Assembly (NCBI GenBank): GCA_902781095.1
Contig: CACZHW010000005.1
Span: forward strand, 62,001 to 126,000
From: an uncultured Eubacteriales bacterium
GTDB taxonomy: Bacteria > Bacillota > Clostridia > Christensenellales > Aristaeellaceae
Length of the DNA: 64,000 bases
Direction: 5' to 3'
Below are positions 1-64,000 of the stretch, one piece after another (within the stretch, counting starts at the first letter, position 1; each line of letters starts with the position of its first letter). The notes under the pieces were generated by a model. It had not been told where the DNA came from and searched no databases. It worked only from the letters and a program-made list of their open reading frames with translations. The position numbers and the translations under genes are program-made.

Positions 1-2037
1 TGTCCAGCATCTGCTTGTAGGTCGTATGGAAGGCCATGCTCAGCATCAGGTCCTGGAACTGCTGGTACTGCCCGGTCGCCTCGATGTGGTGCGTCAGCTC
101 ATGGAACAGCACGCGGTTGAAGATGTCCGTCTGCCCGGCGTGCTGCAGATCAATGTAGACCGTTCCGCTGCCTTTGTCATATTTGCCGTTCGGCCCGCCA
201 AGATCAGTGAAAACAACTTTAAGCCCGGGGAACTTCGCCTCCAGCTGCTTCGCATAGTTGCGTGCACGCTGCTCGTTCTGCGCTCGCCATTCCACATCCA
301 GCGCCGCATTGCGCTCGTTGAAGCGCTGCCGCTCCATCTGCTCATAGCGGTCCATGAACTGCCGGCGCAGATCCTCGCGTTCCTCTCTGGTCGCATCCGG
401 ATGCTCCGCTGCAAGCCAGCGCTCCGCGTCTTCAGCTGCTTCGGTGTGCACGGTCTCAGCATCAAAGCGCATCTGTCCGGGCGCAATGCCCGCAGCCCTG
501 TCGGCCATCGCCTGCTCCGTGTTCCGGATGCTGCTGGCGATGATGCCCTGCGCCGTCGGGATCATGCTGCCCAGTCCGTCCAGCATCTGCTGGTTCGGAT
601 CACCGTAGCTCTCCACCGTGGAGACGATCCCGTCCAGGATCGCCGACAGCTTCACCGCGCTGCGGTTGTACTTCTCAAAGACAGGCAGCAGCAGCTTCGC
701 CGCGTCGCTCGTCGGGTCCATGCCCTCAAAGCTCGGCTGCTCCAGGTACTCGTTTACACTGGTGCCGGCGCGCCGCAGCTGCCGGTACTTCTCCGCAGCC
801 TGGGCGATGATGTCGTTGATGCCCACGTCATAGCGCGTGCCCTCCTGTACGCCGCTGCGCAGCTGCGCCAGCCTGGGCGCTACGCTCGTCAGTGCGGAGA
901 GCAGCGTGCGCACGTTCTCGTCCGTGCTCTCGGCCAGGGCAGAGGTCATCTGCGTGCTGCCGAAGGCTGCCTGATCCACCAGCTGCTGGGCCGTGTCAAG
1001 GTCGTTGCTCTCGATGGCCTGCAAGTATTGGTTGTCGGTAGCCGGCAGGGATAACTTTTGAGAATTATTTGAGCTAGAAGCTTGACTGGGCTGCTGTGTC
1101 TGTGCTATGATTTGCCCAACAGGTGATCCGGTGGATTGGACTGTAACATTAACGGTCTGATTCGTTGGGGCACCTTTTTTGATTCTCGGCGGTAATGGTT
1201 TATCACGTTTTCTTGCTTCATAGAAATAAGTCCAGTCTTGCCCCTGCCCGTTCTCCTTCAGCTTCAGCCACATTGTCATAGGATACTCCTGCCCGTCACG
1301 TGCATCCTTGTACGTGATATCAGTAGCAAGTGTCCTAAATAGTTTTATTCCCTTATGTGTATCCGTCGTTCTATGTCCATCATCCAGTTCTTCATACCGT
1401 TGCGTCATGTCTTTTGACATGTCATATAAGTCCGGCCCAAGTTCAAGAGTTGCTCTTCTTTGAATTCCTCTTGTGTTCTTTTTACTTCTAACATCAATCA
1501 TCTCTCCCAAATCTGTGTTCCTTATTCCAGGAGCATAATCAGGATCAAATTGCGCTATGATATGTCGCTTGTTGCCTGCCTCATCAACGATATCAATCTC
1601 CAGTGGCTTCTTGCTAAGGATATTCTGCCACAGGTCTTTCGTTTCTGTTATTAAGTCATTTGCAGTAAGCCCTGCCGGGAAATTGGTTGTATATATACTC
1701 GTCCCATCCGAACTTTTTCCGACCAGCATATACCGCAGGTCACCGTTCTGTTCCTGTCCCTTCTCCTGCGTCCTGCTTTCAAGCGCCTGCTCGAAAAGCT
1801 CCTGTGCTTTCTGCAGGCGCTTTTGCATTTCATTCGGCTCCTGCGTATTGCCGGTCAGGGTCTGGATAAACTCTTTGATCTTTTCAAGGATCCGCTGCGC
1901 AAGGTTCGGCTCAGCGCGCACGAAGTCGTTGATGGCCTGCTGATCACCGTTGAACATCTTGTAGGTCAGGTCGGCCACGATCTCCTGCACGGCGCCGTCC
2001 TGATCCAGGTGGGCGTCCGCGATGCCGCTGTTGTTGT
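1..2037 (-). CDS. Large polyvalent (phage/mobile-element type) protein with zinc-protease motif, lacking its 5' end and running off the left edge
   Basis: The complement is open without a stop for about 690 codons, from a TAA at 2072-2074 to the window edge. No ATG, GTG or TTG precedes the first protein-like residues (YNNSGIADAH, from 2037); the first internal candidates are GTG at 1990 and ATG at 1957. The order is: a short piece containing EIVADL (about residues 20-25), a helical stretch, a central domain containing LVGKSSDG and FDPDYAPGI (about 100-280), a Gln/Ser linker, a long helical region rich in Ala, Gln and Glu, then FHELTHHIE at about 75-100. HELTH fits the HExxH zincin motif. Such mosaics are typical of large polyvalent proteins of phages and conjugative elements. 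I infer a 5'-truncated remnant or an element end; function is unknown. The reading frame is well supported, the family assignment moderately. Confidence 0.7.
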
Positions 2038-2040
2038 AAA

Positions 2041-2070
2041 AGAAAAACCAGCAACCAACATGGTTACTGG
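2041..2070 (-). terminator. Rho-independent terminator of the tRNA-Thr/tRNA-Pro transcript
   Basis: On the complement CCAGTAACC (2070-2062) pairs with GGTTGCTGG (2056-2048), with one wobble, and is followed by five T residues and then TCTTTT. It lies 12 bases past the tRNA-Pro CCA end. The T-tract runs directly into the first codons of the truncated polyvalent gene. Confidence 0.8.
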
Positions 2071-2081
2071 CTTATTTCACA

Positions 2082-2158
2082 TGGTCGAGGTGACAGGATT
2101 TGAACCTGCGACCTTTTGGTCCCGAACCAAACGCGCTACCAAACTGCGCTACACCTCG
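2082..2158 (-). tRNA. tRNA-Pro (anticodon CGG)
   Basis: The complement folds as a full cloverleaf. The acceptor stem is CGAGGTG/CACCTCG, the D-stem GCGC/GCGC, the anticodon stem TTTGG/CCAAA with loop TTCGGGA (C34 G35 G36), and the T-arm loop TTCAAAT. Discriminator A is followed by an encoded CCA (2084-2082). It reads CCG codons, which suits a GC-rich genome. It is transcribed after tRNA-Thr with a 2-base gap. Confidence 0.95.
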
Positions 2159-2160
2159 AA

Positions 2161-2236
2161 TGGAGCCAAAGAGGGGACTCGAACCCCTGACCTGCGGTTT
2201 ACGAAACCGCTGCTCTACCGACTGAGCCACTTTGGC
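2161..2236 (-). tRNA. tRNA-Thr (anticodon CGT)
   Basis: The complement folds as a cloverleaf. The acceptor stem is GCCAAAG/CTTTGGC, the anticodon stem GCGGT/ACCGC with loop TTCGTAA (C34 G35 T36), and the T-loop TTCGAGT. Discriminator T is followed by an encoded CCA (2163-2161). It reads ACG. It is the first gene of a two-tRNA transcript. Confidence 0.95.
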
Positions 2237-2268
2237 ACCCAAATCAGGCTCGCACCTGACAAGAACGT

Positions 2269-2297
2269 ATTATACTAAATTCAAACAATCCTGTCAA
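2269..2297 (-). promoter_or_regulatory. Consensus sigma-A promoter for the tRNA pair
   Basis: On the complement TTGACA (2297-2292), a 17-base spacer and TATAAT (2274-2269) form a perfect consensus, about 33 bases upstream of the tRNA-Thr 5' end. This suits strong stable-RNA expression. Confidence 0.9.
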
Positions 2298-2372
2298 GCA
2301 TTCCCGATAAAATAACGCACGTATATCTTCTCCTTTTACGTGTTCTAGACCAGTGCTCTAATATTGTGCCGT

Positions 2373-3080
2373 TTAAACCATACTGTCCTCGTCCCTGTAC
2401 CAGGCACAGCAAGCCGAGAGCATACCCACGCTCAAAGCGCCGGCACTTTTCAGGGCGCGGGCTGCTTCTCTCGCCGTGGAGCCGGTCGTATACACGTCGT
2501 CGACCAGCAGTATCCGGTGTTCTGCCGCGCCCGGTTTTGCGGCCATGCAGCCGTTCAGATTCACAATCCGCTTTTCACGGCTCAGGGCGGACTGTTCCTC
2601 CCCGTCATCCGTCCGTACGAGCAGGCATTCATCCGCTTTCATGCCGTAACGGCGGGCCAGCTGCCCGGCCAGCAGCGCCGCCTGGTTAAATCCCCTTTCA
2701 CGCCGCCGGCGCCTCGTCGTAGGCACCGGTACGATCAAATCCTCTTCGCCGGCGGGCAATGCCAGCATACCGAGGACGAGCGGCCTGGCCGCGTCCCTCA
2801 GGCGGCCGAATTTCAGCCGGAGAACGAGCGCTTTGGCCTCTTCTTTATACGGAAAGGCGCAGTGGATATACGAAAGCCCCTCTGCCGGCGGGATCGGCTC
2901 CTCCCGTTCCCGCTCTTCCTGTTCCCGCGAGAGCCTCTCCAGCGCCTGCATGCACCCGCCGCACAAACGGAGGTCGTTTGAAACCTTCTTCAACTCCGTC
3001 CCGCAGCAGATGCATGACATCGGCTGCGGAAACAGCCAGTCGTCCAGCAGCCGGCCGACGCCGTGCAGGAAATCTTTCAC
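2373..3080 (-). CDS. comF: ComF-family phosphoribosyltransferase-like protein
   Basis: This 235-residue protein has the ComF layout. The N-terminal four-cysteine zinc-ribbon candidate is CICC (about residues 23-26) with CGGC (about 40-43). The C-terminal PRPP-binding loop is ILLVDDVYTTGST. Family members are cytosolic and support DNA uptake during natural transformation in competent species; the exact reaction is unsettled. The GTG start at 3080 overlaps the recD2 stop by four bases (GTGA), so it is the last gene of rnj-mltG-U32-recD2-comF. Pairing with RecD2 points to DNA metabolism. No clear terminator follows. Confidence 0.88.
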   Translation of the reverse strand: MKDFLHGVGRLLDDWLFPQPMSCICCGTELKKVSNDLRLCGGCMQALERLSREQEEREREEPIPPAEGLSYIHCAFPYKEEAKALVLRLKFGRLRDAARPLVLGMLALPAGEEDLIVPVPTTRRRRRERGFNQAALLAGQLARRYGMKADECLLVRTDDGEEQSALSREKRIVNLNGCMAAKPGAAEHRILLVDDVYTTGSTAREAARALKSAGALSVGMLSACCAWYRDEDSMV

Positions 3081-5317
3081 CCTTCCTCATCCCCATCATG
3101 ATTGCAGAGTGCACGCAGACGCTGGTCCAGCGCCGTATACCGCTGCCGCACATACGTATTGCCGACCATCTGGCTGATGACCGCTTCCCGGCCAACCAGC
3201 ATGACAAAACGCTTCGCCCGCGTAACCGCCGTATAGAACAGGTTCCGGTTCATCAGCATGGGCGGCCCGCCCACGACGGGCATCACGACGACCGGGAACT
3301 CGCTGCCCTGGCTCTTGTGTATGGAGATGCAATAAGCCAGCTCCAGGTCTTCGATGTCGTCCGCTTCGTAGACTGTCAGCCTGTCGTCGTCGAACAGCAC
3401 GGTGATGGTGGACTCCTCTGCGTCGATCTCCTGAATGTAACCGATATCGCCGTTGAAGACGCCTTCGCCCTCCTCCCAGGCGAGAAGGCCTTCCCGTTTC
3501 CACTGCAGCGTATAGTTGTTCTTGGTCTGCATCACCTTATCGCCGACCCGGAAGAGCGTATCGCCGCGGAGCTTTTCTGCCTTTCCCGCCTCCGGCGGGT
3601 TGTAGGTTTGCTGCAGGCGGCGGTTCAGTTCGTAGACCCCGCAGTCTCCTTTTTTGGTCGGCGAAAGGACCTGGATCTGCCGCACGGAATCCAGCCCGAG
3701 AAAGGACGGCAGCCTGCTCTCACAAAGCGACAGCACCTTTTGCACGGCTTCCCCCGGGGTTGCCGCCCGCTCAAAGTAAAAGTCGCCGTCCTTCGCATTC
3801 AGCTTCGGCAGTTCTCCCCTGTTGATCCGGTGCGCGTTATAGACGATCATGCTCTTTTCGTCCTGCCGGAAGATCTCCGACAGGCAGACGGAGGGAACTG
3901 CCCCGCTGTTCAGGATATCCCGGAGCACGTTGCCCGCACCGACGCTGGGCAACTGGTCCGCGTCCCCGACCAGGATAAGCCTCGTTCCCGCCGGAAGCGC
4001 GTCCAGCAGCGACCGCATGAGAGAAATATCCACCATGGACATCTCGTCCACGATGAGGGTCTCCACTTCGAGCGGATGATTCTTGCCGCGCAGGAACTGC
4101 CCGCCTTCCCCGTTGTATTCCAGCAGCCGGTGCAGCGTCTTCGCCTCTGCGCCGCACGCCTCGGACATCCGCTTGGCGGCCCTGCCGGTCGGTGCCGCCA
4201 GTGCGACGCCCGCATCGTCCCCAAGGGTGTGCAGGATGCACTTGATGATGGTCGTCTTTCCGGTACCCGGTCCGCCCGTGATGACGGAGACCCGGGAGTG
4301 GACGGCCAGGCGCACGGCTTCCTTCTGGGCCGCATGAAAGGTCAGTCCTTCGATGCGCTGCATGGAGTCGATGCTCTGTTCGATCTCCTCGTCCGTAAAC
4401 TCCCGCTGGCCGCCGGCGTTGAGCAGCCGGATGAGTTTTACGGCCGTCTGCTGTTCGGCCTGCCAGCTGAAGCGGTCATAGACGGCGACGAATTCCTCGC
4501 CCTCCGGGCTTTGCAAGATCTCCGCCTTTACGTATCCGTCCAGGATCAGCGAATCCAGCGTGTGGTCAGCCAGATCGGCCTCACAGCCCAGCACGCGCAC
4601 GCTTTCGGCAATCAGCTTCTCTCTCGGCAGATAACAGTGTCCGCCGGAGACCGATGCCTCCCGGATCAAATACCGTATGCCGGAGGAAATGCGGAACGCG
4701 CTGTTTTTGTCTATCCCGGCCGCGACGGCGATCTGATCCGCCGTCTTAAAGCCGATGCCTTCGATGTCGTCGACCAGACGGTACGGATTGGTCCTCAGGA
4801 TTTCGCGGACGTCGTCCCCGTACTGCTTGTTGATCTTCATGGCCAGGGAAGGCGGGATATGGTACTCCTGCAGCAGCAGCATAATCTCCCGCTGCTGGTG
4901 ATGCTGTGCATAGCTCTCCGTGATCATCTGGACTTTCTTTTTGCCCAGCCCGGGAACCTCCAGCAGCTTCTGCGGTTCCTCCGCCATGATATCCAGCGCG
5001 TCCTTGCCGAAAGTGCGCACGATCAGCTTGGCGGTCGCCGGTCCGATCCCCCTGATGAGCCCGCTGGCGAGGTAGCGCTCGACCGCTGTCACCGTCGTCG
5101 GCGCCTGGATTCTGACGGAAGCAACCCGGAACTGCCTGCCGTAGACCGGATGCTCCTGCCAGTTTCCTTCCAGCTCCAGTTGTTCGCCTTCCGCAACCTC
5201 CGGTATGGTTCCGATCGCCGTCAGCCGGCTTCTCCCGGATTTGGCGATGAGAACCGTATAGCCGTTTTCTTCATTGCGGTAAACAACGCTTTCCGCCGTC
5301 GCTTTGATCGTTTCCAC
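3077..5317 (-). CDS. recD2: RecD2-type ATP-dependent DNA helicase (RecD/TraA family)
   Basis: This superfamily 1B, 5'-3' helicase of about 746 residues has the length of RecD2 proteins that act without RecBC. An N-terminal OB-like part (KATAESVVYRNEENGYTV) precedes helix-hairpin-helix segments (GLIRGIGPATA; EVPGLGKKKV) and the motor. Walker A is GGPGTGKTTI, Walker B is VDEMSMVD, and the motif VI region contains CISIHKSQGSEF. RecD2 acts in replication-fork and repair processing. I prefer GTG at 5317, with GGAGG six bases upstream, over TTG at 5323, where GGAGG is immediately adjacent. It follows the U32 gene and overlaps comF by four bases. Confidence 0.93.
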   Translation of the reverse strand: METIKATAESVVYRNEENGYTVLIAKSGRSRLTAIGTIPEVAEGEQLELEGNWQEHPVYGRQFRVASVRIQAPTTVTAVERYLASGLIRGIGPATAKLIVRTFGKDALDIMAEEPQKLLEVPGLGKKKVQMITESYAQHHQQREIMLLLQEYHIPPSLAMKINKQYGDDVREILRTNPYRLVDDIEGIGFKTADQIAVAAGIDKNSAFRISSGIRYLIREASVSGGHCYLPREKLIAESVRVLGCEADLADHTLDSLILDGYVKAEILQSPEGEEFVAVYDRFSWQAEQQTAVKLIRLLNAGGQREFTDEEIEQSIDSMQRIEGLTFHAAQKEAVRLAVHSRVSVITGGPGTGKTTIIKCILHTLGDDAGVALAAPTGRAAKRMSEACGAEAKTLHRLLEYNGEGGQFLRGKNHPLEVETLIVDEMSMVDISLMRSLLDALPAGTRLILVGDADQLPSVGAGNVLRDILNSGAVPSVCLSEIFRQDEKSMIVYNAHRINRGELPKLNAKDGDFYFERAATPGEAVQKVLSLCESRLPSFLGLDSVRQIQVLSPTKKGDCGVYELNRRLQQTYNPPEAGKAEKLRGDTLFRVGDKVMQTKNNYTLQWKREGLLAWEEGEGVFNGDIGYIQEIDAEESTITVLFDDDRLTVYEADDIEDLELAYCISIHKSQGSEFPVVVMPVVGGPPMLMNRNLFYTAVTRAKRFVMLVGREAVISQMVGNTYVRQRYTALDQRLRALCNHDGDEEG

Positions 5318-5319
5318 TG

Positions 5320-6576
5320 TCAACCTCCGGCCCGGTTCGTCCCGGCCCTATTCCGCCTTACGCCTCTCAGGAGGTCGCCGGCTTCCAGCGGAACGCTGCA
5401 GGGGATCCAAACCTTCTTCTGCGGCGCCAGCACGCTGTCAACGTGCCCGCCCTCCTCTTCCGGGACGATGTCCGCGACGGTGAAGGACCGGCTGCCCGCC
5501 GGCGTTACGGTCTCCAGCTCATCGCCGACGTAAAACCGGTTTTTGACCTCTAGCAGGACGTCCGGACCCCTGCGCTCCAGCACAAAGGCGATATACTCCT
5601 TTTCCTCGGCATATCTGGGCAGCGGCTCACTCTCGGCGTGCGCGTCGAAGTAGAAGCCAGTATCGTACGGCCTGTGGCTGACCTTGTCCAGCTCCCGGTG
5701 ACAATCCAGCAGGATCTCTTCCGCCGCCTTCCGGTCCTGCATGCGCAGCGCATCCAGCGCCCGGCGGTATGCGCCGGTGACGGTGGCGATGTAATACTCG
5801 CTCTTCGTCCTTCCCTCCACCTTGAGGCAGGCGATCCCCGCTTCGGCCATTTCCTGCAGGTGATCGACCAGGCAGAGGTCGTTGGCGGAAAAGATTTCGG
5901 TCCCGCCCGCCTCTTCTTCCGCCAGCAGTCGGTTATCCGGTTTGCCGCTCTCCGCGACCTCATACGCCCATCTGCAGGGCTGCGTACAGGCTCCCCGGTT
6001 GGCGCTTCGCCCCGTCAGCTTCTTGGACAGGAAGCAGCGCCCGGACCACGCCATGCAGACCGAGCCGTGGACGAAGGTTTCCACTTCCATCTCTCCCCTC
6101 AGGCGGCCGGCAATCTCCCCGATCTGCCGGAGCGTCAGTTCCCGGGACAGGACGACCCGGGAAGCGCCGAAGGAATGCCACAGCAGCGCAGCGGCGCTGT
6201 TGGTGATGTTCGCCTGCGTGCTGATGTGGATCGGCATCCGCGGCAGCGCGCCGTGCACCAGCGCCGCCAGTCCCGGATCGCTGATGATCAGCGCATCCGC
6301 TCCGATCTCATCCGCCGTTCTCGCGTCTTCCAGCATCCCGTTCTCTTCGCCCTCAGACATGAAGCTGTTGAGCGTCAGGTGCACCTTTACCCCCCGGGCA
6401 TGCGCGAAGGCGATCAGCTCCGCAAGTTCGTCTGCACCGAAATTAGACGCTTTCGCCCTGAGGCTGTGCTGTTTAAAGCCGCAATACACGGCATCCGCGC
6501 CAAAGCGTACGGCTGTTAAAAACGCCCGCTTGTTACCTGCGGGCGCCAGCAAGGATGGAATCTGAGTGGGAATCAT
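5320..6576 (-). CDS. U32-family peptidase-like protein (TrhP/YegQ type)
   Basis: This 418-residue U32 protein begins LLAPAGNKRAFLTAV and includes GADAVYCGF, HLTLNSF and ISTQANITNS. The Cys-rich core contains FVHGSVCMAWSGRCFLS and RGACTQPCRW. These cysteines match U32 proteins that work in tRNA 5-hydroxyuridine formation (TrhP-like) rather than secreted collagenases. The ATG at 6576 overlaps the mltG stop by four bases, with GAGGTG upstream. The mltG-U32 adjacency is common in Bacillota. A tRNA-modification role is inferred from family; older annotation would say collagenase-like peptidase. Confidence 0.88.
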   Translation of the reverse strand: MIPTQIPSLLAPAGNKRAFLTAVRFGADAVYCGFKQHSLRAKASNFGADELAELIAFAHARGVKVHLTLNSFMSEGEENGMLEDARTADEIGADALIISDPGLAALVHGALPRMPIHISTQANITNSAAALLWHSFGASRVVLSRELTLRQIGEIAGRLRGEMEVETFVHGSVCMAWSGRCFLSKKLTGRSANRGACTQPCRWAYEVAESGKPDNRLLAEEEAGGTEIFSANDLCLVDHLQEMAEAGIACLKVEGRTKSEYYIATVTGAYRRALDALRMQDRKAAEEILLDCHRELDKVSHRPYDTGFYFDAHAESEPLPRYAEEKEYIAFVLERRGPDVLLEVKNRFYVGDELETVTPAGSRSFTVADIVPEEEGGHVDSVLAPQKKVWIPCSVPLEAGDLLRGVRRNRAGTNRAGG

Positions 6577-7778
6577 TTCGCACCTCTCCGCTGATCATAT
6601 TCTTCCCAAAGAGGTCTGTACATGGCTACGGCCGCCTCATGCTCCTCCAGTGTCCTGGAGAAGTGGAGCGCGCCTGAATTCGGATCCGTCGAGCAGAAAT
6701 ACAGATACTGGTCCTTCACGTAATCCTCATCCGGGTACAGCGCAGCCATGACCGCGTCCATCGACGGATTGCAGATGGGGCCTGCCGGCAGTCCCTTTCG
6801 CCGGTAGGTGTTGTAGGGCGAGTCCACAGCCAGATCGGACGCGTTCAGCGCCATTTTGACAGAACCGGACACGTATTTCACCGTCGCGTCGGAGTCCAGC
6901 GTCATCTGCTTCTTCAGCCTGTTGTGGAAGACGGCGCTCACCTTGGCAAAGTCGTCGGTTTTGGCTTCCTTTTCAATGACCGACGCAAGCGTAAACACGT
7001 CGCTCATCGAAAAGCCCAGCTCCTCCGCCCGCTCTTCGTAGGAAGTGAGATAGACGCTCTCCGTCTGCCGCAGCAGCCGCCTGATCAGGCTCTCTTCGTC
7101 TGTGCTGGTATAGATCTCATAGGTGTTGGGGGACAAATATCCCTCCAGTGCATAGGTCACGTCTTTCCGGCCGCTCTGCTGCAATACGGACTGCACAAAA
7201 TAAACGTCTTTAAACGCGTCGCCTGTCCTGCACAGGGAGAGAAACTGGTCTTTGGATGCAAAAACCTTGTTTTCCACCAGATAATCGGCCGTGTTTTCAA
7301 CCGTCCAACCAGGGATGATGGTAATGCGCAGGGTCTTCGGCCGTCCGTCGCCGGAGACGAGCCGCTCCAGCAGATCTGCGGCGGACATGGCCCTGCTCAT
7401 TTCGTAATTGCCGCTCTGTATGCGCTGCCCCATGCCCATCAGGTCCGCATAGTACTTGAAAACGGTGCTGTTGCGGACAAGCCCCTTTTCCTCCAGCTGC
7501 CTGGAGACGAGGGAGAGCGAGCTGCCGGAAGAGACCGTGACAGCCACCGCCGCGTCGTCCGCTGGATCCATAGGGGCCAGAAAATACTGGTTCAAGGACT
7601 GCCATCCGGTGCTCATCAGCCCGACGAGCGCAATAAAAGCGCAGCCATACACGATGGCCGGCCTGATGAGTTTCCAGATTCCCGCATAAACCGCAATCTT
7701 CTCTTTGCGCCGCTTATGCCATTGTTTCTCCGGGTTCGTCTTCTTTCCGGAAGCCCGGTTTTTCTGTGTCTTCGACAC
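6573..7778 (-). CDS. mltG: Endolytic murein transglycosylase MltG (YceG-like)
   Basis: A 401-residue membrane protein with a Lys/Arg-rich cytoplasmic start, one transmembrane helix (about residues 40-60) and an extracytoplasmic YceG domain. LEGYLSPNTYEIY and ASVIEKEAK carry the family signature, including the catalytic Glu, and SPYNTYRRKGLPAGPI is the typical C-terminal motif. MltG cleaves nascent glycan strands near the membrane and sets strand length. The start is GTG at 7778 with GGAGG upstream. It lies 22 bases after rnj and overlaps the U32 gene. Length and motifs are normal. Confidence 0.95.
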   Translation of the reverse strand: MSKTQKNRASGKKTNPEKQWHKRRKEKIAVYAGIWKLIRPAIVYGCAFIALVGLMSTGWQSLNQYFLAPMDPADDAAVAVTVSSGSSLSLVSRQLEEKGLVRNSTVFKYYADLMGMGQRIQSGNYEMSRAMSAADLLERLVSGDGRPKTLRITIIPGWTVENTADYLVENKVFASKDQFLSLCRTGDAFKDVYFVQSVLQQSGRKDVTYALEGYLSPNTYEIYTSTDEESLIRRLLRQTESVYLTSYEERAEELGFSMSDVFTLASVIEKEAKTDDFAKVSAVFHNRLKKQMTLDSDATVKYVSGSVKMALNASDLAVDSPYNTYRRKGLPAGPICNPSMDAVMAALYPDEDYVKDQYLYFCSTDPNSGALHFSRTLEEHEAAVAMYRPLWEEYDQRRGAK

Positions 7779-7800
7779 CTTTGCCTCCGATCCGTGCGGC

Positions 7801-9453
7801 TTATATTCCGATAATGATGGGCAGAATCATGGGCGATCGCTTCAGCAAGTCGGAGATATGCGCATGCAGCTGATCTTTGATTTCGTTTTTGATGGAAGTC
7901 CAGTCGCTCGGCGCGATTGTCGGATACCGATCCAGCACCCCCTGCGCAACCGCCTTGACGCTTTCAATCAGTTCCTCGTTCTCGCGCACGTAGACGAAGC
8001 CTCTGGAGATCAGTTCGGGGCCGCTGGCCACTTTCCCGCTCTCCTGGTCGATGCCGATAACGACGATGATGAGGCCGTCCTGCGAGAGGTGCTTCCTGTC
8101 TCTCAGCACGATGCTGCCCACGTCGCCTACGCCGAGCCCGTCGACCATGACCGTCCCTGTCGGGATCGGCCCGGTGATGTTGGCCTCCTCTTGAGAAAGC
8201 TCCAGCGCCTGCCCCAGCTCCAGGACGATCGTCCTGTCCGCCGGCATGCCCAGCGACTGGGCGAGCTCCGCGTGCATCTTGAGCATGCGGTACTCGCCGT
8301 GGACAGGGATAAAATAGCGCGGCTTCACCAGGGTGTGCATCAGCTTCAGTTCCTCCTGGCACGCATGGCCGGAGGTATGGACATCCGCGACGCGATTGTA
8401 GACGACCTTGGCGCCGCAGCGGTAAATCTGGTCGATGACATGCGCCACCATGAGCTCGTTCCCCGGGATGGGCGCAGCGGAAATGACGACCGTGTCGTTG
8501 CTCCGCAGCTGCATCCGCTTGCGTTCGCTGCTGGCCATCCGGGTCAGGCCGCTCATCGGTTCGCCCTGGCTGCCTGTCGTCAGGATGACGATTTGATTGT
8601 CGTCATAGCAGCCTATGTCCAGCGCGTCGATCAGGATTCCTTTGGGAATCCTCAGCTCGCCGATTTCCATCGCCAGCCTCGTGACGCTGACCATGCTGCG
8701 GCCGACAAAGCAGATTTTTCTGCGGAACTCGATGCAGTTGTCGACGATCTGCTGGATTCGCTGGAGGTTGGAGGCGAACATCGCGATGATCAGCCTGCCC
8801 TGTACCTCTTTAAAGAGATTGCGGAACGTCGCGCTGATCTGCCGCTCGCTCATGGTATAGCCCGTCTTTTCCACGTTTGTGGATTCGGCGAGCATCGCCA
8901 GGACGCCCCTGCTTCCCCAGGCGGCCAGCGTATTGAGATCGGTCACCCTGCCGTCGTTCGGTGAAAAATCCACCTTGAAGTCGCCCGTCACGATGACCGT
9001 GCCCGCCGCGCAGGAGATAGCCAGTGCAAAAGCTCCGGATATGGAGTGGCTGACGTGAATGAACTGGACTTCAAAGGCGCCGCACCGGACGACGTCCAGG
9101 GCCTTGACGACGTTCAGTTCCACATGCTCGATGCCGTGGTCCTCCATCTTTGCCTGGATGAGTGCGCACGTGAGACGGGAGCCGTAGATGGGCGCCTCTA
9201 CATGCGGGTAGATATAAGGAAACGCGCCGATGTGGTCCTCATGTCCGTGTGTGACAAAATAGCCCCGCATACGGTCGCGATTGCGTTCCAGATAGGTGAT
9301 GTCGGGAATGACCAGGTCGATCCCCAGGAGATCCTGTTTGGGGAAGACCGAGCCGCAGTCGACGACGATGATATCGTCATCGCATTCGAATGCGGTCATG
9401 TTTTTGCCGATTTCCCCCACACCGCCAAGCGGTATAATTCTAAGCTTTGACAT
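7801..9453 (-). CDS. rnj: Ribonuclease J
   Basis: A 550-residue metallo-beta-lactamase/beta-CASP nuclease. The zinc motif is THGHEDHIGAFPY (about residues 73-85). The start LRIIPLGGVGEIGKNM and the later TSGHACQEE and IPVHGEYRML segments are standard for RNase J. It performs 5'-3' exonucleolytic and endonucleolytic mRNA decay and rRNA maturation in bacteria without RNase E. ATG at 9453 follows GGTGGGAT. It is the first gene of a five-gene leftward operon, served by the promoter at 9509-9536. A single RNase J is seen here; whether a second paralogue exists elsewhere is unknown. Confidence 0.97.
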   Translation of the reverse strand: MSKLRIIPLGGVGEIGKNMTAFECDDDIIVVDCGSVFPKQDLLGIDLVIPDITYLERNRDRMRGYFVTHGHEDHIGAFPYIYPHVEAPIYGSRLTCALIQAKMEDHGIEHVELNVVKALDVVRCGAFEVQFIHVSHSISGAFALAISCAAGTVIVTGDFKVDFSPNDGRVTDLNTLAAWGSRGVLAMLAESTNVEKTGYTMSERQISATFRNLFKEVQGRLIIAMFASNLQRIQQIVDNCIEFRRKICFVGRSMVSVTRLAMEIGELRIPKGILIDALDIGCYDDNQIVILTTGSQGEPMSGLTRMASSERKRMQLRSNDTVVISAAPIPGNELMVAHVIDQIYRCGAKVVYNRVADVHTSGHACQEELKLMHTLVKPRYFIPVHGEYRMLKMHAELAQSLGMPADRTIVLELGQALELSQEEANITGPIPTGTVMVDGLGVGDVGSIVLRDRKHLSQDGLIIVVIGIDQESGKVASGPELISRGFVYVRENEELIESVKAVAQGVLDRYPTIAPSDWTSIKNEIKDQLHAHISDLLKRSPMILPIIIGI

Positions 9454-9508
9454 CTTATCCCACCCTGCGGTCCTGGTTCTGTGCGCCCCTGCTTCTCACT
9501 CACAAAAG

Positions 9509-9536
9509 ATTATATCATAAATCGCCATGGTGTCAA
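9509..9536 (-). promoter_or_regulatory. Sigma-A promoter for rnj operon
   Basis: On the complement TTGACA (9536-9531), a 16-base spacer and TATAAT (9514-9509) lie about 55 bases upstream of the rnj ATG. It diverges from the promoter at 9569-9597. Confidence 0.85.
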
Positions 9537-9568
9537 ACAAATCACATCCGGTATACGGCTGTCAAACC

Positions 9569-9597
9569 TTGACTTTACCCCGCAATTTCGCGATAAT
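9569..9597 (+). promoter_or_regulatory. Sigma-A promoter for DUF512-der-plsY
   Basis: TTGACT (9569-9574), a 17-base spacer and GATAAT (9592-9597) lie about 30 bases before the ATG at 9628. Confidence 0.75.
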
Positions 9598-9627
9598 ACA
9601 GTCGAATATCAGCCAAAGGAGTCGTTT

Positions 9628-10938
9628 ATGCCGCAGCGCATCGTAGAGGTCTCTCCCGGATCGATCGGCGAACACGCCGGTATCCGGGGCGGTGATACGC
9701 TCTTGCGTATCGACGGCGTGCCCGTTTTGGACCTGGTGGACTATCAGTTTCTGACAGCCCGCTCCTCTCTTACCGTAGAGCTCGTTCACTCCGATGGCAC
9801 CCGGCGCGAGGTCCTCATCCACAAGGCTGCCGGCGCGCCCCTCGGCCTGGTGCTTGAGTCCTCCCTCATGAGCAGCCCCAAGACCTGTGCCAATCACTGT
9901 ATCTTCTGCTTTATCGAGCAGATGCCGCCCCATATGCGTGAAAGCCTGTACGTCCGCGATGACGACTGGCGCCTTTCCCTCATGGCCGGCAACTTCGTGA
10001 CGCTGACCAATCTCCCGGAAGCCGAGCTTCAGCGCATCATTGACCGCAAAGCGAGCCCCATCTACATCTCCGTCCATACGACGGACGGCGCGCTCCGCCA
10101 AAGGATGCTGAACCACCGGCACGCGGACAGGATACTGGATCACCTGAAGCGCTTTTCGGACAATGGCATCAGTTTTCACTGCCAGATTGTCCTGTGTCCG
10201 GGAATCAACGACGGCGAACACCTGGACAGGACGCTCCGCGATCTTGCTTCTTTCTCGCCCCACGCGCTCAGCGCGGCGCTGGTCCCGGTCGGGCTCACCA
10301 AATACCGCGATCATCTCTATCCGCTCCGGCCTTACACCCGGTCCGAAGCACAGGCGGTCATCTGGCAGGCCGAGGCTTTTCAGCAGATCATGCTCAGCAA
10401 AGCAGGAACGCGATTCGTCTTCCCTTCTGACGAGTTCTATCAAATCGCCGGCTTTCCGATACCGCCGGATGAAGCCTACGAGGAGTACCCACAGTACGAA
10501 AACGGCGTGGGGCTGCTGCGGCGCCTGCAGGATGAATTCGAAGCCGCCTGTTCTTTGGAAGAGCCCCTTCAGGCACAGAGAAAACGGCGTGTCATCGTTG
10601 CGACCGGCACTTCTGTGGCGCCGTTCATGGCAGCGCTCCTGTCCGCCCATCCCATCGAAGGGCTCGCCGTCACCGTTCAGCCGATCCGAAATCGGTTTTT
10701 CGGAGAGACGGTGACCGTCTCCGGCCTGATCACCGGCCAGGATCTGGTCTCCCAGCTGAAAGGCTGTGCAGCAGATGAAATCCTGATCACCGAAAACATG
10801 CTCCGAAAAGGAGACGACGTCTTTCTCGATAATCTTTCCCTCCCGGAAGCGATAGAGCAGCTCGGAATTCCGATCCGTCCCGTCCCGGACGACGGCGGCG
10901 CTTTACTGGATGCCCTGCTCGGTAAGGAGTTGTCATGA
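9628..10938 (+). CDS. DUF512 protein with N-terminal PDZ and radical-SAM-like cysteine cluster
   Basis: A protein of about 436 residues. A PDZ-like domain occupies residues 1-75 (PGSIGEHAGIRGGDTLLRI). CANHCIFC follows at about residue 90 and fits the CxxxCxxC motif of radical SAM enzymes. A conserved DUF512 C-terminal region contains VATGTSVAPFMAA. The family is widespread in Clostridia next to der; its substrate is not established. The start at 9628 has AAAGGAG upstream; the longer open frame from 9481 covers the promoter region and is less likely. The stop overlaps der by four bases. Confidence 0.88.
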   Translation: MPQRIVEVSPGSIGEHAGIRGGDTLLRIDGVPVLDLVDYQFLTARSSLTVELVHSDGTRREVLIHKAAGAPLGLVLESSLMSSPKTCANHCIFCFIEQMPPHMRESLYVRDDDWRLSLMAGNFVTLTNLPEAELQRIIDRKASPIYISVHTTDGALRQRMLNHRHADRILDHLKRFSDNGISFHCQIVLCPGINDGEHLDRTLRDLASFSPHALSAALVPVGLTKYRDHLYPLRPYTRSEAQAVIWQAEAFQQIMLSKAGTRFVFPSDEFYQIAGFPIPPDEAYEEYPQYENGVGLLRRLQDEFEAACSLEEPLQAQRKRRVIVATGTSVAPFMAALLSAHPIEGLAVTVQPIRNRFFGETVTVSGLITGQDLVSQLKGCAADEILITENMLRKGDDVFLDNLSLPEAIEQLGIPIRPVPDDGGALLDALLGKELS

Positions 10939-12266
10939 CAGATCAACTGGTTGCTATCGTAGGACGCCCGAAAGTCGGGAAGTCCACCTTCTTCAATAAA
11001 ATCGCGGGCCGCAGGATTTCCATCGTCAAGGATACTCCCGGCGTGACCCGCGACCGCATTTACGTCGACTGCGAGTGGCTCGGACGGCAGTTTACGCTGG
11101 TCGACACCGGCGGCCTGGAGCCCAAATCCGACGATATGATCCTCAGGGAAATCCGGAAACAGGCGCAGATTGCCATCGACACCTGCGACGTCATCCTCTT
11201 CTTTCTGGACGGCCGGATGGGTCTCACCGCTGACGACGAGGACGTCGCTGCCCTCCTGCGGAAAAGCGGAAAGCCGATCATTCCGGTGATCAACAAGGTC
11301 GACTTTTCCGGCCTGGAGGATTCGGTTTACGAGTTTTACGCGCTCGGGCTCGGTGATCCCGTCCCCATCTCCTCCACGAACATGCTCGGCCTCGGCGATC
11401 TGCTGGACAAGGTTCTTTCGCTGCTGCCGCAAACTGCAAAAGACGAGGAAGAAAAGTCCCTCATCGAGATTGCCGTGGTCGGCCGTCCCAACGTGGGAAA
11501 GTCCAGCCTCGTCAACCGCATTCTCGGCCAGGAGCGGACCCTGGTGTCCGACATCGCCGGAACGACGAGGGACGCGATCGACTCACAGTTCGTCTTCAGC
11601 GGCCAGACCTACAGCATCATCGATACCGCCGGCATCCGGCGCAAAAAGTCGATCGAGGAGGAGTCCATCGAGCGCTACAGCATTCTGCGTTCGCTGGATG
11701 CCATCCGGCGGGCGGACGTCGTGCTCATGCTGCTCAATGCCGAAGACGGCGTCACCGAACAGGATACGAAGATCGCCGGCTTCGTCCACGAGGCCGGAAA
11801 GCCCTGCATCCTGGTCGTCAACAAATGGGACCTCGTCGAAAAAGACACCAACACGATGGAGCAGAAGCGCCGAGAGATTCTCTCCGGCCTCAAGTTCATG
11901 GATTATGCGCCCGTGCTCTTCATCTCCGCGCTGACAGGGCAGCGGGTGCAGAAGATTCTGGAACTCGTCAATTCGGTTTACGGCATGGCGCACAAGCGGG
12001 TCAGCACTGGCGTGCTCAACGACATCCTGCAGGACATCCAGACTGCGCAGCAGCCTCCGTTCATCGGCGGCCGGCAGCTTAAAATCTATTACGCCACCCA
12101 GCAGGGCGTCGCGCCGCCGACCTTCGTCCTGTTCGTCAACAGCGAAGAACTCATGCATTTCACATACGAGCGGTACATCGAAAACCAGTTCCGAAAGGCC
12201 TTCGGTTTCGAAGGGACGCCGCTTCGTTTCATCCTGCGCAACAAAAAAGGGAGTGAGTCTGCTTGA
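10935..12266 (+). CDS. der: Ribosome-associated GTPase Der (EngA)
   Basis: A 443-residue protein with two tandem GTPase domains and a C-terminal KH-like domain, the diagnostic Der layout. P-loops are GRPKVGKST (near residue 10) and GRPNVGKSS (near 185). G3 motifs are DTGG and DTAG, and NKVD and NKWD are the base-recognition motifs. Der acts in 50S subunit assembly. ATG at 10935 (AAGGAG upstream) overlaps the DUF512 stop as ATGA, and the der stop overlaps plsY, implying translational coupling. The first P-loop has Lys where Asn is usual. Confidence 0.97.
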   Translation: MTDQLVAIVGRPKVGKSTFFNKIAGRRISIVKDTPGVTRDRIYVDCEWLGRQFTLVDTGGLEPKSDDMILREIRKQAQIAIDTCDVILFFLDGRMGLTADDEDVAALLRKSGKPIIPVINKVDFSGLEDSVYEFYALGLGDPVPISSTNMLGLGDLLDKVLSLLPQTAKDEEEKSLIEIAVVGRPNVGKSSLVNRILGQERTLVSDIAGTTRDAIDSQFVFSGQTYSIIDTAGIRRKKSIEEESIERYSILRSLDAIRRADVVLMLLNAEDGVTEQDTKIAGFVHEAGKPCILVVNKWDLVEKDTNTMEQKRREILSGLKFMDYAPVLFISALTGQRVQKILELVNSVYGMAHKRVSTGVLNDILQDIQTAQQPPFIGGRQLKIYYATQQGVAPPTFVLFVNSEELMHFTYERYIENQFRKAFGFEGTPLRFILRNKKGSESA

Positions 12267-12862
12267 AGTATGTGATTGCGCTGCTGCTCGGGTATCTGCT
12301 GGGCAGCCTGTCCGCCGGCATCATCGTGATGCGCGTCTTCGGCCATAAAGACATACGGACGATGGGCAGCGGAAACCCCGGAACGACCAACGTCCTGCGC
12401 GTCATGGGCAAAAAATACGCCCTGCTGACCTTTCTCATCGACTTCCTGAAGGGCGTTCTGGGCGCGTACCTGGGCCTAAAGCTTACCGGGTCGCTGAACG
12501 GCGGCCTGCTCGGCGGTTTGGGCACGGTCATCGGGCACAACTATCCGCTCTACTTCGGCTTTAAAGGCGGCAAAGGAATCGCGACCAGTTTCGGCGCGCT
12601 GCTCTGCCTCTTCCCGCTGCAGACGCTGGCTGCCTTTCTCAGTTTCATCATCGTCGTTGCCATCACCCGGTATGTCTCGGCCGGGTCGGTCACTGCAGCC
12701 GTCGTTCTGCCTCTGGGCGTGCTTCTGACTCCTTCTGCAAGCGTCCTGGCCAAGGTCATGGTCGTCGCGTTCGGGCTTCTGGCGATTTACCGCCACCGGC
12801 AGAACATCGTCCGCCTGATCGAACACCGCGAAAACAAACTGAGCTTCAAATCCAAAGGATAA
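12263..12862 (+). CDS. plsY: Acyl-phosphate:glycerol-3-phosphate acyltransferase PlsY
   Basis: A 199-residue integral membrane protein with about five hydrophobic segments. GSGNPGTTNVLR and GFKGGKGIATSFG are the PlsY catalytic and binding loops. It transfers the acyl group from acyl-phosphate to glycerol-3-phosphate, the first step of phospholipid synthesis. TTG at 12263 overlaps the der stop as TTGA, with GGGAG nine bases upstream. The der-plsY pairing is common in Bacillota. A strong hairpin at 12868 ends the operon. Confidence 0.96.
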   Translation: MKYVIALLLGYLLGSLSAGIIVMRVFGHKDIRTMGSGNPGTTNVLRVMGKKYALLTFLIDFLKGVLGAYLGLKLTGSLNGGLLGGLGTVIGHNYPLYFGFKGGKGIATSFGALLCLFPLQTLAAFLSFIIVVAITRYVSAGSVTAAVVLPLGVLLTPSASVLAKVMVVAFGLLAIYRHRQNIVRLIEHRENKLSFKSKG

Positions 12863-12867
12863 AGAAA

Positions 12868-12895
12868 GACGCCTGTAAAAACAGGCGTCCTTTTA
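12868..12895. terminator. Bidirectional terminator between plsY and the apt-like gene
   Basis: GACGCCTGT (12868-12876) and ACAGGCGTC (12881-12889) form a 9-bp stem with an AAAA loop, followed by CTTTTAT on the plus strand. On the complement a CTTTCTTT tail follows. It separates two convergent genes, and the Apt-like stop begins at its edge. Confidence 0.85.
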
Positions 12896-13456
12896 TCACA
12901 GAATCGGCTCTCCGTCCGGCGTGAAGAGCGGAAGCTCTCCGAGATAGGTGATGTCGTCGCGCTTAATCGCGTCTCCTTCGGCCAGGATGCACATACGACC
13001 GCAGATCGTTCCGCCGGCTTTTTCCACCAGCGCTTCCAGCGCCGCGAGCGATTCGCCCGTCGAAATCACGTCATCCACGATAAGGATCCGCTTTCCCTTC
13101 ATCAGGGCGGCGTCCTCTCCGTCGATGTAGAGGTTCTGCATGTGGTCGGTCGTGATGGAGCGCACCTCGACATGCAGGACATCGCGCATATAGAGCTTGA
13201 CGCCCTTGCGCGCGAGCAGCCACTTCTTCGCCCCGATCTGTCTTGCCATCTCGTAGGCCAGCGGGATGCCCTTGCTCTCCGCCGTCAGGATGTAATCGAA
13301 TTCCGGCGCCTTCTTCAGCAGTTCGCCGGCGCAGGCCACCGTCAGCTCGCAGTCGCCGAAGATGACAAACGCGCCGATTGAAAGCTTCTCGTTCAGCGGA
13401 CAGATCGGGAGATCCCGCTCGCATCCCGCAATCGTCATATGGTATGCCTTGTTCAT
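12896..13456 (-). CDS. Adenine phosphoribosyltransferase-like protein
   Basis: A 186-residue type I phosphoribosyltransferase. The PRPP loop ILIVDDVISTGES lies near residues 123-135, and the upstream ILTAESKGIPLAYEMARQIG segment matches the Apt family. The likely reaction is purine base plus PRPP to nucleotide. The closest family is adenine phosphoribosyltransferase, but divergence leaves the base specificity open (a xanthine/PurR-type role is possible), so no gene symbol is assigned. ATG at 13456 has AAAGGA upstream. It is a single-gene unit with its own promoter (13492-13519), divergent from dut. Confidence 0.85.
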   Translation of the reverse strand: MNKAYHMTIAGCERDLPICPLNEKLSIGAFVIFGDCELTVACAGELLKKAPEFDYILTAESKGIPLAYEMARQIGAKKWLLARKGVKLYMRDVLHVEVRSITTDHMQNLYIDGEDAALMKGKRILIVDDVISTGESLAALEALVEKAGGTICGRMCILAEGDAIKRDDITYLGELPLFTPDGEPIL

Positions 13457-13491
13457 GGTGGGTCCGTCCTTTCATATTCGTTTCCAAAGAG

Positions 13492-13519
13492 ATTATACAC
13501 GCATTTCCGATAAAAACAA
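13492..13519 (-). promoter_or_regulatory. Promoter for the apt-like gene
   Basis: On the complement TTGTTT (13519-13514), a 16-base spacer and TATAAT (13497-13492) lie about 35 bases upstream of the start. Confidence 0.65.
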
Positions 13520-13548
13520 GACGCTATTGCAGAAAGGTCGCCAAGCAG

Positions 13549-14067
13549 ATGAATACAGTCGCCCGTTTCGAGCACGTGTCTACGCATATCTTCGCTGAAG
13601 CCTGGCAGAAAGCCGCTTCGTCCTTCTCCGGACCCGAACCCGACCCGTCACGGATTCCCCTTCCCCGGCGCGCAACTGCCGGTTCCGCCGGATACGACTT
13701 CTTTGCACCCGCCGCCTTTACGCTGTCCGCCGGCGAGTCCATCCTCATCCCGACCGGCATCCGCGCGATCATCAGCGAGGGGTGGTTTCTTGCGCTCTTC
13801 CCGCGCAGCGGGCTGGGTTTCCGCTACCGTCTCCAGCTCGACAATACCGTCGGCATCATCGACAGCGATTACTCCCATTCCGATAATGAGGGGCACATCC
13901 TGATCCGGCTGACCTGCGACAGCAAAGATCATAAGACGCTTTCTGTGCCGGCGGGCGCTGCCGTAGCCCAGGGGATCTTCCTGCCCTACGGCATCACCTC
14001 CGACGACGACGCGACGGCAGACCGGAACGGTGGCTTCGGATCTACCGATTCCCGGAAGGTCCGCTGA
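13549..14067 (+). CDS. dut: dUTP diphosphatase (trimeric dUTPase)
   Basis: A protein of about 172 residues with all five trimeric dUTPase motifs: AGSAGYDFFA, PRSGLGF, VGIIDSDY, AVAQGIF and the C-terminal NGGFGSTD arm. It hydrolyses dUTP to dUMP and PPi, limiting uracil in DNA and feeding dTMP synthesis. The start is ATG at 13549; the frame stays open further upstream through the divergent promoter region, which is not expected to be coding. The N-terminus is about 35 residues longer before motif 1 than in compact dUTPases. Its last 26 bases overlap the convergent rluA-type gene. Confidence 0.93.
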   Translation: MNTVARFEHVSTHIFAEAWQKAASSFSGPEPDPSRIPLPRRATAGSAGYDFFAPAAFTLSAGESILIPTGIRAIISEGWFLALFPRSGLGFRYRLQLDNTVGIIDSDYSHSDNEGHILIRLTCDSKDHKTLSVPAGAAVAQGIFLPYGITSDDDATADRNGGFGSTDSRKVR

Positions 14068-14944
14068 GGAGTCTTTCGAACGGAAAAGGAACCGACAGCT
14101 GCAGCCCGTACAAACCGGCGAGCCTGCCGGTTTTCATTTCGAAGCGCAGTCCGGTTGCCCACAGGCACTGGACCGTCCGGTTCAGCGCCCGGTTCAGGGC
14201 GCGGTCTCCGTACTTGTCATCCCCAAGAATCGGGTGCCCGATATGTGCAAGGTGGGCACGGATCTGGTGCGTTCTTCCCGTAACCAGATGAACCTCCAGC
14301 ATGGACACCGCCTCCCCCGGCCGGACAACCCGGTACTCCGTAACAATCGGCACGCTGCCGTGCACACTGTCGTCGGTTACAGAAACCCTGGACAGCGCCG
14401 CGTCTTTGCGGAGATACCCTTTCAGCACGGCTTCGCGCCTTGCCGGGCATCCCTTGACGAGGCAGGCGTACGTCTTACGGATTTCATGCGCCTCAAAAGC
14501 GCTGCGCATGGCGTCCCGGCTCTCCTCGTCCTTGGCCAGGATGACCAGACCGCCCGTCTGAACGTCCAGCCTGTGGCACGGATAGACACTGCCCGTAAAT
14601 CCGCGCGTGCGCAGCATGGCTTCCGCGCGTTTTTCCAGCGTATCCCCGTCTCCGGCGCATGCGATTCCCTGAGGCTTTTCCACAACCAGGATCCGCTCGT
14701 CCTCGTATTGAACGGCATGCCCGTCCAGCCGCTGCGCCGAAAGCACGGCTTCCTTCGGGAAGAATGCGCGCACCGTCTGGCCCTCGGTTACGCGGAAATC
14801 CTTTTCCGCCCGCTTCCCGTCCACCTTGACCTCTTTGTTTTTGAAGGCCGCCTTAACCGCCCAGCGCGGGACGCCCTGGGCATGCCCGGCAACGACGGAA
14901 AACAGCGGCAAACCGTCTTCTTTCCCGGAAACGACAAACTGCAT
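14042..14944 (-). CDS. RluA-family 23S rRNA/tRNA pseudouridine synthase
   Basis: A 300-residue pseudouridine synthase. An S4-like N-terminal part (WAVKAAFKNKEVKVDG) precedes the catalytic domain. HRLDVQTGGLVILAK holds the catalytic Asp of the RluA/RluC/RluD family, and LVTGRTHQIRAHL is the second family motif. The target uridine cannot be read from sequence. ATG at 14944 follows AAGGAGG. It is the last gene of metG-tatD-permease-rluA, 41 bases after the permease gene, and overlaps dut convergently by 26 bases. Confidence 0.93.
   Translation of the reverse strand: MQFVVSGKEDGLPLFSVVAGHAQGVPRWAVKAAFKNKEVKVDGKRAEKDFRVTEGQTVRAFFPKEAVLSAQRLDGHAVQYEDERILVVEKPQGIACAGDGDTLEKRAEAMLRTRGFTGSVYPCHRLDVQTGGLVILAKDEESRDAMRSAFEAHEIRKTYACLVKGCPARREAVLKGYLRKDAALSRVSVTDDSVHGSVPIVTEYRVVRPGEAVSMLEVHLVTGRTHQIRAHLAHIGHPILGDDKYGDRALNRALNRTVQCLWATGLRFEMKTGRLAGLYGLQLSVPFPFERLLSGPSGNR
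14112..14140 (+). terminator. Possible dut terminator inside the convergent rluA-type gene
   Basis: AAACCGGC (14112-14119) pairs with GCCGGTTT (14126-14133) around loop GAGCCT, followed by TCATTTC. It lies 45 bases past the dut stop. The T-tract is poor and the sequence is also coding on the other strand, so this is tentative. Confidence 0.4.
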
Positions 14945-14985
14945 GGTTCCTCCTTATCGGCCGCCCGGCATCAGCCGCTGCGCTT

Positions 14986-15747
14986 TCAGAGCGCGGCGGC
15001 GCTTTTTTCCAGCTTCCGGATCAGCCACTGCACGGCATACTCGAACAGGGCGCTGAGCAGCAGGATCAGGACCGTCCAGGAGAAGAGCTCCGCCGTATCC
15101 AGGTAAAGCTTGGCCATATGCATCTGCTCGCCGATCGAGTGTCTGGGGATGCCGATGATCTCCGCGGCGACGGCTGCCTTCCAGCAGACACCCGTCGCCG
15201 TCCTGCAGCTCGTGGAGAGTCCCGGCAGAATCTGCGGAAGATCGATCCGCCAGACCCGCTCCGGCCAGGGAATCCCAAAGACCACGGATACTTCTGCCAG
15301 CGCTCTGTCCCGGTTGCCCAGCGCGGCAAGCAGTTCAATAAAGAACAACGGAAACGATACCGTAAAGGCAATCAGAATCGACAGGTATTTCGAGGAGATG
15401 AAGACCAGCGCCAGGATGATGAACGAGGCGACCGGAACGCTCCGCATAGCTCTCACCGGCGGCATCATCAGCCGCCGGAAAAACGGACAGTGGTATGCCG
15501 CCACCGCGCATGGAACCGCCAGCAACAGCGAAAGCGTGAAGCCGAGGAGTACGAAGGCCGTGCTGTTCACCATGATCTGCCACGTCTGCCCCTTTTGCAG
15601 CATGCCGATCAGATGGCGCGCAACCTGCAAAGGGGAGGCCAGCAGAAGGCTGCTCCCCAGTCCTGCCGACACCGCCTGCCATATCCCGATCCAGACGAGG
15701 GGCGGCAGTATCCGCTCCCTGACCTTTTCCATCAGCTGATTCTCCAT
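14986..15747 (-). CDS. ABC transporter permease (SsuC/TauC type), without visible partners
   Basis: A 253-residue membrane protein with about six hydrophobic segments and the BPD_transp_1 cytoplasmic loop (FGIPWPERVWRIDLPQILPG, resembling the EAA motif). The nearest known type is the permease of nitrate, sulfonate or taurine importers. No ATPase or binding-protein gene adjoins it: tatD lies 9 bases upstream and an rluA-type gene 41 bases downstream. The substrate is unknown and the partners must be encoded elsewhere. The start could instead be the ATG at 15732, which has GGAG nine bases upstream. Confidence 0.88.
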   Translation of the reverse strand: MENQLMEKVRERILPPLVWIGIWQAVSAGLGSSLLLASPLQVARHLIGMLQKGQTWQIMVNSTAFVLLGFTLSLLLAVPCAVAAYHCPFFRRLMMPPVRAMRSVPVASFIILALVFISSKYLSILIAFTVSFPLFFIELLAALGNRDRALAEVSVVFGIPWPERVWRIDLPQILPGLSTSCRTATGVCWKAAVAAEIIGIPRHSIGEQMHMAKLYLDTAELFSWTVLILLLSALFEYAVQWLIRKLEKSAAAL

Positions 15748-15756
15748 TCCGGCATC

Positions 15757-16596
15757 TCACACTCCAAAGGGCGCTTTCGCGAATTTGTCCGGCAGGCGCA
15801 GTACCCTGCACGCGTTTTGCCATGTTTCACGCGCGATTTCTTCTTCCGTCAAGCCCCTCAGGGCGGCAATCGCCCGGCAGACCGTCCGGACCGTTTCCGG
15901 TCTGTTCCGCTCCCCCTTCATCCCCTGCGGCGGAGAAAACGGACTGTCTGTTTCAAGCAGCAGCCTTTCCAGGGGGATGTTGGCCGCGACCTTGCGGGGC
16001 TTAACCGCGTTATCCCACGTAACGGGGCTCCCGAGCGAGATCATCGTACCGAGCGCAAGATACTGCTTTACGCTCTCCGGGCTGGCCGAACAGCCGTGGA
16101 GGATGCAGACCGGCAGCCGTCCTGCGTTCGCGCTGAGGATTTCAAGCATCCGTCCGTGCACCTTCCTGACATGCAGGATGAGCGGTTTTCCCAGCCTGCC
16201 GGCCATTTCCATCTGCGCACAGAAGGCGTTCTCCTGAATTCCGCGGGATACCGGCACCAGGCGGTCCAGCCCACATTCTCCGACGGCCACCACTCTGGGC
16301 TCGTCTTGCAGCCATTGTTCAAGCTGTTTCAGTGCGTCCCGGTCCAGCGTTTCTGCCGCCATCGGATGAACGCCGACGGCCGCAAACAGATGGTTATGCC
16401 TCCGGGCCAGGCATATGGCCGCCCGGCTCGAAGGCATATCATACCCGACACATAGGCCGGCTGTTTTCGTTTCCGCCATCCGGACAGCGACCGCGTCCCT
16501 GTCCTCGTCAAAGCGGCTGTCGTTCAGATGCAGATGCGTGTCGAAGCAGGCCTGCGTATACGGGCGCAGTCCGGCATCAGCCGATTTCGCTTCCAT
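15757..16596 (-). CDS. tatD: TatD-family metal-dependent hydrolase
   Basis: A 279-residue TIM-barrel hydrolase. Metal ligands appear in order: FDTHLHLN, VGVHP, GECGLD, ILHVRKV, ILHGCSA and LLETDSPFSPP. TatD-type enzymes are 3'-5' DNases/RNases. The family's usual HCFSG is replaced here by HGCSA, so substrate details may differ. ATG at 16596 lies inside the last codons of metG (20-base overlap). The metG-tatD order is standard in Bacillota. Confidence 0.92.
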   Translation of the reverse strand: MEAKSADAGLRPYTQACFDTHLHLNDSRFDEDRDAVAVRMAETKTAGLCVGYDMPSSRAAICLARRHNHLFAAVGVHPMAAETLDRDALKQLEQWLQDEPRVVAVGECGLDRLVPVSRGIQENAFCAQMEMAGRLGKPLILHVRKVHGRMLEILSANAGRLPVCILHGCSASPESVKQYLALGTMISLGSPVTWDNAVKPRKVAANIPLERLLLETDSPFSPPQGMKGERNRPETVRTVCRAIAALRGLTEEEIARETWQNACRVLRLPDKFAKAPFGV

Positions 16597-18529
16597 CTTC
16601 GATGTCTTCGTCGACGGTCAGGAGCGTAAGCTTGCCTGCCTGCTCGTTGACCGCGCAGAGGAGCATGCCGCTGGATTCGATCCCGCGGATCTTCCTGGGG
16701 GCCAGATTGGCGAAGAGGACCACCTTTTTGCCGATCAGCGCTTCCGGTGCATAGTGCTTGGCGATGCCGGAGAGCACCGTGCGCTCCGTATTGCCCACTT
16801 TGAGCCGCAGCTGCAGCAGCTTGTCCGCCTTGGGAACCTTCTGGCACTCCAGGACCTTGGCCACCACCAGCTGGACCGGCTCGAAGCTGTCGATCCCCAC
16901 TTCATCGGCCTGCGTAAAGGTGACCTCTGCCTCCGTCTGGGGTTCCGCTTTTTCCTGTACGGCCGGCATCGCCGTCTCCTTCAGCTCCTTTTCAATATCC
17001 AGCCTCGGGAACAGCGCCTCTCCCTTGTGCACGGTCTGTCCGTCCATAGCGCCGAAGTGTTTGATCGACTCCCAGGTCATAAGCGCTTCGTCGCGGATTC
17101 CCAGCTGCTCGAAAATTCTGGCTGGCGTCCTGGGCATCACGGGTGAGATCGCAACCGCTACGATACGGGCGCACTCCGCCAGCACGTAGAGCACGGTTCC
17201 CAGCCTCCCCCGGTCTTCCTCACGCTTGGCCAGCACCCACGGCATCGTCTGGTCAATGTAGCGGTTGCACTCGCCGATCAGCTTCCACACCTCGCTGAGC
17301 GCGGACGAGAACTGGAGCGCGTCCATATCCGTGGAATACGTCTTCCAAAGATTCTCCGCCTTCGCGATGAGCTGCCGGTCGATCTCCTGATATGCAGCCG
17401 GCTGCGGAACCTTGCCCGCAAAATACTTCTCGATCATGGCGACGCTGCGCGAGACCAGGTTGCCAAGGTCGTTGGCGAGATCCGAATTGATCCGTTTGAC
17501 CAGCGCTTCGTTGCTGAACTCGCCGTCCGCGCCGAAGGGCATCTCTCTCATGAGGAAATAACGGATTGCGTCCGAACCGTACCGCTCGCACAGCTTCACG
17601 GGATCCACGACGTTCCCCTTGGATTTGCTCATCTTTCCGCCGTCGATGACCAGCCAGCCGTGACCGAAGACCTGCTTGGGCAGCGGAAGCCCCAGCGCAT
17701 GGAGCATGATCGGCCAGATGATGGTATGGAAGCGGACGATCTCCTTGCCGACCAGGTGCAGATCCGCGGGCCAGTACTTGCGGTACAGTGAATCGTCCCG
17801 GGAACCGTAGCCCAGCGCCGTGATGTAGTTGGTCAGCGCGTCCACCCACACGTAAACGGTGTGTTTCGGGTCAAAATCCACGGGAATGCCCCATTTGAGC
17901 GAGGTTCTGGAGACGCACAGATCCTGCAGGCCCGGCAGGAGGAAGTTGTTCAGCATTTCAGCCGTACGGGAGCTGGGCTGGATAAACTCCGGGTTGGCTT
18001 TGATATAGTCGATGAGCCAGTCCTGATACTTGGACAGGCGGAAGAAATAGCTCTCCTCGCGCGTCTTTTCGACCGGCCTTCCGCAGTCCGGGCAGCAGCC
18101 GTCCTTCAGCTGCAGCTCCGTCCAGAAGGACTCGCAGGGCGTGCAGTACCAGCCCTCGTATTCACTCTTGTAAATGTCCCCCTGGTCATACAGCTGACGG
18201 AAGATCTTCTGCACGGATTTCACGTGCCGCTCGTCCGTCGTACGGATGAAGTCGTCGTAATCGATGTCCATCATCTTCCACAGCTCTTTGATGCCGGCGA
18301 CGATCTTGTCGACGTACTGCTGCGGCGTCACGCCGGCGTCCTTCGCTTTGCGCTCAATCTTCTGTCCGTGTTCGTCCGTCCCGGTCAGGAAAAACACGTC
18401 ATACCCTGTCAGCTTCTTGTACCGGGCGATCGTGTCCGCCGCCGTCGAACAGTAGCTGTGCCCGATGTGCAGGTTGTCGCTCGGGTAGTAAATCGGCGTC
18501 GTAATATAGAATTTGGGCTTGTTCTGCAT
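16577..18529 (-). CDS. metG: Methionine-tRNA ligase
   Basis: A class I synthetase of about 650 residues. TPIYYPSDNLHIGHSY carries the HIGH motif, CTPCESFW plus CPDCGRP form the zinc knuckle, and KMSKSKGN is the KMSKS loop. A C-terminal Trbp111-like tRNA-binding domain spans about residues 550-650 (VAKVLECQKVPKADKLL). It charges tRNA-Met. ATG at 18529 has GGAGG eight bases upstream; the longer frame to 18559 has no better signal. It is the first gene of metG-tatD-permease-rluA, from the promoter at 18562-18590. The short leader leaves no room for a T-box. Confidence 0.97.
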   Translation of the reverse strand: MQNKPKFYITTPIYYPSDNLHIGHSYCSTAADTIARYKKLTGYDVFFLTGTDEHGQKIERKAKDAGVTPQQYVDKIVAGIKELWKMMDIDYDDFIRTTDERHVKSVQKIFRQLYDQGDIYKSEYEGWYCTPCESFWTELQLKDGCCPDCGRPVEKTREESYFFRLSKYQDWLIDYIKANPEFIQPSSRTAEMLNNFLLPGLQDLCVSRTSLKWGIPVDFDPKHTVYVWVDALTNYITALGYGSRDDSLYRKYWPADLHLVGKEIVRFHTIIWPIMLHALGLPLPKQVFGHGWLVIDGGKMSKSKGNVVDPVKLCERYGSDAIRYFLMREMPFGADGEFSNEALVKRINSDLANDLGNLVSRSVAMIEKYFAGKVPQPAAYQEIDRQLIAKAENLWKTYSTDMDALQFSSALSEVWKLIGECNRYIDQTMPWVLAKREEDRGRLGTVLYVLAECARIVAVAISPVMPRTPARIFEQLGIRDEALMTWESIKHFGAMDGQTVHKGEALFPRLDIEKELKETAMPAVQEKAEPQTEAEVTFTQADEVGIDSFEPVQLVVAKVLECQKVPKADKLLQLRLKVGNTERTVLSGIAKHYAPEALIGKKVVLFANLAPRKIRGIESSGMLLCAVNEQAGKLTLLTVDEDIEDGSEIG

Positions 18530-18561
18530 GGTGCTGCCTCCTGTGTCAGTCAATGGCATTC

Positions 18562-18590
18562 ATTATAAAAACCGGTTACGGGCTTGTCAA
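18562..18590 (-). promoter_or_regulatory. Consensus sigma-A promoter for metG, inside the preceding terminator
   Basis: On the complement TTGACA (18590-18585), 17 bases and TATAAT (18567-18562) form a perfect consensus 33 bases before the metG ATG. The -35 box lies in the loop of the hairpin at 18571-18599, and the -10 box overlaps the end of its T-tract. Confidence 0.88.
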
Positions 18591-18599
18591 GAAACCGGT
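18567..18599 (-). terminator. Terminator of the cell-shape/helicase operon, overlapping the metG promoter
   Basis: ACCGGTT (18599-18593) pairs with AACCGGT (18577-18571) across a 15-base loop on the complement, followed by TTTTATAAT. It starts 2 bases beyond the helicase stop. The long loop makes it a weaker terminator. Confidence 0.55.
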
Positions 18600-18600
18600 G

Positions 18601-19785
18601 TTACACGCCGGTCATAAAGGGCTTCCCGTCCGCTTTGTAACAGAGCGTTCCGAATTCATCGAAGACGAGCGGCGTGGGTTCCGTATCGATGTATTTGAGG
18701 ATCTCATCCATCCGCACGCTTTCGGAAAACGTGACAAACGAAAAGCTGACGCCCTGCCGCTTGGCGCGGCCCGTTCTGCCGATTCTGTGGACATAGTATT
18801 CCTTTTTGTCCGGCAGGTCGTAGTTCATGACGGCTTCCACGTCGTCCACGTCGATGCCGCGCGCCGCGACATCGGTCGCGACGAGGATTTCATATTTTCC
18901 CTTGCGGTATCCGCTCATCACCTTGTCGCGCTGGGACTGGCGGATGTCGCCATGCAGGCACTCGGCGTTGTAGCCCGCCTTCTGCAGCCGCGAACAGAGT
19001 CTCGCCGTCATATCCTTTGTGTTGCAGAAGATCATGACCCGCTTGAACTCGTCGGTATCCAGCAGGTAGAGCAGGTCCTCGTATTTTTCCTTCTGCTCGC
19101 ACTCAATGATGTACTGCGTGATCTTCGGCCGGTTTTCCGCCTCCGGCTGAACCACGATCTCGATCGGGTCTTTCTGGTACTTCCAGGAGACCGTCAGCAC
19201 GTCCTGGTTGGTCGTCGCGCTGAACATGACCAGCTGTCTGGCCGGGTCCGCGCTTTCGATGATCTTCTGAACGTCCTCGATGAAGCCCATCTTCAGCATT
19301 TCATCGGCTTCGTCCAGGACCATCGTATGGACGAACTTGAGCGTGATATTCCCGCGCTGCATGTGGTCCAGCAGCCTGCCGGGCGTGGCCACGATGATTT
19401 GCGGCCTCTTTTTCAGCGCGGCCATCTGCTTTGCAAACGGCTGTCCGCCGTAGATCACCGCGATCCGCACGCCCTTGATAAAGTGGGCCAGGTTCGTCAG
19501 TTCCTCCGCAATCTGCTGCGCCAGTTCCCGCGTCGGGGCCAGGACGACCTCCTGAATCTGCGGGTTGTCCAGCCCGACATACTCCAGCATGGGGATGCCG
19601 AAACCCAGCGTCTTTCCCGTACCTGTCGGCGCAATCGCGATGATGTCGTTGCCCTGCATCATCGGCGGTATGCACTTCCCCTGTATGGCGGTCAGCTCCT
19701 TAAACTGCATCCAGTCAAACGCTTCGACGACCTCTTTGCTGATGCCCATCTGAAGCAGCGCCTCGTGTCCCCCGGAATACTCCAT
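18601..19785 (-). CDS. DEAD-box RNA helicase
   Basis: A minimal DEAD-box helicase of about 394 residues. Motifs in order: a Q-motif region (FKELTAIQ), APTGTGKT, PTRELAQQ, TPGRLLDH, VLDEADEML, SATTNQ, DVAARGIDV and HRIGRTGRA. There is almost no C-terminal extension, unlike DbpA or CshA. Likely roles are ribosome assembly or mRNA turnover. ATG at 19785 has GGAGG upstream; the open frame further upstream to 19995 lies over rodA. It is the last gene after rodA (47-base gap), so it is probably co-transcribed with the cell-shape genes. Confidence 0.94.
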   Translation of the reverse strand: MEYSGGHEALLQMGISKEVVEAFDWMQFKELTAIQGKCIPPMMQGNDIIAIAPTGTGKTLGFGIPMLEYVGLDNPQIQEVVLAPTRELAQQIAEELTNLAHFIKGVRIAVIYGGQPFAKQMAALKKRPQIIVATPGRLLDHMQRGNITLKFVHTMVLDEADEMLKMGFIEDVQKIIESADPARQLVMFSATTNQDVLTVSWKYQKDPIEIVVQPEAENRPKITQYIIECEQKEKYEDLLYLLDTDEFKRVMIFCNTKDMTARLCSRLQKAGYNAECLHGDIRQSQRDKVMSGYRKGKYEILVATDVAARGIDVDDVEAVMNYDLPDKKEYYVHRIGRTGRAKRQGVSFSFVTFSESVRMDEILKYIDTEPTPLVFDEFGTLCYKADGKPFMTGV

Positions 19786-19832
19786 CGTTTTATCCTCCAC
19801 TTTTTTTCCGTATGTCCGCTTCAGGCAGTCCC

Positions 19833-21008
19833 TCAGCCGTACTGCAGCGCCGCAGCATCTCTGTAGACATGGGCGGACTTGTATCTTGTGACGTTGAGCA
19901 CCAGTCCGATTCCCGCCATATTGGCCACGAGGTTCGTGCCCCCGTAGCTGATGAAGGGAAGCGGTATGCCCGTGATCGGCATGACGCCGATGCACATCCC
20001 GACATTTTCAAACACATGGAACAGCAGCATCGCCATGACGCCGTTGATCACCAGACGGCCGAAAGGGTCCTCCGTGTGATAAGAAAGCAGCAGCATCCGG
20101 TAGATGATGAACGCATAGAGCGCCAGCAGAATCATCGCGCCGCGGAACCCCAGCGTCTCCCCCACCACCGTGAAAATAAAATCTGTGTGGTTCTCCGGGA
20201 CGTAGTTGAGGTGCGTCAGCGTCCCCTGTGCCCAGGGGCCCGTCCCGAAGAGCCCGCCGGAGCCGACGGTCACCCGGGAGTTGATGATCTGGTAGCTGCT
20301 GCCCGTCGGATCCGACTCCGGGTTGATGAAGGCGACCAGCCGCAGCCACCGGAAGTTGTTCGTCCGCGCCAGATAGAGAATCACCGGCGTGATCAGCAGC
20401 ACGGCGATGATGCCCATGATCATCATGTTTTTTATGCTGTAGCCGGAACTGAACAGCAGCACGATAAAGATGAACACGAACACCAGCAGCGTGCCGATGT
20501 CCGGCTGCGCAAAAATGAGCACTGCCGGGATACCGAAGTGGATAAAGACATAGATCAGGTATCTCGTGTTCGGCACCGGATTTCCCGGATACCGGGTAAG
20601 CGCTTTTGAAAGCGTGATGATCAGCGCGATTTTAGCCACCTCGGAAGGCTGGAAGGTCCTGTCCAGAAACTGGAACCAGCCGCGCACACCGTTGATCTTG
20701 CTGGTAGCCAGAACGAAAGCCAGCAGCAGAACGTCCACGATATAGATGATGGGCCACATGCGTCCGATCATCTCATAGCGGACGGTCATCATCATCGCCA
20801 CGACGATCATGCTGATGATAACCCAGAGCAGCTGCAGCCTGCCGTTGTTGGCGTCCATGACCAGGTCCTGCATGGAGCGGTCCACGCCCAGCGACGGATT
20901 GTAATTGGCGATCGTAATCGCCAGCACACCGTACAGCGCCAGCGCATACGCTCCGAAAAGCAGCAGCCAGTCGAAATGGGGCCTGGCCAGATAATCTCTG
21001 CGGAACAA
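19833..21008 (-). CDS. rodA: RodA/FtsW/SpoVE-family peptidoglycan glycosyltransferase
   Basis: A 391-residue SEDS protein with about ten transmembrane segments. GVRGWFQFLDRTFQPSEVAK and the C-terminal GIPLPFISYGGTNLVANM are SEDS signatures. It polymerises lipid II during side-wall elongation together with a class B PBP. The TTG start at 21008 follows AAGGAG. It lies 15 bases after the MinD-like gene, in the same operon as PBP2 and mreBCD, which supports RodA rather than FtsW. Confidence 0.95.
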   Translation of the reverse strand: MFRRDYLARPHFDWLLLFGAYALALYGVLAITIANYNPSLGVDRSMQDLVMDANNGRLQLLWVIISMIVVAMMMTVRYEMIGRMWPIIYIVDVLLLAFVLATSKINGVRGWFQFLDRTFQPSEVAKIALIITLSKALTRYPGNPVPNTRYLIYVFIHFGIPAVLIFAQPDIGTLLVFVFIFIVLLFSSGYSIKNMMIMGIIAVLLITPVILYLARTNNFRWLRLVAFINPESDPTGSSYQIINSRVTVGSGGLFGTGPWAQGTLTHLNYVPENHTDFIFTVVGETLGFRGAMILLALYAFIIYRMLLLSYHTEDPFGRLVINGVMAMLLFHVFENVGMCIGVMPITGIPLPFISYGGTNLVANMAGIGLVLNVTRYKSAHVYRDAAALQYG

Positions 21009-21023
21009 AGATGCTCTCCTTTC

Positions 21024-21716
21024 TCAGCTGTGAAGCAAGCTCGCTGCCAGTTTTCTGGCAGCCGCGCCGACGCTCGTGCGCATCAGCGAATGCCGGTCAT
21101 ACGCCGCTGCCGGCAGGGAGGTGTCCCTTTCGATGAAAACCGGCGGCTTCTCTCCGGGCAGGTTCCAGGGTTCTTCCCCTCCGGCGCCGCGCTTGTCCCT
21201 GCCCCCTCCCGCCGTATCGTTGGTCAGGATGATGACTTCCGCAGCGCCCTGTTCCAGTTCTCCGCAGAGCGAAGAGAGACCCCTGTAAGACCAGCGGTCC
21301 GCCCTGGACACCAGCAGCACCCTGTCCTCCTCGGCGAACGGCGTCCTCCGGATTCCCCGGTCGAAAGCGGGCACGTCGATGATGAGGAGCCCGCAATCCT
21401 GCTCCAGCATCCGGATCTCCCTGTCATAGTCCTCGATGAAAGCCGGGTCTTCATGCGAAACCAGGGCATACCGCAGGTTGGGCAGCTTTGGGGGACGGTA
21501 GCAGACCGCTCCGGCTTCCGCCTCTCCCGCGGCCACGTCCGTCAGATCCAGCACGTCCACCTCGTGAACCCCCAGCATTTCGTCCGCGACGCGGCCGCTG
21601 CCGGAAGCATCCAGCAGGATCGTATCCTTCCCGGACTCCGCGGCGGCGAGCGCCAGCGCGACGGCGAGGGTCGATTTGCCGACCCCGCCCGCGAGCGAGT
21701 GTACAAACCATTTCAT
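21024..21716 (-). CDS. MinD/ParA-like P-loop ATPase lacking the signature lysine
   Basis: A 230-residue protein beginning WFVHSLAGGVGKSTLAVAL. MinD/ParA proteins carry KGGVGKT at this place; here the signature Lys is Ala while the P-loop GKST is intact. LLIIDVPAF provides a Walker B-like strand. The position between PBP2 and rodA is where many Clostridia carry minD, but no minC or minE is present. The tail (VGAAARKLAASLL) could form a short amphipathic helix for membrane contact. ATG at 21716 follows GAGGGAA. It may link cell polarity to elongation; function is inferred only from family and position. Confidence 0.8.
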   Translation of the reverse strand: MKWFVHSLAGGVGKSTLAVALALAAAESGKDTILLDASGSGRVADEMLGVHEVDVLDLTDVAAGEAEAGAVCYRPPKLPNLRYALVSHEDPAFIEDYDREIRMLEQDCGLLIIDVPAFDRGIRRTPFAEEDRVLLVSRADRWSYRGLSSLCGELEQGAAEVIILTNDTAGGGRDKRGAGGEEPWNLPGEKPPVFIERDTSLPAAAYDRHSLMRTSVGAAARKLAASLLHS

Positions 21717-21725
21717 GCTTTTCCC

Positions 21726-24257
21726 TCAGTTGGCCAGCCAGTTGGAAGGCGGCAGATAATCGTCTCCGCCCAGCGCGCGGTGCTCCAGATAGTATTTGCA
21801 GATTTCGCGCACGGTAATCGAGCAATAGGCGCCGCTGTACCCGTGCGGGATGTATACGCAGATGGCGATTTCCGGGTTTTCATAGGGTGCGAAGGCCACC
21901 ATCCACGCATTGTTCTCCAGGTCGACGTCGGTCTTCTCGGCCGTTCCCGTTTTAGCGCCGATCTGCTCGCCCAGCGGCCGCCCCAGTGCGGTCTGTCCTT
22001 TGAAGAAGCGTGTCGCTGTACCTTCTGCCTCCGTCACGCCGTACATCCCCTCGCGTATCTTGCCCAGGTATTCGTCCAGATGCTCGTTTTCAAGCTGGGA
22101 TGCCAGGATCGGCTGGCTCTTGCTCAACACCTCGCCGTCAGGCGAGATGATCGAATCCACGAGGCGCAGGTCGTAAACCCGCCCGCCGTTGGCGACGGCG
22201 GCCACGTATCTGGCCAGCGCGACCGGCGTTACCGTCGTAATCGACTGACCGACGGCGCACATGATCGCCTCCGATCCGCCCCATTTAATCTCGTTCAGTT
22301 TCAGGTAGGTATCGCCGGCTACGATCTGCAGGTATACCAGTTCGCGCGGCATATCCAGTTCTTCCATCAGGATGGTACGGATGTTGGGCAGCCAGTCGCT
22401 CTGGTTGTAATCGACCGCCATGTCCATGAGGCGCTTGCAGCACTTGTCCAGCTTCGCCTCTTCAAACGTCATGCCGTAATCCTCGCCGACGTCGATGAGG
22501 ATTCGTTTGATGTTGTTGAACACAAGGAAGGGACGCCACGTCGCCTGCTCAGCTGCGCTGATGGCCTTGTTCTTGTCGTACAGGGTCGTCTGGCTCCCGA
22601 CGTATCCCTGCAGTTCGCCGGGAAGATCGATGCCCGTCTTCGTCGTAAGCCCGTACAGCGCCGCCGTCTTGTATAGCTGATCGTCCGTGTTTTCGTACAA
22701 CCGGGAGCCGACCGTGTAGAAGAAGTAGTTGCAGGAATGGGTCAGCCCCTGCACCACTGTCTGGTCCGCGTGTTTGGACAGCTGCCGGATATTGATCCAG
22801 CATTTCGGCGGTGCGCTCTTGTCGTACTTGTCAAAGTAGCCCTCGTCGCTGATGAGTTCCGTCGTCGTCAGTTCGCCGGAGATCAGCCCCGCCGTCGCCG
22901 TGACCAGTTTGAAGATGGAGCCCGGCGTGTCGCGGGAGCCGATGGCGTAATTGACCAGCGGGTTGCGGGAATCCAGCAGGATGTTTGCCGCCGTCTCCCC
23001 GCCGATGATGAACGCGTTCGGATCGTACGGCGGATAACTCGCCAGCGACAGAACCCGTCCCTCCATGTCGATGACGACGACCGCGCCCTTCTCCGCCAGT
23101 TCGATCGGCTGGGAGTCGAAATCGCGCGTCGTCCCCTGCAGGACCGCCTTGTTGGTATCCAGCCAGGTGTCGGAGTTCAGCAGCACTTCCTGTGCGTCGC
23201 GAATGTAATTCACGTTTTCCTGCAGCGCCGATTCAGCGATGCGCTGCAGGTTGGAATCGATCGTCAGCTTGATGTTGTTCCCGTCCGTCGCTTCCGTCGT
23301 GGAAAGCGTACGGCTGACCGCGCCGTAGCGGTCGATTTCCACCACACGCTTGCCCACGCGCTGCGTCGTGCAGGAGCTCAGCCAGTCCTCCATCGTCTTT
23401 TCGATTCCGTCCAGACCGATCAGGTCGGACAGCGCGTAGCCCTTGTCCCGGTAGGACGCGTAATAGGTATCGTAATTCTGGATCTTTCCGATGTAGCCGA
23501 TGACGTGGGCCGCCAGCGTTCCGTTCGGATAGACGCGCTGCGTGCTGACCGCGACGGTGATGCCCTCCAGCGTCAGCGCCTTAGCCTCGAGCTCGATCAC
23601 CGTTTCCCAGCTGACATTGGACGCGATCGTGATCGGCTGGGAGAGGAACGCGTTGTTCTGCATGGTCTCCCAGACGCCCAGCACCTGGATTTTCTTTTCG
23701 TCGGTCAGCTCGTCGGGCACCCTGTAGCGCCGGCACAGCGATGCGAACAGCTGCTGTTGGTCCACGTTCTGGACGTAGAAGTTGCTTCGCCACATGCGCT
23801 CTCTGGCGTTCTGCTGTGCCTGCGTGTAATCGTTGTTGTTCCAGGAGAAAATCCACAGCCCCGTCATCTCGTCCCGCACGAGGGAGAAAGAAGTGTCCAT
23901 CTTTCCCCCGTTGCGCTCCACGATATCGATGACGCTGATGATGGAATTGGTGTAAACCTGGCTCTGGGACAGTGTCCTTCCGTTTTCATCCGTCGTGGCG
24001 GGCACGAAGTTCGGATCCCGGTAAAACTGGACATTGTAGACCTGCTTGTCGTAGGCAAGCGTCAGGGAGTTGACGTCCATAATGGTACCGCGCGAACCCC
24101 TGCTGGTAATCGTCTTCGTCTTCTTCGCGTCTGCCGCGGCACGGTTCTCCTCGTAATCGACGATCTGCAGCTGAAAAAGCCTCGTTGCCAGCACGACGAA
24201 CATGAAGGCCACGATAATCGCAATGGTTCTGTATCTGCCCAGATAATGATTGTTCAT
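21726..24257 (-). CDS. mrdA: Penicillin-binding protein 2 (class B elongasome transpeptidase)
   Basis: An 843-residue class B PBP. A transmembrane helix (about residues 10-30) precedes a dimerisation domain (TSRGSRGTIMD) and the transpeptidase domain. SIFK holds Ser447, SCN begins at about 508 and KTG at about 769. The SxN-to-KTG distance (about 260) exceeds the usual value by roughly 90-100 residues, owing to an insertion at about 560-655. It crosslinks side-wall peptidoglycan with RodA. ATG at 24257 lies 21 bases past mreD, and the MinD-like gene follows after 9 bases. Confidence 0.94.
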   Translation of the reverse strand: MNNHYLGRYRTIAIIVAFMFVVLATRLFQLQIVDYEENRAAADAKKTKTITSRGSRGTIMDVNSLTLAYDKQVYNVQFYRDPNFVPATTDENGRTLSQSQVYTNSIISVIDIVERNGGKMDTSFSLVRDEMTGLWIFSWNNNDYTQAQQNARERMWRSNFYVQNVDQQQLFASLCRRYRVPDELTDEKKIQVLGVWETMQNNAFLSQPITIASNVSWETVIELEAKALTLEGITVAVSTQRVYPNGTLAAHVIGYIGKIQNYDTYYASYRDKGYALSDLIGLDGIEKTMEDWLSSCTTQRVGKRVVEIDRYGAVSRTLSTTEATDGNNIKLTIDSNLQRIAESALQENVNYIRDAQEVLLNSDTWLDTNKAVLQGTTRDFDSQPIELAEKGAVVVIDMEGRVLSLASYPPYDPNAFIIGGETAANILLDSRNPLVNYAIGSRDTPGSIFKLVTATAGLISGELTTTELISDEGYFDKYDKSAPPKCWINIRQLSKHADQTVVQGLTHSCNYFFYTVGSRLYENTDDQLYKTAALYGLTTKTGIDLPGELQGYVGSQTTLYDKNKAISAAEQATWRPFLVFNNIKRILIDVGEDYGMTFEEAKLDKCCKRLMDMAVDYNQSDWLPNIRTILMEELDMPRELVYLQIVAGDTYLKLNEIKWGGSEAIMCAVGQSITTVTPVALARYVAAVANGGRVYDLRLVDSIISPDGEVLSKSQPILASQLENEHLDEYLGKIREGMYGVTEAEGTATRFFKGQTALGRPLGEQIGAKTGTAEKTDVDLENNAWMVAFAPYENPEIAICVYIPHGYSGAYCSITVREICKYYLEHRALGGDDYLPPSNWLAN

Positions 24258-24278
24258 ACCCGAAACCTTTCAAACCGG

Positions 24279-24797
24279 TCAGTCCTCTGTCGCCGTCTTT
24301 TTGGGGGCGCGCAGAAAACGGTCCACCAGGATCAACGTCGGAATCGTCCAGACCGCCGTATAAGCCGAACACATCAGCATGCGCACCAGGGTCACGAATC
24401 CCTGCTGCGCGCCGATCAGGAACAGGTACCCGATGTCCGTGATTTCCCGAATCATCGTCATGATGAAGCCGAGGATCAGCGCCTCCAGCCACTTTCGGCG
24501 CCGGCGGACGGGCACCTTCCCCTGCAGCAACGCTTTCCCGGCCGGCGCTGCGTAACCGATAAAGGTATAGATGATGATGTTCAGCGCCAGCACGTACCCC
24601 ACGGCCGAATCGTACAGCAGCCCCATAACGGCGCCGGCACAGAAACCGCCGTAGGTTCCGTAATGAAAGGCCAGCGCAACCAGTGCCGCGATCATAAAGT
24701 CGGGGGCGATGCTCTGCAGGCGGACCAGCGCCGAGAGATTCGTCTGGCACAGAACCGCGGCTATCACGACTGCTAGTATTTTAAGCGCTCTCGTCAA
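24279..24797 (-). CDS. mreD: Rod shape-determining protein MreD
   Basis: A 172-residue, strongly hydrophobic protein with about five transmembrane segments and a basic cytoplasmic loop (GKVPVRRRRKWLEAL). Sequence motifs in MreD are weak; the assignment rests on size, topology (APDFMIAALVALAFHYG start) and position between mreC and PBP2. It is a membrane component of the elongation complex. TTG at 24797 has GAGGTGAG upstream. Confidence 0.9.
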   Translation of the reverse strand: MTRALKILAVVIAAVLCQTNLSALVRLQSIAPDFMIAALVALAFHYGTYGGFCAGAVMGLLYDSAVGYVLALNIIIYTFIGYAAPAGKALLQGKVPVRRRRKWLEALILGFIMTMIREITDIGYLFLIGAQQGFVTLVRMLMCSAYTAVWTIPTLILVDRFLRAPKKTATED

Positions 24798-24818
24798 AAC
24801 TCGCTCACCTCATACAGG

Positions 24819-25991
24819 TCAGAAACCCTCCGGGAAGTCAGCCGGTTCATCTTCCGCTTCCGGCGCTTCCGCAAAAGAATCGCCTTGCGTGTCCTCTCCG
24901 GCGCCGGGCTCCTGCGTTTCCACCGGCGCCGCCTCCTGGAAGCGCTCCGCCATATCGCCCATCGCTTCCTCGTCGATCGCAAAATCGACAACCTCCGGCG
25001 CAGGGGTCGGGGTCGCACGCCCGGGGGCATCCGGCAGCGGAACCGGCGTGGAGGCCATGAGCCTCTCTTCTTCGATAACAGCCTGCGGCCTCGCCGTTGC
25101 AATCGGCGCCACGATGATTTCCGTGTTGTTGTAGTTGTCCGGCATCGCTTCCACTTCCGCATAGTAGCGGAGGACGAGCACGTTTTCGATATGTTCAAAA
25201 TCCGCTGCGGGTTCCACAACGATATAGTGTTTGTTGTCTTCGATGGCGCGCGTGCTTTCCCGCACGTAGCCGATCACCAGGCCCTTGGGGAACGAGACGC
25301 CGACGCCAGAGGTGATGACCCGGTCGCCCGGCCTCGGCACGCTGTCGGCAGACAGGTAATACATGCGGCACAGCGCCTCGCCGCTGCTGCCCAGCGTCCC
25401 CTTGACCGCGCCCTGGTCGCGGCTGCTCTCGATGAGGGCCGCGAGGCTGGCCTGATCGTCGATGATCGTGATGACCTTGGAGGTCGTATCGAACACCTCG
25501 TAGACGTAGCCGACCAGACCGTCCGCCGTGATGACGGCCATCTGGTTGTCGACGCCGTCTTTGCGGCCCTTGTTGATCGTAAAGGTAGAAAAGTAGTTTC
25601 CGGTTTCGCTGGCGATTACCCTGGCCAGCACCGGATTCATCTCCGCCCTGGCCTCGTATTCGCCGAGCAGCGCCCTCAGCTGCACGTTCTCCTCGACGAC
25701 CTCGTCATAGAGGAGGCTCTTCAGAATCAGCTCATCGTTCTGAGCTTTCAGCTGATTGTATTCGTATTCGATGTTGCTCCTGAGTTTGACCCTGTACAGA
25801 TAACCGCTGACGTACTGTGTAACGCCCGACAGAGCCCGCTGGGCAACGGTTATCCCCGTGTTCAGGATGGCCTCCGGCGAAAAGAGGCCGCCGGTTGACT
25901 GGTGATAGATCGTCAGCGCCATCGCGGCGATCAGGATCAGCACAAAGGTGCGCCGCAGGAACCGGAACAGGATGGGATGTTTGTTTCTCAT
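24819..25991 (-). CDS. mreC: Cell shape-determining protein MreC, with long acidic tail
   Basis: A protein of about 390 residues: cytoplasmic start, one transmembrane helix (about 12-32), a coiled coil (about 65-110, containing NIEYEYNQLKAQNDEL) and the beta-rich MreC domain (GYVYEVFDTTSKVITIID; PRPGDRVITSGVG). The last 90 or so residues are Pro, Glu and Ala rich and probably disordered, longer than in many MreC proteins. It scaffolds PBP2 outside the membrane. ATG at 25991 has GAAGG at a good distance; ATG at 26000 directly abuts that site. Confidence 0.94.
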   Translation of the reverse strand: MRNKHPILFRFLRRTFVLILIAAMALTIYHQSTGGLFSPEAILNTGITVAQRALSGVTQYVSGYLYRVKLRSNIEYEYNQLKAQNDELILKSLLYDEVVEENVQLRALLGEYEARAEMNPVLARVIASETGNYFSTFTINKGRKDGVDNQMAVITADGLVGYVYEVFDTTSKVITIIDDQASLAALIESSRDQGAVKGTLGSSGEALCRMYYLSADSVPRPGDRVITSGVGVSFPKGLVIGYVRESTRAIEDNKHYIVVEPAADFEHIENVLVLRYYAEVEAMPDNYNNTEIIVAPIATARPQAVIEEERLMASTPVPLPDAPGRATPTPAPEVVDFAIDEEAMGDMAERFQEAAPVETQEPGAGEDTQGDSFAEAPEAEDEPADFPEGF

Positions 25992-26012
25992 GCGCGTCAT
26001 CCTTCAGATGAA

Positions 26013-27041
26013 TTACAGCTTTTTGTTCTCCGCCGGATTGTTGTAAACCTCAAAATGATCGGCCATATAACCCGCGCCCAGCACGGCGCACTCCCCCGCT
26101 TCCCTGGCGATGACAGCCGGAACGCCGAACGCCGCGCTGATCATTTCGTCCAGCTTGGGGAGCTGGGAAGAACCGCCGCAGACGATAATCCCATTCTTGA
26201 GGACATCCACGCACATCTCCGGCGGCACCCGGGAGAGCACCCATTTAATTGCCTCCAGAATCTGGTCCAGCATGGTGCACACTGCGCTGCGGATTCCCTC
26301 GATGCGGATTTCCGCCGTCGTCGGCATGCCTGTGGCAATATCCCTGCCGCGCACGACGATATACCGGCCGGAGGTGTCCTCCCGCGAAATGTCCGTCAGA
26401 TCGAACTTGATCTGCTCCGCCGTGCGCCCGACGATCGACATCTCGTATTCCCGGCGGATGTATTCCACAATCTCCCGGTCAATCTGCGCCCCGGCCACCG
26501 GTATGCTGTGGCTGAGGACGATGCCGCCCATGGAAGCCATCGCAATTTCCGTCTTGCCTGCGCCGATATCGACGATAAAACTGCCCTGCGGCTCGAAGAC
26601 CGTAAGGCCGGCCCCCAGCCCGGAGGCTATGATCGAGTCCGCGAGCACCATCGCCCTGCAGCCGATGGTTTCCACTGTACGCCGGAAGATGCTCTCCTCC
26701 ATGCGCGTGCAGCCGATGGGCTTGACCGCGATGGCCCGCGGCTTCAGCCGGACAGAGCCGATCGCCTTGTTGACGAAATACTGGATCATCAGCTGCGCCG
26801 TCTCAAGATCCGTAATCTTGCCCTGCTGGACCGGGTGCAGCACCCGGATCCGCTTGTCCGAACGGCCCGCGACTTCTTCCGCGCTGTCGCCGATTGCCAC
26901 GATCCGGCCGTTTCGTTCGGAATCCATCGCGACGACGGAAGCCTCGTTGACGACAATGCCTTTCCCGCGCACGTAAATGCGCGTATGATCCGTTCCCATG
27001 TCAATCGCAAGATCTGCGGGTGAAAACTGTCCCAGCGGCAA
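26013..27041 (-). CDS. mreB: Actin-like rod shape protein MreB/Mbl
   Basis: A 342-residue actin-fold ATPase. LAIDMGTDHTRIYVRGKGIV is phosphate motif 1, FIVDIGAGKTEIA phosphate motif 2, and IIVCGGSSQLPKLDEMI the adenosine motif. MreB filaments orient side-wall synthesis. TTG at 27041 follows AGGGGGTG. It lies between maf and mreC, the classic maf-mreB-mreC-mreD order. DMGT replaces the usual DLGT; otherwise length and motifs are typical. Mbl is an alternative name, but operon context favours MreB. Confidence 0.95.
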   Translation of the reverse strand: MPLGQFSPADLAIDMGTDHTRIYVRGKGIVVNEASVVAMDSERNGRIVAIGDSAEEVAGRSDKRIRVLHPVQQGKITDLETAQLMIQYFVNKAIGSVRLKPRAIAVKPIGCTRMEESIFRRTVETIGCRAMVLADSIIASGLGAGLTVFEPQGSFIVDIGAGKTEIAMASMGGIVLSHSIPVAGAQIDREIVEYIRREYEMSIVGRTAEQIKFDLTDISREDTSGRYIVVRGRDIATGMPTTAEIRIEGIRSAVCTMLDQILEAIKWVLSRVPPEMCVDVLKNGIIVCGGSSQLPKLDEMISAAFGVPAVIAREAGECAVLGAGYMADHFEVYNNPAENKKL

Positions 27042-27062
27042 AACCTACACCCCCTGCTGTCC

Positions 27063-27635
27063 TCAGGCTCCAAGCATTTGCCCGATCATCCGTTTGGCAA
27101 CGTGCATGGGCAGCCCTACGACGTTTGACCAGGATCCCTCGATCCTGTCGATATAGGCGCCGGCGCGCCCCTGAATCGCGTATCCGCCCGCCTTATCGTA
27201 CGGTTCGTCGGTGGCAAGATAGGCCTCGAGCTCGTCTTCCGGTATGTCGAGGAAATGAACCTTCGTCTCTTCCACGGCCGTTTCGCTGCGGCCCGTGACG
27301 GTGCTGATCACCGTCACACCGGTCAGCACGGAATGCCATCTCCCGGAGAGCAGTTTCAGCATCCTTCTGGCGTCCGCTGCATCCGCGGGTTTGCCAAGCC
27401 GCAGATCATCCGCGAAAACCAGCGTGTCCGCGGCCAGGACGATCGCGCCCGGATGAGCCGGCGCCACCGCCTCCGCCTTCCTCCGCGAGAGAACGGCGAC
27501 AGTTTCCGCCGGGGTGCCCGCATAGTGCTCGTCCGCTTCCGAAACAGCCGTTTCGAAGCGGAGCCCCAGCATCTCCATCAGTTCTCGTCTCCTCGGCGAT
27601 CCGGACGCCAGGATGATCGGATAAACCTGTTTCAT
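27063..27635 (-). CDS. maf: Maf-like nucleotide pyrophosphatase
   Basis: A protein of about 190 residues starting QVYPIILASGSPRRRELMEM, the Maf signature SxSPRRxEL. AADTLVFADDLRLGKP holds the catalytic Asp. Maf proteins hydrolyse dTTP/UTP or modified NTPs and have been linked to septum formation. ATG at 27635 has AAGGGAAG upstream; eight more codons are open upstream but lack a better site. It is the first gene of the cell-shape operon, 61 bases after xpt; no strong promoter is visible in that gap. Confidence 0.94.
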   Translation of the reverse strand: MKQVYPIILASGSPRRRELMEMLGLRFETAVSEADEHYAGTPAETVAVLSRRKAEAVAPAHPGAIVLAADTLVFADDLRLGKPADAADARRMLKLLSGRWHSVLTGVTVISTVTGRSETAVEETKVHFLDIPEDELEAYLATDEPYDKAGGYAIQGRAGAYIDRIEGSWSNVVGLPMHVAKRMIGQMLGA

Positions 27636-27666
27636 GGTCTTCCCTTCGTTTCCAGACAACAGTAAT

Positions 27667-27688
27667 GAAAAACAGGCTCACAGCCTGT
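27667..27688 (-). terminator. Terminator after xpt
   Basis: On the complement ACAGGCT and AGCCTGT form a 7-bp stem around GTG, followed by TTTTTC. It lies nine bases beyond the xpt stop. Partial read-through would supply maf-mre transcription. Confidence 0.7.
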
Positions 27689-27696
27689 CTGCGGTT

Positions 27697-28266
27697 TCAG
27701 TGAAAAAGAATCTGCCCTTCCTGCATGGAGGCGATTCTCGCCAGGGAGTACAGCTCGATGCCTTCTTCCCGGAGACGCTCCGGCCCGGACTGGAAGGACT
27801 TCTCGATGACGATGCCGACGCCCGCCAGCACTGCGCCGGCGGAGTCGATCAGTTTCTTCGCCCCGATGGCCGCCTCGCCGCTGGCTAGAAAGTCGTCGAC
27901 GAACAGCACCCTCTCGCCCTTCGGCAGGAAATCGCGCTTCACGGTGAGTTCATACTGGGTGCCTTTTGTAAACGACCGCACCGTCGCGGCCAACAGATCG
28001 CCCGTCAGTATGCGTGACGCCTGCTTTTTCATGATGACCAGCGGGGCCTCCAGAAAGAGGGCCGCAAACGCCGCAGGCGCGATGCCGGAACTCTCAATCG
28101 TCGCAACGCGGTCGATCTGATTCTTTTTGAAATGCGCAGCGAACTCCTTTCCGATCTCCTGCATCAGAAAGACGTCCACCTGGTGATTGAGAAAGGTGTC
28201 CACGAGCAGGATGTCGCTCCCGATGACCCTGCCCCGTTCCATAATAGCCTGTTCCAACAGCTTCAT
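27697..28266 (-). CDS. xpt: Xanthine phosphoribosyltransferase
   Basis: A protein of about 189 residues beginning MKLLEQAIMERGRVI, with DTFLNHQVDV and VATIESSGIAPAAFAAL, all typical of Xpt. The PRPP loop is VLFVDDFLASGEA. It converts xanthine plus PRPP to XMP. ATG at 28266 has GGGGGAG upstream and begins two bases after the miaA stop, so it is the last gene of the TIGR03960-to-xpt operon rather than a riboswitch-controlled unit; no purine riboswitch is present. Confidence 0.95.
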   Translation of the reverse strand: MKLLEQAIMERGRVIGSDILLVDTFLNHQVDVFLMQEIGKEFAAHFKKNQIDRVATIESSGIAPAAFAALFLEAPLVIMKKQASRILTGDLLAATVRSFTKGTQYELTVKRDFLPKGERVLFVDDFLASGEAAIGAKKLIDSAGAVLAGVGIVIEKSFQSGPERLREEGIELYSLARIASMQEGQILFH

Positions 28267-28268
28267 AT

Positions 28269-29243
28269 TCAGCACTCCCCCTTTTCGGTGCCGCGCTCCG
28301 GCCCTTCCATGTCCCTTACGACTGCTTCCAGCACGGCGCTGCACAGCGCTTCCTCGCTGTCGTAATCCTCCCGGTTAAACCACCGGATTCCAGGTTCTCG
28401 CAGAAACCAGGTCATCTGCCGCTTTGCGTATCTTCTGGAGTTCCGTTTGATCAGCCTTACGGCTTCCTCCCGGGTATAGAATCCGTCCCTGAGGCCTTTG
28501 ATTTCTTTATATCCGATGGCCTGGGCAGCGCCCGCCCACGTGTCGAAAGGATGCCGCTCATTCAGCCTGTCCCATTCAGAGAACAAGCCTAACTTTATCA
28601 TTTCATCTACACGCTTGTCAATCCGTTTATACAGCTCTCCCCGGTCCATCGTGAGGCCGTAGGGCACCACGCGGAAATCCTCCTCTTCCAGCCTCTCTGC
28701 CTTGGGCAGGGGCTGTGCGTCCTCGTCGGCGGTTTCCAGCGCGCGGATCACCCTGCGCACGTCGTTGGGATGCAGCCGTGCCGCCGCCTGGGGGTCTCTC
28801 TCTTCCAGCATCCGGTACAGCACCGTCCTGCCGTCTTCCGTCCCGGCGATTGTCTTCAGTTTCTGCCGGATTTCGCTATCCCCGGGTTTGCTCCCCATGC
28901 TCATACTGTAGCGGACGGCGTCCAGGTAGAGACCCGTCCCGCCGGCCAGCACCGGCGTCTTTCCCCTTGAGAGGATGTCCCGGATGACCGTCTTGGCCCG
29001 GTTTGCGTAATCCGCCGCGGTGAAAGGCTCCGTTGCCTCGCAGATGTCGATCAGATGGTGTCTGACCTTCCGGCGCTCATCTTGGCTGACTTTGGCCGTC
29101 CCGATATCAAACCCCCGGTAGACCTGCATGGAATCCATGGAGACGATTTCCGCCCCCAGCGCCCCGGCCACCTGCAGCGCGACACCGCTTTTCCCGCTGC
29201 AGGTCGGCCCGACGATCGCCGGTACAATCGGCCTGTCCTTCAT
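28269..29243 (-). CDS. miaA: tRNA dimethylallyltransferase MiaA
   Basis: A 324-residue enzyme with P-loop GPTCSGKSGVAL, DSMQVYRGFDIGTAK and AGGTGLYLDAV, all MiaA signatures. It adds a dimethylallyl group to A37 of tRNAs reading U-starting codons, the step before MiaB methylthiolation; miaB lies upstream in the same operon. ATG at 29243 has GGAAG upstream, ten bases past mutL. The mutS-mutL-miaA order is widespread in Clostridia. Confidence 0.96.
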   Translation of the reverse strand: MKDRPIVPAIVGPTCSGKSGVALQVAGALGAEIVSMDSMQVYRGFDIGTAKVSQDERRKVRHHLIDICEATEPFTAADYANRAKTVIRDILSRGKTPVLAGGTGLYLDAVRYSMSMGSKPGDSEIRQKLKTIAGTEDGRTVLYRMLEERDPQAAARLHPNDVRRVIRALETADEDAQPLPKAERLEEEDFRVVPYGLTMDRGELYKRIDKRVDEMIKLGLFSEWDRLNERHPFDTWAGAAQAIGYKEIKGLRDGFYTREEAVRLIKRNSRRYAKRQMTWFLREPGIRWFNREDYDSEEALCSAVLEAVVRDMEGPERGTEKGEC

Positions 29244-29253
29244 CCTGTCTTCC

Positions 29254-31242
29254 TCAATGGTTGATCCGTTTAAACCGCTTTTCGATTTCGCCGCGGGTCA
29301 GTACGACGACCAGCGGTCTTCCGTGCGGACAGGTCGGCGGCGTATCCTGGTCCATGATGTCGCCGAGCAGGGCCGCTATCTCGTCCATCGAAACCCGGTC
29401 GCCTCCCTTGATCGCCTTCTTGCAGGCCATCTGCAGGATTGCATCCCGCCGTTTCTGTTTTGTCGCCAGCACGCGCAGTTCCGCCAGGCTGTCGACCAGG
29501 TCCATAAAGGCGCCCTTCCCTTCCGGTTCGCCCAGCACGCACGGCACCGCCCGGATCTGGTACGCGTCCTCGCCGAACGGCTCGGCGTCGTAACCCGCCT
29601 CCCGGATCTCGTCGGCATATTCCTCTATCCTCGCCTTGTCCTGCGGCGTCACATGCACGATCTGCGGAACCAGAAGCGGCTGGCTTCCGTGTCCCACGTC
29701 AACCTGCCGCATCAGCCGCTCGTACAGCACGCGTTCGTGCGCCGCATGCTGGTCGACGAGCAGAACCTGCCTGTCGTTCTGCAGGATGATGTACGTGTCA
29801 AAGATTACGCCCACCACGGTATACCCGTGCCAGTTCTTTTTTGTCCCCGCAGGTTCCGGGCGTGCAGGTTCCGGCGAAGGCTCCCTGTCCGGCACTGCCC
29901 GCGGCGGCTCCGGCCGGGCAAACAGTTCCGGGGCCGGTATCCCCGCTGCACGGACCGGCTGCTCCCGGAGCGATTGATTCTCCCTGCCGTAGCCGGCGTG
30001 CGTCAGGGGCGCGAACAAGTCCCTGACGGCTTCAGTTGCCGGGACAGAAGGCGCCGGCTTGGCGGGTTCCGCCGGCAGCACCGTGTCCAAACGCTGCTGT
30101 TCGGCGTCCTGTTCCGTTTCCCGTACGGCCAGCTGCGCTTTCAATGCGCCCTCCTGCGTAGAGGTGTCGATCACGCGGATTGCAGCCTTCGGCGCGGGCG
30201 GCGCCGCATTGCCCTCGTCCAGCACGATCCTCGGCGCATTGTCGATGGGGTCCGGTGAAAAAGCATCTGCGACCGCCGCACGGATCTTTTCGAAGACGGC
30301 GTGCTCGTCGCTGAACCGCACCTCCAGCTTATTGGGGTGCACGTTGACATCCACCATTGTCCCCGGCATCTCGATCAGAAGGACGCAGATCGGGTAGTGG
30401 CCGATCGTGACCCGCTCGCGGCAGCCCGCTTCCAGCGCCTGCGAAAGCAGCATGCTGCGGATGTTCCTTCCGTTGACGATAAACGTCTGCCTGCTCCGGC
30501 TGGTCCTCGCCTCGTCCCCGATGCCCACATAGCCGCTGACGGAGACGGCGCCTTCCGCATGGACAGGGACGACGCTGTTTGCGGTATCCCTGCCGTATAT
30601 GCTGAAAACCGCGCTTTTGAGGTCTCCGTTTCCGGAAGAAGCGTACACCTGCTTGCCGTTGTTGATGAAGCGGAAGGAAATGTCCGGCCTGCCGAGGATG
30701 AAGCGGGCCACAACCTCCGAGACCTTGCCGGCCTCCGTGTTGGCCTTTTTCAGGAATTTGAGCCGGACGGGCGTATTGTAAAACAGATCGCGGACCACGA
30801 TCGTCGTCCCTTTCGGGCTTGCCGCATCCGTGATTTCCTTAAACTCGCCGCCTTCGTTCACGGCGCGTATGCCGCCGGTCTCCTCCGCGGCGGACGTGGT
30901 CAGCGTCACCTTCGCAACCGCGGCGATCGAAGCCAGCGCCTCGCCGCGGAAGCCGAGGGTATGCAGGTCGTAGAGGTCCCGCTCGTCGCGGATCTTGCTC
31001 GTCGCATGGCGCTCAAAGGCCATGCGGATGTCCTTTCTCCGTATCCCCCTGCCGTTGTCGCTGACGCGCATATAGCTGACGCCGCCGTCCCGGATCTCGA
31101 CGGTAACCGAGGTCGCCCCCGCGTCCAGGCTGTTCTCGATCATCTCTTTGACAGCCGACGCCGGGTTTTCCACAACCTCTCCCGCCGCGATCATGCCGAT
31201 GACTTCATCGCTCAGCCGCGCGATAGGCCTGTACTCTTCCAT
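29254..31242 (-). CDS. mutL: DNA mismatch repair protein MutL
   Basis: A 662-residue GHKL ATPase. ENPASAVKEMIENSLDAGAT and RGEALASIAAV lie in the N-terminal ATPase. A Pro-rich linker spans about 340-460. The C-terminal endonuclease domain contains DQHAAHERVLYERLM (the metal-binding DQHAxxExxxxE motif), ACKKAIKGG and CPHGRP. It therefore nicks DNA itself, as expected where MutH is absent. ATG at 31242 has AAGGAG upstream, nine bases after mutS. Confidence 0.97.
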   Translation of the reverse strand: MEEYRPIARLSDEVIGMIAAGEVVENPASAVKEMIENSLDAGATSVTVEIRDGGVSYMRVSDNGRGIRRKDIRMAFERHATSKIRDERDLYDLHTLGFRGEALASIAAVAKVTLTTSAAEETGGIRAVNEGGEFKEITDAASPKGTTIVVRDLFYNTPVRLKFLKKANTEAGKVSEVVARFILGRPDISFRFINNGKQVYASSGNGDLKSAVFSIYGRDTANSVVPVHAEGAVSVSGYVGIGDEARTSRSRQTFIVNGRNIRSMLLSQALEAGCRERVTIGHYPICVLLIEMPGTMVDVNVHPNKLEVRFSDEHAVFEKIRAAVADAFSPDPIDNAPRIVLDEGNAAPPAPKAAIRVIDTSTQEGALKAQLAVRETEQDAEQQRLDTVLPAEPAKPAPSVPATEAVRDLFAPLTHAGYGRENQSLREQPVRAAGIPAPELFARPEPPRAVPDREPSPEPARPEPAGTKKNWHGYTVVGVIFDTYIILQNDRQVLLVDQHAAHERVLYERLMRQVDVGHGSQPLLVPQIVHVTPQDKARIEEYADEIREAGYDAEPFGEDAYQIRAVPCVLGEPEGKGAFMDLVDSLAELRVLATKQKRRDAILQMACKKAIKGGDRVSMDEIAALLGDIMDQDTPPTCPHGRPLVVVLTRGEIEKRFKRINH

Positions 31243-31251
31243 ATCCGCTCC

Positions 31252-33849
31252 TTATGCCCTGCGGGCCTTCTCCTTGTAAGTGAACAGCAGATTCAGGGCC
31301 TCGATGGGCGTAAGGGACAGTACGTCCAGGTTTTGAATCTCCTGCACCAGCTGAAGCGCCGGCGTCTCAAAGAGGTTGACCTGTTTGGGCTGCTGGTTTC
31401 TGCCGTCGTCCAGGATGTCCTGCCCCAGATTGTTGTGGTATTCGTCGTTCGTCTCCAGTCTGGCCAGGATCTCGTGGGCTCTCATGATCACCTGCCGCGG
31501 GAGCCCCGCAAGGCGGGCGACATGTATGCCGAAACTCTTGTCCGTTCCGCCCCGCTCAACCTTGCGCAAAAAGACGATGTCCTCTCCGTGCTCCAGTACG
31601 CTCACGCGGTAATTGACGACGCCCTGCAGCCGGCCTTCCAGTTCACTCAGCTCGTGATAGTGCGTCGCAAACAGCGTCTTGGCTCCGATTTTCTGTCTGT
31701 CGACCAGGTACTCCACGACCGCCCAGGCGATGCTCAGGCCGTCGAACGTGCTCGTTCCCCTTCCGATCTCGTCCAGCACGATAAGCGAACGGGATGTCGC
31801 GTTGTTCAGGATGTGCGCCATTTCGTTCATCTCAACCATAAAGGTCGACTGCCCGCCTGCCAGATCGTCCGAGGCTCCGATGCGCGTAAAAATCCTGTCG
31901 ATCATGCCGATTTTCGCGCTGTCCGCCGGGACAAAACTGCCGATGTGGGCCATCAGCGCGATGAGCGCCGTCTGCCTCATGTAGGTGCTCTTACCCGCCA
32001 TGTTGGGGCCCGTGATGATCATCATCCGGTTTTCATCGGTATCCATCAGCGTGTCGTTGGGGATAAACGGGTCGTCCGACGGCATGGAGCGTTCAACAAC
32101 CGGATGTCTGCCGTTTGTAATCTCCAGCGCGCCGTCTTCCGTAATCTCCGGCTGCGTGTACCCGTTCCGGATAGCCGCCATCGCAAGCGAACACAGGGCG
32201 TCCAGCATCTTCAGCCCGTCGGAAAGGCTCTGAAGCCGCGGAATCTGCTCCACAAGCCGGTCGCGGATCTCCGAAAAGAGCTGCTGCTCCAGCCGTACGG
32301 CTTTCTCCTGCGCCCCCAGGACGGTCTCCTCGATCTCGTGCAGTTCCTGCGTCGTATACCGCTCGCAATTCGCCAGCGTCTGCTTCCGCGTGTAGCGGTA
32401 GGGCACCTGGCTGTAGAAGGACTTGGTCACCTCGATATAGTATCCGAAAACCTTGTTGTACTGAATCCGCAGGTTCTTGATGCCCGTTAGTTCCCGCTCC
32501 TTGGCCTCCAGATCCAGTATCCACTGCTTACCGTCCCGCGAAGCGGAGCGGTAATGGTCTAGGTCTTCATTGTATCCTTCGCGGATAAAGCGGCCGTCGC
32601 TGAGCAGTGCCGGCGCATCCGGATCAATCGCTCTCTCCAGCAGCGCCCTTACGTCCTCCAGCGGGGAAACTTTTTCCCGAAGCGCTTCGAGCGTCGGCTG
32701 CCCGGGAAGAGCCGCCATCGCCTCCCGGATCGCCGGGATATGCGCAAGGGACGCGCACAGCGCCAGGCAGTCCTTCGGCATGACGGACCGGTAGGCGACG
32801 CGGCTGAGGAGGCGCTCAATGTCATAAACCTGTTCCAGCTCCGCCCGGATGCCGTCCAGCGTAATCTCCTGTTCCTTCAGGGTCCGCACCGCATCCAGCC
32901 TCTCGCGGACGGCCTGTGCGACGGCCAGCGGCTGCTCGATAAACGAACGCAGCTGCCTCGCCCCCATGGAGGTGCAGGTGTAGTCCATGACCCCCAGCAG
33001 GGAGTTTTTCTTCTGTTTTGTGCGCAGCGATTCCGTCAGTTCCAGGTTCCGCCGCGCCGTCTGGTCCAGCACCATGTATTCGCGGCTGTGGTACGGGTGG
33101 ATCTGCGTGATGTGCACCATCGCGTTTTTCTGCGTGTCCCGCAGATACCGGATCAGCGCGCCGGAGGCGCGGACCGCGGCTTTCTGTTCCTCCAGCCCGA
33201 ATGCGGCCAGGGACTGCAGATGGAAGTGATCCAGAAGGTTCCGTCTCGCCTTCGCCAGCGCGTAGTTTTCCTTGTCCAGAACCGATATCTTCGACGTCCA
33301 CTCGCTTCCCTCGGGTAGCTCGTTGGAGAGCACCTCGCTGGGCATGATCCTAGCCAGTTCGTTGGCGAGCGTCTCCGGGCTGTTTGCCGCTTCATAAGCG
33401 TAAAACTCGCCGGTCGAAACGTCGGCGAAAGCGATTCCGGCCTTCTTCCCGTCCAGGCAAAGCGAAAGGATGTAGTTGTTCTTCCGCTCGCTCAGCATGG
33501 AGGGCTCAATCACGGTACCGGGCGTCACCACACGGATCACGTCCCGCTTGACCAGCCCTTTGGCCGTTGCCGGATCCTCCATCTGCTCGCAGATGGCCAC
33601 CTTGTAGCCCTTTTCAATCAGCTGGTTGATATAGGTTTCCGCGCTGTGAAAAGGAACACCGCACATCGGGGCGCGTTCCTCCAGCCCGCAGCTCTTGCCG
33701 GTCAGCGTCAGATCCAGCTCTTTGGAGACGAGCTTCGCGTCGTCAAAAAACATCTCGTAGAAGTCGCCCAGCCGGAAGAAGAGAATCATCCCCGGATAGG
33801 CTTTCTTCATTTCCAGATACTGGCGCATCATCGGTGTCATCCCGGACAT
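31252..33849 (-). CDS. mutS: DNA mismatch repair protein MutS
   Basis: A protein of about 865 residues. The mismatch-binding domain starts at MRQYLEMKKAYPGMILFFRL with the Phe-x-Glu region FYEMFFDDA. The ATPase has Walker A TGPNMAGKST and Walker B LDEIGRGTST. The C-terminal QVNLFET resembles a beta-clamp-binding motif. It recognises mismatches and recruits MutL. ATG at 33849 has GGAGG about eight bases upstream; the 38-codon upstream extension overlaps the YlbF gene and is unlikely. Mismatch repair genes here are embedded among tRNA-modification genes. Confidence 0.97.
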   Translation of the reverse strand: MSGMTPMMRQYLEMKKAYPGMILFFRLGDFYEMFFDDAKLVSKELDLTLTGKSCGLEERAPMCGVPFHSAETYINQLIEKGYKVAICEQMEDPATAKGLVKRDVIRVVTPGTVIEPSMLSERKNNYILSLCLDGKKAGIAFADVSTGEFYAYEAANSPETLANELARIMPSEVLSNELPEGSEWTSKISVLDKENYALAKARRNLLDHFHLQSLAAFGLEEQKAAVRASGALIRYLRDTQKNAMVHITQIHPYHSREYMVLDQTARRNLELTESLRTKQKKNSLLGVMDYTCTSMGARQLRSFIEQPLAVAQAVRERLDAVRTLKEQEITLDGIRAELEQVYDIERLLSRVAYRSVMPKDCLALCASLAHIPAIREAMAALPGQPTLEALREKVSPLEDVRALLERAIDPDAPALLSDGRFIREGYNEDLDHYRSASRDGKQWILDLEAKERELTGIKNLRIQYNKVFGYYIEVTKSFYSQVPYRYTRKQTLANCERYTTQELHEIEETVLGAQEKAVRLEQQLFSEIRDRLVEQIPRLQSLSDGLKMLDALCSLAMAAIRNGYTQPEITEDGALEITNGRHPVVERSMPSDDPFIPNDTLMDTDENRMMIITGPNMAGKSTYMRQTALIALMAHIGSFVPADSAKIGMIDRIFTRIGASDDLAGGQSTFMVEMNEMAHILNNATSRSLIVLDEIGRGTSTFDGLSIAWAVVEYLVDRQKIGAKTLFATHYHELSELEGRLQGVVNYRVSVLEHGEDIVFLRKVERGGTDKSFGIHVARLAGLPRQVIMRAHEILARLETNDEYHNNLGQDILDDGRNQQPKQVNLFETPALQLVQEIQNLDVLSLTPIEALNLLFTYKEKARRA

Positions 33850-33868
33850 CTGGCAACCTCCATCCCGT

Positions 33869-34270
33869 TCAACGGCTGCCAGAGGCAGCGCATCCCGCAC
33901 AGGTGGAACAGCTGCCGCTGCAGCCGCCGTTTTCCCGCACCTCTCCGGTGATGGCAAATTCAAGCACCTGGTTCACGCGGTTCATCAGTTCCGAAAACGC
34001 CTCACGGGCTTTCATCGCCCGGCTGACGGACGGCAGTTCCGAAAGCAGGCGCTGCAGGTCCTCCATCTCGGCATAAATCACAGCCGCATCCCCGTTTCCG
34101 GAGCGGACGGCTTGAAGATGCGCCGTCTTCAGCGTGTCCAGCCGCTCACGGTAAGCCGCCGCGGCCGGATCGCCGGCCATCCCGTCCTCCGCAAGCTTCA
34201 TTTCCGCAAAAGCCGGGGAGGCGGTAATGGCCTCTCCCAGGGCGCGGGTGCACTCAATCACCTTGTCCAT
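33869..34270 (-). CDS. YlbF/YmcA-family regulator with C-terminal cysteine cluster
   Basis: A 133-residue, mostly helical protein matching the YlbF/YmcA family (AAAYRERLDTLKTAHLQAV; SRAMKAREAFSELMNRVNQV). In Bacillus these partners form an Fe-S-bearing complex with YaaT that affects RNase Y and mRNA processing. The tail holds CSGSCSTCAGC (about residues 117-127), four cysteines suited to metal or Fe-S binding. It sits between miaB and mutS, the ymcA position in Bacillus. ATG at 34270 directly follows the miaB stop. Which paralogue it is cannot be settled. Confidence 0.88.
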   Translation of the reverse strand: MDKVIECTRALGEAITASPAFAEMKLAEDGMAGDPAAAAYRERLDTLKTAHLQAVRSGNGDAAVIYAEMEDLQRLLSELPSVSRAMKAREAFSELMNRVNQVLEFAITGEVRENGGCSGSCSTCAGCAASGSR

Positions 34271-35692
34271 TTACATTCCTTCTTCCGTTCGCTCTCCCGT
34301 AAGGGTGCTTTCTTTGGCATCCACAATCCGCACGCTCACAAACTGCCCGATCAGGGACGGATCCGCCGGGAAGTTTACGGTGACATTGTACTCGTTCTTC
34401 CCTGAGATCTCATGCGGGCTGCGCCTCGAAGGGCTGTCGGCCAGCACACGCTGAACCTGGCCTATCTGACGCCGGAGCCGCTGCCTCGTGCTTTCCTTCT
34501 GCAGTTCGATCAGCTTCTGTATCCGCGCGGAGGACACTTCAGCCGGCACCTGGTCCTTCATCGCCGCGGCAGGCGTGCCGACCCGCGGAGAGTAGATGAA
34601 CGTGAAAGCGCTGTCGAAGCCGACCGTACGCACCAGATCGCAGGTTTCCTCGAAATCCTCCTCCGTCTCTCCGGGGAATCCCACGATTAAGTCCGTGGAA
34701 AGGGCGATATCCGGCACCGCCTGCCGCAGGCGGCTCACGATGTCCAGGTATCTCTCTTTCGTGTAGCGCCGGTTCATCGCCGCAAGAATCCGGTTGCTGC
34801 CGTGCTGCGCCGGCAGGTGCAGGCTGTGGCAGACCGTCTTCGCCTGCGCCATAACCCCGATCAGTTCGTCCGAGATGTCCTTCGGATGGGAGGTCATGAA
34901 CCGCAGCCTGGGGACGCCGATCTTGTCCGCCTCCGCCAGCAGCTGCGCGAAGGACAGTTCCCCCTTCCTGTCCAGCCCGTACGAGTTGACGTTCTGGCCC
35001 AGCAGCATGACTTCCCGGATGCCGGACGCCCTGAGTTCCCGGATTTCCGAAAGCACCCTCTGCGAATCCCTGGAGCGCTCTCGCCCGCGGACGTACGGAA
35101 CGATGCAGTAGGAGCAGAAGTTGTTGCACCCGTACATGATCGTCACGTAGGCCGAAATCGCGCTGCTGCGCACGGCAGGCAGTTCCTCCGGTATCGCGCT
35201 TCTGTCGTCCTGCAGCACCTCGATGACCCGCCTCTCTTCGGTCACACAGCGGTAAAGCAGTTCCGGCAGCCTGTGCAGGTTTGCCGTGCCGAACGCCAGA
35301 TCCACAAAGGGATACTGGCGGAGAATCTGCTCCCCCATGCCCGGCTGCTGCATCATGCAGCCGCAGACCGCGACCAGAAGATGCGGCTTCGTCTTTTTCA
35401 GTTCTTTCAGCCACGTCACGTTTCCAAGCGCCCGCCGCTGTGCGTTGTCCCTTACGCAGCAGGTGTTGAACAGCACGAGGTCGGCGTTTTCCCTGCAGTC
35501 CGCCGCCGTGAGGCCCATCGCTTCGAAGAGACCTGCCAGCGTTTCGCTGTCCCGCTCGTTCATCTGGCACCCGTAGGTTACGATGCAGTAGGTCTGCGGC
35601 CCCGTCCCAAGACTCCGGACGGCATCCGCGTAAGCCTTCTGTTCTTCAAGTTCCTGCCGCGTCAGTTCTCTGGCCGGTACTCTCTCCATCAT
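34271..35692 (-). CDS. miaB: tRNA-2-methylthio-N6-dimethylallyladenosine synthase MiaB
   Basis: A methylthiotransferase of about 473 residues: N-terminal UPF0004 domain (IVTYGCQMNERDSE), a radical SAM domain with CNNFCSYCIVPYVRGRE, and a C-terminal TRAM domain. It methylthiolates i6A37, using MiaA's product. ATG at 35692 overlaps the RNase G stop as ATGA with AAGGA upstream; this coupling selects the start over the frame open to 35755. The YlbF gene follows immediately. Confidence 0.96.
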   Translation of the reverse strand: MMERVPARELTRQELEEQKAYADAVRSLGTGPQTYCIVTYGCQMNERDSETLAGLFEAMGLTAADCRENADLVLFNTCCVRDNAQRRALGNVTWLKELKKTKPHLLVAVCGCMMQQPGMGEQILRQYPFVDLAFGTANLHRLPELLYRCVTEERRVIEVLQDDRSAIPEELPAVRSSAISAYVTIMYGCNNFCSYCIVPYVRGRERSRDSQRVLSEIRELRASGIREVMLLGQNVNSYGLDRKGELSFAQLLAEADKIGVPRLRFMTSHPKDISDELIGVMAQAKTVCHSLHLPAQHGSNRILAAMNRRYTKERYLDIVSRLRQAVPDIALSTDLIVGFPGETEEDFEETCDLVRTVGFDSAFTFIYSPRVGTPAAAMKDQVPAEVSSARIQKLIELQKESTRQRLRRQIGQVQRVLADSPSRRSPHEISGKNEYNVTVNFPADPSLIGQFVSVRIVDAKESTLTGERTEEGM

Positions 35693-36903
35693 CCATCTAT
35701 TCCTTCCCAGAAACGTTCGTTGGGTATCGTTCCCTTCCCCTTGCATCGCGGGCAAACCTGCCTTTTGACCTGCCGCAATTGCAGGCCGGAGCGCTTTCGG
35801 GTCATCTCCATGAGCCCCAGATGCGTGAGCCCGAAGACGTTGATCCTGGCACTGTCCCCCTCACAGGCGCGCTTCATCGCCCGTACCAGTTCCTGCCGGT
35901 GCTCCGGCAGCCTGAGATCGATGAAATCGATCACGATCATGCCGCCTGTGTTGCACAGCCTCAGGTGGCTTGCGATTTCGGCCGCAGCCTCCAGATTGAC
36001 TGCAAAGGCGGTCTCCTCCTCATCGCCGGACGACGCGGTTTTTCCGGAATTCACGTCGTACACGGTCATGGCCTCACAATAATCAACCGTAAGATACCCT
36101 CCGCAAGGCAGCCAGAGGGTCCGGTTCAGGGCTGCCTGCTCTGCCGCGTCCACGCCCCAGCTGACGCCCGGAGAAGGTTCCTCCGGCCCTGTGAGCACCA
36201 GCTCCGTCTGCGGGTCAAACCGCCCGCCGGCTCTTCCTTCCAGCAGCGTCCGGTAACAGTCTTCGTCGGACGTGATGACCTTGCCGGCCGGCCTGTTCAG
36301 AAAACGCCCGATGATCTCGTCCTCAAAACCGTAACGCCTGAGCACGCACGGCCGTCTTTCCGTTTCGGCTTTCCGCTGCAGCGCCTGCCACTCTTCCCGG
36401 AACGCTGAAAGTTCGGTTTCAATCTCCGCCTCCGCTGCCGTTTCCGCTGCCGTCCGCAGAATAACGCCCTCCCCCTGCCGAAGGAGGCGCTCCGCAAGCG
36501 CCTTCAGCCGCTGCCTGTCCGCCGCATTCCCGATGGCCGAGGAGACGCTCACCCGGGCGCGGCCCGGCTGGTAGACCAGGGTTCTGCCGGAGAGCTGGAC
36601 CTTCCGGCTTACCCGGTACCGCTTGTCCGGGTTGGTCTGCGTCGCAAACCCCTGTACGATCAGATAGTCGCCCGGACGCAGTTTTTCGCCTTCAAGGGGC
36701 AAAAAAGCCTCCGTTTCGCTGCCGATGTCCACAAACGCAGCGTTCAGCGCCGGGCGGACGGTCTGCACACGGGCGAGGTAGAGCGCGTTTGCCTGCTCTG
36801 AACTGCCCGCGTCAAAATAGTGGATTTCACGGACAGCCTTCTCTTCCAGCAGGGCAATGCGCGCGGCCGCCCCTTTCCGTTCCGCGATGATAATCCTGTC
36901 CAC
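35689..36903 (-). CDS. rng: Ribonuclease E/G family protein (RNase G-like)
   Basis: A protein of about 404 residues, shorter than E. coli RNase G (489). An S1-type N-terminal segment has ARVQTVRPALNAAFVDIGSE. TVYDVNSGK and GMIVIDFIDL lie in the DNase I-like catalytic part with acidic metal ligands. CPRCKGKGT is the zinc-link motif near the end. The family cleaves single-stranded RNA and matures 16S rRNA. I prefer GTG at 36903 (GAGG upstream) to TTG at 36918. It coexists with RNase J in this window. Confidence 0.92.
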   Translation of the reverse strand: MDRIIIAERKGAAARIALLEEKAVREIHYFDAGSSEQANALYLARVQTVRPALNAAFVDIGSETEAFLPLEGEKLRPGDYLIVQGFATQTNPDKRYRVSRKVQLSGRTLVYQPGRARVSVSSAIGNAADRQRLKALAERLLRQGEGVILRTAAETAAEAEIETELSAFREEWQALQRKAETERRPCVLRRYGFEDEIIGRFLNRPAGKVITSDEDCYRTLLEGRAGGRFDPQTELVLTGPEEPSPGVSWGVDAAEQAALNRTLWLPCGGYLTVDYCEAMTVYDVNSGKTASSGDEEETAFAVNLEAAAEIASHLRLCNTGGMIVIDFIDLRLPEHRQELVRAMKRACEGDSARINVFGLTHLGLMEMTRKRSGLQLRQVKRQVCPRCKGKGTIPNERFWEGIDG

Positions 36904-36907
36904 GGCC

Positions 36908-37585
36908 TCAAGCCTCAATCAGCGGAACCGGGCGGTTTTCCTGCAGCGTATACAGTCCGGTTCTGCGCACCTTGAAAGGTACCGCGTCCATTCCGGTCTC
37001 TCGCACTAGGGTAGCGAACAGCAGATCCGGCTTCAGCGTCGCCGCTTCCGTAAAGGAGACGATTGCGTCGATCACTGCTCCGCTCTCCGTCTTTCGTCCC
37101 TCCAGTCTCAAAACCATCGGCCGGATGTTGACCAGCGTTTCAGCGCTCTTGCTCTTGCGCACCGCCATGATCTCCGTTTGGTTCAGGAAGGCCTCCAGGC
37201 CGTCGACAAGCCTGCCCCCGTCCGGGCCGGATACCGTAAAGCGGTAACCGGCGTGGGTCAGCAGCCTGCCCAGCTTGGGAAACCGGTCGTCCACCAGGCG
37301 GACGCGGGAGGGCTGCATGACGGGCGGCAGCGCCCTTTTCATCGCGGCGAGGCACTCCCCTGCCTCTCTGTCTTCGCTCAGCGTCACGTCGACCAGTTCG
37401 GCGTCCCCCGGGATTCCGCTGGACAGCGCCGAGGCAAAGGACATCAGGATGTGCGGATTGAATCCGTTCGAATAGGCGACCGGCAGTCCGCTCCTGCGCA
37501 GCGCCCGCTGCATGGTCCGCTGCAGGTCAAGCAGGCCCAGATGCCGGATCGTATCCCCTTTGCAAAACTCCAACAGCATTCTCAT
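36908..37585 (-). CDS. TIGR03936-family radical SAM-associated protein (DUF2344)
   Basis: A protein of about 225 residues beginning MRMLLEFCKGDTIRHLGLLD, with RTMQRALRRSGLPVAYSNGFNPH, the DUF2344 signature. It is nearly always encoded beside, or fused to, a TIGR03960 radical SAM protein, as here; function is not established. ATG at 37585 overlaps that gene's stop as ATGA, which decides the start over GTG at 37597. The RNase G-like gene follows after a few bases, a conserved trio suggesting an RNA-related task. Confidence 0.92.
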   Translation of the reverse strand: MRMLLEFCKGDTIRHLGLLDLQRTMQRALRRSGLPVAYSNGFNPHILMSFASALSSGIPGDAELVDVTLSEDREAGECLAAMKRALPPVMQPSRVRLVDDRFPKLGRLLTHAGYRFTVSGPDGGRLVDGLEAFLNQTEIMAVRKSKSAETLVNIRPMVLRLEGRKTESGAVIDAIVSFTEAATLKPDLLFATLVRETGMDAVPFKVRRTGLYTLQENRPVPLIEA

Positions 37586-39423
37586 CTGTCCACGCACGCT
37601 CCCTCAAACCGCTTCAGCCCGCATCCGCGGCAGCCCTTGCGGCAGTCCGCCGTCGTAAGCGCGGCGTCCGCACGTTCTTTCTCCCTCCAGAGAAAGTCTT
37701 CCGTCACGCCGGCGTCAATAAAGGCCCAGGGCAGAATCTCCCCCTTCTCCCGTCGGCGGTTCGCGTAAAAGCCCGGGTCAATTCCGCAGCTGCGGAAGGC
37801 TTCCATCCAAGTCTCGAAGCGGAAGCAGTCCGTCCAGCCGTCAAACCGGCAGCCGCCCCGCCAGGCTGCCTCCAGCACCCGGGCCAGCCGACGGTCCCCG
37901 CGCGCGAAACAAGCCTCCAGGAAGGATACCTCCGGGGTGTGCCAGTTGAATTCCACCCCTTTGATCTTCATGATACCGCGCAGGTACCGCTGCTTTTCGT
38001 CAAACATCTCCAGCGTGTCCTGCGGTTCCCACTGGAAGGGGGTAAACGGCTTGGGCACAAAGCAGGAGGCGCTGCAATGGATCCGCAGCCCCTTCGCCCG
38101 CAGCGGTTTCGGGGTGTTAAAATAGCACTCCGCGACCTTCCGGCTCACCGCCGCCATCCCGTCCAGGTCTTCTTTCGTCTCCGTCGGCAGACCGAACATA
38201 AAGTACAGTTTGACCGAACTCCAGCCCTTCGCAAAGGCGCCTGACACAGAGGAAAGGAGATCCTCTTCCGTGATGCCTTTGTTGATGACGTCGCGCAGCC
38301 GCTGCGTACCTGCTTCCATCGCGTAGGTGAGGCCGGTCTTGCGCACCTTCTGCGTCTCCTCCAGCACGTCCTCCAGATCGCTGTCCAGGCGCAGCGACGG
38401 CAGTGAAATGCCAACCTTCTGCGAGGAGAACTCGTCCATCATCTCCCGCGTCAGTTCCTTGAGGCAGGAGTAGTCGCCGGTGGAAAGCGAGGAGAGCGTC
38501 ACTTCCTCGTAACCCGTATTCTGCAGCTGGGCGCGGATGAGCTCCATCACCCGCTGCCGGCTGCGCTCCCTCACCGGCCGGTAAATCATTCCCGCCTGAC
38601 AGAAGCGGCATCCCCTTGTGCAGCCGCGCAGGACTTCGATGTTGATCCGGTCGTGGACGATCTCCATATACGGCACGACCGGCGCAAGCGGGTAGGCCGC
38701 GCTTTCCAGGTCCGCGATCATGTTCTTGCGCACGACGGCAGGCACCTCCGGCTTCAACGGGCGGAAAGATGCGATTGTCCCGTCTTCGTTGTAAGCCGTT
38801 TCATACAGCGAGGGCACGTAGACCCCCGGCAGCTGCGACAGCCGCAGCAGGCACTCTTCCCGGGATACGCCTTCCTCCTTCGCCCGGCGCACGACGTCGA
38901 TCGTCTGGAGGATGTTGACCTCCCCGTCGCCGATGGAGAACGCGTCGATAAAGCAGTGCAGCGGTTCCGGATTGAACGCGCAGGGGCCGCCCGCGATCAC
39001 AACCGGATCGTCCCAGGTGCGCTCCCGGGTGTGCAGCGGTATGCCCGCAAGGTCCAGCATCTCCAGGATATTGGTGTAGCTCATCTCATACTGGAGGGTG
39101 AAGCCCAGCATGTCGAAGCTGCGGACAGGCTTGCGGGTTTCCAGGGAAAACAGCGGCACCTTCCGTTCCCGCATCAGGTCAGTCATATCCGTCCAGGGCA
39201 TAAAAACCCGCTCGCAGAGTGCGTCTTCGCGCCTGTTGACGATGTCGTAGAGGATTCTGGACCCCAGATGGGACATGCCGACCTCGTACACGTCCGGAAA
39301 CGCGAAAGCGTAATGAACTGCCACGCTGTCCCAGTCTTTCAGGGTGCAGTTCAGTTCCCCGCCCATATAGCGGGCGGGCTTCTGTACGCTGTCCAGAAGG
39401 TTGTCAATCTGTTCGCTGATCAA
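37582..39423 (-). CDS. TIGR03960-family B12-binding-domain radical SAM protein
   Basis: A protein of about 613 residues. QKPARYMGGELN opens the family. A cobalamin-binding-like region (about 50-200) precedes the radical SAM core, whose cluster motif is GCTRGCRFCQAG. The substrate is unknown. TTG at 39423 has GGGGGAG six bases upstream and matches the usual N-terminus; the frame extends 22 codons further without support. It starts the nine-gene operon down to xpt. No promoter stands out in the 84 bases after upp, so transcription may come partly from upp read-through. Confidence 0.92.
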   Translation of the reverse strand: MISEQIDNLLDSVQKPARYMGGELNCTLKDWDSVAVHYAFAFPDVYEVGMSHLGSRILYDIVNRREDALCERVFMPWTDMTDLMRERKVPLFSLETRKPVRSFDMLGFTLQYEMSYTNILEMLDLAGIPLHTRERTWDDPVVIAGGPCAFNPEPLHCFIDAFSIGDGEVNILQTIDVVRRAKEEGVSREECLLRLSQLPGVYVPSLYETAYNEDGTIASFRPLKPEVPAVVRKNMIADLESAAYPLAPVVPYMEIVHDRINIEVLRGCTRGCRFCQAGMIYRPVRERSRQRVMELIRAQLQNTGYEEVTLSSLSTGDYSCLKELTREMMDEFSSQKVGISLPSLRLDSDLEDVLEETQKVRKTGLTYAMEAGTQRLRDVINKGITEEDLLSSVSGAFAKGWSSVKLYFMFGLPTETKEDLDGMAAVSRKVAECYFNTPKPLRAKGLRIHCSASCFVPKPFTPFQWEPQDTLEMFDEKQRYLRGIMKIKGVEFNWHTPEVSFLEACFARGDRRLARVLEAAWRGGCRFDGWTDCFRFETWMEAFRSCGIDPGFYANRRREKGEILPWAFIDAGVTEDFLWREKERADAALTTADCRKGCRGCGLKRFEGACVDR

Positions 39424-39479
39424 AAGCTTCTCCCCCAACCGTTTCGGTATCGGTCTCAGCCGGATAAACTGACGAGAAA

Positions 39480-39499
39480 GGCGCACCAAACGGTGCGCC
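39480..39499 (-). terminator. Hairpin after upp
   Basis: GGCGCACC/GGTGCGCC form an 8-bp perfect stem with a GTTT loop on the complement, followed only by TTTCTC. It lies seven bases past the upp stop and is likely a leaky terminator ahead of the TIGR03960 operon. Confidence 0.6.
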
Positions 39500-39506
39500 A
39501 GAGCCC

Positions 39507-40250
<744 letters not shown>

Positions 40251-41423
40251 TTATGCGTTGGCCAGTTTCTGAAGGAGTTCGACACGGTCCGTGTGCTCCC
40301 ACGGTAGATCGACGTCCGTGCGGCCGAAGTGGCCGAACGCGGCCGTCTGCCGGTAGATCGGGCGCCGCAGGTCGAGCATCCGGATGATGCCGGAAGGCCG
40401 CAGGTCGAAGGCCTCGCGGACGACGGCCGTCAGCTTTTCCTCGCTGACCTTCCCCGTCCCCTTGGTGTCGATCAGCAGGGAGACCGGCTCCGCCACACCG
40501 ATGGCATACGCCAGCTCGATCTCACAGCGGTCCGCCAGGCCGGCTGCAACGATGTTCTTGGCCACATACCGCGCGGCATATGCCGCACTGCGGTCCACCT
40601 TCGTGGGATCCTTCCCGCTGAAGGCGCCGCCGCCGTGGCGCGCGTATCCGCCGTACGTATCGACGATGATCTTTCTGCCCGTCAGGCCGGAATCCCCCAT
40701 GGGGCCGCCGATGGTGAAGCGCCCCGTCGGGTTGACGAAAAAGCGCGTATGCTCGTCCATCAGTTCCGCGGGAACAGCCGCCCGGATGACCTGCTCGATG
40801 ACGGCCCGGCGCAGTTCTTCGTACGCAATTTCAGGCGCATGCTGTGTCGACACCACGACCGTATCGACGCGCACCGGCTTGTGCCCGTCGTATTCCACCG
40901 TAACCTGGCTCTTGCCGTCCGGCCGCAGCCAGGGCAGTTCGCCGGAGCGGCGGGCCTGGGAAAGCCGCCTCGTAATGCGGTGCGCCAGCGCGATCGGCAT
41001 CGGCATCAGTTCCGGCGTCTCGTTGCACGCGTAGCCGAACATCATGCCCTGATCGCCGGCACCGATGTCCTTCTTTTCCTCTTCCCGGCTCTCCAACGCC
41101 GCGTTGACGCCCTGGGCGATGTCCGGGCTCTGCTCGTGCAGCGCCGTGATGACCGCGCAGGTGTTTCCGTCGAAGCCGTATTTCGCCCTGTCGTAACCGA
41201 TATCGCAAATCGTCTGCCGCACGATGCGGTCAACCGAGATATTGGCCTTGGTCGCCACCTCGCCCATCACCATGACGAGGCCGGTCGTCGTACACGTCTC
41301 GCACGCAACGTGCGCCTCGGGGTCCTCCGCCAGGATCGCATCCAGCACCGCGTCGCTGATCTGGTCGCAAATCTTGTCGGGATGCCCTTCCGTAACCGAT
41401 TCGGAGGTAAACAGTGTTCTCAT
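40251..41423 (-). CDS. metK: S-adenosylmethionine synthetase
   Basis: A 390-residue enzyme. [32 protein letters not shown] and [19 protein letters not shown] are the three MetK signatures covering ATP, methionine and metal sites. It makes SAM from methionine and ATP. ATG at 41423 follows AAGGAAGAG. Expression is controlled by the SAM-I riboswitch in its leader, a direct feedback loop. SAM users nearby include the radical SAM proteins MiaB and TIGR03960. Confidence 0.98.
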
Positions 41424-41446
41424 CTTTCTCTTCCTTTCCGTCGTGC

Positions 41447-41484
41447 AAAAAAAAGCGCCCTCTCCTGCACAGAACAGGCGGCAC
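41447..41484 (-). terminator. Riboswitch expression-platform terminator
   Basis: On the complement GTGCC-GCCTG pairs with CAGG-AGA-GGGCGC (one GU wobble, small internal loop), followed by eight T residues (41454-41447). It lies 24 bases before the metK start. Confidence 0.85.
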
Positions 41485-41589
41485 TCTTTCTCGCAACCTT
41501 ATCTGTCGGCAAAGCCGTGGGATTTGGCACCGGAAGGTTCCGGTTGTCGGGTTTCATCGGGCCCATTCCCTCAACCACTCTTTATAAGG
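41447..41589 (-). promoter_or_regulatory. SAM-I (S-box) riboswitch controlling metK
   Basis: The leader on the complement contains CTTATAAAGAGTGGTTGAGG, then GGGCCCGATGAAACCCGACA, GGTGCCAAATCCCACGG and CAGATAAGG. This is the conserved SAM-I aptamer, with the P1 helix closed by CCTTAT/ATAAGG (41589 to 41497). The expression platform is the hairpin at 41447-41484, ending in eight T residues. With SAM bound, the terminator is expected to form and reduce metK expression. Confidence 0.95.
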
Positions 41590-41603
41590 CTTTTAGCGGG
41601 GGT

Positions 41604-41632
41604 AGACTATCAAACAAGTCTTTAATTGTCAA
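41604..41632 (-). promoter_or_regulatory. Promoter of the metK riboswitch transcript
   Basis: On the complement TTGACA (41632-41627), 17 bases and TAGTCT (41609-41604) lie about 15 bases upstream of the aptamer P1 strand. The -10 box is weak and the -35 box perfect. Confidence 0.65.
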
Positions 41633-41676
41633 TACTCTCGTGTCATAATGGTCAAAAACCGTATGGCTGTCGATTA

Positions 41677-42144
41677 TCAGGTCAGGATCTGTATGCCCAT
41701 GAAAGTCAGCACGCCCATGATGATGCCGGCGAGCAGGACGCCCGCGACCACTGCCAGCACGCTCTTCTTGAAATCCATGTGCAGGATGCTCGCCGCAAAG
41801 GTGCCCGTCCACGCGCCCGTTCCGGGGAGCGGGATGCCCACGAACAGCATGAGCGCGACGTACAGCCCCATGCCGGCAGAAGACTGGAGCTTCCTTCCCG
41901 CCCGGTTCCCTTTTTCGATGCAGAAACGGCAGAACCGGCCGATCACCGGCTTCGTTTTGCCCCAGTTCAGTACGGACGTGGCAAAAAAATAGATGAAGGG
42001 CACCGGCAACATATTGCCGACGATGCAGATGATATACGCCGGCAGCGTCGGGATGCCGCTGGCCAGCGCATACGGCAGCGCCCCCCTCAGTTCAATCAGC
42101 GGCAGCATGGCGATGAAAAACGCCACAATCGATTTTTTAAGCAC
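41677..42144 (-). CDS. Small multi-drug export family membrane protein (COG2426)
   Basis: A 155-residue membrane protein with about four hydrophobic segments. LPLIELRGALPYALASGIP and GIPLPGTGAWTGTFAAS match the Sm_multidrug_ex family. The family name implies small-molecule export, but experimental support is thin. GTG at 42144 has GGAGG seven bases upstream. It lies 24 bases after a TetR-type regulator, which suggests that regulator may control it. It is last in rex-vanW-tetR-export. Confidence 0.88.
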   Translation of the reverse strand: MLKKSIVAFFIAMLPLIELRGALPYALASGIPTLPAYIICIVGNMLPVPFIYFFATSVLNWGKTKPVIGRFCRFCIEKGNRAGRKLQSSAGMGLYVALMLFVGIPLPGTGAWTGTFAASILHMDFKKSVLAVVAGVLLAGIIMGVLTFMGIQILT

Positions 42145-42168
42145 AAAAATGCCTCCGTTCCTTTACGC

Positions 42169-42894
42169 TTACAGGTTGATCCGCATCTGGACCAGCCCCG
42201 CTTCCCTGCGGATTCTGTCCTGCACGATCTGCAGCCCGAGGCGCAGCAGGTCGTCCGCCTCGAACAGGATGATGCTGCCGAACGGCGCGATCAGAATCCG
42301 TTCGATCGCGCCGCGGTAGACCCACAGCTTCCGGGTCAGCGCTTCCCCAAGCCGGCTCACGTCGTCTTCCGCCGCCAGCAGGAAGGCGATCTCATCGGTA
42401 AACTGCATGTACAGCCGCAGCAGCATCTGCGCCGTCGCCGGGACGTCCGTTACGGTGAATTCGCCGCTCTTCTGTCCTTCCGTCAGCAGTTTTTCCATGA
42501 TATCCTGCATTCCGTTCAGCTGGCAGGCTTTCATCTTTTCGCGCATCAGCGCGCCGTCCTCCCGGTACGCGACGCCGATCAGCAGGGACACGAAGCCCGC
42601 ATTGCCGCTGTGCCACAGCGTTCCCTCCCGGAAGACCCCGTTCAGCTTCTCCGCTGCCGCGAAATCCTCCCGGTCCAGCCACACGCGGGCCGCTTCACAC
42701 GTCTCAGCGGCGCGCGTTTCACAAATCGCCTCCAGCAGTGACAGCTTGCTGTCGAAATGGTGGTAGAAACCGCCCTTGGAGAAATGCATCTCATCCAGGA
42801 TATCCTGAACGGACGTCTTCTCGTAACCGTTTGTATAGAACAGCCTTTCCGCCGTTTCAATCAGCTGGATGCGCCGCGTATCCCCTTTTTTCAT
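42169..42894 (-). CDS. TetR-family transcriptional regulator
   Basis: A protein of about 241 residues. The N-terminal helix-turn-helix is RLFYTNGYEKTSVQDILDEM followed by HFSKGGFYHHF, the TetR signature. The C-terminal ligand domain (about 70-241) is not recognisable to a subfamily. ATG at 42894 has AAAGGCAG upstream; the 86-codon upstream open frame overlaps the VanW gene and is rejected. It probably regulates its own operon, including the adjacent export protein; the ligand is unknown. Confidence 0.92.
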   Translation of the reverse strand: MKKGDTRRIQLIETAERLFYTNGYEKTSVQDILDEMHFSKGGFYHHFDSKLSLLEAICETRAAETCEAARVWLDREDFAAAEKLNGVFREGTLWHSGNAGFVSLLIGVAYREDGALMREKMKACQLNGMQDIMEKLLTEGQKSGEFTVTDVPATAQMLLRLYMQFTDEIAFLLAAEDDVSRLGEALTRKLWVYRGAIERILIAPFGSIILFEADDLLRLGLQIVQDRIRREAGLVQMRINL

Positions 42895-42911
42895 GTTCTG
42901 CCTTTCATCCG

Positions 42912-44339
42912 TCAATGATACAGGATTTCGTTCTGCGTCGCCGGGTACTCCGTCGTCCAGAGCTTGCTCCGGCGGATTTCGTTGCCGCCCGCGTCCCTGT
43001 AGATCTTGTACGTGTCGACGATATACCCGGTGTGTTTGCTGTGTCCGGCCTGTCTCGTTCCGACCGGGAGCGACTCGTCCAGGGTGTAGAGCGTGTCGTT
43101 GGAGGGCTTGATCGTCTTGACCGTCTTGGATTCCAGGTCGATGGACGCCCATGCATCCGGCAGCCTTCCGTATACCTCAACCGTAACCGTCCTGTCCTCG
43201 TACCACGAAAGGAGGAAGACCGGGTAAGCGCTGCTGTTGCGGAAGATGAAATCGCGGGACGGCCAGTTCACCGTCGCGTCCTCTCCCTTGGGCACATAGG
43301 AAGACGGCCAGCTGTGCGCGTACCGTTTCACGATCTCAAGGTCAGCGCGCACGACCGCGTTGAAGAGCGTGGACGAGGTCTGGCAAACGCCGCCACCCGT
43401 ATCGTCCACCAGCACGCCGCCGGCGATCGCGCCCGCCTCGCGGTAGCCCTTTTCGCCGGTCCGCTTCCCCGTGCAATTGTTAAAGGACAACTCTTCGCCG
43501 GGCGCTACCACCTTGCCGTTCAGCGCGGCCGCGGAGATCGAAATGTTGGTGTTGCGGTCCCTGTCGGCCGTCGTCTGTGTCGTAAACGTGGAAACCAGGC
43601 CAAACCGGCCTTCCAGATCCTGCAGTTTCACCGCCGCCTCCACGCGGTTTCCGCTTCCCTGCACCGTTTCGCCGAAGTTGCGCGCGTCCAGCGCGGACAG
43701 AATCTGCTGCGCCAGCGCCTGCCTGTCGAGCTGCCAGCCGTCTTCCTCCCTGCGGAAGGAGAACGTTTTGCTGACGGGATCAAACGCGTCCAGGGCCGCA
43801 TCCTTCGGTTCCCTGTCCACATTGGCGGCGATGATGTTCACCAGATCGTCGATGGCCTCCCGGTCATATTCATAAGAAGAAGAAAACGCGACGCCGGATG
43901 TCCTTGCCGTCTCGATCTCGGACAGGCGTCTGTCGATCGTCCCCGTATGGCCGATCCGGTATGCGCGCTCCAGCTGCCGCCCCGCATTGAAGACGAGAGG
44001 CACGACTTCGCTGCTCAGGCGCCACTGGCGCCCGTCCACGGAGACGGTCAGCGTAAAATCCGCCGCCTGCTGCTGCTGTCTCCCGTCGAAAAGCGCCTTC
44101 GCCTCCGCCTGTGTCATGCCGCCCAGATCGACACCGTCCAGCGTCACGCCGCTGCAAAAAACGCCTTCCGCTGCTTTCAGCAGAAGCGTTTTTTCCCTGT
44201 ATGCGTCGTATTGCGCCCGGATCCGCATCGCCTCTCTGGCACCAAAGAGCCAAAGCACCACACAAAACAAAAGAAGAATGACAGCCCAAAAAGGGAAACG
44301 CTCGGTTTCCCTTTTTGCATTCTGATGTTCACGCGGCAT
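42912..44339 (-). CDS. VanW-family membrane-anchored protein
   Basis: A 475-residue protein: one transmembrane helix (about 17-35), a YoaR-like putative peptidoglycan-binding domain (GVTLDGVDLGGMTQAEAKAL), then the VanW domain (about 265-400: NGKVVAPGEELSFNNCTGKR, DDTGGGVCQTSSTLFNAVV). VanW proteins occur in some vancomycin-resistance clusters, but their role is unknown, and stand-alone copies like this are common in Clostridia. ATG at 44339 overlaps the rex stop by one base (TAATG), with AGGAG upstream. It is likely extracytoplasmic. Confidence 0.92.
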   Translation of the reverse strand: MPREHQNAKRETERFPFWAVILLLFCVVLWLFGAREAMRIRAQYDAYREKTLLLKAAEGVFCSGVTLDGVDLGGMTQAEAKALFDGRQQQQAADFTLTVSVDGRQWRLSSEVVPLVFNAGRQLERAYRIGHTGTIDRRLSEIETARTSGVAFSSSYEYDREAIDDLVNIIAANVDREPKDAALDAFDPVSKTFSFRREEDGWQLDRQALAQQILSALDARNFGETVQGSGNRVEAAVKLQDLEGRFGLVSTFTTQTTADRDRNTNISISAAALNGKVVAPGEELSFNNCTGKRTGEKGYREAGAIAGGVLVDDTGGGVCQTSSTLFNAVVRADLEIVKRYAHSWPSSYVPKGEDATVNWPSRDFIFRNSSAYPVFLLSWYEDRTVTVEVYGRLPDAWASIDLESKTVKTIKPSNDTLYTLDESLPVGTRQAGHSKHTGYIVDTYKIYRDAGGNEIRRSKLWTTEYPATQNEILYH

Positions 44340-45019
44340 TAAATCTGCTCCTGCCCGCCTGTCCGGGCATTTTCCTCAATTGATTTGAACAGCGCTTCCT
44401 CGTTCATCCGGTAGGTGAGGATGTGGAGACTGTCGGAAAGATGGACGTGGTTGCTGACCACATCCTCCGGCAGGTGAAGATCCACGGGCGCGAAGTTCCA
44501 GATCGCCTTGATTCCCGCTTCCACGAGCGTATCCGCGGTCTGCTGGGCCTGTGACGCAGGCACCGAAAGCACGGCGATGTCCGCGCGGTGTTCCCTCAGC
44601 CAGCCGTTCAGGCTGTCCATCGGCTGTACGGGGATGCCGTGGATGTCCATGCCGATCAGTGCAGGCGAGACGTCAAAAATCGCGCGCACGAAGAATCCCT
44701 CTTTGGTGAACCCGTCGTAATTGGCGACCGCCCGGCCGATATTACCGGCACCGACGATGATCACCTCGTAATTCTTCTCCAGGCCGAGGATTTCGCCGAT
44801 GTGCCACCGCAGTTCCGAAACGCGATAACCGTATCCCTGCTGGCCGAAACCGCCGAAGCAGTTGATATCCTGACGAATCTGCGAGGCGGTCAGGTTCATC
44901 CTCTCGCCCAGCTCCCGGGATGATATGCGCTCCACGCCGGCCCTTTCCAGCTCTTTCAGGTGCCGGTAATACATGGGCAGCCGGCGGATTACGGCATCCG
45001 AAACATGTGCCTTACTCAT
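44339..45019 (-). CDS. rex: Redox-sensing transcriptional repressor Rex
   Basis: A 226-residue protein. The winged-helix part has RRLPMYYRHLKELERAGVER and TASQIRQDINCFGGFGQQGYGY. The Rossmann domain has IIVGAGNIGRAVANY. The C-terminal helix (NEEALFKSIEE) allows domain swapping. Rex senses NADH/NAD+ and represses fermentation and respiration genes. ATG at 45019 follows CGGAGTG. It is first in a likely rex-vanW-tetR-export operon. No clear Rex operator (TTGTGAA..TTCACAA type) was seen in its own promoter. Confidence 0.96.
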   Translation of the reverse strand: MSKAHVSDAVIRRLPMYYRHLKELERAGVERISSRELGERMNLTASQIRQDINCFGGFGQQGYGYRVSELRWHIGEILGLEKNYEVIIVGAGNIGRAVANYDGFTKEGFFVRAIFDVSPALIGMDIHGIPVQPMDSLNGWLREHRADIAVLSVPASQAQQTADTLVEAGIKAIWNFAPVDLHLPEDVVSNHVHLSDSLHILTYRMNEEALFKSIEENARTGGQEQI

Positions 45020-45054
45020 CAGGAAAACACTCCGTTCTAAATTGCATATATTTC

Positions 45055-45083
45055 AGTATAGCAGTTGAAACGCAAAGGTGCAA
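45055..45083 (-). promoter_or_regulatory. Promoter for rex
   Basis: On the complement TTGCAC (45083-45078), 17 bases and TATACT (45060-45055) lie 35 bases before the rex ATG. Confidence 0.7.
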
Positions 45084-45162
45084 GCAAAGCTTGCCATCTC
45101 CCGGGCTTCTTTGCCGCCAATCCGCGCAAGGAAGAACGCACTCCCCGTGCCCGCCCGGCCGT

Positions 45163-46137
45163 TCATTCACGGTAGGGTTCCACTTCCGCGTTCTCGTCCA
45201 AAGACTGGACGTTCAGCGTATAGCGCCGGACGTAACCGTGCACCTTTCCGGAAGTCGTCTCCACTTCAAACCATTCGATATCCTGGTAACTGACCCTGCC
45301 CACGATAATCAGCTGCGTCCCTTCCGAAACCTGCTTGACGATGCCGGCATTGGTGATGGGTTTCTTGCGGATGTTGGCCGGACGGTTGGTCCTGGCCCGG
45401 CCGATTTCCGCCTTGCCGGAAGCGGTCACGGCCGCAGCCGTCTCCTGCGGTTCCGCCGACGCCGCAGGCGCGCCGCCGAGCGCGTCGGGCTGCGCGTCTG
45501 TCAGTTCAATCAGATAGTCCCTCATCCATCCGGTCGTTCCCGTGTCATCCAGCGTGATATAGTACCACTTGTGCTCCTGTGAATCCGTCACGGCGTCATG
45601 GACGGTCAGCGCTTCCCCTTTTTTGACCTTCTTGCGGACCTTGGCCGAGCCCGACGCGCTGGTCCGCAGGTTGGCCGACTTCAGCGTCACGCCGTGTGCC
45701 AGATCAGGCACGGGGGACGGCGAAGGCGTCGGAGTCGGCTCCGGGGTCGCGGTCGGCGTCGGGCTTGGGGTCGGGGTGGGCGTATTGGTCATGATGATCG
45801 GCAGCGTCTCCTCCGGCTGCTCTATCACCGCTGCGGCCTCCATCTGCCCGGCGGGCAGTGCGCCTTCCGTCTCTGCCGCACGGCTTTCCGCCGCAGGACT
45901 CGGGAAAAGCGCCGCGCCCCCCGTATTCTCCGCCTGTCCGCGGACGCTCAGGCGCTGTTTGAGCATCCGTTCCGCAAGCAAAAGGGCACAGAGAATCAGG
46001 ACCAGGACGATCAAGACGCCGATCAGCGTCTTGATCTGCTTGGACAGGCCTTCGTTCGATTGTTTCGTCTTTTTGCGGACAGTGCTCGTTCTTTTTGCGG
46101 GCTGCTCAAGCCCCGTTTGCTGTCCCCTTTTCGGCAT
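45163..46137 (-). CDS. Membrane-anchored protein with two SH3 domains and a Thr-Pro linker
   Basis: A protein of about 324 residues: basic cytoplasmic start, one transmembrane helix (about 34-56), a low-complexity linker with a Thr-Pro/Ser-Pro repeat (about 118-145), then two bacterial SH3 domains (GVTLKSANLRTSASGSAKV near 150; RPANIRKKPITNAG near 255). SH3b domains bind cell wall or mediate protein contacts; no catalytic domain is present. ATG at 46137 has GGAG nine bases upstream. It has its own promoter, divergent from the XRE/S24 gene. Function is unknown; a wall sensor or scaffold is a guess. Confidence 0.85.
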   Translation of the reverse strand: MPKRGQQTGLEQPAKRTSTVRKKTKQSNEGLSKQIKTLIGVLIVLVLILCALLLAERMLKQRLSVRGQAENTGGAALFPSPAAESRAAETEGALPAGQMEAAAVIEQPEETLPIIMTNTPTPTPSPTPTATPEPTPTPSPSPVPDLAHGVTLKSANLRTSASGSAKVRKKVKKGEALTVHDAVTDSQEHKWYYITLDDTGTTGWMRDYLIELTDAQPDALGGAPAASAEPQETAAAVTASGKAEIGRARTNRPANIRKKPITNAGIVKQVSEGTQLIIVGRVSYQDIEWFEVETTSGKVHGYVRRYTLNVQSLDENAEVEPYRE

Positions 46138-46179
46138 AGCAGACAACTCCATCCCGCCATGATAAAACCATACAGCGAC

Positions 46180-46208
46180 ATTATACCGATTCCCCGTCCT
46201 TTTTTCAA
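46180..46208 (-). promoter_or_regulatory. Promoter for the SH3 protein gene
   Basis: On the complement TTGAAA (46208-46203), 17 bases and TATAAT (46185-46180) lie 43 bases upstream of the start. Confidence 0.75.
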
Positions 46209-46262
46209 GGTACGCCGTATATCTCGCCCGGTGCGGGTGTTGCGGTGCCTTCTCCTCCCGGG

Positions 46263-46291
46263 TTGTCTTCCGCCTGCCTTTGGGCTATAAT
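46263..46291 (+). promoter_or_regulatory. Promoter for the XRE/S24-SprT pair
   Basis: TTGTCT (46263-46268), 17 bases and TATAAT (46286-46291) lie 28 bases before the ATG at 46320. No LexA-type operator is seen around it. Confidence 0.8.
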
Positions 46292-46319
46292 CTATGCACC
46301 AAATCAGGAGGACTTGACG

Positions 46320-47078
46320 ATGAGCAGACTGGGCGATTTATTGTTGCTGGAAAGAACGCGTCAGAAGATGACCCGCAAGCAGGTGGCTCGGATGTGCGGC
46401 ATCTCCGAGGGCTATCTCAAAGACGTGGAGGAAGGACGCCGCATCATACAGGACGATCAGGCGCGGCGCATTCTCAAGCGGATCGGCATCTCGCAGCATC
46501 AGGAGGCGGAATTCTCGCTGGACGAAATTGCGGCGACGGTCGATCTGCAGACGCTGACCGCCCCGCAGAAGGCGGAAGAGGCCGGGGAGCGCTCATCCGA
46601 GCCGCCCAAAGCCGAGCCCAAAGCCGCCCCCTCACCCAAGCAGGAAACAAAGGGCGGCTCTCCGTCCGGAATCTGGCTGGACGCGCTGAGCAGCGTCTTA
46701 AAGCCGGTCCCGATCATGAACGCCGCATGGATGCAGACCGGGCGCAAGCTCATGCCCGTACAGGAAGGAAAGATCTGCGGAGCCAACCCGGACAAGGTCG
46801 TCTGGTTCCAGGCACCGGACAATTCCATGCACAGCATGCGCATCGAAAAAGGGGATCTCGTGCTGATCGTTCCGCAGAACCTTCCCGTCAACGGCGCCAT
46901 CATGCTGCTGGAATACGGTGCACACCGCTGCCTCCGGAAAATCATGCTGCTGGGCAACTCGCAGATTCTCATCCAGAGCGGAGACCGCGACGTGGAACCG
47001 GAGGCTCTGCACATCAGCGACGTGCGCATTGTCGGCCGGGCTGTCCGGGTCGAGATCGCGCTGGATGACGTCAGATGA
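46320..47078 (+). CDS. XRE-family regulator with C-terminal S24/LexA-like domain
   Basis: A protein of about 252 residues. The N-terminal helix-turn-helix (MTRKQVARMCGISEGYLKDV, about residues 17-36) is followed by a Pro/Lys/Glu-rich linker (about 80-115) and a C-terminal S24-like beta domain. The candidate nucleophile Ser is in APDNSMHSM and the candidate general base Lys in CLRKIM. LexA and phage repressors share this layout and self-cleave after RecA activation, but no clear Ala-Gly cleavage site is visible. ATG at 46320 has AGGAGG upstream. It overlaps the SprT-like gene by four bases. Confidence 0.85.
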   Translation: MSRLGDLLLLERTRQKMTRKQVARMCGISEGYLKDVEEGRRIIQDDQARRILKRIGISQHQEAEFSLDEIAATVDLQTLTAPQKAEEAGERSSEPPKAEPKAAPSPKQETKGGSPSGIWLDALSSVLKPVPIMNAAWMQTGRKLMPVQEGKICGANPDKVVWFQAPDNSMHSMRIEKGDLVLIVPQNLPVNGAIMLLEYGAHRCLRKIMLLGNSQILIQSGDRDVEPEALHISDVRIVGRAVRVEIALDDVR

Positions 47079-47809
47079 GCGGCCGCGCTTCCCGGGCGCT
47101 GCCTTTCCCCTTCCCGCTGGCCCCCGGACAGATCAGCGAGAACCGGCGGCAGATCCTCTCCGCGCTTGCCGCGTCCGACCCGGGATTTGCATCGCTGCCG
47201 ATCCGATCGATCCGTACCGCCACCCTCCTAAGGATGCGGGACGAGGTCGATCGCCTTTGTTTAGGCGGCTTCCTGCTGAGAACCTACGGAGACCTCCCCG
47301 TAACGGTCTCCTCCCGTATGACCAGCGCTGCCGGCAAATTCGTTTACAGCCGGCAGCCCGGCTCTTTTTCGGGGTGTGAGATCCGCCTGTCGACCGATTT
47401 TCTCTTTCGCCTGCGCAAGGGGCCGTTCCACCTGAACGGGCTCACGGTCCAGACGCCCCAGGAGGCCTTTCTCATCGTCTTCGAGCACGAGGTTATCCAC
47501 GCGGCAGAGTACGCGCTCTTTGGCCGTACGGGCCATTCAAAGCGTTTTCTCACCCTGGCCCACGGGCTGTTCGGGCATACCGAAACCGTTCACGCGCTTC
47601 CGACCCGGTCAGCTGAGGCGGCTGCCGCCGGCATCGTTCCGGGCGCACAGGTTCGCTTCGTCTTCGAAGACAGGCCGCTTACCGGTACCGTCGCCCGCGT
47701 GGGCAAGACCGTGACCGTCATGGTGCCGGATCCATGGGGCGCCTACCGGGACGCGAGAGGGCGCCGTTACCGCAAATTCAGGGTATCCCCCGGCCTTCTC
47801 ATCCCGTAA
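47075..47809 (+). CDS. SprT-like zinc metalloprotease domain protein
   Basis: A 244-residue protein with FEHEVIHAAEYALFGRTGHSKRF (about residues 136-158; quoted in two parts it is HEVIH, then GHSKRF), an HExxH zinc site plus the downstream His of SprT/Spartan families. The C-terminus (GAQVRFVFEDRPLTGTVARV) looks like a small beta-barrel of the kind seen in SprT-like proteins. The family cleaves DNA-protein crosslinks or has unknown roles. ATG at 47075 overlaps the regulator stop as ATGA, so the two are translationally coupled. It has no signal peptide and is presumably cytosolic. Confidence 0.82.
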   Translation: MSGRASRALPFPFPLAPGQISENRRQILSALAASDPGFASLPIRSIRTATLLRMRDEVDRLCLGGFLLRTYGDLPVTVSSRMTSAAGKFVYSRQPGSFSGCEIRLSTDFLFRLRKGPFHLNGLTVQTPQEAFLIVFEHEVIHAAEYALFGRTGHSKRFLTLAHGLFGHTETVHALPTRSAEAAAAGIVPGAQVRFVFEDRPLTGTVARVGKTVTVMVPDPWGAYRDARGRRYRKFRVSPGLLIP

Positions 47810-47852
47810 GATGGACAACACCCTGCATTTCATTTTGACAAATTTGTCTATT

Positions 47853-47869
47853 TTTGACCTTTACTGACC
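47853..47869 (-). promoter_or_regulatory. CtsR-type operator upstream of clpB
   Basis: The complement reads GGTCAGTAAAGGTCAAA, matching the CtsR heptad direct-repeat consensus at 15 of 17 positions by my comparison. It overlaps the -35 region of the clpB promoter, which suits repression relieved by heat or protein stress. No ctsR gene is in the window. Confidence 0.75.
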
Positions 47870-47888
47870 TTTAGCGCTGTGTTATACT
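47860..47888 (+). promoter_or_regulatory. Promoter for clpB
   Basis: TTTACT (47860-47865), 17 bases and TATACT (47883-47888) lie about 60 bases before the ATG at 47948. The -35 box lies inside the CtsR-type operator. Confidence 0.65.
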
Positions 47889-47947
47889 TCAGCTGCCGAA
47901 GGACAAAGAAAGTATATTCGGACTTCACAGTAAAGAAGGTCGATCAT

Positions 47948-50560
<2,613 letters not shown>

Positions 50561-50577
50561 AGAAAACCCGTTTTTCC

Positions 50578-50605
50578 GGCAAGGGGCCTGTCCCCTTGCC
50601 TTTTT
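50578..50605 (+). terminator. Terminator of clpB
   Basis: GGCAAGGGG (50578-50586) pairs with CCCCTTGCC (50592-50600) around CCTGT, followed by TTTTTC. It lies 17 bases past the stop. Confidence 0.92.
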
Positions 50606-50608
50606 CAA

Positions 50609-50637
50609 TTGCACAAACCTGCAGCAAATGGTATGAT
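50609..50637 (+). promoter_or_regulatory. Promoter for the TraX-like gene
   Basis: TTGCAC (50609-50614), 17 bases and TATGAT (50632-50637) lie 34 bases before the start, immediately after the clpB terminator. Confidence 0.7.
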
Positions 50638-50671
50638 GAGCCATCCTGATTCTTTATGCGGAGGGACACCC

Positions 50672-51454
50672 ATGAGCCTCGCAGACAACCTGATCGCTCC
50701 GTCGGCGGTGCGGACGAACAACAACACCGGCCTCATCAAATGGATTGCCTTCCTGTCCATGCTGTGCGACCACTTCGGCAAGATGGTGTTCCCACAGGTC
50801 CCGGCGCTCCGGCTCATCGGCCGGCTCGCCTTCCCGCTGTTCGGCTACTGCATCGCGGTAGGGGCCGCCTGCACGCGCAACCCGGCGCGGTATCTGGAGC
50901 GGGTCGTCCTGCTGGCGCTCGTCTCCCAGCCCCTGTACGCGCTCGGCCTGGCACACGAGAACGCCGCCATATACAGCGTTCCTTTCCCGCAAAACCCGGT
51001 CCTCTCCGCCTGGAATTTCTATGTGCAGTCCTGGCAAAAGCCCAGCATTCTCCTCACGCTGGCGCTTTCCCTTTCCATCCTTCTCGCCTTCCGGCAGCGC
51101 CGCTTTATCCTGGCCGCCGGGCTCTACATCCTCTGTGAGCGCTTCGCGTCCTCTCTGGATTACGGCATAAACGGCGTGCGTTTCATCCTTTTGTGCTATC
51201 CGCTGCTGCAGTATCCCGTTCTGTACGCGCTCTGCGTCACCTCCTTCTGGTATGCCTGGTCGCGGGACGGCAGCGGCTACGTGCTCTTCGGCCAGTCCTT
51301 TGCCATGCGGGTTTATGCGCTGCCCGCCGTGCTTTTTACGGCGCTGCCGCTGAAAAAGCGGCTCTCCCTGCCGAAGTGGTTCTCCTACGGGTTTTATCCC
51401 GCGCACCTTCTCCTTCTCGCCCTGCTTTCTCATCCGCAGTGGCTTCACCGTTAA
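50672..51454 (+). CDS. TraX-family membrane protein
   Basis: A protein of about 260 residues with roughly seven hydrophobic segments. LIKWIAFLSMLCDHFGKMVF and RLIGRLAFPLFGYCIAVG match the TraX family, named for F-plasmid pilin acetylation. Chromosomal copies are common in Clostridia, where no conjugation role is shown; some kind of acyltransferase activity is possible. ATG at 50672 has GGAGGG upstream. It is a single-gene unit between clpB and asd. No conjugation genes adjoin it. Confidence 0.88.
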   Translation: MSLADNLIAPSAVRTNNNTGLIKWIAFLSMLCDHFGKMVFPQVPALRLIGRLAFPLFGYCIAVGAACTRNPARYLERVVLLALVSQPLYALGLAHENAAIYSVPFPQNPVLSAWNFYVQSWQKPSILLTLALSLSILLAFRQRRFILAAGLYILCERFASSLDYGINGVRFILLCYPLLQYPVLYALCVTSFWYAWSRDGSGYVLFGQSFAMRVYALPAVLFTALPLKKRLSLPKWFSYGFYPAHLLLLALLSHPQWLHR

Positions 51455-51496
51455 CCTACAGAATTCCCGGAACTGCCCATCAACGCGAAATTGTGT

Positions 51497-51525
51497 TTGA
51501 CCACCCACCTGTCAGATGGTAGAAT
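51497..51525 (+). promoter_or_regulatory. Promoter for asd
   Basis: TTGACC (51497-51502), 17 bases and TAGAAT (51520-51525) lie 35 bases before the asd ATG. Confidence 0.8.
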
Positions 51526-51560
51526 AGTGAGAAGTATAATTTGAAAGGACGGGTTTATAA

Positions 51561-52646
51561 ATGTCCTCCAAATGGAAAGTCGGCATCATCGGCGCTACCG
51601 GTATGGTTGGGCAGCGCTTTATTTCCCTGCTGGCCGGGCATCCCTGGTTCGAGATCGCCGTGCTGGCCGCATCCGGCAGAAGCGCCGGGAAAACCTACGA
51701 GGAGGCCGTCGCCGGCCGCTGGGCGTTCTCCTGGCCTGTTCCGGAGAGCGTCCGAAGCATGCCGGTGCTGGACGCCTCCGATGTGGAGGCCGTTTCCTCC
51801 CGTGTGGATTTCGTCTTTTGCGCGGTGAACATGCCCAAGGGCGAAATTCGTGCCCTGGAGGAGGCGTATGCACGCAGCGAAACGCCCGTCGTTTCCAACA
51901 ATTCCGCCAACCGTCACACGCCCGACGTGCCGATGATCATCCCGGAGCTCAATCCGCAGCATGCCGAGATCATCCCCTTCCAGCGCAGGCGGCTGGGCAC
52001 GCGCAGCGGGTTTATCACCGTAAAGCCGAACTGCTCCATCCAGTCCTATGTGCCCGCTCTCACCGCGCTTTTGCACCTCTCGCCGACACGGCTCGTGGTC
52101 TCCACGTACCAGGCGATTTCCGGCGCGGGCAAAACCTTTGAGCGCTGGCCGGAGATGGTGGACAACGTCATCCCCTATATCGGCGGAGAAGAGGAGAAGA
52201 GCGAGCAGGAGCCGCTCAAAATCTGGGGCCGCATTGAAGACGGCGCCATCGTCCCCGCAAAAGCCCCGCTCATCAGCGCGCACTGTGTGCGCGTCGCGGT
52301 CGCCGACGGGCATCTGTCCACCTGCTGGGCCAGCTTCGAAAAGAAGGCTTCCAAAGAGGAGATCATCGATTGCTGGCGGAGCTTTGAAGGCCTGCCGCAG
52401 AAGCTGAACCTGCCCAGCGCCCCCCATCCCTTCCTTCAGTATTTCGATGAGGATGACCGGCCGCAGACGAGGCTCGATCGGGACTTTCAAAACGGCATGG
52501 GCATTTCCCTGGGCAGGCTCCGCGGCGATTCGCTCTTCGACTGGCGTTTCGTCGGCCTCTCCCACAACACCGTGCGCGGCGCGGCCGGCGGCGGCGTTCT
52601 GATCGCCGAGCTGCTCTGCCATGAGGGCTATATTCCGCACAAGTAA
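51561..52646 (+). CDS. asd: Aspartate-semialdehyde dehydrogenase, archaeal/fungal type
   Basis: A 361-residue enzyme. GIIGATGMVGQRFISLL binds NADP, VKPNCSIQSYVPAL contains the catalytic Cys, and ISAHCVRV holds a substrate-side His. The overall pattern matches the archaeal/fungal branch of Asd rather than the branch usual in Gram-negative bacteria. It reduces aspartyl phosphate to the semialdehyde for lysine/DAP, threonine and methionine synthesis. ATG at 51561 follows AAAGGACGGG. The activase gene begins 30 bases later and may be co-transcribed; the link is not obvious. Confidence 0.95.
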   Translation: MSSKWKVGIIGATGMVGQRFISLLAGHPWFEIAVLAASGRSAGKTYEEAVAGRWAFSWPVPESVRSMPVLDASDVEAVSSRVDFVFCAVNMPKGEIRALEEAYARSETPVVSNNSANRHTPDVPMIIPELNPQHAEIIPFQRRRLGTRSGFITVKPNCSIQSYVPALTALLHLSPTRLVVSTYQAISGAGKTFERWPEMVDNVIPYIGGEEEKSEQEPLKIWGRIEDGAIVPAKAPLISAHCVRVAVADGHLSTCWASFEKKASKEEIIDCWRSFEGLPQKLNLPSAPHPFLQYFDEDDRPQTRLDRDFQNGMGISLGRLRGDSLFDWRFVGLSHNTVRGAAGGGVLIAELLCHEGYIPHK

Positions 52647-52676
52647 CGCATCACCCTTTATTGCGAGGTTCTTTCT

Positions 52677-55619
52677 ATGTCCGATTGCTACCGTCTGGGG
52701 CTGGATATCGGTTCCACGACCATCAAGTGCGTCCTGCTGGATCAGGACGACCACATCGTTTACAGCTGCTATGAGCGGCACTTTTCCCTCATCACACAGA
52801 AAACGCGCGAACTGCTGACCAAGATCGACGCCGATATCGTAAAGGGCAAGCCGGTCCAGCTGTGCATCTCCGGTTCCGCGGGCATGGGGCTCGCCCTGGG
52901 CTCCAACATCCCCTTCGTGCAGGAGGTTTACGCCACCAAGGTCGCCGTCGACCGCTACCGGCCCGGGACGGACGTCGTCATTGAGCTGGGCGGTGAAGAC
53001 GCCAAAATACTGTTCCTGAAGGGTACGCTCGAAGTCCGCATGAACGGCTCCTGCGCCGGCGGCACCGGCGCTTTCATCGACCAGATGGCGACGCTGCTCG
53101 GAATCACCCCCGACGAAATGAACCGCCTGGCCGCCAAAGCGGAGCGGACCTACACTATCGCGTCCCGCTGCGGCGTCTTCGCCAAGACCGACGTGCAGCC
53201 CCTGCTCAACCAGGGTGCCAAGCACACGGACGTCTCCCGTTCCATCTTCATGGCGGTCGTCAACCAGACGATTGCCGGCCTCGCCCAGGGCAGGCCGATC
53301 GAAGGGAACGTCGTCTACCTCGGCGGGCCGCTTACCTTCCTCTCGGAGCTGCGCAGCTGCTTTGACGAGACGCTGAAGCTCAAAGGCGTATGCCCGGAGA
53401 ACTCCCTCTACTACGTCGCCATCGGCGCGGCCTGGCAGCCCTCGCCGCTGCTGCTTCTCTCCGACTGTGTCGAGGCGATCGACGCCTTCCACAGCACGGA
53501 GAGCTACCGGGCGCTTCCGCCTCTGTTCTCCTCCCAGGAGGAGCTGAACGCTTTCCTCAGCCGGCACGCCTCGGCAAAGGTCAAAAAAGCCGATCCCGAC
53601 ACCTACAGGGGGCGGGTTTTCGTCGGCATAGACTCCGGCTCCACGACCATCAAATCCGCCGTCATCTCGGAAAACGGCGAGCTTCTGTTTACCCGGTACC
53701 AGTCCAACAGCGGGGATCCCGTCCCCCACGTGCGGGATTTTCTCCTTGATCTCCGTTCGAAATACCCCCAGTGGGAAATCGCGTCCAGCGCCGTCACAGG
53801 CTACGGTGAGGACATGATCCGCAGCGCGTTCGGCGTCAACCTGGGCATCGTCGAGACCATCGCGCACTATACCGCCGCCAAATCCTTCATGCCGGACGTC
53901 GACTTTATCATCGACATCGGCGGCCAGGACATCAAATGCTTCAAAATCCGCGGCGGCGTCATCGACAACATCTTTTTGAACGAGGCCTGTTCCTCCGGCT
54001 GCGGCTCCTTCCTGCAGACCTTTGCCAACGCGCTCGGCTATGACATCGGCGAGTTTGCGAAGCTGGGCCTGGCCTCCAGAAAGCCCGTCGACCTCGGTTC
54101 CCGCTGCACCGTCTTTATGAACTCCTCCGTCAAGCAGGCCCAGAAAGACGGCGCGGACATCACCGACATTTCCGCCGGACTGTCCATCTCCGTCGTCAAA
54201 AACGCGCTGTACAAGGTCATCCGCTGCTCCGGTCCGGAGGACCTGGGCCACCGCATCGTCGTCCAGGGCGGCACGTTCCTCAACGACGCCGTTCTGCGCG
54301 CCTTTGAAAAAGAACTGAATACGGAAGTCATCCGGCCGGACATCTCCGGCCTCATGGGCGCGTACGGCGCCGCGCTGTACGCGATGGACCAGCAGAAGAG
54401 GCACCCCGTCCAGAGCACGCTGCTCTCCTACGAAGAGCTCGCGGGCTTCAGGCAGGACGTCCGCCAGACCCGCTGCGGCCTTTGCGAGAACCACTGCCGG
54501 CTGACCATCAGCACTTTCCCGGGCGGCAGGCGTTTCATCAGCGGCAACCGCTGCGACAGGCCGGTCAAGGGCGAACGCGCGGACAGCGGTCTTAACCTCT
54601 ATGCCTACAAGCAGCAGCTGCTCAGCCGGCTCCGCGACAGCCATCCGGCGGACGCGCCCCGCGGCAAAATCGGTCTCCCACTCGCACTCAACCTGTACGA
54701 ACTGCTGCCCTTCTGGCACGCGCTGTTCACACAGCTGGGGTTCGACGTCGTCGTCTCACCCTTCTCCGGCAGGAGCCTGTACATCGCCGGACAGTCGACC
54801 ATCCCTTCCGATACGGTCTGCTTCCCGGCAAAGCTCGTGCACGGGCACATCGACTGGCTCATCCGCAACGGCGTGGGGACCGTCTTCTACCCTTGCATGA
54901 GTTACAACATCGACGAAAAGCTGGGTGACAACCACTACAACTGCCCCGTCGTCGCCTACTATCCGGAGGTCGTCGCCGCCAATATCCCCGCCGTACGCTC
55001 TATCCGCTTTATTCACGGCTACCTCGGCATCGATCACCGCCGTGATTTCCCGGGGAAGCTCTTCGCGCTGCTGCGGCAGTATTACCCCGATCTGGAAAAG
55101 AAAGAGGTGCGCCGGGCCTGCGACGCCGCCTATGACGCGTACGAGCGCTATATGCAGGACGTCCGCCGCGAAGGAGCCTCCTACATTGAGAAAGCCCGTC
55201 AGGAAGGCCGCCGGATCATCGTGCTGGCCGGCCGGCCTTACCACGTCGATCCGGAGACCAACCACGGCATCGACCGTCTGATCGCCGGGTTCGGCGCCGC
55301 CGTCGTGACGGAAGACGCGCTCTCCTGGCACATGCACAAGGAGCCGACCGGCGTCCTCAACCAATGGACGTATCACGCCCGGCTCTATGCCAGCGCCCGG
55401 TATATCGCCACGCAGCCCGACATGGACCTCGTTCAGCTCGTCTCCTTCGGTTGCGGCGTCGATGCGATCACCACGGACGAGGTCCGCGAGATTCTGGAAA
55501 GCCGGGGCAAGATTTACACGCAGATCAAGATTGATGAGATCACCAACCTGGGTGCGGTGCGCATCAGGCTCCGCTCTCTGTTTGCCGCCATCGATCAACA
55601 AGCGCAGAGGGGGGCCTGA
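52677..55619 (+). CDS. 2-hydroxyacyl-CoA dehydratase activase-related protein: two BadF/HgdC ATPase domains plus DUF2229
   Basis: A 980-residue protein. Domain 1 (about 1-290) has GLDIGSTTIKCVLLD, NGSCAGGTGAF and ASRCGVF. Domain 2 (about 315-590) has GIDSGSTTIKSAVIS, NEACSSGCGSF and GSRCTVF. Each repeat keeps the two Cys positions that bridge the [4Fe-4S] cluster in HgdC activators. A DUF2229-like segment follows with CGLCENHC and further Cys. Activators use ATP to push an electron into a dehydratase. Relatives are often one chain of about 1,400 residues; here the final part is a separate gene two bases downstream. The native target is unknown. Confidence 0.9.
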   Translation: MSDCYRLGLDIGSTTIKCVLLDQDDHIVYSCYERHFSLITQKTRELLTKIDADIVKGKPVQLCISGSAGMGLALGSNIPFVQEVYATKVAVDRYRPGTDVVIELGGEDAKILFLKGTLEVRMNGSCAGGTGAFIDQMATLLGITPDEMNRLAAKAERTYTIASRCGVFAKTDVQPLLNQGAKHTDVSRSIFMAVVNQTIAGLAQGRPIEGNVVYLGGPLTFLSELRSCFDETLKLKGVCPENSLYYVAIGAAWQPSPLLLLSDCVEAIDAFHSTESYRALPPLFSSQEELNAFLSRHASAKVKKADPDTYRGRVFVGIDSGSTTIKSAVISENGELLFTRYQSNSGDPVPHVRDFLLDLRSKYPQWEIASSAVTGYGEDMIRSAFGVNLGIVETIAHYTAAKSFMPDVDFIIDIGGQDIKCFKIRGGVIDNIFLNEACSSGCGSFLQTFANALGYDIGEFAKLGLASRKPVDLGSRCTVFMNSSVKQAQKDGADITDISAGLSISVVKNALYKVIRCSGPEDLGHRIVVQGGTFLNDAVLRAFEKELNTEVIRPDISGLMGAYGAALYAMDQQKRHPVQSTLLSYEELAGFRQDVRQTRCGLCENHCRLTISTFPGGRRFISGNRCDRPVKGERADSGLNLYAYKQQLLSRLRDSHPADAPRGKIGLPLALNLYELLPFWHALFTQLGFDVVVSPFSGRSLYIAGQSTIPSDTVCFPAKLVHGHIDWLIRNGVGTVFYPCMSYNIDEKLGDNHYNCPVVAYYPEVVAANIPAVRSIRFIHGYLGIDHRRDFPGKLFALLRQYYPDLEKKEVRRACDAAYDAYERYMQDVRREGASYIEKARQEGRRIIVLAGRPYHVDPETNHGIDRLIAGFGAAVVTEDALSWHMHKEPTGVLNQWTYHARLYASARYIATQPDMDLVQLVSFGCGVDAITTDEVREILESRGKIYTQIKIDEITNLGAVRIRLRSLFAAIDQQAQRGA

Positions 55620-55621
55620 GC

Positions 55622-56968
55622 GTGGACAGCGAACACGTCGAGTTTACAAAGGAGATGCGGGAGGCGGGCTACACCATCCTCATCCCCAATATGCTGGAGT
55701 TCCACTTCTCTCTGATCGAGAAGGTGCTGCGTTTAAACGGCTATAACGCCGTCGTGCTCCACAACAGCGGCCCGGGCGTCATGGCCGAAGGGCTCAAGTA
55801 CGTCCACAACGACACCTGCGTCCCCGCCCTGCTGGTCATCGGCCAGTTCCTGGATGCGCTCCATTCCGGCGAATACGACCTGAACAAGGTCGCCCTCATG
55901 ATCACCCAGACGGGCGGCGGCTGCCGCGCCAGCAATTACATCTTCCTGCTCCGGAAGGCGCTCAAAAAGGCCGGGCTCTCGCAGATTCCGGTCATCTCCG
56001 TCAATCTGTCCGGCCTGGAGAAGGCCTCCGGCTTCAAGATCACCGTCCCGCTCATCCGGCAGCTCGTCGCCTCCCTGGTTTACGGCGACTGCATCATGTG
56101 CGTCTCCAACCAGACGCGGCCTTACGAGCAGCACAAGGGCGATACGAACGCGCTCATCGAAAAATGGAACGACGCGCTCATTGGCCAGTATAACAAGGGC
56201 CGCGGCCTTTCCCGCCGGGATATGCGCGAAAACCTCCGCGCAATCGTCAATGACTTCGACAACATTGGCAGAAGCCGGGAACGGAAGACGCGCGTGGGCA
56301 TCGTCGGCGAAATCTACGTCAAGTACTCCTCTCTGGGCAACAACGGTCTGGAGGCCTTCCTGCAGACGCAGGACTGCGAATACATGCTTCCCGGCATTAT
56401 GGCCTTTATCGAGTTCAAGATCGACAACCGCGTGGAAGACATCCGTCTTTACGGAGGCAGCCGTCTAAAGAAGATCTTCTGCCAGCTGTTTCTCCGCTAC
56501 GTGGAGAGCATGGAGCGCATGCTGATCGAAGCGGTCGCCGCCCACCCCGCTTTTGTTCCGCCCACGGCCTACCAGCACATCAAGGGGCTCGTGGACGGCG
56601 TCATCGGCTACGGCAGCAAGATGGGCGAAGGATGGCTGCTGACCGCCGAGATGCTGGAGCTTGCGGAAAACGGCTATGAAAACATCATCTGCACGCAGCC
56701 CTTCGGCTGCCTGCCCAACCACATCAACGGCAAGGGAATGATCCGCCGGCTGACGGAAGTCCACCCCGGCATCAACATCGTTCCCATCGACTACGACCTC
56801 TCCGCGACCAAGGTCAATCAGGAGAACCGCATCCGCCTCATGCTCGCCGTCGCAAAAGACGCCGAGGCAAAGGCTGCCGCACAGCGGCAGCTGCTCGAAC
56901 AGGAGCATCTGGCCGAGGAGGCCGCCGCGGCCTGGGAAGCCCGTCCAAAGGCGGATTCTTCGAAGTAA
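55622..56968 (+). CDS. 2-hydroxyacyl-CoA dehydratase-like (HgdB/D-type) protein, partner of the upstream activase
   Basis: A 448-residue protein beginning at GTG 55622 with AGAGGGGGG upstream. YVHNDTCVPALLVIGQFLDA and TQTGGGCRASNYIFLLRKAL keep Cys residues typical of HgdB-like Fe-S proteins, as does the later CTQPFGCLPNHINGKGM. It corresponds to the C-terminal part of the fused proteins of about 1,400 residues. It lies in another frame from the activase but has its own start and ribosome site, so I read a natural split rather than a frameshift. A double-stranded terminator follows. Confidence 0.85.
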   Translation: MDSEHVEFTKEMREAGYTILIPNMLEFHFSLIEKVLRLNGYNAVVLHNSGPGVMAEGLKYVHNDTCVPALLVIGQFLDALHSGEYDLNKVALMITQTGGGCRASNYIFLLRKALKKAGLSQIPVISVNLSGLEKASGFKITVPLIRQLVASLVYGDCIMCVSNQTRPYEQHKGDTNALIEKWNDALIGQYNKGRGLSRRDMRENLRAIVNDFDNIGRSRERKTRVGIVGEIYVKYSSLGNNGLEAFLQTQDCEYMLPGIMAFIEFKIDNRVEDIRLYGGSRLKKIFCQLFLRYVESMERMLIEAVAAHPAFVPPTAYQHIKGLVDGVIGYGSKMGEGWLLTAEMLELAENGYENIICTQPFGCLPNHINGKGMIRRLTEVHPGINIVPIDYDLSATKVNQENRIRLMLAVAKDAEAKAAAQRQLLEQEHLAEEAAAAWEARPKADSSK

Positions 56969-56981
56969 AGCGGCCGGATTT

Positions 56982-57036
56982 AAAAAAAACAGGACCCCTG
57001 CAGGCACAGCAGCCATGCAGGGGTCCTTCCTTTTCC
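56982..57036. terminator. Bidirectional terminator between the dehydratase and YnzC-like genes
   Basis: GGACCCCTGCA (56992-57002) pairs with TGCAGGGGTCC (57016-57026). Plus-strand transcripts meet TTCCTTTT; minus-strand transcripts meet a run of eight T residues. It ends both convergent operons. Confidence 0.92.
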
Positions 57037-57039
57037 GGT

Positions 57040-57252
57040 TCAGTTCAGTTTATCCCGTTTGATCAGCGGTTTGTACGTCCCGTCTTCCTGCTCCACGCGC
57101 ACCCGCTTCAGGGTCTCCTCCATGTTCGCGCGGAATTCGTCCAGGTACTGCCGGCGCAACACCGCCTGTTCTTCCAGCTCGGCAGGGGTCAGACCGATGG
57201 TCTTCTTTTTCCTCGCCAGTTCGTTGATCCGTTCGATTTTCTCGTGTTCCAT
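57040..57252 (-). CDS. DUF896 (YnzC-like) small protein
   Basis: A 70-residue protein: IERINELARKKKTIGLTPAE, then EEQAVLRRQYLDEFRANMEE, the DUF896 signature. Homologues are small helical proteins; B. subtilis YnzC is encoded in the SOS-regulated yneA operon, but no SOS genes adjoin this one. ATG at 57252 has AAGGAG upstream, 15 bases after nagA. It is the last gene of Hsp70-like-nagB-nagA-ynzC. The role is unknown. Confidence 0.92.
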   Translation of the reverse strand: MEHEKIERINELARKKKTIGLTPAELEEQAVLRRQYLDEFRANMEETLKRVRVEQEDGTYKPLIKRDKLN

Positions 57253-57267
57253 TCTGTCTCCTTCTGC

Positions 57268-58395
57268 TTAGGGGGCGGTGCGCGTATCCACAACGCCCGC
57301 GTAATCCCAGTTTCCGTCCATCAGGGCAAAGATCCCGACCGCTCCCGGTTCGATCCGGCCATATTCAGCAGCGCCCACGGAGTCGGCCGGCGTGCGGGTC
57401 GCCATGGGAATGACGGTCTCCGGACTCATTCCGGCCAGGCGGATCATATTCGTCACCGCGCGGTGCAGGACGAGGGTGGACCCCGCCAACACGCCGCTCT
57501 CCAGCCGCGCGGCTCCGCCTTTCACGATGACGCGCTGGCCGCCCAGCTCATACTCCCCCTCCGGGAGCCCCGCAGCCTCCATCGAATCCGAAATCAGCGC
57601 GACGCCTTTGCTTCCCTTGCACAACGCCGCGATCCTCAGAACGTCCGGGTGGAGGTGAATTCCGTCCGCAATCATCTGCACCAGGATGCGGTCGTCCGCA
57701 AGCCCGGCCCCGGGGATCCCCGGTTTCCGATGATGCAGCGGCGTCTGCGCGTTGAACAGATGCGTTATCTGCGTGAGACCTGCGTCCGCAGCCGCGTGGA
57801 TATCCTCAGCCGACGCCCCGGAGTGCGCCGCACAGGTCACAATTCCGCGCGCCGCCAGTGTCCGGATGAGTTCCGTCGCCCCAGGGAGCTCCGGCGCAAG
57901 CGTCATCATCCGCACACAGCGGATTCCCCGGGTCAGCTGCCCGTAAGCCTCCGCTGACGGAGCCATCAGGCACTCCTCGCGCTGGGCTCCTTTGTAGGAA
58001 GGGTTCAAAAACGGCGCTTCCATGTGGGCGCCCAGTACTGCGGCACCGCTAGGCTCCTGCCGGTCGCAGACCGCCTGTATGCCTGAAAGAGCCGATCGGG
58101 TCTCCTCCTTCGTCGCGCTCATCGTCGTCGGCACAAAAGCCGCCGTACCGGTCTCAAGCAGGCCGCGGCTCATCGCGCGCACGTCCGCCTCCCCGCGCAT
58201 GCAGTCCGCGCCGCCATACGCATGGATATGGATATCCACAAACCCCGGCAGCACGTGATTTCCGCCGCAGTCGTACACGCGCTCGCCCGCCTCTGGCGTC
58301 AGATCCCCGATTCCGGTGATCCGACCGCCTGCCGTCCGCACCGATGCGCGGATGAAACGCCCGTCGACAAACAGCAGCCCGTTTTCAAGCAGCAT
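57268..58395 (-). CDS. nagA: N-acetylglucosamine-6-phosphate deacetylase
   Basis: A 375-residue amidohydrolase. GFVDIHIHAYGGAD gives the metal His pair, GAHMEAPFLNP contains the metal Glu, and CAAHSGAS and ITHLFNAQTPLHHR supply further ligands; LISDSMEAAG holds the catalytic Asp. It converts GlcNAc-6-P to GlcN-6-P and acetate. HMEAPF and SDSM differ from the usual HLEGPF and TDAM but keep the key residues. ATG at 58395 follows GGGGGAG, 19 bases after nagB. Confidence 0.94.
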   Translation of the reverse strand: MLLENGLLFVDGRFIRASVRTAGGRITGIGDLTPEAGERVYDCGGNHVLPGFVDIHIHAYGGADCMRGEADVRAMSRGLLETGTAAFVPTTMSATKEETRSALSGIQAVCDRQEPSGAAVLGAHMEAPFLNPSYKGAQREECLMAPSAEAYGQLTRGIRCVRMMTLAPELPGATELIRTLAARGIVTCAAHSGASAEDIHAAADAGLTQITHLFNAQTPLHHRKPGIPGAGLADDRILVQMIADGIHLHPDVLRIAALCKGSKGVALISDSMEAAGLPEGEYELGGQRVIVKGGAARLESGVLAGSTLVLHRAVTNMIRLAGMSPETVIPMATRTPADSVGAAEYGRIEPGAVGIFALMDGNWDYAGVVDTRTAP

Positions 58396-58414
58396 GCTTC
58401 TCCCCCTTTTTGAA

Positions 58415-59137
58415 TCAATCCGTCATGAGCTTCCCGGCTTCCCGGTCCGTCAGGATGACGCAGCACGGATGAAGCTGAAGGATCGACGCGGGTACCTCCG
58501 GCGTGATCGGACCGCGGATGGTCCGGTAAACGGCGTTCGCCTTGCTTTCGCCGGTCGCCACCAGCACGACGCACCGGGCGCTCATGATGTTCCCGATCCC
58601 CATGGAAATCGCCTGGCGCGGCACGTCGTCCGCGCTGTTGAAAAAGCGCGCGTTGGCTTCAATGGTGTCCTCCGTCAGCGTCACCACGTGCGTGCCATAC
58701 GTAAAATCCGCCGCCGGCTCGTTGAAACCGATGTGTCCGTTACGCCCGATTCCGAGCAGCTGGATATCGATGCCGCCCGCCTGCCGGATGGCCTCGTCAT
58801 AAGCCACGCCGTCCAGCGAAGAACGCCCGCTGGGCAGATGGACGTTTTCGGGCCGCAGATTGACCTTGCTGAAGAGATGCTCTTCCATAAACGAATGATA
58901 GGAAAGCGGATTCTTTTCGTCGATACCGACATACTCGTCCAGGTTGAAGGTGCGGACACGGTCGAAGTCGATCACGCCCCGCTTGTACCAGGAAACGAGC
59001 ATCTCGTACGCAGGGATGGGGGTCGACCCTGTCGCCAGTCCCAGTACGCTGTCGCCCTTCCTCGTGATCTGCGCCGCGATCAGCACGCCGGCCGCTTCAC
59101 AGGCTGCCCTCGCATTTTCATAGACGTGAAATTCCAT
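58415..59137 (-). CDS. nagB: Glucosamine-6-phosphate deaminase
   Basis: A 240-residue enzyme. LGLATGSTPIPAYEML binds phosphate, FNLDEYVGI holds the catalytic Asp, and GIGRNGHIGFNEP is the NagB hallmark. It converts GlcN-6-P to fructose-6-P and ammonia, completing amino-sugar catabolism with NagA. ATG at 59137 has AAAGGAGGAGGA upstream. It is 44 bases downstream of the Hsp70-like gene with no obvious separate promoter, so it is probably co-transcribed. Confidence 0.96.
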   Translation of the reverse strand: MEFHVYENARAACEAAGVLIAAQITRKGDSVLGLATGSTPIPAYEMLVSWYKRGVIDFDRVRTFNLDEYVGIDEKNPLSYHSFMEEHLFSKVNLRPENVHLPSGRSSLDGVAYDEAIRQAGGIDIQLLGIGRNGHIGFNEPAADFTYGTHVVTLTEDTIEANARFFNSADDVPRQAISMGIGNIMSARCVVLVATGESKANAVYRTIRGPITPEVPASILQLHPCCVILTDREAGKLMTD

Positions 59138-59181
59138 ACAGTCCTCCTCCTTTTCCGTTCATTCACCGCTGCCGCGGTCGG

Positions 59182-61086
59182 TCAAGCTGAAATGGACATC
59201 TCCGCGTTTTTGGCCATCTGTTCCAACTGGGCACCCAGCGTCTCGCCGAGGCTTTGAGTCAGCCGTGCGGCGAAGCCGTTCGCCGGATCCGCCAGGCTGC
59301 TGATGATTTCCCGCTTGATGTCTTCTTTTTGCCGCTCCATTCCGCGCCGGACTGCCCGTTCCGTAACGAGCCCGCGCAGGAAAACCGGAATTGTCGCACG
59401 CCGGAGCGCTTTCTCCATACCGGATCGCCCGATGAGCGCCACCAGGATGCCCACGACGGCGCCCGTCAGGATCCCGACCGGCCCCGTTCCGATCACCGCA
59501 ATCCCTCCGCCGCCGCACACGGCCGCGCCGATCGCCGCGAAGACGACGCCCATCAGTCCGGAAAGCCAGTCCATCCCCATCGCGTCCGTCAGGGACAGCT
59601 TTACCCCCGAGAGGCCCGTCCTGAGCGGCATCGCCCCCAGCGACATATGCTCCGGCGGCACGCCGCAGCGCACGCACAGCGCGGTCAGTTCGTTTTCCAG
59701 CGTCCGCATGAGGCCCGAAAGCCACGACTGAACGGCGTCCTCAAGCCCCGAACGGACGGCGTCTCCGGAAAAGGCAGCCGCAATCTTCTGGCCGATCATG
59801 GCGTCCAGTTCGTCGACGGTCGAAATGCCGCCGTGCTTCCACAGCCCGACGGACTCCAGCGTGCTGTCCACCGCCACGCTGTAGAGCGATTCGGCAATCG
59901 GTTCGTACAGTTCATGCACGCTGGCGGAAACCAGCCTGGACAGGGTTTCGCCATGGGCGATGGACGCGACCTCCCTGCGGAATACCGCAAGATTCTCGTC
60001 GACGCGTCCCGCATACGCCAGACCGCGCGCAATCGAGCACTCCGGCTCCGGCGTCATGACGGAGAGGCTGTCCGGGAACGCCGCGCGGACCTCCTCCTTC
60101 AAAAAGCCCATCCGGCTTGCGCCGCCCGTGAGGATGACGACGCCGGGCGGACACTTCCGGCTCACTTCCGCTGCGGTGCGCAGCGTATCCTGCAGGCAGG
60201 ACAGGAAGCTCTTGCCGCCCAGGGCCGGGATCGGTTCGCGGATCAATTCCTCTACCGCAGAGCGGGTGAGCTTCATCTCCAGGATGAGCGCTTTGTCATA
60301 GCAGACGAGCACGCGCTTGGAAAGGCCGGTGCCCTCGCCTGCTTTTTCATCCAGAAAGTACTTTTCCTTCAGGCGCCTCGCTTCCAGTTCGCAATAGCTG
60401 TACCAGGCCGGGCTTTCCTTCAGTACGCGCTCAAGCTCCGCCCTGTCCGCGCTCGTCTCGACGGCATGCCGCAGGATCAGTTCGTCCAGCAGGCCGCCGC
60501 CCAGATTGGTGTCTCCGAAAAGCGAAAGATCCTGCTGGTGTCCGTCGATGATGTAGGCAAAATCCGTCGTGGAGCTGCCCACGTCGATCACCATGGCGCT
60601 CCTGCGCATCCTGTCCGCGTCGACGCGCAGCCCCCGTGCGTGTCTCGCATAAAGAAAGGCCGCACGCGACTCGGGCACGACGCGCACATTCGGAAAGCCC
60701 GCCGATTCCATCAGCGCGGCGTACTGCTCGCGTCTGCCCTCTCCCCAGCCGGCCGGGCAGCCGACGACGGTGTGGGTGACCTCCGCCATAAGCGCCGGCT
60801 CGCTGCGCATGAGTTCGGCGACGACCCCCTGCGCGAAAGCGCGGATATCCGCCGACGCGGCCGGATCAATCAGATAACGGGATTTGAATCGCACCCGGGC
60901 GTCCTCGGATCCGGCCTGCACGCTGGCCGTGTCGCCGATTACGATCCGCCCGGAAATGTAGCCGACCGCAGAGAGGATCGAGAGCTGTCCCATCAGCGGC
61001 AAAACGCGCGGCTCCACCGCGGAGCTTCCGTCCAGCAGGGTTACGCAGCTTTCGCCGTCACCCAGATCAAAACCCAGTATCTTCAC
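59182..61086 (-). CDS. Hsp70/DnaK-like ATPase with C-terminal glycine-rich membrane segment
   Basis: A protein of about 634 residues. The actin-like ATPase (about 1-370) shows phosphate motif 1 GFDLGDGESCVTLL, phosphate motif 2 VIDVGSSTTDFAY and adenosine motif VILTGGASRMGFL. The usual DnaK substrate-binding domain is not recognisable. Instead a helical region (about 385-500) precedes a long Gly/Ala/Val-rich hydrophobic segment (about 505-555, with AAVCGGGGIAVIGTG) resembling a glycine-zipper hairpin, then an amphipathic helical tail. GTG at 61086 has AGAGGA upstream. It is first in an operon with nagB-nagA-ynzC. Function is unknown; no J-protein or GrpE adjoins it. Confidence 0.82.
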   Translation of the reverse strand: MKILGFDLGDGESCVTLLDGSSAVEPRVLPLMGQLSILSAVGYISGRIVIGDTASVQAGSEDARVRFKSRYLIDPAASADIRAFAQGVVAELMRSEPALMAEVTHTVVGCPAGWGEGRREQYAALMESAGFPNVRVVPESRAAFLYARHARGLRVDADRMRRSAMVIDVGSSTTDFAYIIDGHQQDLSLFGDTNLGGGLLDELILRHAVETSADRAELERVLKESPAWYSYCELEARRLKEKYFLDEKAGEGTGLSKRVLVCYDKALILEMKLTRSAVEELIREPIPALGGKSFLSCLQDTLRTAAEVSRKCPPGVVILTGGASRMGFLKEEVRAAFPDSLSVMTPEPECSIARGLAYAGRVDENLAVFRREVASIAHGETLSRLVSASVHELYEPIAESLYSVAVDSTLESVGLWKHGGISTVDELDAMIGQKIAAAFSGDAVRSGLEDAVQSWLSGLMRTLENELTALCVRCGVPPEHMSLGAMPLRTGLSGVKLSLTDAMGMDWLSGLMGVVFAAIGAAVCGGGGIAVIGTGPVGILTGAVVGILVALIGRSGMEKALRRATIPVFLRGLVTERAVRRGMERQKEDIKREIISSLADPANGFAARLTQSLGETLGAQLEQMAKNAEMSISA

Positions 61087-61177
61087 AGTTTTCCTCTTTT
61101 TCTGTCCTGAGCGCCGCGGCACCGGGCGCTGAAACTGCTTGTAATACAAAGAAGTAAACGACCTTCCGATCATTTCC

Positions 61178-61205
61178 ATTATAACGTTTTGGCCTTTTGT
61201 GTCAA
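61178..61205 (-). promoter_or_regulatory. Promoter for the Hsp70-like-nagBA operon
   Basis: On the complement TTGACA (61205-61200), 16 bases and TATAAT (61183-61178) leave a leader of about 85 bases before the GTG. No CtsR or CIRCE motif is seen, and no amino-sugar operator is recognised. Confidence 0.8.
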
Positions 61206-61232
61206 GCACGGCCGTTGCCGCACCGCGAAGGC

Positions 61233-61910
61233 TCAGCCTTCGACTTCCGCCTTGTGTCCGTAGATGATCTGTCCGATGCTGGCCGCAATCTTCAGGTCGT
61301 CCTCCGTGTTGATGTCCACGGCCTCGTACGGGCTTACGATGTGGATATACGGATTTCTGCCGATGCGGCAGCGGTAGCGGTCCAGGGCGTCGTGCTTGAT
61401 GCCGTACAACCCCGTCGTCTCCTCGATGACCGGAAGCATATCCTGGCTGCGCGGCAGGATGCCCGGGCGGTAATTGACCGGCGTGCCCGCCAGCCAGAAA
61501 AAGCCATGGTGCTCCGTCGCCGTGAAGCAGGAGTCGTACGTTTCACTCGTCGTCAGCATCTCCACGCACCTGCGGATGGTCGAGGGCTGCAGGTAAGGCG
61601 CCGTGACAAAGAGCTGGACGTAGTAATCATAATTCGGAAACAACTCAAACTGGTGCACCAGCACGTCGTTTCCGTTGGCGGTACTCAGCGCCAACTCCGG
61701 CTTCCGGTCGATGACACCCAGCCCCATCTTCGTCGCGTATTCCTTGATTTCGTCGCTGTTCGTATCGACGTAGATTTCGTCGAAACAGTCCGCAGCAACA
61801 GCGTGCTCGCACAGGTAGCGGTAGAGCTTTTTACCGTTGAGAGGCCGGAAATTCTTTCCGGGCACCCGTTCCGAATTGGCTTTGATCGGAATAAAAGCAG
61901 CAATACTCAT
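61233..61910 (-). CDS. CMP-sugar synthetase (acylneuraminate cytidylyltransferase family)
   Basis: A protein of about 225 residues starting AAFIPIKANSERVPGKNFRP, the nucleotide-binding signature of NeuA/KdsB-like cytidylyltransferases. DEIYVDTNSDEI and VDINTEDDLKIAASI supply the metal-binding acids. It is expected to activate a sialic-acid-like or other nonulosonic sugar with CTP; the exact sugar cannot be told. ATG at 61910 follows GGGAGG; six upstream codons are less likely. It lies 26 bases after the glycosyltransferase gene, in a surface-glycan locus extending past the right edge. Confidence 0.9.
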   Translation of the reverse strand: MSIAAFIPIKANSERVPGKNFRPLNGKKLYRYLCEHAVAADCFDEIYVDTNSDEIKEYATKMGLGVIDRKPELALSTANGNDVLVHQFELFPNYDYYVQLFVTAPYLQPSTIRRCVEMLTTSETYDSCFTATEHHGFFWLAGTPVNYRPGILPRSQDMLPVIEETTGLYGIKHDALDRYRCRIGRNPYIHIVSPYEAVDINTEDDLKIAASIGQIIYGHKAEVEG

Positions 61911-61936
61911 CCGAATTTTCCTCCCCACTCACTCTC

Positions 61937-63883
61937 TTATTTTTCCTTCTGCCGGACGAGCCGTTTCGCCCGTCTGGGCAGCGCGGTCAGCATTCTTCCC
62001 AGCTTGTAGGATCTGGAACCTTTCAGCGCGGCAAGCTCCGCCTCCAGCGCGGCGATGCGTTCCTGCTGCTCTCTCAGCTGCTTTGCGCGTTCCTCCATAA
62101 GTTCGTCCCCGCCGCGGCTGTAGAAGTATCCGGCCGCCCGCAGCGCCAGTTCCGGATTTTCCTTCTTCAGTTCATCCAGATGGGCCATCAGTTTTTCGCC
62201 GGCCCACCGGATCACCGCGGGATCGACATATGTATCGTTTTTCTTCTCGAAAAAGCCACAGTACAGCGACGCAAACGTCTGCAGGTCCACGTTTTTCCCG
62301 TCATAATCGTAGAAGATGACGTGGAACGGCCGGCACGTGTTGTACGCTTCCTCCTGCCTGTATTTGCAGAAGCTCCGCGCCGTCGACCAGGTCAGAAAGC
62401 GGACATAGCGCCGCACCGCTTCCGGCCTCTCTTCCCTGTTTTCGTAAATAAGTCCGGCGTAGTAGTCGTAAACCGCCTCGCACCGCACTTTCTCCTGTGG
62501 GAAAGACAGGATCTTCTCTTCCATGCCCTGCTGGAAGCAGGCGTCAAAGTAGAAGGACTGGTCGATGCCGTCCCCGTTCAGCGCATCCCCGTTTGCGATC
62601 AGGCACTCGTTCTTCTGCCGGTTGAGTTCTGCGCCAAGCTTTTCAAAGCCAGCTTCCGTCAGTTCGCAGCACGGGCAGCGCTCCTCCAGCAGCCGGTAAT
62701 ACGCTCCGAAGTCCACCTGCGCCGTCACCTTGCAGGAAACCTTGTAGAGCTTCTGCTGCATGATCTCGCGGATCCGCTCCCGCTTCAGCTGTTCAAACGT
62801 GCGCTGCGGGTCGGGGTTCAAATCGGCCTTCAGCGTTTCGAACCGCACCGTGCCCGGCGCGGGGAAGACGCCGTTTTGAAGGAATGCCGAGTGGACGTAT
62901 TCCATCGTGTCGACGATCCGGCCCGCCGCCGGATCCCGATACGGCATGACTTCCTGCATGAAGCGCTCGCAGGTCTTCAGCCCCTTCGGCAGATAATCGC
63001 ACACCTCGCCGATATCCACCGCGCATCCGCTCGTGGAGAAGAACTCCTTCATGTTGCGGATGGTCGTCTTGCTGCGCAGATCCCACTTGTCTTCACAGTC
63101 CCATCCGGTCAGAATCAGAACCGGCTTGTCCTGCAGCATCGCGTTCAAAATCGCCGTCGAATACAGCGAGAGGACGACATCGCTCTCAGAGACAAGCGCG
63201 CCCAACTCCCTGTGCTCGCTCAGCATGACGAGGTTTGGCGGCACCTCACCCTGGCACCGCGCTTCAATCACGTCGTACAGGTGTTCCGTGTTCTTGTGGG
63301 CGAAATGCTGCTGCACGGCGCCGCGCAGCCAGCGCGGCTTGATGACCACCCTGTATTCCGGAAAGGTCCTGGCGACCTTGAGCAGCATGTCCGCGACCTG
63401 CGTCTTGCCGCTCCGGCCGAAAGGCATGTGACCGCTGTCGATGAACAGGAACTGCTTCTGTCCTGCCGCAGTATCCGGGGCGGGCAGCTTCTTCGGATCC
63501 CCGACCGCCATTTTGACGCAGTCGAAGCCCGTATATCTGCCGATCGCCGCATAATTGTAGGTGAACAGGAAATCCGCTCCGTCCGTCATCCAGTCGCTCT
63601 TGTACACGTAAGACGAGTAGACGAAGATGTAGATGTCCAGCAGCTTTACGAACTGGAGCGTCATGTTCGCGCAAAAGGCGACGTCAAAGGTCCGGGCGAT
63701 ATCATTCGTCAGCTCTTCCACCGGGTGAATCTCCGGCACGAGGTGGCTGAACATGCCGCAGGCGCTCTTTTCCGGAAAAGGCGCATAGACTGCTATCTCA
63801 TGGCCCCTGCGCTTCATCTCCTCCAAAACAGGGACCAGCGACCAGTTGTCTCCGTCCAGAAAAGGCACGACGAGTATCCGCAT
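61937..63883 (-). CDS. Large GT-B-type glycosyltransferase-like protein with C-terminal coiled coil
   Basis: A 648-residue protein. The N-terminal half (about 1-310) looks GT-B: RILVVPFLDGDNWSLVPVLE, then FLFIDSGHMPFGRSGKTQVA and VVLSLYSTAILNAMLQDKPV, resembling capsule or CDP-glycerol-type transferases. The middle (about 340-590) is Cys/Tyr rich and not recognised. The end is a coiled coil followed by KGSRSYKLGRMLT, a tail common in glycan-assembly enzymes. ATG at 63883 has GGAGGA upstream. Pairing with the CMP-sugar synthetase suggests a CMP-sugar donor, an inference only. Confidence 0.75.
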   Translation of the reverse strand: MRILVVPFLDGDNWSLVPVLEEMKRRGHEIAVYAPFPEKSACGMFSHLVPEIHPVEELTNDIARTFDVAFCANMTLQFVKLLDIYIFVYSSYVYKSDWMTDGADFLFTYNYAAIGRYTGFDCVKMAVGDPKKLPAPDTAAGQKQFLFIDSGHMPFGRSGKTQVADMLLKVARTFPEYRVVIKPRWLRGAVQQHFAHKNTEHLYDVIEARCQGEVPPNLVMLSEHRELGALVSESDVVLSLYSTAILNAMLQDKPVLILTGWDCEDKWDLRSKTTIRNMKEFFSTSGCAVDIGEVCDYLPKGLKTCERFMQEVMPYRDPAAGRIVDTMEYVHSAFLQNGVFPAPGTVRFETLKADLNPDPQRTFEQLKRERIREIMQQKLYKVSCKVTAQVDFGAYYRLLEERCPCCELTEAGFEKLGAELNRQKNECLIANGDALNGDGIDQSFYFDACFQQGMEEKILSFPQEKVRCEAVYDYYAGLIYENREERPEAVRRYVRFLTWSTARSFCKYRQEEAYNTCRPFHVIFYDYDGKNVDLQTFASLYCGFFEKKNDTYVDPAVIRWAGEKLMAHLDELKKENPELALRAAGYFYSRGGDELMEERAKQLREQQERIAALEAELAALKGSRSYKLGRMLTALPRRAKRLVRQKEK

Positions 63884-63911
63884 TGATCATTCCTCCGGAG
63901 ACACAGCGGCT

Positions 63912-63936
63912 GCGGAACCGGCTCTGCCGGTTCCGC
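63912..63936. other. Perfect 10-bp hairpin in the glycan operon spacer
   Basis: GCGGAACCGG (63912-63921) pairs with CCGGTTCCGC (63927-63936) around CTCTG. It has no T-tract on either side. It lies 29 bases before the glycosyltransferase start and 23 past the upstream stop. It may act in mRNA stability or processing. Confidence 0.6.
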
Positions 63937-63958
63937 CAGCCATTGTCTGATTGCTTTT

Positions 63959-64000
63959 TTACTTGGTGGTTACCGTAATCTCCTTGTAGCCGCCGTCGTA
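63959..64000 (-). CDS. C-terminal end of an upstream gene (partial)
   Basis: The complement from the right edge reads YDGGYKEITVTTK then TAA (63961-63959). Only 13 codons are visible, so family and frame are tentative. The following hairpin and a ribosome site before the glycosyltransferase gene are consistent with a gene end here. The Thr/Val ending resembles the last strand of an extracellular beta domain. Confidence 0.4.
   Translation of the reverse strand, partial: YDGGYKEITVTTK

Follow-up and report, generated by a model that had tools for sequence, protein, structure and literature searches.

The ATPase gene and its surroundings

The window (the whole stretch of 64,000 nucleotides that was analysed) belongs to a 2.7-Mb genome in 50 contigs, which has Candidatus Ventricola MAGs among its close relatives. 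The list of open reading frames and their translations placed a gene encoding a 634-amino-acid Hsp70-like ATPase on the reverse strand at 59182-61086, with a GTG start at 61086 and a stop at 59182. A perfect sigma-70 type promoter, TTGACA-16-TATAAT, lies 5' of the gene on the same strand (61178-61205), matching at 12 of 12 positions as compared with 0.3 such matches expected in the region. The gene next to it on the upstream side is CMP-sugar transferase-like. Downstream are found nagA and nagB (57268-59137, reverse strand), in a nagB/nagA order that is common to several of the closest relatives and was not found in other genera. Homologues of the ATPase share 60-68% identity within the genus and 29-41% when they come from other genera, and the alignments span residues 1-632, thus including the C-terminal region. 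Since the same genome carries a separate, ordinary DnaK gene on contig C2, with GrpE adjoining, the 634-residue ATPase is not the housekeeping chaperone.

The N-terminal half is an Hsp70-type nucleotide-binding domain

Residues 1-364 (59995-61086, reverse strand) correspond to a nucleotide-binding domain of the Hsp70 type, as delineated from the Pfam family and from the alignment of an AF2 model to DnaK. Pfam HSP70 (PF00012) matched residues 95-362 with 59.4 bits for a cut-off of 20.6, the DnaK equivalog TIGR02350 was not reached (51.8 bits for a cut-off of 822) and MreB_Mbl stayed below its Pfam cut-off (21.3 bits versus 27). The AF2 model, with a mean pLDDT of 83.7, aligned to DnaK structures with Z scores of about 30-33 across some 333 residues, and all of the structural neighbours listed for it were of the Hsp70 type. 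Likewise, the best matches of the ATPase profile among PDB sequences were DnaK, BiP and other Hsp70 ATPase domains.

The three actin-fold nucleotide motifs that a preliminary description had read from the DNA (GFDLGDGES at residues 5-13, DVGSSTTDF at 168-176 and LTGGASRM at 319-326) are all present and conserved. In the alignment to the genome's own DnaK, the phosphate-1 motif (61048-61074, reverse strand) reads GFDLGDGES where DnaK has GIDLGTTNS, so that D10-G11-E12 replaces T-T-N; D7, G9, D10, E12 and S13 are invariant among 81 homologues and G11 is kept in at least 90% of them. The phosphate-2 motif, aligned as IDVGSSTTDF (residues 167-176; 60559-60588, reverse strand), has D168, G170, S171, S172, T173 and D175 invariant in the same set, as are T320, G321, G322 and S324 of the adenosine motif, aligned as LTGGASRMGF (residues 319-328; 60103-60132, reverse strand). 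Residue K68 (60883-60885, reverse strand) took the position of the Hsp70 catalytic lysine in the profile alignment to DnaK, and we take it to be the equivalent of K70 in E. coli DnaK. When the homologues were profile-aligned with the genome's own DnaK, D7, K68, E139, D168, T173 and D175 were found invariant in 81 of 81; their DnaK counterparts are D8, K70, E171, D194, T199 and D201. Because this DnaK-equivalent catalytic set is invariant, the sequence predicts that the 634-residue protein is an active ATPase.

A helical domain, a hydrophobic hairpin and a tail replace the substrate domain

The second half of the protein departs from DnaK. Family matches end by residue 362, nothing was recovered beyond this point in Pfam or NCBIfam, and from about residue 347-364 onwards the AF2 model contains solely helices, with no beta-sandwich substrate domain; the absence of the DnaK peptide-binding domain, proposed from the sequence beforehand, was thus borne out. 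The DnaK linker is also lacking, and a membrane hairpin and a helical tail are added. Searches of PDB and Pfam with a profile of the C-terminal half gave no significant relative, and no likeness of the tail to a characterised soluble chaperone. The best PDB match of this profile, the colicin A pore domain, was non-significant (E 0.3) and was rejected as a fold for the C-terminus.

At the position of the DnaK substrate domain, the AF2 model places a helical domain (residues 365-505; 59572-59994, reverse strand) made of helices 380-417, 424-439 and 442-474, of which the final 25 residues or so are poorly ordered and residues 486-495 are of low confidence. It is followed by a hydrophobic two-helix hairpin (residues 506-563; 59398-59571, reverse strand), delimited from hydropathy, glycine conservation and the AF2 model, in which helices 506-524 and 536-563 are joined by a turn predicted at low confidence. 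All Kyte-Doolittle windows of 19 residues that exceed 1.6 in the ATPase start at residues 505-539 and none elsewhere. The hairpin is hydrophobic in 81 of 81 aligned homologues, with a hydropathy peak of 1.96-2.67 as compared with a median of 1.22 outside it. It also bears a near-invariant glycine cluster, GGxG...GPxGxxxG, in which G525, G526, G528, G535, G538, G542 and G553 are kept in 96-100% of the 81 homologues. These features suggest that the hairpin inserts into the membrane. The last part of the protein is a helical tail (residues 564-634; 59185-59397, reverse strand), modelled by AF2 as helices 576-585, 587-599 and 605-631, where R571 is invariant and P567 and E629 nearly so in the 81 homologues.

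The hydrophobic, glycine-rich segment and the helical tail of the preliminary description are therefore real, but the hairpin is not the whole replacement of the substrate domain, since about 140 residues of helical domain separate it from the nucleotide-binding domain and a helical tail of about 70 residues comes after it. The term "glycine zipper" had to be abandoned, because the GxxxG spacing is no commoner than in shuffled sequences: the ATPase contains two GxxxG motifs (shuffle p 0.90) and the 81 homologues taken together 179 for 149 expected, which is not above shuffles. A more accurate description of the segment is that of a glycine-rich two-helix hairpin.

A two-TM protein is co-inherited with the ATPase

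A survey of the genes around the ATPase homologues recovered one strongly conserved partner, a protein of 260-300 residues with two predicted transmembrane (TM) helices. Its gene is commonly located directly upstream of the ATPase gene on the same strand, and often overlaps or abuts the ATPase start. The partner was present at 99 of about 110 loci, many of which overlap or are related, on the same strand and usually less than 100 bp from the ATPase. For this reason a tally over 150 genomes of the family is the better statistic: the ATPase was found in 54, the partner in 53, both in 53 and the partner alone in none, shared ancestry being ignored in these counts. The two genes are adjacent in 42 of the 53 genomes with the pair, 0.8-1.6 kb apart in four, 8-10 kb apart in two, 119 kb apart in one and on different contigs in four; in three of these last four, the ATPase gene lies at a contig end. 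Other conserved neighbours were set aside as being mostly antisense ORFs of GC-rich DNA or variable between loci. A literature search, with most subscription journals outside its scope, returned no paper on the pair.

For the partner, neither Pfam nor NCBIfam gave a match above cut-off. It carries a conserved C-terminal motif, FDxLPx(3-5)TxRPALxxxGxLLxRGxA. In its AF2 model, helices at the N-terminus precede a pair of adjacent TM helices, after which come one long helix (152-205), a second, shorter one (208-224) and finally six short strands (227-270). That the conserved partner is itself a predicted two-TM membrane protein strengthens the view, put forward when the ATPase was first described, of a membrane-associated and ATP-driven machine; the second attribute is predicted from the invariant catalytic residues.

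The genome of the window is the one in which 119 kb separate the two genes, with the partner at 985-1794 of contig C5 (L114). In the nearest relative (L034), the same arrangement around the ATPase extends across 7 kb at 78% identity, with conservation of the upstream genes and of the promoter, which is kept at the same place with a 16-nt spacer. An assembly error was considered as the cause of the split and judged unlikely because of this 7-kb synteny including the promoter. The partner was not found in the L034 assembly, which fits either its loss or an incomplete assembly.

Is the partner related to GrpE?

The order of elements in the partner, in which a long helix and a shorter helix precede a small six-strand domain, resembles that of GrpE, whereas the two TM helices and the N-terminal helical domain are not found in GrpE. 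In a VIA-align search, GrpE of T. thermophilus (3a6m) ranked second among 976 chains with a Z score of 6.7 over 141 residues (partner residues 134-274); no row attained Z 8, and scores like 6.7 are also obtained with common arrangements. GrpE was missing from the best matches of Foldseek, which gave nothing at all below E 0.001. Early profile comparisons were weak and improved only with cyanobacterial partners: against a profile of 37 GrpE sequences, hhalign returned a probability of 7%, rising to 35% once these partners had been added, and 1 of 150 column-block shuffles scored as well as the latter value. PF01025 (GrpE) had no match in the partner, and the GrpE signature FD-[PA]-x2-[HM]-x-A ... 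GY was not seen in the aligned partners; because this signature is absent, the partner was not filed as a GrpE. Considering these weak lines together with the co-inherited Hsp70 nucleotide-binding domain, we regard a GrpE-like C-terminal half as plausible and slightly favour it.

Distribution of the pair and variant loci

In a sample of 391 genomes of the class, only two matched, that of the window itself and a distant one (E 1e-40). Within Clostridia the unit is thus largely restricted to one family plus scattered genomes; the pair was also seen in a further genome of that class. The ATPase was matched in 9 of 292 genomes of a cyanobacterial phylum sample, and most of the cyanobacterial matches inspected have the partner upstream; the same partner motif occurs in Cyanobacteria. 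A Calothrix copy of the ATPase is located on a conjugative plasmid, where the partner gene (L168, 5009-5815) is frameshifted near its end and the C-terminal motif continues in another frame. In Phormidium (L111), a different glycine-rich membrane protein lies upstream of the homologue instead of the usual partner, and a TIR-domain protein (10105-10788) is encoded just downstream. A spirochaete two-gene unit associates an ATPase without the hairpin with a partner that has TM helices, so that the hairpin is not essential to pairing everywhere. IMG/VR contained no viral homologues of the ATPase, and matches in phage records were confined to the DnaK-like nucleotide-binding domain.

Several loci contain additional genes. 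A 1073-residue zinc-ribbon Ser/Thr kinase with LRR_5 repeats is encoded in two family genomes, at L163 (4068-7286) and L164 (3306-6524), where the members of the pair are 8-10 kb apart; the kinase is directly 5' of the ATPase in L164 and a small membrane-like protein is in between in L163. HerA/VirB4-type ATPases resembling NCBIfam NF033849 follow distant ATPase relatives in L182 (6008-8734), L183 (4749-7460) and L184 (7718-11281), and L184, which has a kinase as well, seemingly represents a larger multi-gene system. The HerA-type gene was discarded as a general third component, being present in just 6 of 150 family genomes and absent from that of the window. Finally, L167 (1341-5259) carries two tandem ATPase copies behind a partner gene, the second of which is divergent and has the phosphate-1 sequence GIDIGQDESS.

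A possible membrane machine built on an Hsp70 engine

The ATPase combines a nucleotide-binding domain whose catalytic residues are intact with a conserved hairpin and has no beta substrate domain, and its co-inheritance with the partner is near-perfect, also where the two genes have been separated. These features point towards a two-protein membrane machine, so far uncharacterised, and away from an ordinary chaperone. Hsp70s are usually viewed as soluble peptide-binding chaperones that are reset by soluble exchange factors. We propose here, with about even confidence, a tethered Hsp70-type ATPase equipped with a helical and hairpin module and served by a GrpE-like exchange-factor partner. The Hsp70-type domain would be in the cytosol, and the helical domain that takes the place of the substrate domain would end in the hairpin, which would insert into the inner membrane or be anchored there, with the helical tail after it. 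The partner would span the membrane twice and expose its long helix and small beta domain on the cytosolic side. ATP binding and hydrolysis would move the helical/hairpin module, which may act as a membrane-embedded lever or assembly switch instead of a peptide clamp, and the C-terminal domain of the partner may dock on the ATPase and reset it at the membrane as a nucleotide-exchange factor of the GrpE type. ATP hydrolysis, membrane insertion, binding of the two proteins and exchange activity are all inferred in this scheme.

The alternative that holds up best, although we consider it unlikely, is a holdase or chaperone that is bound to the membrane and serves the biogenesis of membrane proteins or of the envelope, in which the helical domain would be a new client-binding domain. 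An Hsp70 nucleotide-binding domain with a possible exchange-factor partner would suit such a protein, and the presence of the pair in about one third of the family genomes fits an accessory housekeeping function; against it, no conserved J-domain or client gene was found nearby, and profile searches of PDB and Pfam recognised no client-binding fold.

Somewhat less probable is a stress or conflict module of the defence type, whose ATPase would sense a disturbance and whose glycine-rich hairpin would be the membrane effector. Zinc-ribbon Ser/Thr kinase, HerA/VirB4-type ATPase, TIR protein and integrases do occur beside some relatives, and the similarity to the colicin A pore domain, non-significant as it is, would go in the same direction. 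There is also a precedent, the nearest that has been described for our pair: the GAP1-N2 GTPase-centred conflict systems of firmicutes and actinobacteria include HSP70, GrpE and an HSP70 without peptide-binding domain (PMC7159879). Compared by description, they share with the present unit an HSP70 lacking the peptide-binding domain near an exchange factor, which in our case is a putative one, and differ from it in that no GTPase or FNIII/DnaJ partner was noted at the loci examined here and that both of our proteins are predicted to be membrane proteins. However, PADLOC gave no match for the ATPase of the window or for the partner, the HerA-type gene is rare, and the pair stands as a bare two-gene unit, with varied and unrelated neighbours, in the 42 genomes mentioned above.

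Just as improbable is a cytoskeleton-like scaffold, polymerising or clustering on the membrane like FtsA or MreB with the partner as anchor or positioning factor and without a chaperone-like cycle: secondary Pfam matches to MreB and FtsA, the membrane hairpin and membrane partner, and tandem divergent ATPases in one genome (G058) that could copolymerise speak for it, but the fold is far closer to Hsp70 than to either protein, its structural neighbours are all Hsp70-type and the Hsp70 catalytic residues are retained.

Another atypical bacterial Hsp70-like ATPase, CnuD of the CoCoNuT systems, is encoded beside McrBC-type nucleases, keeps its substrate domain and has degenerate ATPase motifs (PMC11090510); the present ATPase is its opposite on both counts, with the substrate domain absent and the catalytic residues intact. 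Returning to the two-protein membrane machine, we suggest tentatively that it represents a novel class of Hsp70 machine, spread as a two-gene unit through gut Clostridia and Cyanobacteria, combining a membrane-inserting module with an integral-membrane exchange factor and running its cycle on or in the bilayer. If this is true, an Hsp70 engine can drive outputs other than peptide clamping. As only two well-delimited genes are involved, binding, exchange and insertion into the membrane can be put to a direct test.

A further actin-fold-like protein is encoded in the window on the forward strand, as a 980-residue ORF with two ATPase halves (52677-55619) adjoining a 448-residue ORF (55622-56968). 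Recognised by eye, the former presumably resembles the 2-hydroxyacyl-CoA dehydratase activases of the BcrAD-BadFG type.
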